A DNA stretch of 40,731 bases, taken from positions 1 through 40,731 of the IMG/VR virus record IMGVR_UViG_3300032006_000026, one strand, 5' to 3'. The translations under genes and the position numbers were made by a program. The DNA comes from a virus. This document shows, piece after piece, positions 1 to 40,731 of this stretch (within the stretch, counting starts at the first letter, position 1; each line of letters starts with the position of its first letter). The notes beneath the pieces were generated by a model that worked only from the letters and a program-made list of their open reading frames with translations, made no database searches and was not told the origin of the DNA.

Positions 1-466
1 CCCAAGTTCTATCAGTTTCATTCCATACATAGTCCACACCAAAACCTGCATCAAATGGAAGTTCTACAGGAGCTACATATTCACATTTTGCTTCATCAAA
101 AGACCAAGAAGCAGGTGCTTGAGATGCGTCCCTAGCACTCCACTCTGCTTTTACTTCATCTTGTTTTGCTTTCTTTTCTTCATCAGTCATATCTATAATA
201 TTCCATACATCTTTAACTTTTCCATCAACTACTTTATACTCTAAACCATTATGCTCCCATGCCTCACAATTTTCAGAACCTTTAGAATCATCAAATTTTT
301 GATAAGGTCCTAGTATTGGTTCAGGAACTCTTTCAAAAGCAAGCCAACCAGAAGGAACATTAGATCCTTCAAAACCACCATCTGGATAAGCCAATTGTAA
401 GTTTGATCTAAGACGTGGATGTCTTTGAGGTAATCCATTTTCGTCTATTTTAATTAATAAGTCCAT
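1..466 (-). CDS. Putative fibre-associated protein, 3' end outside window
   Basis: An open frame runs from an ATG at 466 off the left edge, giving at least 155 residues (start MDLLIKIDENGLPQRHPRLR). It begins 3 nt after the stop of the glycine-rich gene, so it is the next cistron of the fibre operon. A charged helical stretch (MTDEEKKAKQDEVKAEW, about residues 79-95) is followed by PASWSFDEAKCEYVAPVELP and YVWNETDRTW. From memory, short W-x-(Y/L)DE...C...PP/AP...Y-x-W(N/D)E...W modules of this kind occur in small proteins near cyanophage tail fibres. That resemblance is the only basis for the call. No enzyme motif is visible. It could be a fibre tip, a fibre-assembly factor or a minor virion protein. 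The reading frame is certain and the role is weakly supported. Confidence 0.7.
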   Translation of the reverse strand, partial: MDLLIKIDENGLPQRHPRLRSNLQLAYPDGGFEGSNVPSGWLAFERVPEPILGPYQKFDDSKGSENCEAWEHNGLEYKVVDGKVKDVWNIIDMTDEEKKAKQDEVKAEWSARDASQAPASWSFDEAKCEYVAPVELPFDAGFGVDYVWNETDRTW

Positions 467-469
467 AAT

Positions 470-1390
470 TTACTCGTCTGCTGTTCTTGTTGATGGGAAA
501 GATCTTTCATCCCCAGGCCAGATGATTCTTACTCCACCATCTCCCCCTTGTCCTCCATTTCTTGTTGGTCCATTCAGAGTTGAGTTATTAGCACCTCCTC
601 CTCCTCCACCTCTAAGTCCACCAAATCCTCCACTAGATGCACCAGGTTGAGAAGCTTGAGTAGTACCATTTGTACCACCTGATCCACCAGTACCACCACC
701 ATTTTGACCTTTTCCTTCTCCATCAGATCCTTTACCATTCATACCAACACCACCTCCTCCAGTACCACCATACAGTCCATAACCTTGACCACCGCCACCT
801 CCAGCTCCACTATCAGTATCAGCATCATCTGCAGTACCACTGGGACTTCCTCCTGTTTTTCCATTTCCTCCATCTCCTGCATATCCTCCTGCTCCACCGC
901 CACCTCCAGGCCAGTTATTTTGGGTGGTTCCACCACCTGGAGAAGAACCTCCAGTTCCTCCTCTTCCACCACCTTCTGCGTATGAACCTCCAGTCGGGGT
1001 AGTGCCGCCACCGCCGCCACCGCCGCCTCCATTACTATTTCCTCTATCTCCTGGTTCTGCTCTTAAATTACCACTAGACATAATATAGCTTTGATTGCCA
1101 TGAGTTCCACTAGTACCAGATGTTTGTACTGCTCCTCCTGCACCTACAACTATATCAATATCTGTAGTCCATGTCATATTATTAGCATAAGTAAGACCAC
1201 CTCCACCACCTGCTCCTCCATTTTTAGTACCATATGCAGGAGCTCCTGCACCACCACCTGCAACAACAACCGCAGAAAACTTTTCCATTCCTCCAGGAGG
1301 AGTAAAAGTATATGATCCAGGTGTGGTATATTCTTGTTGTCCTGGAGGAGTCGTTCCCACTACAGCAAGAAACATTTGTTGTATAGGCAT
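470..1390 (-). CDS. Glycine-rich putative adhesin (tail-fibre tip type)
   Basis: This 306-residue protein is dominated by glycine runs from about residue 45 to 290, spaced by short polar inserts. The N-terminus (MPIQQMFLAVVGTTPPGQQE, then PGSYTFTPPGG and FSAVVVAGGGAG) resembles the glycine-rich domains found in phage and bacterial surface proteins. T-even gp38 adhesins also use glycine-rich motifs, packed as polyglycine-II helices, with variable loops between them for receptor binding. Assigning that role here is inference. The start ATG at 1390 has a clear GGAGG 9 nt upstream. The gene lies directly downstream of a long repeat fibre, the place where a tip adhesin would be expected. A similar glycine-rich half is fused to Ig-like domains in the 582-residue protein at 11870-13618. 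The opposite-frame ORFs here are compositional shadows of the Gly codons. Confidence 0.85.
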   Translation of the reverse strand: MPIQQMFLAVVGTTPPGQQEYTTPGSYTFTPPGGMEKFSAVVVAGGGAGAPAYGTKNGGAGGGGGLTYANNMTWTTDIDIVVGAGGAVQTSGTSGTHGNQSYIMSSGNLRAEPGDRGNSNGGGGGGGGGTTPTGGSYAEGGGRGGTGGSSPGGGTTQNNWPGGGGGAGGYAGDGGNGKTGGSPSGTADDADTDSGAGGGGGQGYGLYGGTGGGGVGMNGKGSDGEGKGQNGGGTGGSGGTNGTTQASQPGASSGGFGGLRGGGGGGANNSTLNGPTRNGGQGGDGGVRIIWPGDERSFPSTRTADE

Positions 1391-1405
1391 TAACTTAATC
1401 CTCCA

Positions 1406-3592
1406 CTATGATAGTCCAGCACCAGAGATATATGCACTTGTACCTCCTGTGAAATAAATGGTCGCAAGTCCTCTTCCAGCCAGTGTGCGGTTCCCTGTCG
1501 CAGCATCAGAAGCATTATAAAGAGTAGTTATTGATGCAGTAATTGTTAAATTAGAACCACTATTATTCAAAATACTTATAGTATCACCCAAACCAAAGAT
1601 ATTGTTGGGAATCGTAACCGCTCCACTACCAGATTTATCTATTAACTTACCTGAATCAGAAGCAACTAATGTATAAGCACTAGTTTGGACATTAGCTGGT
1701 ATTTGTCTCATGTCACCTTTATCATCTCTCATTGATCCACCTATTGACACTCCATAACTAGTCGTCTCAAATTTTTTGGTATCATCATAGTACAAATCTA
1801 CTGATCCAGTTGGATTAAAGAGTGCAGCAGTCTCAGCACCATCTCTAACCTTTATTCGTAGAGAATTAGAGTTGTCCATCTGGACAATTTGAGCTTCTGA
1901 ACCTGTATATTTCAACTGCAAATTTTGAGCATCTCCTATCCTGACAGAAGAGTCTGCATCAACATCTATGTTTTGTGTAGTGGTAATACTTGTAACTGTT
2001 ATTCCATTTGGAAAATCTGCAGCACCACCAGAAGCACCACTAAAATCAGTTGCCGTACATATTCCTGTTATACTAACTCCATCGTTAGTAGACTCGAATT
2101 TTTTGGAATTATCATAGTATAATTCTACATTCCCATTTTCAGTAAAACTAGCACATGTTTCATTTACCGCCTCATTCATTATCTTAGTAATGTTTGAACC
2201 AACTATTAACTGCCCAGATGAATTGTTATTTACAAAATAAGTATGATTATTAGTATGATGCCAAATTTGGAAATCACCACTACTTCCTACATCAATTGAA
2301 GCATTTCCTGCTGCAGCTGCTCCATCGGGAAGATTGAAACCAAGACTAGAAGTTGAAACACCAGTCGTTGTCGTTCCATCGTTAGTCGTGGCTAATTTAG
2401 TAGAATTACTATACTTTAGAGATGCGGCTCCATCTTCTTCAAAAGTTGCGTATAATGAACCACTAGTATTTCCTAAATTAATATCATCAGCAGATAATAA
2501 TTCAAGAACACTACCATCTACAGTATTTTGTATAGAAAGTTTTCCTGTAGTAGTGTTTTTTATTACACTATTATTAGATGTATGAAGTATTTGTATATCA
2601 CCAGTACCACTACCATTACCTTCACCAACAAATATACTTTGATCATCTTTAGGTAATACCAAACCTGCAGCAGTAACAATACCAGCAGCTCCAACAGAAT
2701 ATGCAACACCAACTTGAAGTTGACCACCAGAGACATTAACACCACTCTTGGCAGTGACCATTCCAACGGAATCGACACTCGTTACATCTTCGTATGTTAA
2801 TGTCCCTGCAACAGATAATCCAGCACCAATATATACGTTCTTAGCAATAGCAGCACCACCATCAACTATTAATGCACCTGTTGATACTGATGTAGAGTCT
2901 GTAGTGGCATCAACATTAACAGCACTAGCAAAATTAGCAACACCAGTAACATCTAATGTGCTACTTAACTCAGCAGTACCATAAGCAGTTATAATACCAA
3001 CAGTAGCCAATCCTACAATATTAACATTAGGAACTCCAGCACTAACAGCAGTATTTCTAAATGTAGCAGCAGTTCCTGTAATTATATTATCTGTTGATGC
3101 AACACCAGTTAGATTAGCACCTGATCCACTAAAAGTAGCAGCAGTTATAATACCAATTGTCTCTACATCACCTGCAGCATTAGCAGTAAGAGCAGATCCT
3201 ACATGAAAAGCAGTACTAGCTGTAACAATACCTGCAACAAGTTGACCTGGCTCAAAAGTACCAGCATATAAACTACCAGTTACATTAAAATCACCATTCA
3301 GATTTTGTGAGGATGCAGCAGAAACAATAGCATCTGAAACATTAAACGAATCAAATACCTGAAATTCTATAACATCCGAAACACTAGCAGCAGTTACTAA
3401 ATTAACTGTGCTTCCATCAGACGCAGTAAAATCACGACCTTCTGCTAGTCTTACTCCATTCCTATAAACTGCTATTTCATTTATTCTATACCCACCAGTG
3501 ACCGTAAATTCAGTCTGATCGGCTGTCGCTAACGAACTAATATTCTTTGTTGCAATATTAGGTGTTAATGATATGGGTCTTCCTATTGCCAT
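1406..3592 (-). CDS. Modular repeat tail-fibre protein (728 aa)
   Basis: A long, Ser/Thr/Gly/Asn-rich beta-repeat protein. The N-terminal about 90 residues (TEFTVTGGYRINEIAVYRNG, then FTASDGSTV) match the N-terminus of the 656-residue fibre at 3625-5595, suggesting a shared attachment domain. The middle contains GIITA/GxVTA repeats, the TLTYEDVTSVDSVGMVTAKS module, and several LYYDxxKKFExTxxG modules (about residues 480-500 and 610-630) typical of cyanophage fibres. The C-terminal about 100 residues (SAYTLVASDSGKLIDKSG through ISGAGLS) differ from the knob shared by the other two long fibres, so this fibre probably binds something different. No catalytic motif is seen. A CTAAATA late-promoter-like box lies 17 nt upstream of the ATG. 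Fibre status follows from repeats and context; which fibre it is cannot be told. Confidence 0.88.
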   Translation of the reverse strand: MAIGRPISLTPNIATKNISSLATADQTEFTVTGGYRINEIAVYRNGVRLAEGRDFTASDGSTVNLVTAASVSDVIEFQVFDSFNVSDAIVSAASSQNLNGDFNVTGSLYAGTFEPGQLVAGIVTASTAFHVGSALTANAAGDVETIGIITAATFSGSGANLTGVASTDNIITGTAATFRNTAVSAGVPNVNIVGLATVGIITAYGTAELSSTLDVTGVANFASAVNVDATTDSTSVSTGALIVDGGAAIAKNVYIGAGLSVAGTLTYEDVTSVDSVGMVTAKSGVNVSGGQLQVGVAYSVGAAGIVTAAGLVLPKDDQSIFVGEGNGSGTGDIQILHTSNNSVIKNTTTGKLSIQNTVDGSVLELLSADDINLGNTSGSLYATFEEDGAASLKYSNSTKLATTNDGTTTTGVSTSSLGFNLPDGAAAAGNASIDVGSSGDFQIWHHTNNHTYFVNNNSSGQLIVGSNITKIMNEAVNETCASFTENGNVELYYDNSKKFESTNDGVSITGICTATDFSGASGGAADFPNGITVTSITTTQNIDVDADSSVRIGDAQNLQLKYTGSEAQIVQMDNSNSLRIKVRDGAETAALFNPTGSVDLYYDDTKKFETTSYGVSIGGSMRDDKGDMRQIPANVQTSAYTLVASDSGKLIDKSGSGAVTIPNNIFGLGDTISILNNSGSNLTITASITTLYNASDAATGNRTLAGRGLATIYFTGGTSAYISGAGLS

Positions 3593-3609
3593 CTGAATAC
3601 TTTTTTAGT

Positions 3610-3616
3610 TATTTAG
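3610..3616 (-). promoter_or_regulatory. T4/cyanophage late-promoter-like box CTAAATA
   Basis: On the minus strand this reads CTAAATA in the 32-nt gap upstream of the 728-residue fibre gene, ending 17 nt before its ATG. T4 late promoters are TATAAATA at -10 with no -35 element, read by the gp55 sigma factor; a C-initial variant is reported for cyanophages as I recall. The match and position support a late promoter. Expression data would be needed to prove it. Confidence 0.5.
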
Positions 3617-3624
3617 GGTAAAAA

Positions 3625-5595
3625 TTATGCACAGTTAGTCACATTAGCAATGACTTTCCAACCAGTGTCACCAGTTCCACTAGCCTTTCTAATGATAGTG
3701 AGACTATAAACATCCAAACCACTAGAACCACCAGAAGAAGGGGCAGATCCACCAGCCCATACCTCAGTAACAGCATTACCATCAATTGTCCAGTTGGCAG
3801 CATAACCAGCAGCAGCAGCAGTTGTAACAACTGTGACTGATGCAACATCTCCAACTGCCATCTTACTGCTTAATGCATAAGTATCATTCCATCTAATATT
3901 AGGAGTAGAAGTTGTTGATTCAGTAGTAGTAAAATAGAAGATATTTGCAGTTGCTATACCTATTTGTAAATTATCACTTAACTTACCTGCCTTTATAAAT
4001 GAACCCTCAAAGAGACCACCAGTAACACCCATACCAGCAGTAGTTGATGTGAAACCAGTTACCTCAATTCCTTCGTTAGTCGTGGCTAATTTAGCAGAGT
4101 TGTCATAGTAGAGCTCTACATTCCCATTGCCAGAAGTTCCCCAATTTGTTTCCCAAGAACCAGAGGCATAATTTAATAATCGACAATTTCCTGAATCATC
4201 AGCATATAGTTGCCACTTATCAGCATTGTCATCACCTTCATCAGCATACAAATAAACTGCTGCATTACCACCTTCTGTACCTTGAACAACTATTCCATCT
4301 GAACTTGTCTCAAAAGTTTTGACATTATTATGGTATAACTCTACAGCTCCGTCAGCTATAGCATTAAACAGTACCTCATTACTACCATTAAGTCCCTTTA
4401 CGTAACTGCCCTTAAGATTAATACCTCCTGTACCATTGTCATGTATATAAGATTCAGATGAATCATGATATATAACAAGATCTCCATCAGATCCAAAATG
4501 TAATGCATTACTAGTAGCCGATCCATCTGCAAATGTAACCACCCCAGAAGTAGCAGCCATGGTTATGCCACTACCAACCTTCAACTCTCCTGTTGCTTGA
4601 CCACTAAAAACAGGTGTTGTTAATGTAGGAGATGTAAGAGTTTTATTTGTAAGAGTATCAGTTGTGGTTCTTGCAACTAAGGTATCAGTAGTTGTTGGTA
4701 GTGTTAGAGTTACATTTCCTCCATATGCTGAGTGAGCAGCAGATTGTAGAGCAGTATAATGTGCGTTTGAACTCTCACAATAGAATTTTATGTTTGAAAC
4801 TGAACCTGAATTCTTAAGGTCAATAGTACCAGCAGAAATAGTTACATTCTGAGCAGTAACAACACCAGCATAACCTACGGAATATGCAGTACCTACTGTT
4901 AGTTGTCCACCAGATAAATTAACACCACTTCTAGCAGTAATAAGACCAACAGCATCTACGTTAGTTACATCTTGATATGATAAAGTTCCACCAATACTTA
5001 CATCGCCATTAAAGGTTCCTGTAGTAAATGTACAAGCAGCACCAGTTACATTACCAGATAAACCATTTGCAGTAATAATACCAGTTACAACTGCATCTGT
5101 TGCTCCTAATCTAGTAATTGTAGAAAGACCTGGAGTTCCAGTAACCGTTAAACTATTAGCATCAATATATTGAGTAATACCAATACCAGCAAAACCAGTA
5201 AGAGTTAAATTATTACCATCACCATAAAAATAACCAGCAGTTATAGAAGTAGTTCCAGAAACATTAGTAGCTGTTAATGTATCACTAATTGTAAGATCAC
5301 CTGTTATATCAGTTATAGATTGTCCTAAATTAAATGCTTTATATGCAATTATCTCAACAATATCTCCACTATTTGCTGCACTTGTTAATCCAACCGTAGA
5401 TCCATCACTTGCAGTAAAATCATTGTCTTTTACTAATCTAATACCATTTAAATATACATCACAATATCCAGGATCATATCCTGCACTAAACGTAAAATCT
5501 GTCTGAACCCCTGTAGGCTCATAACTCTTTCTGGCAATCGTTACTGACGAATCACCAGGTGCTCTTCCAATATAACCACTACGATTGAAACTCAT
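3625..5595 (-). CDS. Modular repeat tail-fibre protein (656 aa)
   Basis: This is a paralogue of the flanking fibres. The N-terminus (GVQTDFTFSAGYDPGYCDVY, then FTASDGSTV) matches the start of the 728-residue fibre. Mid-protein it carries TLSYQDVTNVDAVGLITARS and the block VYLYADEGDDNADKWQLYAD followed by GNVELYYDNSAKLATTNEG, both also found in the 745-residue fibre. The C-terminal about 125 residues, from AGKLSDN through YFTTTESTT, IDGNAVTEVWAGGSAPS and GDTGWKVIANVTN, closely match the C-terminus of the 745-residue fibre, so the two share a tip domain. The ATG at 5595 follows the upstream gene's TAA with no spacer (TAAATG), implying translational coupling to the 178-residue protein. Probably a trimeric receptor-contacting fibre; the receptor is unknown. 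Confidence 0.88.
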   Translation of the reverse strand: MSFNRSGYIGRAPGDSSVTIARKSYEPTGVQTDFTFSAGYDPGYCDVYLNGIRLVKDNDFTASDGSTVGLTSAANSGDIVEIIAYKAFNLGQSITDITGDLTISDTLTATNVSGTTSITAGYFYGDGNNLTLTGFAGIGITQYIDANSLTVTGTPGLSTITRLGATDAVVTGIITANGLSGNVTGAACTFTTGTFNGDVSIGGTLSYQDVTNVDAVGLITARSGVNLSGGQLTVGTAYSVGYAGVVTAQNVTISAGTIDLKNSGSVSNIKFYCESSNAHYTALQSAAHSAYGGNVTLTLPTTTDTLVARTTTDTLTNKTLTSPTLTTPVFSGQATGELKVGSGITMAATSGVVTFADGSATSNALHFGSDGDLVIYHDSSESYIHDNGTGGINLKGSYVKGLNGSNEVLFNAIADGAVELYHNNVKTFETSSDGIVVQGTEGGNAAVYLYADEGDDNADKWQLYADDSGNCRLLNYASGSWETNWGTSGNGNVELYYDNSAKLATTNEGIEVTGFTSTTAGMGVTGGLFEGSFIKAGKLSDNLQIGIATANIFYFTTTESTTSTPNIRWNDTYALSSKMAVGDVASVTVVTTAAAAGYAANWTIDGNAVTEVWAGGSAPSSGGSSGLDVYSLTIIRKASGTGDTGWKVIANVTNCA

Positions 5596-6132
5596 TTAAC
5601 TAACCCCTGTTAAGATACTTAATGTTGCGTCTATTGCATTCTTAGTATCACAATATATTCTTATCTCATCACTACTCTCTAATACTGTTTTACCAGCATC
5701 CGTTATAACAAAAGAACTTCCATTTGGAACTGGAATCTTTCCTGCTATAGCAACCTCAGTAGAAGCACTATTATCCCAAACGGTAACACTTAAATTAACA
5801 GAATTTACAGTATTATTAGCAAATGTCCCACCAACTAAAATACTCTTTGTTGATGTTGATGTATATGCTGTTGTGGGACCAAGAAAATTAAAATTCTGTG
5901 ATGTAGCAGAAGCAGTATTTGTCGAATCTCTATCACACGTTACAGAAGCAACTCCAACAGCAGTAATTTTCGTTCCCACTAAAAAATGCTGGTTATCAAC
6001 TACGTCATTTATATGAACATCAACTGTAGATATACCAGTAATTAAATTGGTCAAAATTCCAACAGCACCTCCTGTGCTTGTTGACACAATTCCTGTTGCT
6101 CGTGCTACTTTATTTGAAAAAGCTTCTGCCAT
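5596..6132 (-). CDS. Small virion/fibre-connector-like protein, unassigned (178 aa)
   Basis: I do not recognise a named family. The protein (MAEAFSNKVARATGIVSTST start) is predicted all-beta by composition. Its second half (STKSILVGGTFANNTVNSVN, then SLSVTVWDNSASTEVAIAGK and DEIRIYCDTKNAIDATLSIL) reads like a beta-sandwich of about 90 residues, similar in style to small structural proteins next to phage fibres. It sits between two repeat fibres and its stop abuts the ATG of the 656-residue fibre, so the two are probably made together. Possible roles are a fibre-to-baseplate connector, a decoration or a fibre cap. A late-promoter-like AATAAATA lies 20 nt upstream of its ATG, so it may head a short transcription unit. 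Confidence 0.8.
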   Translation of the reverse strand: MAEAFSNKVARATGIVSTSTGGAVGILTNLITGISTVDVHINDVVDNQHFLVGTKITAVGVASVTCDRDSTNTASATSQNFNFLGPTTAYTSTSTKSILVGGTFANNTVNSVNLSVTVWDNSASTEVAIAGKIPVPNGSSFVITDAGKTVLESSDEIRIYCDTKNAIDATLSILTGVS

Positions 6133-6152
6133 TTTTCTTTATGTGTTAATTT

Positions 6153-6160
6153 TATTTATT
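6153..6160 (-). promoter_or_regulatory. Late-promoter-like box AATAAATA
   Basis: The minus-strand sequence is AATAAATA, one mismatch from T4 TATAAATA, ending 20 nt before the ATG of the 178-residue gene. Its first two bases overlap the TAA stop of the upstream 383-residue fibre. Supported by similarity and position only. Confidence 0.42.
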
Positions 6161-7310
6161 AACCGCCAAGTGCGATTGCTAGACCTAATGAAGCACCTGG
6201 AGTCACTTGTACTGTTGCTATACCACTAGTTCCTGCAGGAATAACTTGCCATGCATTTCCTGTAGTAGATGTAAAGTTTAATACACTAGCACCTGCTCCA
6301 ATATAAGTTCCTTCAGAAGAAACCGCAACTTGTGCAGATCCAGTAAAACTAGTAGCAGTTAAAACTCCAGATACAACTGCATCTGTAGCATTTAACCGAG
6401 TAATAGTAGCACTAGTGCCTACAAAATCAGTATTTGTTAATCTAGTAATGGTACTACTGGTACTTACTATATCAGTAGTGTTTAACCTAGTAATAGTACC
6501 AACACCAGTGATGTTGATATTTCTACCAGTTACCTCATCATAACTAAGATCACCAGTGACATTTAAGTCGCCACCAACGGTTAGTGTGCCAACAACTGTA
6601 GCACCTGCACCTATGTTTACATCCTTATCAACATAAAGACTAGTACCAAAAGTACCAAGTCCAGTGAAAGTAGAAGCACCAGATACATTTAAACTAGTAA
6701 ATGTGGCAGCAGTTCCTACTAAATTAGTGGTATTTAATCTGGTGATTGTACCAACACCAGTGATGTTGATATAAGTACCACCAACATTCTGGAATGAAAT
6801 ATCACCAGAAACAGATAAATCACCACCAACACTGGCATCACCAGCAATGGTAGTTGCAGCACCTACTGATAGATCTTTATCAATATGAACAGTTTTACCA
6901 AAAGTGCTTATACCTGCAAAAGTAGAAACACCAGTTACATTAATGTCCTTAGAAACATCAACTCGGTTAATAGTACCGATACCAGTGATATTCAGGTTTC
7001 TACCTGATACCTCATCATATACTACATCATCTAAAACGTAAAGGTCTCCACCAACATAAAGATCCCCTCCAGTGGTTGTAATACCACCAGCAGAGGATAA
7101 TGTTGTAACACCTGTTATTCTTACATCACTAAGGAATGTTGAAACTCCTGCAATATGTAAGGTTGTTGCACCGATTCCACCTTGGGCATGGAGAGTGTAT
7201 TGTGGAACAGACGTACCAATACCAACCCTAGAGTTAGTAGGATTAGCTAGAATGAGATCATCATTGACCTCAAGCCCATTCTTGACTACAAAATTCTTAT
7301 TGACAGCCAT
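6159..7310 (-). CDS. Repeat fibre protein (383 aa) with tandem long repeats
   Basis: The start MAVNKNFVVKNGLEVNDDLI with NSRVGIGTSVPQYTLHAQGG is typical of phage fibres whose N-terminus is followed by beta-helical repeats. The body has at least three imperfect units containing (N)ITGxGTIxRLNTT, VSTF/STFTGLGTFG, VDKDxNIGAGAT and VGGDLxVxGDLSYDEVTGRN. At DNA level the GTACC-type cores at 6496, 6748 and 6973 are 252 and 225 nt apart, whole codon multiples, so the protein grew by in-frame duplication. The C-terminal about 60 residues (VAVSSEGTYIGAGASVLNFT through GLAIALGG) form a distinct tip. An exact TATAAATA box lies 37 nt upstream. It probably forms part of a long or short tail fibre. It lacks the LYYD modules of the other fibres. 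Confidence 0.85.
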   Translation of the reverse strand: MAVNKNFVVKNGLEVNDDLILANPTNSRVGIGTSVPQYTLHAQGGIGATTLHIAGVSTFLSDVRITGVTTLSSAGGITTTGGDLYVGGDLYVLDDVVYDEVSGRNLNITGIGTINRVDVSKDINVTGVSTFAGISTFGKTVHIDKDLSVGAATTIAGDASVGGDLSVSGDISFQNVGGTYINITGVGTITRLNTTNLVGTAATFTSLNVSGASTFTGLGTFGTSLYVDKDVNIGAGATVVGTLTVGGDLNVTGDLSYDEVTGRNINITGVGTITRLNTTDIVSTSSTITRLTNTDFVGTSATITRLNATDAVVSGVLTATSFTGSAQVAVSSEGTYIGAGASVLNFTSTTGNAWQVIPAGTSGIATVQVTPGASLGLAIALGG

Positions 7311-7347
7311 AGTTCGGGATCACTCTCCCCCGTGTACTTATCTTATT

Positions 7348-7355
7348 TATTTATA
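7348..7355 (-). promoter_or_regulatory. T4 late-promoter box TATAAATA
   Basis: An exact minus-strand TATAAATA lies in the 63-nt gap between the LamG gene and the 383-residue fibre gene, ending 37 nt before that fibre's ATG. The exact consensus and the position in one of the longest gaps make this one of the strongest promoter candidates in the window. Confidence 0.6.
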
Positions 7356-7373
7356 AAGATACAATCCTTATGG

Positions 7374-8810
7374 TTAGAATGGTCCAGAAGCAGCAGGTAC
7401 AGTATTACCTTCAGCAGATATTGATACAGGACTCTTAGTATATGATTCAGCAAAAACTCCTTGGCAACATAAAAGTTTTACATTAGATGCTGTTGCACTT
7501 TGACTTGTTGTTGTTAAAGTTGATGTTGGTACAGTAATAGAAGATCCAGAATAAAGCACTTGACCTAATGTAAGTCTAAAATTAGAAATAAATCCAGCAA
7601 ATTCAAACGAAGTATTATCATCCTGAAAACCAGCAATACAGAATTCACCAGTATCTGTATTAAGATCTTCTCCTCCAGTTGTACTATTATATGTTCTTGT
7701 CCCATCTTGATATACACTTAAATAATCATTACTATCTTTTACAAAGGCAAGATGAACCCATTGTCCATTAGGAATTGCATTAGTAACCGTTACAGAAGCC
7801 CAACCTGCTCCTCCGCTTGTTGTCGTTGAATAATACCAATCAATTTTCTGATTTGACATTCCCTCAACAGCAAATTCTCTTGTGCTATTAGCATTAGATC
7901 CTTTCGCAGCTAGACAATCATAATTATCTGGGAAATCAGATGCTTTATACATCCAAAATTCCATAGTATACGTATTACTGCCAAGTCTCAAGTCTGAATG
8001 ATCTAATAAAACAAGTTTATCTCCACTTCCATCAAATTGAACAGAGGGATTAAATGGACCATTAACAACTGATGGACTACTATTAGCGGTTATAGTTCCA
8101 GGTGTAACTGTTGAACCTGTTACTGATCCTGATTGATTACAACATAAAAGTTTTACATTAGATTCTGTTGCACTTTGACTTGTTGTTGTGATAGGAATAG
8201 CACTAGGTTGAAAAGTAGAAGTATAAAGTGCTTGTCCTTTTGTTACTCTAACTGTACTAATCTTACCATCAAAATAACGAGGATAACCAGCAGAAAGGGA
8301 ACCTATACGAAATTGTGAGTCAACAGTTGCACTACCAGTTACACCAGTTAGTGGTGTACCAACTGATGTTCCATTAAGAAAAATGCTTACTGTAGTACTA
8401 TTACGAACCAGAGCAACATGATGCCACCTTCCAGCTACTACAGAATTATCAGGGCCAGTTACGGAGTCAGCACCCCGCCAACCTCCTTTTATTTGCATAC
8501 TAGTCCCTACATGCAACCAGTAACAGCAGCTATCAGAGAATTTTCCAAGAATTGACTCCCAATCACTAGGAGTGTCAGTAATATTAAACCAACATTCAAT
8601 TGTAACACTATCAGTACCAAAAGCAAAATCACTATGATTTGCAATATAGAGATAATCATCAGTACCATCAAATAAAACACCTTTATCTACACCACCCGTT
8701 CCAGCTCCACCTCCTCCACCTCCAGAAGTGTGCCATGCAAGAGAAGTAGATCCTCCTCCATAACCAGTATATCCTCTAATTGGTGATTCTTTTTTAATAA
8801 AATCTTGCAT
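7374..8810 (-). CDS. Two-domain LamG/concanavalin-like lectin protein
   Basis: The 478-residue protein contains two LamG (jelly-roll) domains. The first (about residues 45-200) shows FDGTDDYLYIANHSDF, TIECWFNI, GRWHHVALVRN, ttVSIFLNGTSVG and FDGKISTVRVTKGQALYTSTF. The second (about 255-425) shows FDGSGDKLVLLDHSDLRLGS, YTMEFWMYK, GQWVHLAFVKDS, LSVYQDG and FISNFRLTLGQVLYSG. Each is followed by TTTSQSATxSNVKLLCC. LamG domains bind carbohydrate or surface ligands, so host-surface or capsular polysaccharide recognition is likely. The N-terminus (FIKKESPIRGYTGYGGGSTS) matches that of the neighbouring one-domain protein, suggesting a common docking peptide. The paired cysteines (SCCYW, LLCC) are unusual for a phage virion protein. 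The domain call is strong. Location on the fibre or baseplate is inferred from context. Confidence 0.9.
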   Translation of the reverse strand: MQDFIKKESPIRGYTGYGGGSTSLAWHTSGGGGGGAGTGGVDKGVLFDGTDDYLYIANHSDFAFGTDSVTIECWFNITDTPSDWESILGKFSDSCCYWLHVGTSMQIKGGWRGADSVTGPDNSVVAGRWHHVALVRNSTTVSIFLNGTSVGTPLTGVTGSATVDSQFRIGSLSAGYPRYFDGKISTVRVTKGQALYTSTFQPSAIPITTTSQSATESNVKLLCCNQSGSVTGSTVTPGTITANSSPSVVNGPFNPSVQFDGSGDKLVLLDHSDLRLGSNTYTMEFWMYKASDFPDNYDCLAAKGSNANSTREFAVEGMSNQKIDWYYSTTTSGGAGWASVTVTNAIPNGQWVHLAFVKDSNDYLSVYQDGTRTYNSTTGGEDLNTDTGEFCIAGFQDDNTSFEFAGFISNFRLTLGQVLYSGSSITVPTSTLTTTSQSATASNVKLLCCQGVFAESYTKSPVSISAEGNTVPAASGPF

Positions 8811-8819
8811 AATATTTAA

Positions 8820-9611
8820 TTAAAATGGTTGATCGGAACTAGCAGATGGACTACCAGTAGCAGTTAAACTTTGTCCTGTGGTATTTGCAACAGTCGCAGT
8901 TGTAGAACTGGTAGATGTACAACACAAAAGAATTACATTAGATGCTGTTGCACCTTGACTTGTTGTTGTAAGTGTACAATCTGGTGGGGTAAAATTAGAA
9001 GTATAAAGTGCTTGTTTTGTATAACGAACATTAGATATATAACCTTTCCAGCTTCTACCATATGATTGAAGTCTTCCTACCTCAAAATGCGAATCATTAG
9101 ATACACTTCTACTATCTGAACTAACTGAACCCACGCTAGTACCATTATGGTAAAGAGTAACATTATTTGATCCTGTACCATTACGAACTAAAGCTATATG
9201 ATACCATGTATTATTAGATATAGATACTGTTGATGAATTAACCCAATTATTACCTTGGTCTCCACCAGCAATATTACCAGTACCATTCGTATGAATCCAT
9301 ACTCCACAATCACAAGATGTACCATATTTTCCAGCCATACACTGCCAACCACCCAAAGCCGTATTTTTCCAGAAACACTCTAGTGTAAAATTTCCAGTTC
9401 CTACATCATCCATCGCACTATTATCCTGAACTTGTAAGTACTTAGTAGTGGATTGATCACCAAAGTCAACAGAACCACTTGTAGGTCCACAATCATCACC
9501 ACCACCACCAGAAGCAGTGTGGTGAAAATTTAAACCCCCAACACCACCAGTCATGCCAGTTACTCCAGCCATAGGAGATTCTTTAACAGTAGGATACCAT
9601 AAATTACTCAT
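8820..9611 (-). CDS. Single-domain LamG lectin-like virion protein
   Basis: This 263-residue paralogue of the downstream two-domain protein carries one LamG domain (about residues 50-215), with YLQVQDNSAMDDVGTGNFTL, ECFWKN, TWYHIALVRNG, NVTLYHNGTSVGSVS, HFEVGRLQSYGRSW and KGYISNVRYTKQALYTSNFTPP. It ends in the same TTTSQGATASNVILLCC tail module. Its N-terminus, VKESPMAGVTGMTGGVGG, aligns with that of the 478-residue protein. It lies 4 nt downstream of the 745-residue fibre stop and 9 nt upstream of the other LamG stop, so the three are co-transcribed. The pair looks like a lectin gene that duplicated, with one copy gaining a second domain. Host-polysaccharide binding is the likely role. Confidence 0.88.
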   Translation of the reverse strand: MSNLWYPTVKESPMAGVTGMTGGVGGLNFHHTASGGGGDDCGPTSGSVDFGDQSTTKYLQVQDNSAMDDVGTGNFTLECFWKNTALGGWQCMAGKYGTSCDCGVWIHTNGTGNIAGGDQGNNWVNSSTVSISNNTWYHIALVRNGTGSNNVTLYHNGTSVGSVSSDSRSVSNDSHFEVGRLQSYGRSWKGYISNVRYTKQALYTSNFTPPDCTLTTTSQGATASNVILLCCTSTSSTTATVANTTGQSLTATGSPSASSDQPF

Positions 9612-9615
9612 AATT

Positions 9616-11853
9616 TTAAGTTGCGTTAGTTAAGTTTGCAATAACTTTGAAACCAGAGTCACCAGTATTAGTTGCATGTGTACAGATAATAGTGTATACA
9701 TAAATATCCAATCCATTAGAACCACCAGCACTAGGAGCAGAACCACCTACCCATTCCTCTGTTACTGCATTACCATCAATAGTAACGTTGGCAGAATAAC
9801 CACCAGCAGCAGCAGTTGTGATGACTGTTACTGTAACTACATCACCAGCATCCATTACACTATTTAAACTGATACTACCACTAACTCTTATATCTGGTGT
9901 ACATGTAGTTGTCTCTTGAGTAGTAAAGTAATGAACCATACCACCTTGAAGATCAATAGTATTATTATCACTTAACTTACCAGCAGTTATATTAACTCTC
10001 TCTACCAACTCACCATTACTAAATGAGAATCCACCATTATTTGTGATATGAAGTCTTTGTACTGTGCCAGTGTTGAATTGCAACTGATCTACATTATGAT
10101 CATATACAATTTTTACTCCATCATTATCAGCTACATCACCAAATAATAAACCAGAAGTACCATCATTCGCAGTCAAGAACTGTAAATAATTGGTTCCACT
10201 TCTCTCTAGTGTTATTTGTGATGATGCATGACTTTCACCACCACTTTTTGACTGCATCACATGAAGTTCGGATTGTGGAGAACTGGTTCCGATACCAACT
10301 AGGCCACCATCTGTGATTCGCATCTGTTCATCATCAGTAGCATCAAGAGCTGTTCCATCAGCTGCGTATCTGGTAAGAAATAGCATATCCATACCACTCC
10401 TACCATCGGTAGATTCAACAGCTATTCCTGCTCTTAGTATATTAGGTGATGATCCTTGACCAGCCGCCGTAATGAGTGGCATGATTTGTGCTGTGGCTAT
10501 GGTATCCCCAGTCGTAGGAACAACTGTGAAACCACCATCACTGAAATCTTGAGTCCGAGATAGTAAGTTAGTACCTAGACGTAATTTTGCACCACTTCCA
10601 TCAACTTTATTAGTTCCTATACCAACCTTTCCAGAAGCAATACGCATATCTTCTGCGCCAGCAGTTTCTACTGTAAATGTATTAGCAGCAGGGAATCTTA
10701 ATGCAGTATCTGTATCTCCCGTATGAAGTATCTTATCTGCTACATCAAGTGTGGTAGCAGTAGCAATACCAGTCGTTACCGTTCCATCGTTAGTCGTCTC
10801 AAATTTTTTGGTATTATCATAGAAGAGCTCTACATTACCATTGCCATTACATTCAATATTAGTTTCAACACTACCACTAGCACGGTTTCCGATGATGAAA
10901 GGTCCACCCTCATTCGCTGTTAATTGGAATTTATCGTCATTATCATCTCCTTCATCAGCGTAAATATAAACATTTGCAGTTCCACCCTCTGGTCCCCTGA
11001 CCATTATGCCATTTCCATCCGTGTTAAAAACTTTAACATTATCATAGTAAAGATCAACTGAGCCGTTATCTGACATGACAATATAATTTTCGTCATGCGT
11101 ACCATTTTGTAAACCAAAGGTATCTGCTCCTATGTATAACCCACCAGCACCAGTATGCGTGATCTTAGAGTTACTTCCATCATGATATGCGGTAAGATCC
11201 GATGCATCTCCCACGTTTAATCGTACATTATCAAGTAGATGTACATCACCAGTTCCACTAAAGGTTGCTACTCCAGCAATACCCATAGTAATGCCAGAAC
11301 CTACTGTAAGTTCTCCACCAGTTATATTAACACCACTCTTGGCAGTTATAAGACCAACAGAGTCTACACTTGTTACATCTTCATAGGTTAATGTACCAGC
11401 AACTGATAATCCAGCACCAATATATACGTTCTTAGCAATAGCAGCACCACCATCAACTATTAAAGCACCTGTAGTAGTTGATGTAGAATCTGTAGTACCA
11501 TCAACATTAAGAGCACCAGTAATAGTAGCTGCAGCACCCGTAAGATTACCACTAAGACCTAAAGCAGTAATAATACCCGTTACAACTTCATCTGTTACTG
11601 CTAATCGAACAAGAGTGGATATACCAGATACTGCAAGACTAGAAGCATCAAGAATTGGAAAAGATCCAGTATAACTTGATGCTGTTATAACACCTGCACT
11701 ACCTAATTGAATATTAGTTCCTACTTTTACTTCACCACGAACATCTAAAGTAGAACTAGGAGCAGTACTAGCAATTCCTACTTCATTCGCTACTGATTCT
11801 ACGGCAAAAGTGTTTTGATTTCCTAGACCTGCTAGATTACGTGCTGCTGACAT
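9616..11853 (-). CDS. Modular repeat tail-fibre protein (745 aa)
   Basis: A long fibre starting MSAARNLAGLGNQNTFAVES with GIASTAPSSTLDVRGEVKVG. It then carries the GALIVDGGAAIAKNVYIGAG and TYEDVTSVDSVGLITAKSGV module that is nearly identical, at DNA level, to one in the 728-residue fibre (59 nt without mismatch). Further on are GSVDLYYDNVKVF, VYIYADEGDDNDDKFQLTAN and GNVELFYDNTKKFETTNDG, shared with the 656-residue fibre. A bacteroidete- and algal-virus-style block follows (RFPAANTFTVETAGAEDMRI, MRITDGGLVGIGTSSPQSEL). The C-terminus from AGKLSDNNTIDL (YFTTQETTT, IDGNAVTEEWVGGSAPSAGG, GDSGFKVIANLTN) is the same knob as in the 656-residue fibre. Transcription probably starts at the TATAAATA box 13 nt upstream. 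Confidence 0.88.
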   Translation of the reverse strand: MSAARNLAGLGNQNTFAVESVANEVGIASTAPSSTLDVRGEVKVGTNIQLGSAGVITASSYTGSFPILDASSLAVSGISTLVRLAVTDEVVTGIITALGLSGNLTGAAATITGALNVDGTTDSTSTTTGALIVDGGAAIAKNVYIGAGLSVAGTLTYEDVTSVDSVGLITAKSGVNITGGELTVGSGITMGIAGVATFSGTGDVHLLDNVRLNVGDASDLTAYHDGSNSKITHTGAGGLYIGADTFGLQNGTHDENYIVMSDNGSVDLYYDNVKVFNTDGNGIMVRGPEGGTANVYIYADEGDDNDDKFQLTANEGGPFIIGNRASGSVETNIECNGNGNVELFYDNTKKFETTNDGTVTTGIATATTLDVADKILHTGDTDTALRFPAANTFTVETAGAEDMRIASGKVGIGTNKVDGSGAKLRLGTNLLSRTQDFSDGGFTVVPTTGDTIATAQIMPLITAAGQGSSPNILRAGIAVESTDGRSGMDMLFLTRYAADGTALDATDDEQMRITDGGLVGIGTSSPQSELHVMQSKSGGESHASSQITLERSGTNYLQFLTANDGTSGLLFGDVADNDGVKIVYDHNVDQLQFNTGTVQRLHITNNGGFSFSNGELVERVNITAGKLSDNNTIDLQGGMVHYFTTQETTTCTPDIRVSGSISLNSVMDAGDVVTVTVITTAAAGGYSANVTIDGNAVTEEWVGGSAPSAGGSNGLDIYVYTIICTHATNTGDSGFKVIANLTNAT

Positions 11854-11866
11854 TATACTTTTTAGT

Positions 11867-11874
11867 TATTTATA
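11867..11874 (-). promoter_or_regulatory. T4 late-promoter box TATAAATA with embedded stop codon
   Basis: An exact minus-strand TATAAATA. Its internal TAA (11872-11870) is the stop codon of the upstream 582-residue gene. The box ends 13 nt before the ATG of the 745-residue fibre, which would leave only a very short leader. The exact consensus supports function; the short spacing lowers certainty. Confidence 0.5.
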
Positions 11875-13618
11875 TTGAAGAAGCTGCTGGAAAAACTGGT
11901 TCGTTATCCGAAGCTTCATCTGTTGACTCTATAACAATAAATGCGGTGTCATCATTACCACCCACCCTTGTACCAGTAGATAGAGTAGTGCTAGTAAGAA
12001 GAGTGATTTCTCCATTAGAGTAACCTGATCCTCCTCCACCTCCACCATTACCGCCTAATGATGGACCATCACCACCTCTGGCTCCTGCTCCTCCACCACC
12101 ACTATTTTCATTAAGACCATTACCACCATTTTCTCTATATCCAAATCCTGCTTTATATCCTCTATCTAATTCTGCACTACCAGTAATTATATCACCATCA
12201 TAAGTGCGAGCCTGAACATTTGTTCCTATATCTTGGCAAGGAGCATAACCTTGAGCCGCATAATAATCTCCAACGGTACATTTAGGCATGAATCCACCTT
12301 CATTATTATCAGAATCAAAATTTACAGCAGTAGTATTAGTTGCTCCAAAGTATGCTTTTGCATAGGAACCAGAAGTACCCATCTCACCTGTATTAATCTG
12401 TTCTCCTCCTCCACCACCATTAATACCTTGACCACCTTCACCAGCTAATCCTACTCCACCACCATCTCCACCTCTTCCACCAGTACCTGCTCCTCCACCT
12501 CCACCACAAACTGCAATAACATTTGCTTTGCGATATAATACAGCAGAACCTCCACCACCAGGATTACCTCCTTGTGGTGCAAGGTTAGCAGAGTATGGAA
12601 CTCCTAGTTTAATTGTATATTCTGTATCTTTAAGAAGAGTAATCTTAAATACTGATATTCCACCATATCCTCTACGTCTACCACTCTGAGAATCACCTCT
12701 CGATCCACCCATTGTAATCTTTACTTCACTATTTGTCTCTGATGGATAAATTGTAATTGATCTAGTAGCAGCAGATGTATCAGCACGGAAAGAAAGAGCA
12801 CCATCTGATAAATCAACAGTTCCAGTAGAATTTAATGTAGTAGAGTTTTCACTAAATGTCTCATATTTAATAATATTTCTTGCAGCAGTAACATCATAAT
12901 CAACAACACTACTATAAACTGGAGATGGATTTGCTGTATTATGACTTACTTTACATTGTATAGTAGATACTCCAATAGTAGTAGAAGATATACTAAGTTC
13001 AGTAGTAGCAGATCCAGTTACAGTTGAACTATCACTTAATTCAGTACCATCCTGTGACCATTGATATGAGAAATCGGTAGTACCATCAGTAGCAGTTGCA
13101 TATAAACTAAAAGTATGAGTAGCACCAGTTGCAACTGTTTCTTCTTGAGGTTGAGTAACAATTGTTATTTCAGGAAAAACTGTAAGAGTTCCTATTCCAG
13201 AACTTAAAGGTTCATTTGGTGCATTTCCTGTAGAATATCCACCCAAACTAACAGAAGTAACTCCAGTAATATATTCAGGAACATAATCAGCTTGAAGATA
13301 ATATTCTCCTCCGTTCACATCATTAGTAAGATTGCTTATAGTAAGAACAGTAGATCCTGCACCACTAATTGTATTGCCAGCAGAAGTATTTCCGTCAGTT
13401 AAAGATCCAACTCCAACCCTATACCATCGATAAGTAATAATTCCAAGGTTATTTGGAGAATTAGCAACAGACCCTACTGTTGTGAAACTTGCAGTAGCAA
13501 TACCAGTAAAAGTTGCAATTCCTGCAGTACTAGTTGCTACTCCAACAGGATTAGTAGTAAATGACAGGTCAGGACCGTTAAGATCAAGACCTGTTGGGAC
13601 TAATGGAAACAATGACAT
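11870..13618 (-). CDS. Ig-like plus glycine-rich virion adhesin
   Basis: This 582-residue protein has three zones. Residues about 55-148 (ITYRWYRVGVGSLTDG, TISNLTNDVNGGEYYLQADY) and about 150-245 (ITIVTQPQEETVATGATHTF, SYQWSQDGTEL, IQCKVSHNT) are two Ig-like beta-sandwiches with the usual W and the GxYxL/C strand pattern. Residues about 300-582 form a glycine-rich domain with GGGGGAGTGGRGGDGGG and similar runs. Ig-like domains in tailed-phage virions commonly attach weakly to host-surface polysaccharide. Glycine-rich domains act as adhesin tips in T-even gp38. The combination argues for a receptor-binding or surface-adhesion protein; this is inference. It starts 6 nt after the stop of the 1984-residue protein and no separate promoter is obvious, so it is likely co-transcribed with it. 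Confidence 0.85.
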   Translation of the reverse strand: MSLFPLVPTGLDLNGPDLSFTTNPVGVATSTAGIATFTGIATASFTTVGSVANSPNNLGIITYRWYRVGVGSLTDGNTSAGNTISGAGSTVLTISNLTNDVNGGEYYLQADYVPEYITGVTSVSLGGYSTGNAPNEPLSSGIGTLTVFPEITIVTQPQEETVATGATHTFSLYATATDGTTDFSYQWSQDGTELSDSSTVTGSATTELSISSTTIGVSTIQCKVSHNTANPSPVYSSVVDYDVTAARNIIKYETFSENSTTLNSTGTVDLSDGALSFRADTSAATRSITIYPSETNSEVKITMGGSRGDSQSGRRRGYGGISVFKITLLKDTEYTIKLGVPYSANLAPQGGNPGGGGSAVLYRKANVIAVCGGGGGAGTGGRGGDGGGVGLAGEGGQGINGGGGGEQINTGEMGTSGSYAKAYFGATNTTAVNFDSDNNEGGFMPKCTVGDYYAAQGYAPCQDIGTNVQARTYDGDIITGSAELDRGYKAGFGYRENGGNGLNENSGGGGAGARGGDGPSLGGNGGGGGGSGYSNGEITLLTSTTLSTGTRVGGNDDTAFIVIESTDEASDNEPVFPAASSI

Positions 13619-13624
13619 TTATTT

Positions 13625-16600
13625 TTACTGGAAGTTTTGTCCTGTAATTACACCAAAGATACCTTGATTATCTAAATCATATCCATCAAAAATATTGAAG
13701 GAGTAAATATCACTCTTGGATGCAGTTGTTGTAACCTCTGGAACAACACCACCTGGCCAGTATACTGCAACAGCATCATCATCACCGTTGTGTATTGTGT
13801 TAATACCAACCCCATATCCACCTGTACTATTTTGAGTTAGTTTCAGAGTAAAGGATTGTGATGTATTAACTACTTGATCAGCATTATATAATCTAATTCT
13901 AGAAATATCATCAGTAACAGTACAAATAAATGTACTTGCCTCATTTAGATAAATCTTAATCTGATTAGATTCAACTTCAAGATATCGAACTTCATTAGAG
14001 GCAGCTTGTAATCTAGTGTGTCCTACAACATCTAAACCTGCCCTTGGGGTTACAGTTCCAATACCAGCACCAGATGTAGTAGTTGCAAATATAGTAGAAC
14101 TACCTCCTACCTTTATATTAGTAGCAGTTAGAATACCAATCGTTAAATTACCACTCGTAACCTCTAATGCTGTTGCGGTTATAATACCAGTAACATAAGC
14201 ATTCTTAGAAACTAATTCATTATTAAAGAACGCAGATCCATAGACAAATAGGTTAGTTGATCCAATACCAACTGATGCATCATCAGTATTAGCACCAACC
14301 GTCAATCCATGAATTGAAGGAACTGAAGTTCCTATACCAACTTTACCAGCATCATAAGTATAGTAAGTAATGGATGAACCACCCGAAACATAATTTGTCC
14401 AACCTGCTGCACTAACATTAAGACTGGTTAATGCACTACCATCACCCTTAAATGCAGTTGCAGTAACTGTGCCTGATACATTAACATCTACGAAAGTAGA
14501 AACACCAGACACATTTAGATTACCAGCAGCATCTAAAGCAAATGAGGTAGATCCAGAACCAACTTGTAATATATTTGTACCTGGAGTTGTAGTTGCAATA
14601 CCTACCTGATCGTAAGTATATACATCACCTTCTTTATTCAAACTTACATTACCAAATCTCTTCCAATCATTCTCAGAAGTATAAACCCAACCAGCATATC
14701 CACCTTGGTCTGGGTTAGCAAAGTAAGTAACATCTCCTGGGTTTCCTGCGAGAGTAGGAGTTCCTAATCCAACACTATATTTTCTAGCAACAGTTGCATC
14801 ACCTTGAATGTATACATTCTGTGCCTCAACACCCTTAGTAGAATTAACAGTCAGTTTGTTATTTAATATAACAGGACCATTAAACTCAGATGAAACCTTA
14901 TTATCATCACCACCATCAACCTTAATTGAACGTGCAAATGTTCCCTCTGTAACCTGAGTTACATTTATAGAAGGAAGATTAGCAATATCCTCACCAGTTA
15001 CTGTCTGGATAGGAGTATCAACAATCTCCTCCTTTCCTGTAACCGTGCTTACCTTCTTATTACCAGAGTATGCAATACCCTTATCATTCATTCCTGTGTA
15101 AAAGTTTACACCACCATCTTGCTTAGTTGATTGTGCTAATCTTTCTTCTTCAGGAGTAACAACTCTATTCTGTTTAGATGGGAATGCAGTTGAATAATTA
15201 CCTGGACCAAAACCAACATACTCAAACGTATGACCAGAAGCACGAATCAATGAGTGTCTTCTGAGTTCAACTGGTTCAACAGCAACTTTTCTAACAACAG
15301 AATTAATAACATGACTATCTGCTTTAGATCCCATGACTCCACGGAATACGGTAACAGAAGAATCTCCATCTGCAACTGTGGTCTTGACCCTCATCATCTC
15401 ATTATCTACAACTAGATAATCACCAATATTAATATCATTATTACCTGAACTTTGATTAGTAAGAGAAACAGTTGTTGTGGTAGAATTACTAACTGCTGCA
15501 GAAAGTGTAGTGGTTAATCCAGCATATGTTGGAACTTGTCTACCTGTTAAATTCTCATCTTCTACAGTAATTACACCACCATTAGCAGCATATCCTTCAC
15601 GATAAGCATAGATGGTTCCTGATGCAGTTGGATTGGTAGTACCAGTTCCCATATTGACTGCAAACTGAGTCAAACTATTGTTCTGAGTAACAACAAAGTT
15701 GCCGTTATATTGTGCTTGACCAGCACCAACAAACTCCACACTCTCATCTACTGATAAACCATGATTACCACTACTGGTTATGGTTGCAATACCAGAGTTA
15801 AAGTCATAACTTATTGCACTAATAGGAACAGATTCACCTGTTACCTGCATATATGCATCAGCAGTTAATGTGTAACCTACACCAACAGGTATCTGAGCTT
15901 CGGAACTTATACCAATTGTAGCAAATCCAGAAACAGCAGATGCAGATGCAACAGTAAAACTTCTTGCTACACCAACATCAACACCACTAATTCTATAGAG
16001 TTGATTATATCCAGCATAAGATTCAGATGATACACCAGATACTCTAACTACATCACCAACGTTATTATAAATCTTTTCAACTTCAACAACTGCCTGAACA
16101 AATCCAGAAGTAGTAGCAACACCAACAACATTTAGAGTATTACCAATACCATATGCACTACCACCATCCATTAACTTAACAGCAGTAATAGTACCACTAC
16201 CATTAACAGTTAATTTTGCACTCGCACCGTCACCAGTTGTAGAAGATCCAATGGAAACTAAAGTAGCATTATAAAGATCTCCTGCAGCACCAGATCCATA
16301 ACCAGCACCACCAGAAGAAATACCAATCTTAGTAATTCTATTCAGACCATGCTCTAATGTGGTAGTAATAGTATGAGCACTTCCTGTAGCAGAAACAATA
16401 TTAGTAATACCAATACCAATCTCAGTATCATTAAGGAACTTGTTTAATGTTTCTTTTGTAAGACTATGTTGAGGATTATCAACTACAACCTTACCAATTG
16501 TGCTAGGTAATGCAAATGATTTTGTCTCAGCAGGATCAGAAACTGGTGTGTCTCTATTAGTTTGAGGATAAAGATCCTTAACTGGTTGAGAAAATGCCTC

Positions 16601-19579
16601 ATCCCTAAATGGAGTGACAGTTGGTTTGTTAGATGCATTAGCTACAGTTAAGTAGTAAACACCATCTTGCTTTCCAGAAATATATTCTTGAGCTTCTTTA
16701 GAAGTATAGATTGTATATGTATTATTATATCTCTTTCTCTTAAAGTATGGTAGAGATGTTGTTCTAGCAGATAGATCATTGGTAAATGTACCTGGATCTG
16801 TTGTTAAACCAACAGTAAAGTTCTTTGCACTACTTACACCAACAACCTTATAATGTCTATTAAATCCAGTAGCAGCAGTTCCAGTAGTATTCAAGGAACT
16901 GGTCACATTAACCAACTCAACTTCAGAACCTACAGAAAGATCATGAGGAAGTTCAGTAGTTACACTAACTGATGAACTACTATCCCAATTAGCATCTGCA
17001 ATAATAGTAAAGTTTCTTTGTTGGTTTATATTAGATAGTGATCCACTTCCAAAGTAAGTTTGAACTTCTGCATCCGTTCCACCAATTCCAGTATTAGATT
17101 CCTGAATAATATATCCATCAGAAGGTGGACGTGCGACAGTAACCCCACTAGCAGCAGGAACTACATATCTCATTCTATAAAGAGTATCAGATGCATTTCT
17201 ATTATCTGACTTTCTCTTAATGAATGTTCTAGTTGTTGCACTTCCAAGTCCTGTTGAACCAAGTCCAACTATAGTGGTGTAAATGCTATTCTCTGTAGCA
17301 GCAGTAGCAACATTAACATACCAGTTAGAATTTGTAGCATCCCACTGGATTGGGTGTCCTCTCTCACCAGAAACTTTATCTGATACTCTACTAATAACTT
17401 TTAGAAGACCACCCTTGTTGTTAATTGCAAGAGCATTGTCAGCAAGTGCTTCATTTAATGTCTTACCAAGTTTAATATTAACATTAGTTGAAATTCCTGT
17501 TCCACTTGTAATTGCATAATAAACAGTATTAGATTCCAATCCATCAGGAACTTGTCCATTATCACTAATAACACGAACAGATTCTCCATTAATAAAGGAG
17601 TGAGGTGCTGTTAAAGTGATAACCTTATCGTTTCCACCCTGACTGTTTGACCCAATACTATTAATTCCTGTTGCACTCTGACTAACAGTAAATATCTTTT
17701 CCGAACTTAATTGTGTTAAATCTTCTCCACTAGTGGCTTTATAACCCTGCATAGTGATACGAGAACTGTATTCAGTTACAGATCCAGCATAAGATACAAG
17801 AACATTTAACTGATCACTTTTTTTTGCACCAACTCTATATCCTTCAAGGACATTCTCTGGTTTTGATGCTTGATTGGTTTGATTATAGAGGAATAAATGT
17901 CCTGTTGATCCAACACCAACTGCCTTACCTGTGGTATTAACATCAATAGACTCAAATTCAATTGCACTCTCAGGAAGTGGAACTGTCTTTGGTGGAATAA
18001 TATGTGTAATATATCCAACATCATCTTGACTATATGCAGTATTTCTAAATCCTTTAGATGAAAGGGCAATCGCACCAAAGTTAGAGTTGGAGTTTGTAAG
18101 AGAAATATCTCCACCATTCTCAGTTAAGAAATGTTGGGCATAACCAATAGCAAACACAGACACAGCCTGTATAACTGCCTCATTAGTTACTTTAACGTGG
18201 AAGTTTCTATAAGCAGGTTTATAAATTGCCTGTGAATTTGTACTTAAATTATCAACAGTTAAAGCAGTATCATAATTACCAGATGGAATATCATCAGTAT
18301 TAAATCTTACAAATGCATTATCATCTTTCTGCAATCCAATACCAGTAAACTGAGCAACAACCATCGATTTGAATCCAGTTGCTTTCTTACCATCAGCGAT
18401 CATACCACACATACCATACACTGATCTTAGAGAACAGTTAAAGATATAAGGTGATGCAGAAGTAACTGTATCAGAAGATAAAGTTAAGGTAGAACCTGTT
18501 GCGGAAGGGTTAGGGGTTGTTGGTGAGTTCTGAACCTGATACTTTACCTGTGTAGAACTAGGTCTATCAGATACAACAAACTTACCATCATAACCAGAAG
18601 CAGAAATACCATCAACAACAATTGGTGTATCTACATCCAATCCACTAAGTTCACTCTCAAGAGTAACAGTAATAGTAGTAGAAGTTGTAGATGCATCTCC
18701 TGCATAAATGCTACTAATTCCTACAGAAGCACCTGTAGAACCAACGATTCTATACTCATCAATCTTAGTTTGAATATCAATTGAAGTAGATGGATAGTCT
18801 GGTTCAATAGCACGACCAGAAGATTGTCCATATGCAAGACCAACCTTCTCATAATACATGGTAAGGTCAGTTCTATCTGTAGAATAATCAGTTATAAACT
18901 CATCATTAATTTTTACATTATTAACACCATCAGCATACTCAAAACATGTTAATTTGTGATGAGAGAAGTTTGGAACAAATTCATTTGCAGTATAATCCTT
19001 AAATACCTTTCCATTAGGATCTCCATCAAACATGGAGAATTGCCAAAGGTAACATCCACCAGTAACTCTAAACAAACAAGATCTTTCAATATCACCATTC
19101 TCTGGATCAGGAACATACTTTGGTCTTATCTTTGTTTTTCTTAAATCTAAACCAACAAGAGAAGTACCACGAGGAAGAATTACACCACCATGAATACTGT
19201 TTAACTTATAAAGTTCATTATTAGGTGAATCTAAATCAAAATTAGTTGTTAAATCAAATGGTGGAAAATTATCAGATGTTGTACCATTTCTAAGTCTATA
19301 ATTATCTGATCCGTCAGGAATCCAACCAGGTCTATTATCTACTGTATGTTCTCCAGGATATAATAATACTGTCGTTTTACCAAATCTATCGTTATCTAAT
19401 CCCTTCTGATATGAAAATCTTGATGCTTCTACTAAAGCACGTTGAATTGTTTTAAAAGGACGTGTTAATGAGTTTCCCTGATTCTCTATACTATCTGTTG
19501 CATCCAAATCATTTGGATTCACATAGAGAATGTTCCCTCTCGTCGATTTTAAAAAATTATCTAATCTGGAAAGACCCAT
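13625..19579 (-). CDS. Giant virion protein, pectin-lyase-like N-terminus, fibre-like C-terminus
   Basis: About 1984 residues, one of the two largest genes here. I choose the ATG at 19579 (MGLSRLDNFLKSTRGNILYV); the frame also opens three codons earlier at a TTG (19588). I recall cyanophage homologues starting MGLSRLDNFL. The first about 300 residues (NQGNSLTRPFKTIQRALVEA, then LLYPGEH, GGVILPRGTSLVGLDL) have the RPFKTIQxAL signature of right-handed beta-helix pectin-lyase-like proteins. The middle is rich in Ser/Thr/Val beta segments, including GGAGYGSGAAGDLYNATLVS. The last about 350 residues (NPGDVTYFANPDQGGYAGWV, VSGVSTFVDVNVSGTVTATA, DAGKVGIGTSVPSIHGLTVG) resemble the repeat fibres downstream. 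A baseplate-attached spike or fibre scaffold is the likeliest role; polysaccharide cleavage is possible but no catalytic residues can be assigned. Confidence 0.88.
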   Translation of the reverse strand: MGLSRLDNFLKSTRGNILYVNPNDLDATDSIENQGNSLTRPFKTIQRALVEASRFSYQKGLDNDRFGKTTVLLYPGEHTVDNRPGWIPDGSDNYRLRNGTTSDNFPPFDLTTNFDLDSPNNELYKLNSIHGGVILPRGTSLVGLDLRKTKIRPKYVPDPENGDIERSCLFRVTGGCYLWQFSMFDGDPNGKVFKDYTANEFVPNFSHHKLTCFEYADGVNNVKINDEFITDYSTDRTDLTMYYEKVGLAYGQSSGRAIEPDYPSTSIDIQTKIDEYRIVGSTGASVGISSIYAGDASTTSTTITVTLESELSGLDVDTPIVVDGISASGYDGKFVVSDRPSSTQVKYQVQNSPTTPNPSATGSTLTLSSDTVTSASPYIFNCSLRSVYGMCGMIADGKKATGFKSMVVAQFTGIGLQKDDNAFVRFNTDDIPSGNYDTALTVDNLSTNSQAIYKPAYRNFHVKVTNEAVIQAVSVFAIGYAQHFLTENGGDISLTNSNSNFGAIALSSKGFRNTAYSQDDVGYITHIIPPKTVPLPESAIEFESIDVNTTGKAVGVGSTGHLFLYNQTNQASKPENVLEGYRVGAKKSDQLNVLVSYAGSVTEYSSRITMQGYKATSGEDLTQLSSEKIFTVSQSATGINSIGSNSQGGNDKVITLTAPHSFINGESVRVISDNGQVPDGLESNTVYYAITSGTGISTNVNIKLGKTLNEALADNALAINNKGGLLKVISRVSDKVSGERGHPIQWDATNSNWYVNVATAATENSIYTTIVGLGSTGLGSATTRTFIKRKSDNRNASDTLYRMRYVVPAASGVTVARPPSDGYIIQESNTGIGGTDAEVQTYFGSGSLSNINQQRNFTIIADANWDSSSSVSVTTELPHDLSVGSEVELVNVTSSLNTTGTAATGFNRHYKVVGVSSAKNFTVGLTTDPGTFTNDLSARTTSLPYFKRKRYNNTYTIYTSKEAQEYISGKQDGVYYLTVANASNKPTVTPFRDEAFSQPVKDLYPQTNRDTPVSDPAETKSFALPSTIGKVVVDNPQHSLTKETLNKFLNDTEIGIGITNIVSATGSAHTITTTLEHGLNRITKIGISSGGAGYGSGAAGDLYNATLVSIGSSTTGDGASAKLTVNGSGTITAVKLMDGGSAYGIGNTLNVVGVATTSGFVQAVVEVEKIYNNVGDVVRVSGVSSESYAGYNQLYRISGVDVGVARSFTVASASAVSGFATIGISSEAQIPVGVGYTLTADAYMQVTGESVPISAISYDFNSGIATITSSGNHGLSVDESVEFVGAGQAQYNGNFVVTQNNSLTQFAVNMGTGTTNPTASGTIYAYREGYAANGGVITVEDENLTGRQVPTYAGLTTTLSAAVSNSTTTTVSLTNQSSGNNDINIGDYLVVDNEMMRVKTTVADGDSSVTVFRGVMGSKADSHVINSVVRKVAVEPVELRRHSLIRASGHTFEYVGFGPGNYSTAFPSKQNRVVTPEEERLAQSTKQDGGVNFYTGMNDKGIAYSGNKKVSTVTGKEEIVDTPIQTVTGEDIANLPSINVTQVTEGTFARSIKVDGGDDNKVSSEFNGPVILNNKLTVNSTKGVEAQNVYIQGDATVARKYSVGLGTPTLAGNPGDVTYFANPDQGGYAGWVYTSENDWKRFGNVSLNKEGDVYTYDQVGIATTTPGTNILQVGSGSTSFALDAAGNLNVSGVSTFVDVNVSGTVTATAFKGDGSALTSLNVSAAGWTNYVSGGSSITYYTYDAGKVGIGTSVPSIHGLTVGANTDDASVGIGSTNLFVYGSAFFNNELVSKNAYVTGIITATALEVTSGNLTIGILTATNIKVGGSSTIFATTTSGAGIGTVTPRAGLDVVGHTRLQAASNEVRYLEVESNQIKIYLNEASTFICTVTDDISRIRLYNADQVVNTSQSFTLKLTQNSTGGYGVGINTIHNGDDDAVAVYWPGGVVPEVTTTASKSDIYSFNIFDGYDLDNQGIFGVITGQNFQ

Positions 19580-19608
19580 CTTACTCAACTATAGTTCTTG
19601 TTATGGAT

Positions 19609-19616
19609 TATTTATC
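19609..19616 (-). promoter_or_regulatory. Late-promoter-like box GATAAATA
   Basis: Minus-strand GATAAATA, one mismatch from T4 TATAAATA, 29 nt before the ATG of the 1984-residue gene. The same GATAAATA variant appears at 19930 and 28039, which supports a phage-specific consensus. Confidence 0.5.
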
Positions 19617-19631
19617 ATCACAAAAACCCCT

Positions 19632-19907
19632 CTAATCAATAGGTACTAATTCAGGATTCTCTAACTCTAACTCAAATAGCATTGGATTACACTCTTCTTC
19701 CATCAAATAAGAATATGCCCTATAAAGATCTTCTTCATTCCATCTCTTTTGCCCATTAGCAAGAGAAACTATTTCTACATCATCCTTAGCAACTTCAGGC
19801 AATTCATCAAAGGTGAAAGGGACATTCTGAATAAAATACATACAAACAATTTTTTCACCATCAGTAGTATCATACCAACAATATTGGGTGTGTATGAGGT
19901 ATTTCAT
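19632..19907 (-). CDS. Small hypothetical protein (91 aa)
   Basis: I do not recognise this protein. It starts MKYLIHTQYCWYDTTDGEKI and ends acidic (EEECNPMLFELELENPELVP). Composition suggests a small soluble alpha/beta fold; there is no signal peptide or membrane segment. A good GGAGG ribosome site lies upstream (GGTGGAGGAAAATATAGAACG before the ATG), and a GATAAATA late-promoter-like box lies 22 nt upstream, so it appears to have its own promoter. It is the last gene of a small accessory group inside the structural block, downstream of the 26-residue membrane peptide. Function unknown. Confidence 0.7.
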   Translation of the reverse strand: MKYLIHTQYCWYDTTDGEKIVCMYFIQNVPFTFDELPEVAKDDVEIVSLANGQKRWNEEDLYRAYSYLMEEECNPMLFELELENPELVPID

Positions 19908-19929
19908 CGTTCTATATTTTCCTCCACCT

Positions 19930-19937
19930 TATTTATC
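19930..19937 (-). promoter_or_regulatory. Late-promoter-like box GATAAATA
   Basis: Minus-strand GATAAATA, 22 nt before the ATG of the 91-residue gene and just past the end of the 26-codon ORF. Followed by a strong GGAGG ribosome site. One mismatch from the T4 late consensus. Confidence 0.5.
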
Positions 19938-19939
19938 GT

Positions 19940-20020
19940 TTAATGTGGATTATAAAGTCCCAAATAGTACACAAATAGACAAATGGTGACAATCATCGCA
20001 AGACCAATAAAATAAATCAT
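19940..20020 (-). CDS. 26-residue single-pass membrane peptide
   Basis: A tiny ORF reading MIYFIGLAMIVTICLFVYYL then GLYNPH. Its ATG is 2 nt after the TGA stop of the upstream 77-residue gene, so it could be translated by reinitiation. About 20 consecutive hydrophobic residues form one convincing transmembrane helix, with a short polar C-terminus. No strong ribosome site is seen. The length, hydrophobicity and coupling favour a real gene over chance, but proof is lacking. Small phage membrane peptides can affect lysis, superinfection or membrane metabolism; no specific role can be assigned here. Confidence 0.5.
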   Translation of the reverse strand: MIYFIGLAMIVTICLFVYYLGLYNPH

Positions 20021-20022
20021 AA

Positions 20023-20256
20023 TCAAATAGGATCAACGTAGGATACGGTGTCAACAGGTGCGTGTTCACGAACGTAGTTTAATACGCTTATGAACTCTTC
20101 AGGAGTATCACACTCTACAGTCTTCTTGTCTCCCTCATTAGAATAGATGTGAACAGTCCTTCTAACGGTGTCTACGACACAACGAGATAAATATTCTTCT
20201 TCCATAGAGTGTCCTGCATATCCCATCAGTATAAGGTAGATGGGATCTGTTGTCAA
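20023..20256 (-). CDS. Small hypothetical protein (67-77 aa)
   Basis: An unassigned soluble protein containing EEEYLSRCVVDTVRRTVHIY followed by an acidic DTPEEFISVLNYVREHAPVD helix. The start is uncertain. The longest frame begins at a TTG (20256) that overlaps the oxygenase stop as TTGA. An ATG at 20226 (MGYAGHSMEEEYLSRC) would give 67 residues and is the more conventional choice. Neither has a clear ribosome site. Its TGA stop is followed after 2 nt by the ATG of the 26-residue membrane peptide. The oxygenase, this gene and the peptide therefore form a tightly coupled trio. Function unknown. Confidence 0.68.
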   Translation of the reverse strand: MTTDPIYLILMGYAGHSMEEEYLSRCVVDTVRRTVHIYSNEGDKKTVECDTPEEFISVLNYVREHAPVDTVSYVDPI

Positions 20257-20786
20257 GACCTATTATACCAAAAAGAAAGAACAAATCTCTCTACACCCTC
20301 TACTTTGTTCACATAATGCAAATAATGTGCATTAGAAAATATAATCAATTTTCCTACCTCTGGTTTTACTTCTAGATGCTCAAAGCAAGTATGTCCTCCA
20401 CTATAATCATCATTTAGATAAAGCATAGCAGCAAATATATCTGGATTATGTTTATTATTATCATCCAAGTGAGGTTTCATAAAAGTACCAACAGGCCACC
20501 TTACTACACCCACATAATCTAACTTAGAAGTTTCATCAAAAGTTTTACATAAACTATTCACTCTCATTACAACTTCATTATCTAATGAAGGTACTGTAGA
20601 ATCTACATCACCTCCAAGATATACAGCAGTATGATCCTTCCACTCTACGGTAGTAAGATAAGTATCTCCACCTCTACTTGAATTTCCATAAGGCATTTCT
20701 TTTTTATTTGCCTTAGACAGTTCAATAAAAGATTGGCATGAAGAAGGTTCTAGAAATTCATCTTCAATATAAATTAATTTCTTCAC
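20253..20786 (-). CDS. 2-oxoglutarate/Fe(II)-dependent oxygenase (prolyl-hydroxylase-like)
   Basis: A 177-residue protein of the P4H-like 2OG-Fe(II) dioxygenase type. The iron-binding HxD is in MKPHLDDNN (H106, D108). The distal histidine is H157 in HYLHYVN, with the 2OG-anchoring R167 ten residues later (VEGVERFVLSFWY). AAMLYLNDDYSGGHTCFEH and KPEVGKLIIFSN are the usual core strands of the double-stranded beta-helix. Such enzymes couple 2-oxoglutarate decarboxylation to hydroxylation of a protein side chain, nucleic acid or small molecule. They are frequent in cyanophage genomes, with substrates mostly unknown. Its position, sharing 4 nt (ATGA) with the end of a virion-protein gene, allows the guess that it modifies a virion protein, but that is not shown. 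All key residues are present, so it should be active. Confidence 0.9.
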   Translation of the reverse strand: MKKLIYIEDEFLEPSSCQSFIELSKANKKEMPYGNSSRGGDTYLTTVEWKDHTAVYLGGDVDSTVPSLDNEVVMRVNSLCKTFDETSKLDYVGVVRWPVGTFMKPHLDDNNKHNPDIFAAMLYLNDDYSGGHTCFEHLEVKPEVGKLIIFSNAHYLHYVNKVEGVERFVLSFWYNRS

Positions 20787-21643
20787 ATAGTTATAGTATT
20801 AGGTGGTCCTGAGAAAGAAGGATCAGTAAATGTTTGATTTTCATAACTCACTTTATCAGGATTATAATTTGGATCAGGATAATCTTTCCAAGTCTCACCC
20901 TCATACTCAGTAATTAATGGATTAATGTCTTTTCTCTCTGCATATACATGATAGAAGCAATCAATTGGCATACCACCCATAGTTTGAAGATATATCTTTT
21001 CATCATCCCATCTCTTTATAACAATATCTTGATGTGCTCCAATAGGTTGGAGTTGAACAGTGATACTATTAATATGAACCAAATCCTTCCAATATTTTGG
21101 TAAAAAGATTTCCTTTCCTCTCCTCAATCTACCTCTATGGTAAACTCCAACCTCTGCTCCCTCAATACAAGCATATCTTAATCTCCATCCTTCTTTAGAT
21201 GGGTGTTTTATATCAAAAGGTTTAGGTCTACCATCTGCCTGACCAAATCTAGATGACATAGTTTGCCCACTAGTTCCTGCCTTGAACATTGCCTCACCTG
21301 AGTCATTAATCCAGACAGTTCCATCATTAATATTAATTGCTTGTCCTGCTTCACTATAAATGTAAAGAGTCCTAGTTGTTCCACTATCACCTTCTATAAC
21401 TGTATTACCCTTCACATATAATGATCTTTTTGCTGGAACACAATCCTTATCATCATTCTTTGTTCTACCTACCATCAAGGTGGCAAAATTATCTGGAAAC
21501 TCAGTAGGACCACCAAAAACTGCTGGACCTTCACAGTGCATAGATCCATTTATTTTTTCATCACCTTCTTTAATGGCAGGAACAATCCCTGTGCCTACTT
21601 GAAGTCTTCCTCCAATATTTGTATCATCAAATCCCCAAGACAT
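20783..21643 (-). CDS. Fibre/baseplate-associated virion protein (286 aa)
   Basis: The N-terminal half (MSWGFDDTNIGGRLQVGTGI, AKRSLYVKGNTVIEGDSGTT, INDGTVWINDSGEAMFKAGT) is beta-repeat-like, as in fibre shafts. The C-terminal half begins KPFDIKHPSKEGWRLRYACI then EGAEVGVYHRGRL and LPKYWKDLVHINSITVQLQP with IGAHQDIVIK. This block resembles a domain I recall from the ends of many marine phage and algal-virus fibre proteins (pattern F-x-I-x-HP-x-K...LR-x-x-x-x-EGPE-x-x-VYYRG...LPxYW), where it follows the shaft. I cannot assign an enzymatic role. The ATG at 21643 has a perfect AGGAGG site, part of which forms the stop region of the upstream gene. The 3' end overlaps the oxygenase start by 4 nt. 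Confidence 0.82.
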   Translation of the reverse strand: MSWGFDDTNIGGRLQVGTGIVPAIKEGDEKINGSMHCEGPAVFGGPTEFPDNFATLMVGRTKNDDKDCVPAKRSLYVKGNTVIEGDSGTTRTLYIYSEAGQAININDGTVWINDSGEAMFKAGTSGQTMSSRFGQADGRPKPFDIKHPSKEGWRLRYACIEGAEVGVYHRGRLRRGKEIFLPKYWKDLVHINSITVQLQPIGAHQDIVIKRWDDEKIYLQTMGGMPIDCFYHVYAERKDINPLITEYEGETWKDYPDPNYNPDKVSYENQTFTDPSFSGPPNTITM

Positions 21644-21655
21644 TTTTTATTCCTC

Positions 21656-22279
21656 CTATACTTGATTGTTTTCCTTTTGGAATTTTTGCCCACCTGTCTT
21701 AGAGTCTTTCTTAGAACAGGCATCAGTTACTCCTCTAATTATAGACCCATAAATTTTCAAACAACTATTAGCAGCTATATCAATCATACCAGTTCCTTTT
21801 ATTTGAGTCAAGGAAGTAGACTTTAAGATTATCTTAGGAGTTTCATGAACTGTAAAAGTTTCAGTAGCAGTAGCAGTAATATTACCTTTACCCTCTTCAC
21901 CACCACCAATAGCAACCATCTCAATATCAGTTGCTTGTAATCTAATTTTACCATTTCGGGCTATAATTGAAATGTCCCCATTCCAAGCCTCTAATATCAT
22001 ACTATTTTGTGCTTCCTCATTATCAAGACCACACATCACCTGAAAATTACCAGGACTTGTAGAACTTGTCCATCCCTTTCTTTTACCATCAATATCTAAA
22101 GAAAACTGATGACGACCATCAGGAGTATCAACCATTACTCCTGCTGTTACATCTGCTTTCTTATGAATATGTCCAAACTTAATAGATCCCTTTTCATTAC
22201 CATATCTTACAGCAGTATAATTCTGCTTCTGTTGACCATCTCCAGTTTTATTAAGATTTTGATTCTTAGCTGTTGCCAT
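21656..22279 (-). CDS. Baseplate spike-like beta-helical protein (207 aa)
   Basis: The central region (WNGDISIIARNGKIRLQATD, IEMVAIGG, GNITATATETFTVHETPKII, LKSTSLTQIKGTGMIDIAAN) shows the short alternating hydrophobic repeat with G/N turns seen in T4 gp5 C-terminal and VgrG-type triple beta-helix spikes. The N-terminus (TAVRYGNEKGSIKFGHIHKK, then DTPDGRHQFSLDIDGKRKG) looks like a separate small beta domain. The gp5-like hub protein at 28042-29898 appears to lack both lysozyme and spike domains, so this separate protein is a candidate for the spike. It could also be a fibre connector. It starts 5 nt after the stop of the 1910-residue gene. It ends with a Lys/Gln-rich tail (GGQKFQKENNQV). Confidence 0.72.
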   Translation of the reverse strand: MATAKNQNLNKTGDGQQKQNYTAVRYGNEKGSIKFGHIHKKADVTAGVMVDTPDGRHQFSLDIDGKRKGWTSSTSPGNFQVMCGLDNEEAQNSMILEAWNGDISIIARNGKIRLQATDIEMVAIGGGEEGKGNITATATETFTVHETPKIILKSTSLTQIKGTGMIDIAANSCLKIYGSIIRGVTDACSKKDSKTGGQKFQKENNQV

Positions 22280-22284
22280 AATTA

Positions 22285-25200
22285 TTACGTAAGATTATCG
22301 GGAGTTCCAGGAATATTAAGTCGAGGATTATTACTATTAATGTCAGTACCCTGTCTCTGAATTGCAGATGGAGGTGTAGTGACTTCAGCATCAATACTCT
22401 CTTGCATTGTATCATAAATCTGAACTTTCTGACCTGGTGTGTCATAGTATCCAGCATATCGAATACCATCTTCATAAAAAACAGCACCATAATAAGGTCT
22501 ACCATCATAGTATCCAGTTTGTTTCAAACCAGGAAGATCAGTAACCTGAATTAATCTATCAGGTTCAACTCCAATAGGATCTATAACTGATGACAATAAA
22601 GGTATACCTCTATAACCAATACCAGTTCTAGTTTTAACTCTTATATCAGGATAAGATCTAAATCCATTAGGCAATCTTCCACCATCATCAATAGTAGGTG
22701 TAAATGGAAGTATAGTTCCAAATGGACCTTTAGGTGGAGTAAAACATATTTCCTCACCTGTTTCAGTATTTACAATACATACCTGATCATCAGTATCATA
22801 ATTAATCCCCTCATCTTCTGGAATAATTTCAGGACATTCAATAATAACTGGTGGTCCTGAAGGTTCATCAGGATCTATAGGAGGAACAACAGGAGGGAAT
22901 CCACCACCTGGATCAGTAATAATAACTGCAGTAACAATACCAACCCCATTTATCTTCTTAGGACAAGGTGGTGGGATAAGAATTGCAGAAACACCAATAG
23001 GATTAACTGTCCAAGGCTTTCCTAATGCAGTTCCTGTTGTTGGATCTACTTTTGCCACATCAACTTTCTTTGTAATCTTGACACCAGCAACAGTAGGGTT
23101 TTGGCTAAATGGAGCATTGAAATCTAAATTGGTTAAAACTATTTCTATAGTTTTCTTTCCTTCAGTAACATTAAATTGACCCTTAGTTACACCATTTTTA
23201 CCTTCTGCTCTCAAAATATCAACCCCACCAACTTTTACAATCAAACTATCATCAACTTCTGCTTGTATATCATAAGTTCCTGTTTCCTTGAATTCAACAC
23301 CACTCCATGTCATTGTCCATGTCTTACCATTAAAATTAGCAATATACTCTTCATCAGTATTCCAAGTGGGAGTAATCAAAGCTCCTAATGAACCATTTTT
23401 ATAAGTTGATAATGGAGGTCCAGAATAACTAACACCACCTTTTGATGATCCACTAGTAAGACCTTTACCATATACTATCTCAGTTCTACTTGTAGGAGGA
23501 ACTCTAAACTTACAAGTCCTTCCTTGTATATTATAAAATTCACCCTCAGTAGCAGAGCATATAATATCTGCCCAATCATTATCAGTCCAATCTTCCATTT
23601 GTATAACATTCTTACCTTTGTTTCTCAGCTGAATATTAGAATTATTATTACTATCAGGAGCACCTACCTCAACAGTATGCGTCTCACTACCACTCCTACC
23701 AGATTGTGTCCACGTTGTGGTTCCTATCTTAATTCTCTGCACTGCAACTCCAGCAGTTCTTGGATTATCATTCCAAGATAAAGTAAATTTAACACTTCCA
23801 CTCCCTACTAAACTCTTACCATCAGCAGAGAACTTAACATCTCCACTATCAATAGTAAAGGAAGCATTTGCATCAGAACCATCACCATCCTTTAATGCAA
23901 GTCTCTTTCCATTATTAGTAACATTAATAGGATTATTTGCAGCATTTAATCCAGTAAATTCAATTCCCGATGGTAGAGCAACACGACCAGAAGTACTACT
24001 TGTTAATCTTACATCATATACTTTACCAACTTCAATATTATGACTATGTGTTTCCTTTATATTAGGTCCACCATACTCTTTAGAATCAAAGAATAAAGGA
24101 GAACTAGTTAAACTACCATCAAACAAAGTAATTGAATTAGCATAAAGAGATGCAGAACTTACCTTAAATGTAACATCTACATTCTTTGGACCTTCAATTA
24201 AATTAGTTGTTGTATTTTGTTTTGATGCCCAATCTGCAGTACTAAAAACTTTTTGATCTATTGTATTCCATATAAATTGTTTCTCATTCTCAACCTCAAC
24301 AGTTACCTCAATAGTTTTCTTTTCTAATAATATTTTTTTTGCTTTAGGTGCAGCATTATCATAATTATCAAAGTTCTTATCAATATCAGGTCCAAGAACC
24401 TCCACCCCATCAATAAAGAGTTTTCCAAAATTATCCACCGTTCCTTTAACACCATAAAATCCCCTATAAGGAAGTTCTACCTTCCAACTATTTCTATAAA
24501 CAGTTCCAGCACCATCTGTTCCTTTCAACCCCAAAGGAGCAAGAGGAGATATTGCATAACGATTCATAAATTTACTCCATCTATCCACTCTAACTGGATA
24601 CCAAGTTTTATCAGCAGAAGCTCTAGTAGTCCAAATAGGATTATTAGGACATCTACCCTCTTGTATCTGAGGTGGTTCCTTGGGTGTTGGAGCCATAGGA
24701 GCATCAATAGTCATTGCTACCCCAAATGGATTTTGATTCCAAGATTTAGCAGAAATTACTTCAATTTCATTGCTAACAAATGCTGCCTTTACCTCAACAG
24801 CAAGAACCATTGGATTTCCTTGTGCCAAAGGAACACCTGGAATTTGTTCAAGAACTGCTTTTAAGGTATAAGTTCCTGATTTAAAATATTTTATTTCTGT
24901 AGATTTACCTGTTCCTGTTCTATGATCTCCACGGATTTGAAATCCTTTTTTATCCAATACAACATCTTTTTTATTAGAATGTGGACTTTTACCACTAAAT
25001 GTAAGAACTACATTATCATCAACCATCGTTGAAATAGAATAATTTCCATCTTCAGGGAAATTAATATTATTCCAAATAATCTCATGGAATCCTGCATAGT
25101 CATCAGTAGATGCATTAGGATAATCTGGATATCCAAGAACTGTTTCTTCAATCTGCTTAGTAGTTGATAATGGAGTAATACTAGTGATCTTTACATCAGC

Positions 25201-28017
25201 ATTCCAATCAGTTCCATGACTATCCAATAAACCGATAGTATCCTGTGCATTATTTGGAATAGGTGTTCTACCAACTCCACCAAGTATCTTTACTTCATAT
25301 TTTTTACCAGCACTAAAAACACCAATTCCCCTATCAGTGGCTCTTGTAACCCACTCTCTCTTCATGAAAATTTCACCATCATCTGCTTGTATTTTTATCT
25401 CTCTTACAGCAAGTCCTGCTCTTCTGGGGTTATCATTTACATTTAACTGAAATCCAACCTTTACTCTTCCATTACCAATAACTTTTAGATAAGTTATTCC
25501 ATCATCACCAACCTCAAATTTTACACTAGGAGGTGCTCCAGTAGGTACACTCTCAACAGTTCTTTTTCTTTTCTTTTCAATCTTTGCAACTGCAGTAGGA
25601 TCAAAAGGAAGAACTCCAAATTTATTAACAAAATCAGCATCATTCCACCCTTTGTGGCTAGGATTCATTTTCCATAACTTTCTATTTGCTTTCTTTATCC
25701 AATCAAGAGTATTGAATACCTCTGCCCTTGTCCCTTTTTGATTTTGAGTAGAACCTCCTTTATTACCTACAGGAGGATCAACAATAAAACTACAACTACT
25801 ACCACTTATACCAAAAAATCTTCCATTATTAACTGAACATATAATATCATCAAAGAAACCAACACCTGCTGATCCTGCAGATTGATTAGGAAGATCCTCC
25901 ACTGTTATAACTTTATCACCTTTAGTTTTTAATTTGATAGTAGATGAATTACCTGAACTAGAAGAAGAACTTGATAAAGTTACAGTTTGAGATTTATTAC
26001 CACTTCTACCAGATTGTGTCCAAATTTTATTTCCAATCTTAATAGTACCAACAGCTGTACCTGCAGTTCTTGGATTATCATTCCAAGATAAACTTAATGT
26101 AATTTGAACATTATCACCCTTAACATCTATATTTTTACCATCTGTAGAAAACTTTGCTGACCCACCAGTCACATTTGTAATAGTAAATGAAGCATTTGTA
26201 TCACTTCCATCACCATCTTTGAGAGCAAGTCTAGTTCCATTGTTAGTTACATTAATTGGATTATTTGCAGCATTTAATCCTGTAAAATTTACCACTGTTG
26301 ATGAAGAAGATTCCTGTTTAAAACCACTACTTCTCATTTTAACAGGATAAACTCTACCATATTCAACTTTTTTCGTAATTGTTTCTTTTATATCCTTTCC
26401 TTCACCATATTCCTTAGAAACATCTATTCCCAAACCTTCAATAGTAATACCATTTGCAAATAAAGATGAAATACTAATATTAAAATTAACCTCATCAGAA
26501 GTTGCAACTACATCAGATTGAATCTTCTTTTTCTCCTTAGTAGGCAAATTAAGGAGATCAAGACTGACCTTACGTATTCCTGCGCCTATAAATTTCTTAA
26601 TTTGTTGAGGAGCTGATAATGTATTACCAGCAGCACCACCAGATCCTAATAGAATTTTTTCACCAACTATATCATTATCAATATATAAATGTGCTTCATT
26701 ATCACACTGCACATTAAAAATATAATCTCCATCCCAAGGAAATTCCTCTTCCCATTCTAATGTATATAATTTTCCAGCATTATCTGATGCAGCAACATTC
26801 GATTGTGGTACTGGAGATATTGCATACTTATTCATAAATTTATCTTTATCATATTCAAAATATTGACCATCAAAAACTGTTTTTGCTGGCATAACAGGTT
26901 TACACTTCCCAAAACAAACCTCTTTCCATTCAGGAAATGTCTTCATCCCCTTCTCAATTTGAGCAAGACTCTGACCCTTAGATCGCAAATCCTTCCAATA
27001 CTCTAGACCTCTTTTATCACCATTTCTTCCGAATAATTTTATATAAAGATTATCAATTGCATCATTTTTTCCTGGTTTTGAACCCCATGCCCAATGAAAT
27101 ACATCATAAACATCTCTTGTAACTTTATCAGCAGAAGTTACTCTTAATGGTGGTTTTTGTCTTGTTGTCCACCAACCCTTAATCCTATTACCATCAATAC
27201 GTGTTCCATCTTTTAATTCTGCAAGGAACTTTTGATATCTTTCTATTTCATAACGAATAGGATCATTTTTAAAAGTTCCAATACCAGCATTTAAATAAGA
27301 AGAAGGATCCCACTTACCCAAATCCTTACCATCTGGACTAAATCTCTGACCATAACCAATATTTTCCCTCACCATTTCAGGAGAACAAGTTTCTAAATCA
27401 TATTCCTCATAATCTTCCTCTGCATCATACTCTTCAATAAAAACATCTTCATCTGATGTTCTTGTTTTAATAATAGATTTTGCAACAACACCTGCTCCTT
27501 GTCCTGTATCATCACTTATATCAACAATAGGAGGATACTTATATCCATAACCTCCATGAATCACACGAACATGAAGAATAGAACCATCAATACCTATAAT
27601 CGGAGATGCTTGAACTCCTACTCCACCACCACCATAAAAATTAACATTTGTTCTATTATCTCCATCATTCGCTCCATCTTTAGTTGTTCCTCCAGTCAGA
27701 GGTTCGTCAAGATCAAATGCATCATCAATACTTTTAGTTGTGTCTCCTTCTAAGTTTAATCCAACAATACCACTACACTTATCATACGCAGCATTTTTGC
27801 TTGGAAGCATATCTACTGGTTTTAATTTATTAACTTCATTTATATTAAGATATTGTACCTTATCCCTATTTCTAAAAATGAATTGAGTTCCTGGATTCAA
27901 TTTGGCGTAATGATTTGCCTCATAAAGATTAATACCCTCTACAAGACCTCTATCAGTTGAAATATATCCAACCTTTATATCACACTTAGTTTCTGGACCA
28001 AAAAGATCGAATGACAT
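22285..28017 (-). CDS. Giant virion protein (1910 aa) with DUF4214-like and duplicated PA14-like/beta modules
   Basis: Domains in order: a short N-terminal domain; a glycine turn repeat (GGYGYKYPPIVDISDDTGQG, about 155-174); an acidic linker (190-207); a DUF4214-like helical unit (about 320-367, IDNLYIKLFGRNGDKRGLEY); then a module of about 360 residues (393-750) repeated at about 1149-1510. The module has MN(K/R)YAISP, a PA14-like sandwich (YIFNVQCDNEAHLYIDND / GVKGTVDNFGKLFIDGVEV), FTGLNAANNPINVTNNG and WNDNPRTAGxAV with WTQSGRSG. A degenerate third WNDNPR-like unit is at about 860. More PA14-like segments lie at about 985-1065 and 1565-1640. The C-terminus is Pro-rich. PA14 modules are carbohydrate-binding, and DUF4214 occurs in secreted surface-layer proteins. 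A baseplate or whisker adhesin is likely. The upstream box GATAAATA is 21 nt before the ATG. Confidence 0.88.
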   Translation of the reverse strand: MSFDLFGPETKCDIKVGYISTDRGLVEGINLYEANHYAKLNPGTQFIFRNRDKVQYLNINEVNKLKPVDMLPSKNAAYDKCSGIVGLNLEGDTTKSIDDAFDLDEPLTGGTTKDGANDGDNRTNVNFYGGGGVGVQASPIIGIDGSILHVRVIHGGYGYKYPPIVDISDDTGQGAGVVAKSIIKTRTSDEDVFIEEYDAEEDYEEYDLETCSPEMVRENIGYGQRFSPDGKDLGKWDPSSYLNAGIGTFKNDPIRYEIERYQKFLAELKDGTRIDGNRIKGWWTTRQKPPLRVTSADKVTRDVYDVFHWAWGSKPGKNDAIDNLYIKLFGRNGDKRGLEYWKDLRSKGQSLAQIEKGMKTFPEWKEVCFGKCKPVMPAKTVFDGQYFEYDKDKFMNKYAISPVPQSNVAASDNAGKLYTLEWEEEFPWDGDYIFNVQCDNEAHLYIDNDIVGEKILLGSGGAAGNTLSAPQQIKKFIGAGIRKVSLDLLNLPTKEKKKIQSDVVATSDEVNFNISISSLFANGITIEGLGIDVSKEYGEGKDIKETITKKVEYGRVYPVKMRSSGFKQESSSSTVVNFTGLNAANNPINVTNNGTRLALKDGDGSDTNASFTITNVTGGSAKFSTDGKNIDVKGDNVQITLSLSWNDNPRTAGTAVGTIKIGNKIWTQSGRSGNKSQTVTLSSSSSSSGNSSTIKLKTKGDKVITVEDLPNQSAGSAGVGFFDDIICSVNNGRFFGISGSSCSFIVDPPVGNKGGSTQNQKGTRAEVFNTLDWIKKANRKLWKMNPSHKGWNDADFVNKFGVLPFDPTAVAKIEKKRKRTVESVPTGAPPSVKFEVGDDGITYLKVIGNGRVKVGFQLNVNDNPRRAGLAVREIKIQADDGEIFMKREWVTRATDRGIGVFSAGKKYEVKILGGVGRTPIPNNAQDTIGLLDSHGTDWNADVKITSITPLSTTKQIEETVLGYPDYPNASTDDYAGFHEIIWNNINFPEDGNYSISTMVDDNVVLTFSGKSPHSNKKDVVLDKKGFQIRGDHRTGTGKSTEIKYFKSGTYTLKAVLEQIPGVPLAQGNPMVLAVEVKAAFVSNEIEVISAKSWNQNPFGVAMTIDAPMAPTPKEPPQIQEGRCPNNPIWTTRASADKTWYPVRVDRWSKFMNRYAISPLAPLGLKGTDGAGTVYRNSWKVELPYRGFYGVKGTVDNFGKLFIDGVEVLGPDIDKNFDNYDNAAPKAKKILLEKKTIEVTVEVENEKQFIWNTIDQKVFSTADWASKQNTTTNLIEGPKNVDVTFKVSSASLYANSITLFDGSLTSSPLFFDSKEYGGPNIKETHSHNIEVGKVYDVRLTSSTSGRVALPSGIEFTGLNAANNPINVTNNGKRLALKDGDGSDANASFTIDSGDVKFSADGKSLVGSGSVKFTLSWNDNPRTAGVAVQRIKIGTTTWTQSGRSGSETHTVEVGAPDSNNNSNIQLRNKGKNVIQMEDWTDNDWADIICSATEGEFYNIQGRTCKFRVPPTSRTEIVYGKGLTSGSSKGGVSYSGPPLSTYKNGSLGALITPTWNTDEEYIANFNGKTWTMTWSGVEFKETGTYDIQAEVDDSLIVKVGGVDILRAEGKNGVTKGQFNVTEGKKTIEIVLTNLDFNAPFSQNPTVAGVKITKKVDVAKVDPTTGTALGKPWTVNPIGVSAILIPPPCPKKINGVGIVTAVIITDPGGGFPPVVPPIDPDEPSGPPVIIECPEIIPEDEGINYDTDDQVCIVNTETGEEICFTPPKGPFGTILPFTPTIDDGGRLPNGFRSYPDIRVKTRTGIGYRGIPLLSSVIDPIGVEPDRLIQVTDLPGLKQTGYYDGRPYYGAVFYEDGIRYAGYYDTPGQKVQIYDTMQESIDAEVTTPPSAIQRQGTDINSNNPRLNIPGTPDNLT
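23488..24573 (-). repeat. Internal duplication, copy 2 (coding)
   Basis: Encodes about residues 1149-1510 of the 1910-residue protein. It matches residues 393-750 (25768-26841) in motif order: MNRYAISP, PA14-like core, FTGLNAANNPINVTNNG, WNDNPRTAG, WTQSGRSG, ADIICS. Conserved blocks are also similar at DNA level, which indicates duplication rather than convergence. Confidence 0.75.
25768..26841 (-). repeat. Internal duplication, copy 1 (coding)
   Basis: Encodes about residues 393-750 of the 1910-residue protein. Same motif order as the copy at 23488-24573, beginning MNKYAISP and ending after WTQSGRSG and DDIICS. It has a longer Ser-rich insert after the WTQSGRSG segment. Confidence 0.75.
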
Positions 28018-28038
28018 ATCTTAGTTCTCTATAACAGT

Positions 28039-28046
28039 TATTTATC
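28039..28046 (-). promoter_or_regulatory. Late-promoter-like box GATAAATA with embedded stop codon
   Basis: Minus-strand GATAAATA. Its TAA (28044-28042) is the stop codon of the gp5-like gene, and it ends 21 nt before the ATG of the 1910-residue gene. One mismatch from T4 TATAAATA. Confidence 0.5.
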
Positions 28047-29898
28047 CTATCATATCCAATACATCTTCAGCCTGTTGTGCAACATCTTGTAGAAGATCAA
28101 CATTCAGAGTATTCTTTAATGGTTCAGCAAATGCAGTTTTTATATCACCAACTATATCACCTGGTTTTATATTCCCAATTGCTTCCTTAATTGCAGAAGA
28201 ACTTGGTAACATTGTTTGTTTTGTACTTGCTCCACCACCACAGAAAGTATAGAAATCAGAAACTGCTTCATTTGCTGGAATCTCAAAAGGGAAAACATTT
28301 TGAGCACCATCCATAAAATTTAATGCTGATGTCATATTTCCTTTAATATCTCCCAATTTAGAAAGCATACTCGTAATACCTCCTTCTGCTCCCCCTGCAG
28401 TAGATAATTCTTTCATCATATCCTCTATAAATCCATCCATACCATCAATTATATTTTGATTCATTTTAGAAATTTGATCTTTATTAGCATGTATAGCTCT
28501 AGCTATGACAGCCTCAGAAGAACAAACAGGAACTCTAGGAATTGCTTTTGGTTTTTCACCACCATTTGATATAGAATCAATAGCAGCTTGTTTTGCTTTT
28601 TCTATTATTCCATTAGGACCATCAATCTTTAACATATCATTTAATATACCTTCCATCATTCCACCCATACCACCAGACATTTGATTAAAATTAGCCATCA
28701 AATTCTGAGTCATATTATCCTTTAAGTCAAGAAACTGAGATCTCTTAGATGCAGGTAATGCAGAAACTGCTTTAGTCATCTCTTTATTTAATTTTTTCTC
28801 TGTATATTGCTTTACCTTATCCATCACAACTTTCATATATTTTGCTTGTTGTTTAGAAGAATCTTTAATAACTTTTTTTAAATCTTTTACACCCTGAGTA
28901 ATAGAAACCTGATCAGTATAACTTGCTAATGCATTCATCGCCTTATCAATATCCTGAGTCATATTATCCATATCAATATTCATAGCCTTATTACAAGATT
29001 CAACAATACTAGTTGGTTTTAACATCACCATTTTCTTATCACAAATCTCATCCAATTTAAGAGTAGCAGCAGTCTGAATATGAGGAGATTCTGATTCAAT
29101 AGTTGCTCCTCTTTGTGCTTTTGATCTAGGAGAATCTGCTTCTTTCTTTCTTGCTGCCATTCCTGAAGCAAGTCTATCTTTAATTAATTGTAATTGTTGT
29201 GATTGAGAAAACTCAGGATTATTTTTTTTAATAAGTTCTATTTCTGCCTTTGCACTATTAATATCTTTCTGTTGATTTGGTGTTATTTCTTTATTTGAAG
29301 GCAATCCCAAATTATTTGTTTTTCCTGTAAAACTAGGAGCAAGTTCTTTTGCAAGTTCTTTTGATTTTGGTTTATTAACTACCTTATCACTATCAGGAGG
29401 TGTAGAACCAGACTTTCCTTTAGGTGGTTTAGCACCTTCTGCAAAACCACTAGTTGCTAAAGTTCCAGGTTTAGTATTACTAACTCTATCTGTTCCAATT
29501 TCTGTTGCTAAATCTGTCTGAGAATTATTACCCATAACTCCCATAATAACAGGTTGTTGTTGCTCAGGTCCGTCCAAGAAAAAACCAAAAACAATATTAC
29601 CCTGTCTGATCATAGGAGTTTGACCAGAAGATTGGAGATATGCACCTGCAGTAACAGGATACATTATATTAGACCAAGGAAGATCCTTAGATTCTATTCC
29701 ACTTTCACCTGCATCATGAAGACCAAAAATCCTTACTTTATATCGATATCCCCAACCAGGAACACTTTGTTTATCCTCAAATTTTCCAGGATTGATATTA
29801 TCTCTCCAATAAGAGTCATCAGCAACCTGACCAATCCACCAATTGAATCCTTGCCCTAAAAACTGTTGATTAAATAATGCTCCTCCTTCTGCTGACAT
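28042..29898 (-). CDS. Baseplate hub protein, gp5-like OB-fold, no visible lysozyme
   Basis: The N-terminal about 130 residues (FNWWIGQVADDSYWRDNINP, GWGYRYKVRIFGLH, LPWSNIMYPVTAGAY, QGNIVFGFFLDGPEQQQPVI, MGVMGNNSQT) match the OB-fold domain of T4 gp5 and other central-hub proteins: the WxGxVxd start, the YRYKVRI strand and the P-x-IxGxxG close. Residues about 130-270 are a Lys/Pro/Ser-rich linker. The rest (about 280-618) is mainly helical and Met-rich (QMSGGMGGMMEGILNDM). No T4-lysozyme-like catalytic pattern is visible, so it would not be the peptidoglycan-cutting hub of T4. The beta-helical spike may be supplied by the 207-residue protein. It starts just after the 89-residue gene (stop 29901), in the order gp27-like, small protein, gp5-like. 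Confidence 0.85.
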   Translation of the reverse strand: MSAEGGALFNQQFLGQGFNWWIGQVADDSYWRDNINPGKFEDKQSVPGWGYRYKVRIFGLHDAGESGIESKDLPWSNIMYPVTAGAYLQSSGQTPMIRQGNIVFGFFLDGPEQQQPVIMGVMGNNSQTDLATEIGTDRVSNTKPGTLATSGFAEGAKPPKGKSGSTPPDSDKVVNKPKSKELAKELAPSFTGKTNNLGLPSNKEITPNQQKDINSAKAEIELIKKNNPEFSQSQQLQLIKDRLASGMAARKKEADSPRSKAQRGATIESESPHIQTAATLKLDEICDKKMVMLKPTSIVESCNKAMNIDMDNMTQDIDKAMNALASYTDQVSITQGVKDLKKVIKDSSKQQAKYMKVVMDKVKQYTEKKLNKEMTKAVSALPASKRSQFLDLKDNMTQNLMANFNQMSGGMGGMMEGILNDMLKIDGPNGIIEKAKQAAIDSISNGGEKPKAIPRVPVCSSEAVIARAIHANKDQISKMNQNIIDGMDGFIEDMMKELSTAGGAEGGITSMLSKLGDIKGNMTSALNFMDGAQNVFPFEIPANEAVSDFYTFCGGGASTKQTMLPSSSAIKEAIGNIKPGDIVGDIKTAFAEPLKNTLNVDLLQDVAQQAEDVLDMIG

Positions 29899-29900
29899 CC

Positions 29901-30170
29901 TTAATCGTCGTATACTCTACATTCCAGAGAATCTGGGTGATTATCACAATATACTTCTAAATGCTTGTCCTCGTGCCTTGTGTGCCAGTCATTGATCTTA
30001 CCATCATTCTTATTAACTTCATCCTCTGAGTGAGCATGGAAGGCATCATTGTGCATCTTTAAATCATCCTCAGTATACTCAATCATACCATGATTAATAT
30101 GCTCTTTATGATCTTTAGGATCAATATAAACCTCATGATCTAAATCATGCTTTGGTGTGTTGGTTGTCAT
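29901..30170 (-). CDS. His/Asp-rich small protein (89 aa), unassigned
   Basis: Twelve of 89 residues are histidine and many others Asp or Glu (MTTNTPKHDLDHEVYIDPKD, AFHAHSEDEV, DWHTRHEDKHLEVYCDNHPD). It contains one HxH (HAH) and two cysteines near the end. The composition suggests metal binding, but no named family is recognised. It has a GGAG ribosome site and lies between the gp27-like and gp5-like hub genes, so it is probably co-expressed with the hub. It might be a hub accessory, a metal-binding tip component or an assembly factor. All of those are guesses from position. Confidence 0.75.
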   Translation of the reverse strand: MTTNTPKHDLDHEVYIDPKDHKEHINHGMIEYTEDDLKMHNDAFHAHSEDEVNKNDGKINDWHTRHEDKHLEVYCDNHPDSLECRVYDD

Positions 30171-30178
30171 AATTTCTC

Positions 30179-31660
30179 CTATTTAATGTTTGTTAAAAAA
30201 TTAGAGCTCATAACTTTAGATACTTTGTCATTACCTTGAGTAGGGCTCCCAGTTCTACCAACAGAATCTCTAATCAAATTCAGTTTAGTATAGGTCTCTT
30301 TAGCAGTAATGTAATGACAAAGATCTGCTATAATATATAGACCCCCATCCATCTTATTTACATCATCACCACAGGATTTATTTTCACTTTCACTTATTTC
30401 AGGAATGTCCATATAGACACACTCTCCTGCATGTAAGGAAAACTCTCCAGGTATAGTGATAGTTATTTGGGATGCGAACAATTGATTATACCTCATAATA
30501 GCCTGATTTACAACCTCAGACTTCTTTAAGTTTTCTTTATCTGACTTTTCAATTTGTTCTTCACTCTCACCCATATGAAGTTGTCCTGTGGAAGCCAATT
30601 GCCAAGTAGTTCTAGAAAACTCAGAATCTCCACCCTCCTTAGTAAAAACATCATTTGGTGCTGGTAATTGTTCTCCAGCCAATTTTAATTTTTCTCCCCA
30701 CCCATCATCAAAAGCATTAATTGTTTTTACTGAATACTCTGTGGTAAAAGGATCAATTATAATACTACGAGTGGAATATGCTCCCATAGATAGTTTTTGT
30801 TGAACATTTACACGATTATCAGTATCTAATGTAAGTGCTTTTATATCATATCCCTTTGGAATACCTTTTTCACTATCAGGTGTTTCATTATAGATAATTG
30901 ATTTCTTTTTTTCACCTGATAATAATGCATCAATTGATTTGAAATGATATCCATCTGCAGTTTCATAAAATAAATATCCAGCACTAACACCTAGTTCTTG
31001 GTCTTTTGCCGATACTGCCTTTGTAGATAAATTATTAATTACATAAAATGGTTTTTTATTATTACCAACATACTGTAAAGGATCTTTAGTTTCTTCTATA
31101 TTTGCTTCCTTTGTCTTTTCAGATTTTAAAACATCCTTTAATATCTTTTCAACTTCGTCAGATATTGTACCTGATAAACAATATCTCACTCTTGCTTTTT
31201 CATTATCAATAAACTCTTTAGATGTTAAAATTATTTCATATGATTTACTAGTTGTCTCTGAAGCAGTAGGAATTGGAGTAATTGTATTAATATACAAATT
31301 ATTATCACCCTTACCAAAATTCACAGTATTACCATTATTATCAGTAAACTTTAAGTCAACTTGTTCTCCTCCAGTAATAGGTAGACCTTCAACAGCACTT
31401 ACTTTCTTTGTCGTTGGTTTTGTTCCTCTCTTACTTTGTTTTGTTGATTTCATCGTATTACCAGCATCAGTAAAAATTACAGATGCTTTTACTGTATCAC
31501 CAAGAATACTTTCCCAATATAATACACGAACTGTTCCTTGCAATACACTTACACTAGTACTTTTCTTTACATTAGAAATAATATTTACTTTCTCAAGAAG
31601 AGCTGGTTCAGAGTTTCTAGCTAAATTTCTTTTTAAATTTTTGTTGCCTTGTCCTGCCAT
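30179..31660 (-). CDS. Putative baseplate hub protein, gp27-like
   Basis: A 493-residue protein with hub-type features: beta segments early (VSVLQGTVRVLYWESILGDT), a central Lys-rich region, and a C-terminal part with QITITIPGEFSLHAGECVYM, DIPEISES and GGLYIIADLCHYITAKETYT, then KLNLIRDSVGR. The late pattern (G-x-x-L-x-x-G-x-x-V ... G-x-Y-x-I/V ... H ... Y-x-T-x-L-x-L-x-R-D) is the usual end of gp27/gpD/VgrG-type hub domains, where H and T/L strands close the second beta-barrel. The gene sits next to a gp5-type OB-fold protein, the normal partner of gp27. An AGGAGG site lies upstream of the ATG at 31660. The family link rests on motif style and context. Confidence 0.72.
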   Translation of the reverse strand: MAGQGNKNLKRNLARNSEPALLEKVNIISNVKKSTSVSVLQGTVRVLYWESILGDTVKASVIFTDAGNTMKSTKQSKRGTKPTTKKVSAVEGLPITGGEQVDLKFTDNNGNTVNFGKGDNNLYINTITPIPTASETTSKSYEIILTSKEFIDNEKARVRYCLSGTISDEVEKILKDVLKSEKTKEANIEETKDPLQYVGNNKKPFYVINNLSTKAVSAKDQELGVSAGYLFYETADGYHFKSIDALLSGEKKKSIIYNETPDSEKGIPKGYDIKALTLDTDNRVNVQQKLSMGAYSTRSIIIDPFTTEYSVKTINAFDDGWGEKLKLAGEQLPAPNDVFTKEGGDSEFSRTTWQLASTGQLHMGESEEQIEKSDKENLKKSEVVNQAIMRYNQLFASQITITIPGEFSLHAGECVYMDIPEISESENKSCGDDVNKMDGGLYIIADLCHYITAKETYTKLNLIRDSVGRTGSPTQGNDKVSKVMSSNFLTNIK

Positions 31661-31682
31661 AAGTTATTCCTCCTAATTATAT

Positions 31683-33491
31683 TTAACCACCTTTATAAAG
31701 AAGCTCAGCCATTTCATCAATTCCTCCTCCACCACCCACAATAGATGGTGTTAATGATTCTTTACCCTTTTCTGTAAAAGGAAAGGAAGATTTATCTGCT
31801 ACTTTAACAAAAATAGTTTCACCTTCAGGATCTTCATAAGATGCTTGCATAGAAACATTAGATGTTTTATTTTTAACAGAATTTACATCTAATGGAATAA
31901 TGTTTTCAGCATTACCTTTATGAACTATAGATGGTCCAGTTTTAGGAACAGGAACTGCTCCATCATCATATGTACTACCACCTTTACCACCAAAAGTTTC
32001 CATAGGACCTGAAAGTCCTCTAGGAACTAACTTTCCATCTACTTCGATTTTTGTTAGTGATGCTTTTATAGTTTTATCTGTTGTTACCTCTTCATTTCGA
32101 TTAAAGAGATGTGGAATCTCTCTAAATCTCATGTCAATACTATCATCTTTTCGATTTATTGTTTTATTCTGGTAAATATTTTTTAACCCGTCTTCCTTAT
32201 TTCCACCACTCCAAGCACCCTTCTCATCAGAAATCCATCCCTTACCAAAAAGTTGTCCAATATCAAACATATTATAAAACCTTCTCATTTGTTCTCTAAC
32301 TCTTCCATCAAATGCGGTCATCTCCTTTGCTATATTTTCTCGCACTGCTTCCTTTTGATCTTCTGGAGCAAATTGCACTCTAGCCCAGTTACTTAACAAT
32401 CTAAATGGTGTTCCAAGAATATCAAAGAAACCAGTCATTGCTCCTGTTAACCTATGAGCAACATCCGAAACTCCTGCGACTACACCCCAAAAATACTTAC
32501 GAGGATCCCACCATTTTAAATCCTTAGACTTTTCATGAGCGTCTCTTGCATAATTTGTAATCCTATCATTCAACTTCATTAAACGAGAACCACCTTCTCC
32601 AATAGCATATGCTGCTCCTGATGCAGCAGTTACTATTAAAGCACCTTTAGCAACTGCTGCCAGAGGTGCTGCTTTAGCAATACCTAATGCTTTAGTACCC
32701 CAACCAATAAGCGTAGAAGCACCCTTCTTTCCAAATACTTGAATTAAGGCTCTTTTTAATACTCTTGGTCCAATTCCATGCTTAAAAAGTCTTGTAAAAT
32801 TCTTACCAAAATCCAGAAGATTGGTTCCAAACTCATTACTTAAAGCAATCATTGCTGCAGCAAGCATCATTGTAAGATTTAAAACTGTATTCAATACTCC
32901 ACTAATTTTATCAAAAACCTCAACACCTTTGTCACCAAAAATATTCCCTACTACTCCACGAGTCCACTCAAATGCTTTATATCCCCAATGAACCATAGTT
33001 ATTAATCCATCAAGGAGTTTACCACCAAACCAAATAACAAAATCTGCTATTTTACCTATTACCCTAACAATTCCCATCACTCTAGGTAAAAATTTAAGTA
33101 ATCTAAAGGTAAACCATCCAATAATAACTTTACCTAAAAAATCTTTAATCTTATCCAAGAAACTCATCTTGGGTAATAATGGTCTAGGAGTTTCTTCATC
33201 CTCCTCACCACCATCAGGTTTTTCCTTATCTTCTTCTTGTTCTACTCTTAATTCATCTTCTTTTTGTTTTTGTTCCTTCTTCTGTGCTGCTTTATCAGCA
33301 ACAAGACTTCCTTTTAAGAATTTATCAACTTTTACTAATTTTATACTAATAGTATGAACAACATCCTTCTCATCAGAAGTTTCAGTTATTTTTTCACCAG
33401 AAGATCCCACTAAAGAAGTAGTAGGACGGACCATAAGATCTCCTCCTTTTACACCCTTTCCTAAGAGTTTATTTTTATCTACTACTGCCAT
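31683..33491 (-). CDS. Large helical tail protein, second tape-measure-like candidate (602 aa)
   Basis: An N-terminal disordered region is followed by a strongly charged coiled-coil-like stretch (about residues 64-100, KKEQKQKEDELRVEQEEDKE). Hydrophobic helices at about 115-165 (IIGWFTFRLLKFLPRVMGIV) and 200-220 (NLTMMLAAAMIALSNEF) follow, then Ala/Gly-rich helices (AAPLAAVAKGALIVTAASGA). The C-terminal third is soluble, with GKGGSTYDDGAVPVPK. Amphipathic and membrane-seeking helices are typical of tape-measure or ejected tail proteins. The adjacent 725-residue protein has the better tape-measure signature, so this may be a second internal tail protein ejected with it. The ATG shares one base with the upstream TAA (TAATG), giving direct coupling. 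Confidence 0.7.
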   Translation of the reverse strand: MAVVDKNKLLGKGVKGGDLMVRPTTSLVGSSGEKITETSDEKDVVHTISIKLVKVDKFLKGSLVADKAAQKKEQKQKEDELRVEQEEDKEKPDGGEEDEETPRPLLPKMSFLDKIKDFLGKVIIGWFTFRLLKFLPRVMGIVRVIGKIADFVIWFGGKLLDGLITMVHWGYKAFEWTRGVVGNIFGDKGVEVFDKISGVLNTVLNLTMMLAAAMIALSNEFGTNLLDFGKNFTRLFKHGIGPRVLKRALIQVFGKKGASTLIGWGTKALGIAKAAPLAAVAKGALIVTAASGAAYAIGEGGSRLMKLNDRITNYARDAHEKSKDLKWWDPRKYFWGVVAGVSDVAHRLTGAMTGFFDILGTPFRLLSNWARVQFAPEDQKEAVRENIAKEMTAFDGRVREQMRRFYNMFDIGQLFGKGWISDEKGAWSGGNKEDGLKNIYQNKTINRKDDSIDMRFREIPHLFNRNEEVTTDKTIKASLTKIEVDGKLVPRGLSGPMETFGGKGGSTYDDGAVPVPKTGPSIVHKGNAENIIPLDVNSVKNKTSNVSMQASYEDPEGETIFVKVADKSSFPFTEKGKESLTPSIVGGGGGIDEMAELLYKGG

Positions 33492-35668
33492 TATACACTA
33501 ATCCCCAATACTTTTATTTTTTGAGCAGACCTTCCACCCAATGCATCAAATTTAGGTATTTCTTTAGTAGATTTTTCCACCATCGGCTTATCTTCCATTT
33601 TATTTTTTTCTTGATTATAAGCATCTATAACTTTAATTTTATTTTTAGCAACTGGTGTTAAATCAGGTTTATTATTATCCTTATAACCAACAATTCTTCC
33701 ACGTTTGTTATAAATTGGTTCTCCTTTAGAAATTCTATCCTCTGCTTTAGGTTTAGGTGATGCCTCATATTTGTCCATGTTAACCATATCACCAACATCA
33801 CTACTTATTGGTCCTAATATACCACTGCTACCACCACTTCTTTTTTTACCACCACCAAATAATCCACCAAACCATCCACCACCTGTTTTAGGTGTGGTAG
33901 TCGATTTCCGATTTGCTATTATTTGTTTCTGGAGTGCATCTATTTCGTCCCCAATTTCATTCCATCTCTTCCTATCCTTTCTTGATAATTTACCATCAGG
34001 TCCTCTGTCCATCGCATCTCTCTCATTATCTAACTTTTGAATTCGTGCCAGTGGTCGATTATCAAAAGAATCCACCATAGCATTTGCTTCTTCTTGTGTA
34101 TATACTGTTCCACCAGTTTTAAAATGCTGAACTAAACCACCACCAGCCATTTTGGCACTAGAAGATATATCAGCACCTAAAAGATCTAGTTTAAGCTGCC
34201 CCTTGAGGTTTTCTGCAAATCTTGCATTAGGGTTTTTTGCAAAATACTTCTCCCTATCTTCTTCTGTTGTTTGACCGATTGATCCACGCATTATGGATTC
34301 ATCACCTCTTGTTTTTGTATCAAATTTAGTCTTGATACCCTTATCAAAATCTGTAAAGGTATTTGATGTTTCTTTTACTCCACCACCATAATATTCTGAA
34401 CCCATTGCTTTTGTAAGTTCCACACCTGGAGCATAAGTTAATTTCTTTTTAGGTTTCAAACCCTGCAAGGCTCGTTCTTCATTAAGATACTTAAGCATAT
34501 ATGATTCTTCTGCTTTTTTCTCTTTTGGATCAGTTACTGTACCCCTAGTATGTCCTAACTCTTCACTCATAGTTTGGACCTTACCACCTACCTTATATCT
34601 ACCCATTGTTGGTCTGTTAGTTCCACCACCAGCAGCATTCATAGACTCCATAGTATTCACACCATACTTCTGAACTGCTCCTTTAGACATGACAAACTCA
34701 CCAGGAGTTAGCATAGCAGGAACAGTATCCTTATTACCCGATCCAGGAACTTTTCCACCTTCATTATAATAATGCATTTCTTTAACTAAACCACCACCAG
34801 AAAATGCACCAGCTCCCACACTGAATAACTTAGTGAAAGCTTTACCCTTTCCACTTCCTCCAAGAAGACCACTAAGACCTTTCAGTATCTTTCCAGATGC
34901 TAATTTAGCAATGGCTGCAGTTAATTTAGGAATCAATATTGAAAGTCTTCCAACACTCCATACCACAACCTTAATTAAACCAGCCACCATCTTAGTGAAT
35001 CCAGTTCCAAATAACAAATATGCAGCCAACATTGTAGGCCACCAATCTTTAAGGAATTTAATAATACTCTTCAACTTTCCTTGATTTTGTTTATTACCCA
35101 TCCATTTCAAAATCTTAAATAAAACTCTACCAAGAAAAACCCTTCCTAAAAATTCTAATAACTTTGACCATGCACTTTTAAGTGGTTCAAGTGCTTTGGA
35201 TGCAGTTTTCTTTATTCCATCAAATACCCTAAATTCTAATTTATTTTCTTTCTTTCTTCTCTTAAACCTCTCCACCATTTTGCGGAACCAACCCTGTTGT
35301 TTTTTATCTTGCTTCTGATCTTCTTTTAAAGTTTCTACAATAGAAGTAACACTATTATTAATCTCTACTATTGAACCACCCTTTGTCCCAACAGGAGATT
35401 CTTTTCCCCCTTTGTCAAAAAACTTAGAAGTGCTTATCTTTTTCTGAGATATTTTTACTTTCTTATTAGGAGATTTCCTTTCTTCTCTTACTCTTAAAAA
35501 CTCTTCTCTTAATGCTTCTGACCTCTTATCCCCTGATCCTTTTGTAGCAGCTTCAATAGTTACAATAGCCTCCCTCAAGGCACTAAGATAATCCTCATCG
35601 GTCTCGATGTCAACCATCTCATATCCGAGATCGGAAAGTATTTTTAATGGACTGATCTTAACGGGCAT
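33491..35668 (-). CDS. Tape-measure-like tail protein (725 aa)
   Basis: A Lys-rich N-terminal half (KKTASKALEPLKSAWSKLLE, MVERFKRRKKENKLEFRVFD) is followed by hydrophobic helices (about residues 208-250, PTMLAAYLLFGTGFTKMVAG and LIKVVVWSVGRLSILIPKLT). At about 307-336 it carries GSGNKDTVPAMLTPGEFVMS, then KGAVQKYG. The D-T-V-P-A-x-L-T-P-G-E-x-V motif occurs in the C-terminal parts of many tape-measure proteins. A second Gly-rich segment with EEGxx-type repeats follows (YKVGGKVQTMSEELGHTRGT), and KYLNEERALQGLKPKK is a helical motif of unknown role. The N-terminus overlaps the 57-codon chaperone-like ORF by 11 nt, exactly where tape-measure genes usually sit. The call is well supported by motif and synteny. 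Tail length cannot be derived firmly because two tape-like genes exist. Confidence 0.78.
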   Translation of the reverse strand: MPVKISPLKILSDLGYEMVDIETDEDYLSALREAIVTIEAATKGSGDKRSEALREEFLRVREERKSPNKKVKISQKKISTSKFFDKGGKESPVGTKGGSIVEINNSVTSIVETLKEDQKQDKKQQGWFRKMVERFKRRKKENKLEFRVFDGIKKTASKALEPLKSAWSKLLEFLGRVFLGRVLFKILKWMGNKQNQGKLKSIIKFLKDWWPTMLAAYLLFGTGFTKMVAGLIKVVVWSVGRLSILIPKLTAAIAKLASGKILKGLSGLLGGSGKGKAFTKLFSVGAGAFSGGGLVKEMHYYNEGGKVPGSGNKDTVPAMLTPGEFVMSKGAVQKYGVNTMESMNAAGGGTNRPTMGRYKVGGKVQTMSEELGHTRGTVTDPKEKKAEESYMLKYLNEERALQGLKPKKKLTYAPGVELTKAMGSEYYGGGVKETSNTFTDFDKGIKTKFDTKTRGDESIMRGSIGQTTEEDREKYFAKNPNARFAENLKGQLKLDLLGADISSSAKMAGGGLVQHFKTGGTVYTQEEANAMVDSFDNRPLARIQKLDNERDAMDRGPDGKLSRKDRKRWNEIGDEIDALQKQIIANRKSTTTPKTGGGWFGGLFGGGKKRSGGSSGILGPISSDVGDMVNMDKYEASPKPKAEDRISKGEPIYNKRGRIVGYKDNNKPDLTPVAKNKIKVIDAYNQEKNKMEDKPMVEKSTKEIPKFDALGGRSAQKIKVLGISV

Positions 35669-35831
35669 TAGCTTGTTGCTGTTGCTTTAATTTTTCTTCC
35701 TCAAGGTGTGCTTGAAGTAGACCTACATAGATGTCTCGTTCCCAAGGCATCATATTTTCAATCTCTGTTAAGCTATATTTATGATACTGCATCAAAGCAA
35801 AATTTAGTTTGAAATAATCCTCCAAACTCAT
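35658..35831 (-). CDS. 57-residue chaperone-like ORF, probably expressed by -1 frameshift
   Basis: An ORF reading MSLEDYFKLNFALMQYHKYS, LTEIENMMPWERDIYVGLLQ, AHLEEEKLKQQQQANAR. The MPWERDIYVGLL core resembles the small second chaperone domain found just before tape-measure genes in many tailed phages. Its ATG has no ribosome site; the nearest GGAGG lies inside the ORF. The frame is exactly -1 to the gp26 gene and is open back through a T TTT TTC slip site near the gp26 end, so the likely product is a 301-residue gp26 fusion. The end overlaps the tape-measure start by 11 nt. Independent initiation at this ATG remains possible. In T4 the neighbouring assembly gene here is 51, but no homology to it could be judged. 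Confidence 0.78.
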   Translation of the reverse strand: MSLEDYFKLNFALMQYHKYSLTEIENMMPWERDIYVGLLQAHLEEEKLKQQQQANAR

Positions 35832-35842
35832 ATGCAGTAGGG

Positions 35843-36562
35843 CTATGCGAAAAAAGACGCTAAACCCTCCAATACAACCTCACTTTCCACTTTTGTCTTT
35901 GGATTAGTAATCTTTAAAGTATGAGATAATTTAGGCATAGTATCAAAAAATGATTCAATCTCTTTAAATTGAGTAGAATTCATTTGCTCTAAGAAATCCT
36001 TCATTTCCTTCTTAGTGCAATCAGCAGCTGCCCACACTTCTTCTTCAGTATAAATTTTATCAATACATGATGCAATCAAATCAAATGACTGTTCCATTTG
36101 ATTACCTTCTTTAAAATCAAAGTTATTTTTAATAAATTGATCAAGTGATGGATACTTCATTTCCATCATAATATTTTCATCCACTTTAATCTTATTAGTA
36201 TGGTTATCATCCTTCTGAACTTCGATTTCATCTAGGGCAATTGTTACTGGAACCTGAGTCTTATTATCATCAGGACAAATAATATTAACATCTATATCTT
36301 CTCCAACAGACTTACCACGAATATTGAGGAACAAATATTCAATATCAAATGTAGGAAGATCTTCTACTTTAATTCCTTTGCTAAGAATACAACTCTTAAG
36401 AACTGCTTTGATAGCATTAGTAATTTGTTTATTATCTTCACTTTCTAGAGCAATTACAAGAACCTTTTCTTCTTTTACAAGAAATGGTCTATATTTAACA
36501 GATTTACCTGTTGAAGGTAACTCCAACTCATAGGTCGGAGTCGCAATTTTTGGTAAAGGCAT
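35843..36562 (-). CDS. gp26: Baseplate hub protein gp26-like / tape-measure chaperone
   Basis: A 239-residue protein of the T4 gp26 baseplate family. The signature is the N-terminus PLPKIATPTYELELPSTGKS with KYRPFLVKEEKVLVIALES, followed by AIKAVLKSC, FDIEYLFLNIRGKSVGEDID and a C-terminal helical half (KEMKDFLEQMNSTQFKEIES, FFDTMPKLSHTLK). In T4, gp26 is needed for hub assembly. Its position just before the tape-measure gene and a shifted small ORF suggests it plays the part of a G-type chaperone here, an inference. The last codons are TCT TTT TTC GCA TAG, containing an in-frame slippery heptamer. A CTAAATA box lies 26 nt upstream, so it begins a transcription unit. Confidence 0.85.
   Translation of the reverse strand: MPLPKIATPTYELELPSTGKSVKYRPFLVKEEKVLVIALESEDNKQITNAIKAVLKSCILSKGIKVEDLPTFDIEYLFLNIRGKSVGEDIDVNIICPDDNKTQVPVTIALDEIEVQKDDNHTNKIKVDENIMMEMKYPSLDQFIKNNFDFKEGNQMEQSFDLIASCIDKIYTEEEVWAAADCTKKEMKDFLEQMNSTQFKEIESFFDTMPKLSHTLKITNPKTKVESEVVLEGLASFFA
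35849..35855 (-). promoter_or_regulatory. Candidate programmed -1 frameshift site T TTT TTC
   Basis: On the minus strand the gp26 codons are TCT TTT TTC GCA TAG, so X XXY YYZ = T TTT TTC is in the correct register. A -1 slip re-reads TTT TTT and continues CGC ATA GCC CTA CTG CAT ATG AGT TTG, entering the 57-codon ORF without a stop. Predicted product: residues 1-238 of gp26, six linker residues (RIALLH) and 57 residues, 301 in all. No strong downstream stem was found by eye. Confidence 0.6.
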
Positions 36563-36588
36563 AATGTCCTATAACACTTCAGTATGTT

Positions 36589-36595
36589 TATTTAG
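36589..36595 (-). promoter_or_regulatory. Late-promoter-like box CTAAATA
   Basis: Minus-strand CTAAATA (within CACTAAATAAAC) in the 38-nt gap upstream of the gp26 gene, ending 26 nt before its ATG. Same variant as at 3610. Confidence 0.5.
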
Positions 36596-36600
36596 TGGGT

Positions 36601-37407
36601 TTATCTGGATCCCAAGAATCCTGCAGTAAATGCACCAGCAACGTCTCCAAGAAAATCATTTCCAGTCAATCTATCTACAGCAGCATCAACTATACCACCA
36701 GCTAGACCTGCTGCATTAAATCTTGCTTGTTGAGGAGCAGTAAATGCTTTACCTAGAGTTGAAGAATTTATCCCTTTAGGTTGGCTTGGAGGATAAGCAT
36801 AAGTTTTATCTAAATTTTTAACAACATACCTTATATAACTCATTGATACCGTACATTTTAATAATGAAGATGTATCATAAGAAACTGGCATAGAATTTAT
36901 TGCCAAAGGAAATGCTCTAACAAATTCATATTCCAATATATTCCCATGATCCTTTTCAAACTTTCTAACCTTCAATCCTGCGCCCATATAACTATCAGGA
37001 TATCTCATTCTATAATCATAATTAGGTTGCATTAATTGAGTGTCTTGATCAGCTTCACTAATTTGCCTCCCATTTACAATATAAGAGGTCCATTCTTCAA
37101 AAAATCTTATTGGAGTATATAATCCAGCATCAACATAAAAAATTAAATCTATTCTATCATCAAATATTCTTCTATGAACATGTTTCTCTGTTACACCAGT
37201 TCTATCATTATCAATCTCAAATGTTGCTAAATTAGATCCAGGAAGAACTGTTTCTGAACACATTAAATTAATTTTATCCTGCTTACCAACACCTTGCCAT
37301 TTATCACGAAGCGCATTAGGAATAGGTATATCCACCTCAAAATGAGAAGTGGTTGCTGGTCTTAATAAATTAGCCTTAATGTCAGATACTTTTGCTATTC
37401 GTGGCAT
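36601..37407 (-). CDS. Tail-tube-fold baseplate protein, gp54/gp19-like
   Basis: A 268-residue protein with features of the T4 gp19/gp54 tube family: HFEVDIPIPNALRDKW near the start, LMCSETVLPGSNLATFEIDN, FDDRIDLIFYVDAG, YTPIRFFEEWTSYIVNGRQI, the MRYPDSY segment, and EYEFVRAFPLAINSMPVSYD then LLKCTVSMSYIRYVV. The last two blocks are the conserved end of tube-fold proteins. T4 gp54 starts tube assembly on the baseplate and gp48 caps it; gp48 is encoded divergently at 38292. The C-terminal about 60 residues (after YPPSQPKG) are Ala/Gly-rich and extra to a plain tube protein, which favours a baseplate initiator over the major tube subunit. The upstream divergent gap is only 42 nt. Confidence 0.75.
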   Translation of the reverse strand: MPRIAKVSDIKANLLRPATTSHFEVDIPIPNALRDKWQGVGKQDKINLMCSETVLPGSNLATFEIDNDRTGVTEKHVHRRIFDDRIDLIFYVDAGLYTPIRFFEEWTSYIVNGRQISEADQDTQLMQPNYDYRMRYPDSYMGAGLKVRKFEKDHGNILEYEFVRAFPLAINSMPVSYDTSSLLKCTVSMSYIRYVVKNLDKTYAYPPSQPKGINSSTLGKAFTAPQQARFNAAGLAGGIVDAAVDRLTGNDFLGDVAGAFTAGFLGSR

Positions 37408-37449
37408 TTTATAAATACTTTTTGACCTTATATATTATGTATAAGAGAT
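37408..37449. promoter_or_regulatory. Compact divergent promoter region
   Basis: A 42-nt, almost pure A/T spacer separates the two divergent operons. The plus strand carries an exact TATAAATA at 37410-37417, correctly placed 32 nt before the gp4 ATG. The minus strand carries only poorer matches such as TATATAA between 37420 and 37440 for the gp54-like gene. Confidence 0.55.
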
Positions 37450-37890
37450 ATGGCAGAAAGTATTAAGAGTATATTTAAACCGAAGAAACCTAAGAAATAT
37501 AAAGGTGATATAACTAACATTATTTGCCGTAGTTCTTGGGAAAGACGATTTTGTAATTATTGTGATCAAAATGAAAATATTACAGAATGGGGAAGTGAAG
37601 AGTTTTGGATACCTTATCGTGCTCCTGATGGTAGAGTCCGTAGATATTTCCCAGATTTTATTATCAAAGTTAAAGAGAATACAGGTAAATTAAAAACTTA
37701 TGTTATAGAGGTAAAACCCCTCAAACAAACCAAAGCACCTATAAAAAGAAAAAGAGTGACTAAATCATATCTCTACGAATGTCAGACATATGCTGTAAAT
37801 CAAGCAAAATGGAAAGCAGCAGATGAATGGTGTAAAGACCGAAAAATTGAATTTAAGATTATAACTGAAAAAGAACTAGGTATTAAATAA
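37450..37890 (+). CDS. gp4: Head completion protein gp4 (PD-(D/E)XK nuclease-like)
   Basis: A 146-residue T4 gp4 homologue. Conserved blocks are CRSSWERRFCNYCDQNENIT with E31, then WGSEEFWIPY, RRYFPDFIIKV with D69, YVIEVKPLKQTKAP with E87-V-K89, YECQTYAVNQAKWKAADEWC and FKIITEKEL. E31...D69...E87xK89 is a PD-(D/E)XK active-site arrangement, related to TnsA-type endonucleases. In T4, gp4 with gp50 and gp65 completes DNA-filled heads before tail joining. All putative catalytic residues are present. It is the first gene of the plus-strand operon, driven by the TATAAATA box 32 nt upstream. Its TAA overlaps the next ATG by 1 nt. Confidence 0.9.
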   Translation: MAESIKSIFKPKKPKKYKGDITNIICRSSWERRFCNYCDQNENITEWGSEEFWIPYRAPDGRVRRYFPDFIIKVKENTGKLKTYVIEVKPLKQTKAPIKRKRVTKSYLYECQTYAVNQAKWKAADEWCKDRKIEFKIITEKELGIK

Positions 37891-38276
37891 TGACATTTGC
37901 AAATGCTGCAGAAATGGAGGAAGACAATCGTGTCAGGGAATATTTGAGTGACTTGAATAATAGAACTAATGATCCAGAAGAAATGATGATGGAAATAATG
38001 GAAGTACTAAATGATACTGTGACTCCTATTCCTGAAGTAGGAAAATTCTATACCTTTGTCTACAATGCAAAAACACCTAATATTACATATGACCAACATC
38101 CTTTGATTGCTTGTACAGATTTGCAGTCATGGGGATTTAAAGGACTTAACTTTCATTGGAGACAATCTCGCAATTATACATGGGAAGAACTAGCAGGACA
38201 ACTCTATATTGTGCAATATAATGAACTTGATGACCTTCTTACAATACCTTATGGTAAATTCATACTAAATAAGTAA
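37890..38276 (+). CDS. Unassigned conserved-looking phage protein (128 aa)
   Basis: The N-terminal about 45 residues are acidic helix (EEMMMEIMEVLNDTV). The rest has a compact motif set: GKFYTFVYNAKTPNITYDQH then PLIACTDLQSWGFKGLNFHW, RNYTWEELAGQLYIVQYNEL and IPYGKFIL. I recall the K/NTPNIxYDxxPLIxxxxxxxxGFxGLNFHW pattern from T4-like phage proteins of unknown role. No catalytic motif is clear. The ATG overlaps the gp4 stop by 1 nt (TAATG), so it is coupled to the head-completion gene. A minor virion or assembly role is likely. It is real by frame, length and spacing; function unknown. Confidence 0.8.
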   Translation: MTFANAAEMEEDNRVREYLSDLNNRTNDPEEMMMEIMEVLNDTVTPIPEVGKFYTFVYNAKTPNITYDQHPLIACTDLQSWGFKGLNFHWRQSRNYTWEELAGQLYIVQYNELDDLLTIPYGKFILNK

Positions 38277-38291
38277 AAAGTTGTAGTTTAA

Positions 38292-39626
38292 ATGGGATTT
38301 AATAGGGATCGAAATGGATGGTATGGTAATGATGATAAAACCAACCGATTTACAGATCCAAAAACTGGTGAAGCATATTTTACTCTAGTTAACGAAAAAA
38401 CTGGAGAGATTGAACTATGGAATGAAGATTTTGGGTTTGCAGATAAAAAAGTAGGTACTCTAAACCCTGAGACGGGTAAAATGGATTATAATGGAAAATG
38501 GTTTAGTAATGTAAATGCGGATGATAAAGCATTTGCTAAAAAAATAACAGAAAATGGAGATTTAAAAAAATACGCAAATCAAATTACTGCTGCAACAATT
38601 GCTGATGAAGACAATTGTAATGGTGATAAAGAATGTATAAAAGAAGCAAAAATAAAGGCTCAGAAATTAATTGATAAAAATAAAGGAGTAAATCCAGATA
38701 CTCAATCTAAACTTGCTGCTACTAGTAGTGGACTAGTAAATTCTGCAGCAGGAGAAGCAGTAGATGGAACAAGAAAAGATGGTTTTGGAAGATATGTTTA
38801 TCCACAATCCTTAAGGCAAGGAGCAGAAAGACAAGACTTTCTTAAGTTTAATATGCTTAAATATGAACCAAGACCTTTTAATAAAGAGGGATTTGGTTTT
38901 CAAGATAGATCAGATACAAATAAAAGAATTATAGGAACAGTTATTCTTCCTATTCCAGGTAATATACAAGATGCTCAATCTGTAAAATGGGGTGATAAAT
39001 CAATGACTCCTATAGATATGGCTAAAGCTAATATTGCTCTTGCTGGAATAACCGAAGGCGGAGAAGGATTTGCCGACGCAGTAGGAAATCAAGCATCCAG
39101 CATGGCTAAAGCGTTTGGAACTGATAAAGATGCATTAGCAGCAGTAATAGCAGGATGGGCTGCAGGTGGTCAAGATATACTTACAAGAACCACAGGTGCG
39201 ATTGCCAACCCTAATATGGAATTGTTATTTGGTGGTCCTAATCTCAGAAACTTTAGTTTCCAATGGACTTTAGCACCTAGAAATGATAAAGAAGCAAAGG
39301 ATGTTATTAAAATTCTTAGATTCTTTAAACAAGGAATGTCTCCAATTAGGACAAAATCTAGACTATTCATGAAATCTCCACATACATTCCAATTATCCTA
39401 TAACAACTCTAAAGGAGAACAACATAAGTACTTAAATAAGTTTAAAGAATGTGCTTTACAATCATTTAGTGTTAATTATGCACCAAATGGCACATATTCA
39501 ACTTATGAAGATGGAGTAATGACTGCATATCAAATGTCTATGACATACTCTGAACTTAATCCAGTATTTAATGATGATTATGGTGATGATCCTTCAGGCA
39601 GTTTACCAGCAGAAGTAGGTTTCTAA
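38292..39626 (+). CDS. gp48: Baseplate tail-tube cap protein gp48
   Basis: A 444-residue protein whose C-terminal half carries the T4 gp48 family signature: NPNMELLFGGPNLRNFSFQW, TLAPRNDKEAKDVIKILRFF, KQGMSPIRTKSRLFMKSPHT, FQLSYNN, and KECALQSFSVNYAPNGTYST with MTAYQMSMTYSELNPVFNDD. Mid-protein is IIGTVILPIPGNIQDAQSVK and DAVGNQASSMAKAFGTDKDA. The N-terminal about 90 residues (NRDRNGWYGNDDKTNRFTDP) are less familiar and polar. gp48 closes the top of the baseplate and starts the tail tube, alongside gp54. It lies upstream of gp53, with which it overlaps functionally in baseplate assembly. The 2-codon gap before it lacks an obvious ribosome site. Assignment is strong. Confidence 0.9.
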   Translation: MGFNRDRNGWYGNDDKTNRFTDPKTGEAYFTLVNEKTGEIELWNEDFGFADKKVGTLNPETGKMDYNGKWFSNVNADDKAFAKKITENGDLKKYANQITAATIADEDNCNGDKECIKEAKIKAQKLIDKNKGVNPDTQSKLAATSSGLVNSAAGEAVDGTRKDGFGRYVYPQSLRQGAERQDFLKFNMLKYEPRPFNKEGFGFQDRSDTNKRIIGTVILPIPGNIQDAQSVKWGDKSMTPIDMAKANIALAGITEGGEGFADAVGNQASSMAKAFGTDKDALAAVIAGWAAGGQDILTRTTGAIANPNMELLFGGPNLRNFSFQWTLAPRNDKEAKDVIKILRFFKQGMSPIRTKSRLFMKSPHTFQLSYNNSKGEQHKYLNKFKECALQSFSVNYAPNGTYSTYEDGVMTAYQMSMTYSELNPVFNDDYGDDPSGSLPAEVGF

Positions 39627-39627
39627 A

Positions 39628-40299
39628 ATGTCAAATTATTTCAACCAAATTCCAGATTTTGAATATGTTAGTAGATTACCTGATGCTAAAATATCAGACT
39701 ATATTACTGTAAAAAATCTTTTTAAAAGAGCATTCTTAAGAGAAGATATTTATCAAAATCTAACTTTCTTTACCAAATATTCTATCAAAGGTAATGATAG
39801 ACCAGATAATGTTGCTGCAGAAATATATCAAGATTCTAGTTTAGATTGGTTAGTTCTCTTAACAAACAATATTATCAATATACCAAATGAATGGCCTTTA
39901 TCACAAGATGACTTTAATAGATATCTTTTAGATAAGTATGATAATGATTATAATACCATATATAATGGAATTCATCATTATGAAACTATCGAAGTAGAAG
40001 ATAGTAATGAAACAATTATAGTTCCTGCAGGATTAGAAGTAAGTCAAGATTTTACAACAACTTACTATGATTACTTTATTGGGGGATTAACCACTGCAAA
40101 CAATATTACCAGACCAGTCACAAATTATGAATATGAAGAAAATCTAGAAAATAAGAAAAGAGAAATATATATACTAAAATTAGAATATTTAAGTGTGGTA
40201 ATGGATGATATAGATGATTTAATGACATATAAAAAAGGTTCCACCGAGTATGTCGATGAAACCTTAAAAAGAGCCGAAAATATTAGATTATTCCAATAG
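39628..40299 (+). CDS. gp53: Baseplate wedge subunit gp53
   Basis: A 223-residue T4 gp53 homologue. Diagnostic blocks are NYFNQIPDFEYVSRL, TVKNLFKRAFLREDIYQNLT, FFTKYSIKGNDRPDNVAAEI, YQDSSLDWLVLLTNNIINIP and NEWPLSQDDFNRYLLDKY. The D-x-x-A-x-x-x-Y-x-D-x-x-x-D-W-L-V-L-L-x-N pattern followed by WPLS is the family hallmark. gp53 joins the wedges around the hub to form the baseplate. The last about 60 residues (YEYEENLENKKREIYILKLE, YLSVVMDDIDDLM) are helical and charged. It starts 1 nt after the gp48 stop and is the last gene before the convergent terminator region. Confidence 0.9.
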   Translation: MSNYFNQIPDFEYVSRLPDAKISDYITVKNLFKRAFLREDIYQNLTFFTKYSIKGNDRPDNVAAEIYQDSSLDWLVLLTNNIINIPNEWPLSQDDFNRYLLDKYDNDYNTIYNGIHHYETIEVEDSNETIIVPAGLEVSQDFTTTYYDYFIGGLTTANNITRPVTNYEYEENLENKKREIYILKLEYLSVVMDDIDDLMTYKKGSTEYVDETLKRAENIRLFQ

Positions 40300-40311
40300 A
40301 AAAAAGTAATA

Positions 40312-40349
40312 GGGCAAAAAAATACCAGAGTTTTTTTTCCGCTTTTTTT
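40312..40349. terminator. Candidate intrinsic terminator between convergent genes
   Basis: The 76-nt convergent gap holds GGGC-A7, an 8-nt loop TACCAGAG, then T8-CC, a GG-x-A7/T7-x-CC stem with one mismatch, followed by GC and T7 (40343-40349). On the minus strand, the same stem is followed by a TATTACTTTTTT tract. It may stop both gp53 and gene 32 transcripts. The stem is A/T-rich and of modest stability. Confidence 0.45.
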
Positions 40350-40375
40350 GGAATAAAAAGTCGAATTTCCCTCAG

Positions 40376-40731
40376 CTATTCTTCCGCTAACTTCTGGAAG
40401 TATGATAGTGCATCATCCTCCTCTGAACTAGCAGATGCTACAGCAGAAGTCACAGTTTCCTCTGCCTTACGTGTCTCAAAGTTAGGTTGGAAAGAACCAC
40501 GAGAGTTGTCCTCTTCAAACACTTCCTCATCTACACGACGAGCAGGTTTTTGTCCTAAAACATAATTAAGACGCTTCTTCAAGTCATCATAAGACTTGAA
40601 TTGATCAGCAGAAGTGACAGCAGCAAGAGAATACTGCTTCTTCCATAATGCTTCTAGTGCATCATCATCTTCTAAGAGAGGAGATACTTTATCGAACTCT
40701 GACTTATCATAGTTCCAATAACCATCCTTCT
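40376..40731 (-). CDS. gp32: Single-stranded DNA-binding protein gp32, C-terminal part
   Basis: The frame is open to the right edge, so only the C-terminal about 118 residues are present. It reads KDGYWNYDKSEFDKVSPLLE, DDDALEALWKKQYSLAAVTS, ADQFKSYDDLKKRLNYVLGQ, followed by a linker (KPARRVDEEVFEEDNSRG) and an acidic end (SSEEDDALSYFQKLAEE). This matches the late core and acidic C-terminal tail of T4 gp32. That tail in T4 recruits replication and recombination proteins. The TTG at 40582 is internal and not a start. It converges on gp53, marking the border between structural and replication genes, as in other T4-like phages. Confidence 0.85.
   Translation of the reverse strand, partial: KDGYWNYDKSEFDKVSPLLEDDDALEALWKKQYSLAAVTSADQFKSYDDLKKRLNYVLGQKPARRVDEEVFEEDNSRGSFQPNFETRKAEETVTSAVASASSEEDDALSYFQKLAEE

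Follow-up and report, generated by a model that had tools for sequence, protein, structure and literature searches.

A probable programmed −1 ribosomal frameshift joins gene 26 to a gp51-like domain just upstream of the probable tape measure gene in a T4-like virus record

The chaperone locus of IMGVR_UViG_3300032006_000026, a 40.7 kb IMG/VR virus record from a T4-like marine phage analysed over its whole length (the window), raises the question of whether a 57-codon open reading frame between gp26 and the probable tape measure gene is a small gene in its own right or the end of a longer protein that is reached by changing frame. The locus lies on the minus strand, in the order tube-type protein, gp26, 57-codon ORF and probable tape measure, with two overlapping frames between tube and tape measure; the tape measure assignment within this order rests on position and weak profile matches. 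We conclude from the sequence evidence that gene 26 and the 57-codon ORF very probably (a probability of roughly 0.93) form a tail assembly chaperone pair of the lambda G/GT type, expressed by programmed −1 ribosomal frameshifting. The main features are as follows.

36601 to 37407, minus strand: preceding gene, 268 amino acids, tail tube family (phrog_45 tail tube; PF23849, Phage_TTP_2)
35843 to 36562, minus strand: gp26, 239 amino acids, putative short tail assembly chaperone (TAC-N), of the T4 gp26/PF12322/phrog_150 family
35849 to 35855, minus strand: slippery heptamer T TTT TTC in the zero frame of gp26, seen in the sequence and kept as T TTT TTN in 172/173 loci
35658 to 35849, minus strand: −1 extension (RIALLH plus the 57-codon ORF from 35831, stop included), putative TAC-C part of TAC-NC, by matches to phrog_634 and the end of phrog_150 and alignment to the C-terminus of T4 gp51
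33491 to 35668, minus strand: next gene, 725 amino acids, probable tape measure, by position and weak tape measure profile matches of residues 264-397

The 3′ end of gp26 reads TTG GAG GGT TTA GCG TCT TTT TTC GCA TAG on the coding strand. After a −1 slip at the heptamer the reading becomes TTT TTT CGC ATA GCC CTA CTG CAT, followed by the ATG of the 57-codon ORF (35831-35658), so that six linker codons, RIALLH, join the heptamer to the ORF and gp26, linker and ORF give a virtual fusion of 301 residues. The end of the ORF overlaps the ATG (35668) of the next gene by 11 nt, and no Shine-Dalgarno sequence is found in the window at initiation distance from the ORF's own ATG. The first-pass annotation had proposed a heptamer in the correct register, an open six-codon linker and an ORF with no ribosome site of its own; re-reading the sequence confirmed each of these, and the positions of the gp26 end, the heptamer, the −1 ORF and the 11-nt overlap are all correct.

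Homologous loci were taken from viral contigs and annotated phages and were picked by gp26 similarity only, giving 173 loci, or 134 after dereplication by shared 12-mers; a query for Aeromonas yielded no viral contigs. An in-frame T TTT TTN occurs in the last codons of gp26 at 172 of the 173 loci (N is C in 119, A in 28, T in 23 and G in 2), and the codon preceding TTT ends in T in all cases. By comparison, Phe-Phe pairs elsewhere in the same genes are written T TTT TTN in 1 of 141 instances (Fisher p about 7e-78, uncorrected for the relatedness of the loci; because the loci are related to each other, our p-values are descriptive). The site is thus a conserved X XXY YYZ heptamer in the correct register. 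With an HMM of the C-terminal domain, the −1 frame gives the best match at 172 of 173 loci; the sole miss (L088) carries T TTT TTC, and its −1 frame is open over the right length. Among the 173 loci only L090 lacks the heptamer, and it retains the −1 register and an in-frame T TTC. The check that had been suggested for the proposal, conservation of heptamer, register and open linker among relatives, was therefore passed nearly without exception, and a search for relatives with both domains adjacent but in another register returned none.

Relatives that lack the slippery run were also sought. Four Vibrio phages (D492, BX-1, GR28A and K475) have no T6 run, but their −1 frame is open and a slip-prone tetramer, T TTC or T TTT, remains in frame. 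In Escherichia coli, U_UU.C and U_UU.U rank second and third among tetramers in their tendency to shift, and U_UU.U_UU.Y is one of the more efficient heptamers (PMC4066793). In the Vibrio loci without the T6 heptamer (L090, L180, L181 and L182), an ATG overlaps the gp26 stop (TAATG). These relatives possibly use tetramer slippage, or reinitiation instead. The slip site is absent from two Tevenvirinae, T4 and Salmonella phage CF-SP2; in T4, a separate gene 51 encodes the long form.

Two further observations bear on where the −1 frame is entered. The zero frame of the Melnitz clade is GCT AGT TTT TTT TAA, and the −1 frame has TAG immediately before TTT TTT; the −1 frame must therefore be entered on the run itself. 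Across the relatives, columns +3, +9 and +15 past the slip are invariant. They span the gp26 stop codon, lie upstream of the ORF's ATG and are all second positions of the −1 frame, as expected of a translated −1 sequence; the other columns after the slip are harder to read because two frames overlap there. A +1 shift was considered and rejected: in the annotated relatives checked, it is the −1 frame that encodes the domain, and the +1 frame usually meets a stop no more than a few codons from that of gp26.

Profile searches match gp26 to PF12322 (E 1e-76) and phrog_150, and the 57-codon ORF to phrog_634, the ‘baseplate hub assembly catalyst’. The ORF also matches positions 244-280 of phrog_150, which is the gp26 family itself; this family must therefore hold fused members. 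Consistent with this, the virtual fusion scores 311.6 bits against phrog_150, compared to 276.3 bits for gp26 alone, and covers positions 5-280 in one continuous stretch. T4 gp51 (249 residues, encoded by its own gene) covers positions 13-280 and also matches phrog_634, whereas T4 gp26 matches phrog_150 only up to position 235. In a multiple alignment T4 gp51 runs across the shift junction, opposite ASFFRIALLHMSLEDYFKLNFALMQYHKYSLTEIENMMPWER, and its C-terminus is aligned with the C-terminal −1 domain. The phrog_150 coverage and the junction alignment together indicate one protein in two lengths, gp26 being the short form and the fusion the long one. PF12322, phrog_150, phrog_634 and the alignment thus establish homology to both T4 proteins, the short gp26 and the long gp51, and on sequence grounds we assign gp26 as the counterpart of the short chaperone TAC-N and the 301-residue fusion as that of the long TAC-NC. 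The AlphaFold model of gp26 has a pLDDT of 86.8; its top PDB match is the HK97 tail assembly chaperone 2OB9, which is not significant (probability 0.84, E 0.76), and no sequence relatives of gp26 or T4 gp51 were found in the PDB.

The rival that survives best holds that the 57-codon ORF is a separate small gene, translated either from its own ATG or, once ribosomes have terminated at the gp26 stop, by reinitiation. There is an ATG at 35831, and most cyanophage records carry the annotation ‘gp51, baseplate hub assembly catalyst’. Reinitiation would also suit Vibrio and other groups, where an ATG and the gp26 stop overlap (TAATG or TGATG). We analysed starts in the −1 frame before the conserved domain in 133 dereplicated loci with the heptamer: an ATG is present in 95, only GTG or TTG in 17 and none of these in 21. 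As 38 of 133 loci have no ATG before the domain, 21 of them lacking GTG and TTG as well, we consider the ORF a domain and not a gene. Ribosome sites, a good example of which would speak for a separate product, are rare (the anti-SD energy is below −5 kcal/mol at 7 of 95 ORF ATGs vs 39 of 132 gp26 starts). A separate gene also leaves unexplained the fixed T TTT TTN, the constant −1 register and the conserved residues encoded upstream of the ATG. With an ATG here and in 95 of 133 loci, some independent initiation may occur; as an account of the locus, we regard a separate gene as very unlikely. In two loci, L084 (S-CAM4) and L094 (S-CAM1), no gene is annotated between gp26 and the next gene, the −1 domain is intact and there is no nearby ATG.

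The programmed −1 frameshift appears to be accompanied by a sequence element on the 5′ side of the heptamer.

35865 to 35870, minus strand: GGAGGG, Shine-Dalgarno-like, ending 9 nt before the heptamer; probable upstream stimulator, by sequence and by codon choice and anti-SD energy in relatives

This element is 33 nt upstream of the ATG of the 57-codon ORF, too far to start the ORF. The conserved Glu-Gly that it encodes is written GAG GG in 92 of 125 loci; at other places in the genes, Glu before GG is written so in 10 of 44 cases (p 6e-9). Of the 33 loci using GAA, 21 continue with GGG. Over the 18 nt before TTT, anti-SD pairing has an energy of −6.96 kcal/mol, where synonymous resampling gives −5.57 (sd 0.12; z −11.5).

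On the 3′ side we evaluated RNA folding; the energies are predictions, and the control was synonymous resampling in the −1 frame. The mean fold of nucleotides +2 to +47 is −9.1 kcal/mol vs −4.2 kcal/mol for the resampled sequences (mean z −2.1, SE 0.14, n 126), and the excess vanishes beyond +29. Control stretches of gp26 give z of −0.24 to −0.50, with a smaller excess (to −0.78) near the domain end. A search for one consensus stem common to all lineages found none, and the stems of different lineages are not homologous. P-SSM2-like phages have an 11-bp stem starting at +5, while many Kyanoviridae have a GGUCC-AUAU-GGACC hairpin at +10 in which base pairs are exchanged, for example A-U/G-C at (11,22) and C-G/U-A at (13,20); its pairing is kept in 87.5% of cells, vs 80.6% in arm-swap controls (maximum 83.7%). 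Two stems are predicted in the window.

35832 to 35839, minus strand: 5′ arm of a predicted outer 8-bp stem (+9 to +16), its 3′ arm at 35792-35785; common to L002, L003 and L004 only
35806 to 35828, minus strand: predicted 9-bp hairpin (+20 to +28 with +34 to +42) inside the outer stem; complete in 9/75 close relatives

The 9-bp hairpin shows compensated changes among relatives (for example, AGTTTG/CAAACT and AGTCTG/CAGACT), and the long-range outer stem is complete in 4 of 75 loci, window included. A different outer stem, +2 to +8 with +26 to +32, was at control level among the close relatives. The window's own fold, −15.7 kcal/mol, is modestly unusual (z about −1.69 to −1.8), and its first stem starts 9 nt past the heptamer, where 5-8 is usual; given this modest z, the claim of structure in the window rests on the relatives. 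Rfam returned nothing relevant. Inside gp26 there is a sub-threshold Rfam match to SNORD78 (36041-36116, 29.7 bits with a gathering threshold of 38), which we take as chance.

Across the relatives, then, both the Shine-Dalgarno-like sequence upstream and the RNA structure downstream exceed their synonymous controls, and we suggest that they likely stimulate the frameshift. These likely stimulatory elements on both sides of the slip site go beyond what the first-pass annotation had proposed.

They also bear on a second rival, transcriptional slippage, in which RNA polymerase slips on the T run to yield mRNAs that are one base longer or shorter, with no involvement of the ribosome. The T6 in the window is uninterrupted and eight consecutive Ts occur in the Melnitz clade (AG TTTTTTTT AA), as this explanation would have it. 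Six Ts are, though, a short run for transcriptional slippage; in most lineages the run is closed by C, A or G after six Ts and the codon phase is kept, and the flanking Shine-Dalgarno-like element and RNA structure suit a ribosomal event. We judge polymerase slippage even less probable than a separate gene. That the run and register are a functionless accident of an AT-rich genome, in which TTTTTTC does occur 15 times over the two strands of the window together, is refuted by the conservation of the heptamer beyond its Phe-Phe controls, a conservation that extends to phages of high-GC hosts (Stenotrophomonas and Acidovorax).

At the sequence level, site, register and conservation thus support a −1 slip joining the two frames, as in the G/GT class, and from them we infer that slippage occurs and that it is the less frequent outcome. 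Most ribosomes would read gp26 through to TAG and give the short form, TAC-N. A minority would pause with two Phe tRNAs on T TTT TTC, probably aided by base pairing between GGAGGG and the 16S rRNA 3′ end and by the RNA structure just ahead, slip one base back onto TTT TTT, bypass the TAG in the −1 frame and give the 301-residue TAC-NC. In lambda the short form coats the tape measure and the long form recruits tube subunits (PMC5009743). By analogy we infer the same chaperone function here: TAC-N would coat the tape measure protein, with tail tube subunits recruited by the C-terminal domain of TAC-NC. The first-pass proposal that gp26 and the ORF are the T4-type equivalent of the lambda-like chaperones is supported by the conservation and by the gp51 homology.

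Lambda G/GT and the wider conserved class were described by Xu, Hendrix and Duda in 2004 (reviewed in PMC5009743). Chaperones of this class are expected to bind the tape measure protein and to be required for tails while not being part of the virion. In the window the slip site is T TTT TTC, with the conserved Shine-Dalgarno-like element and downstream structure, which sets it apart from lambda G/GT. The same 2016 review names T4 as the exception to the class (PMC5009743); T4 genes 26 and 51 encode homologous short and long proteins, as in the window, but they are two separate, divergently transcribed genes with no frameshift. As cited in two later papers, Vladimirov, Gautam and Davidson (Virology 2022, 566:9-15) reported both that some T4-like phages have separate short and fused long chaperone genes (PRFect, PMC10885494) and that polyT slippery sequences occur in TAC-N genes of T4-like phages (PMC12846349). 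By these citations, the TAC-N and TAC-NC concerned belong to the same protein families (gp26 and gp51) as those of the window. The chaperone frameshift arrangement is therefore already reported for T4-like phages, to the extent that the citing papers describe it, and the window is a further case of a known class. No description of the Shine-Dalgarno-like element or of the downstream stems was found in the literature searched, the 2022 original lying outside that scope. Vandenendeviridae and Andersonviridae (phage Adele) likewise have a conserved −1 shift at a polyT motif before the tape measure, argued from comparative genomics (PMC12846349); they are other phage families with another motif (GTTTTT). 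E. coli dnaX combines the same three parts, an upstream Shine-Dalgarno-like sequence, a heptamer and a downstream hairpin (PMC3711429), but is an unrelated gene with an A-rich heptamer, whereas the downstream structure in the group studied here varies between lineages.

The frameshift may also matter for the gene that follows. Overlap between the tape measure start and the end of the −1 frame is common among the relatives, with 8 nt shared at 30 loci, 11 at 20, 1 at 19 and 14 at 13. The start in the window has no Shine-Dalgarno sequence (anti-SD 0.5 kcal/mol), and those of the relatives are mixed (29 of 113 below −5 kcal/mol). With the overlap, and no ribosome site of its own here, the tape measure may be translationally coupled to reading in the −1 frame, and the frameshift may thereby set the amount of tape measure. 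The last base of the probable tape measure gene is also the first of a second long ORF (31683-33491, 602 amino acids; phrog_35997, without known function). The true tape measure may be either the 725-residue or the 602-residue protein. Upstream of gp26, the 268-residue protein is probably a gp54-type tube initiator. We offer only tentatively, and with the odds somewhat against it, the combined picture of a three-part signal, in which the Shine-Dalgarno-like element and the heptamer are nearly fixed and the downstream RNA has been replaced by unrelated stems in different lineages, together with control of tape measure amount through coupling.

A 2010 comparison found that gp51 of cyanophages reaches just about 20% of its usual length and lacks about 200 N-terminal residues (PMC3037559); the frameshift would account for this, as gp26 supplies them. 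The result corrects a widespread annotation error, in which many cyanophage records list a ‘gp51 baseplate hub assembly catalyst’ of ~57 residues, or nothing; the actual product at these loci is very probably a chaperone of about 300 residues made by frameshifting. Through the conserved flanking signals, the efficiency of the frameshift is directly testable. T4-like phages would make the same protein pair by two routes, by frameshift in most groups and from two genes in T4, which amounts to a natural experiment on the need of tailed phages for chaperones of two lengths.
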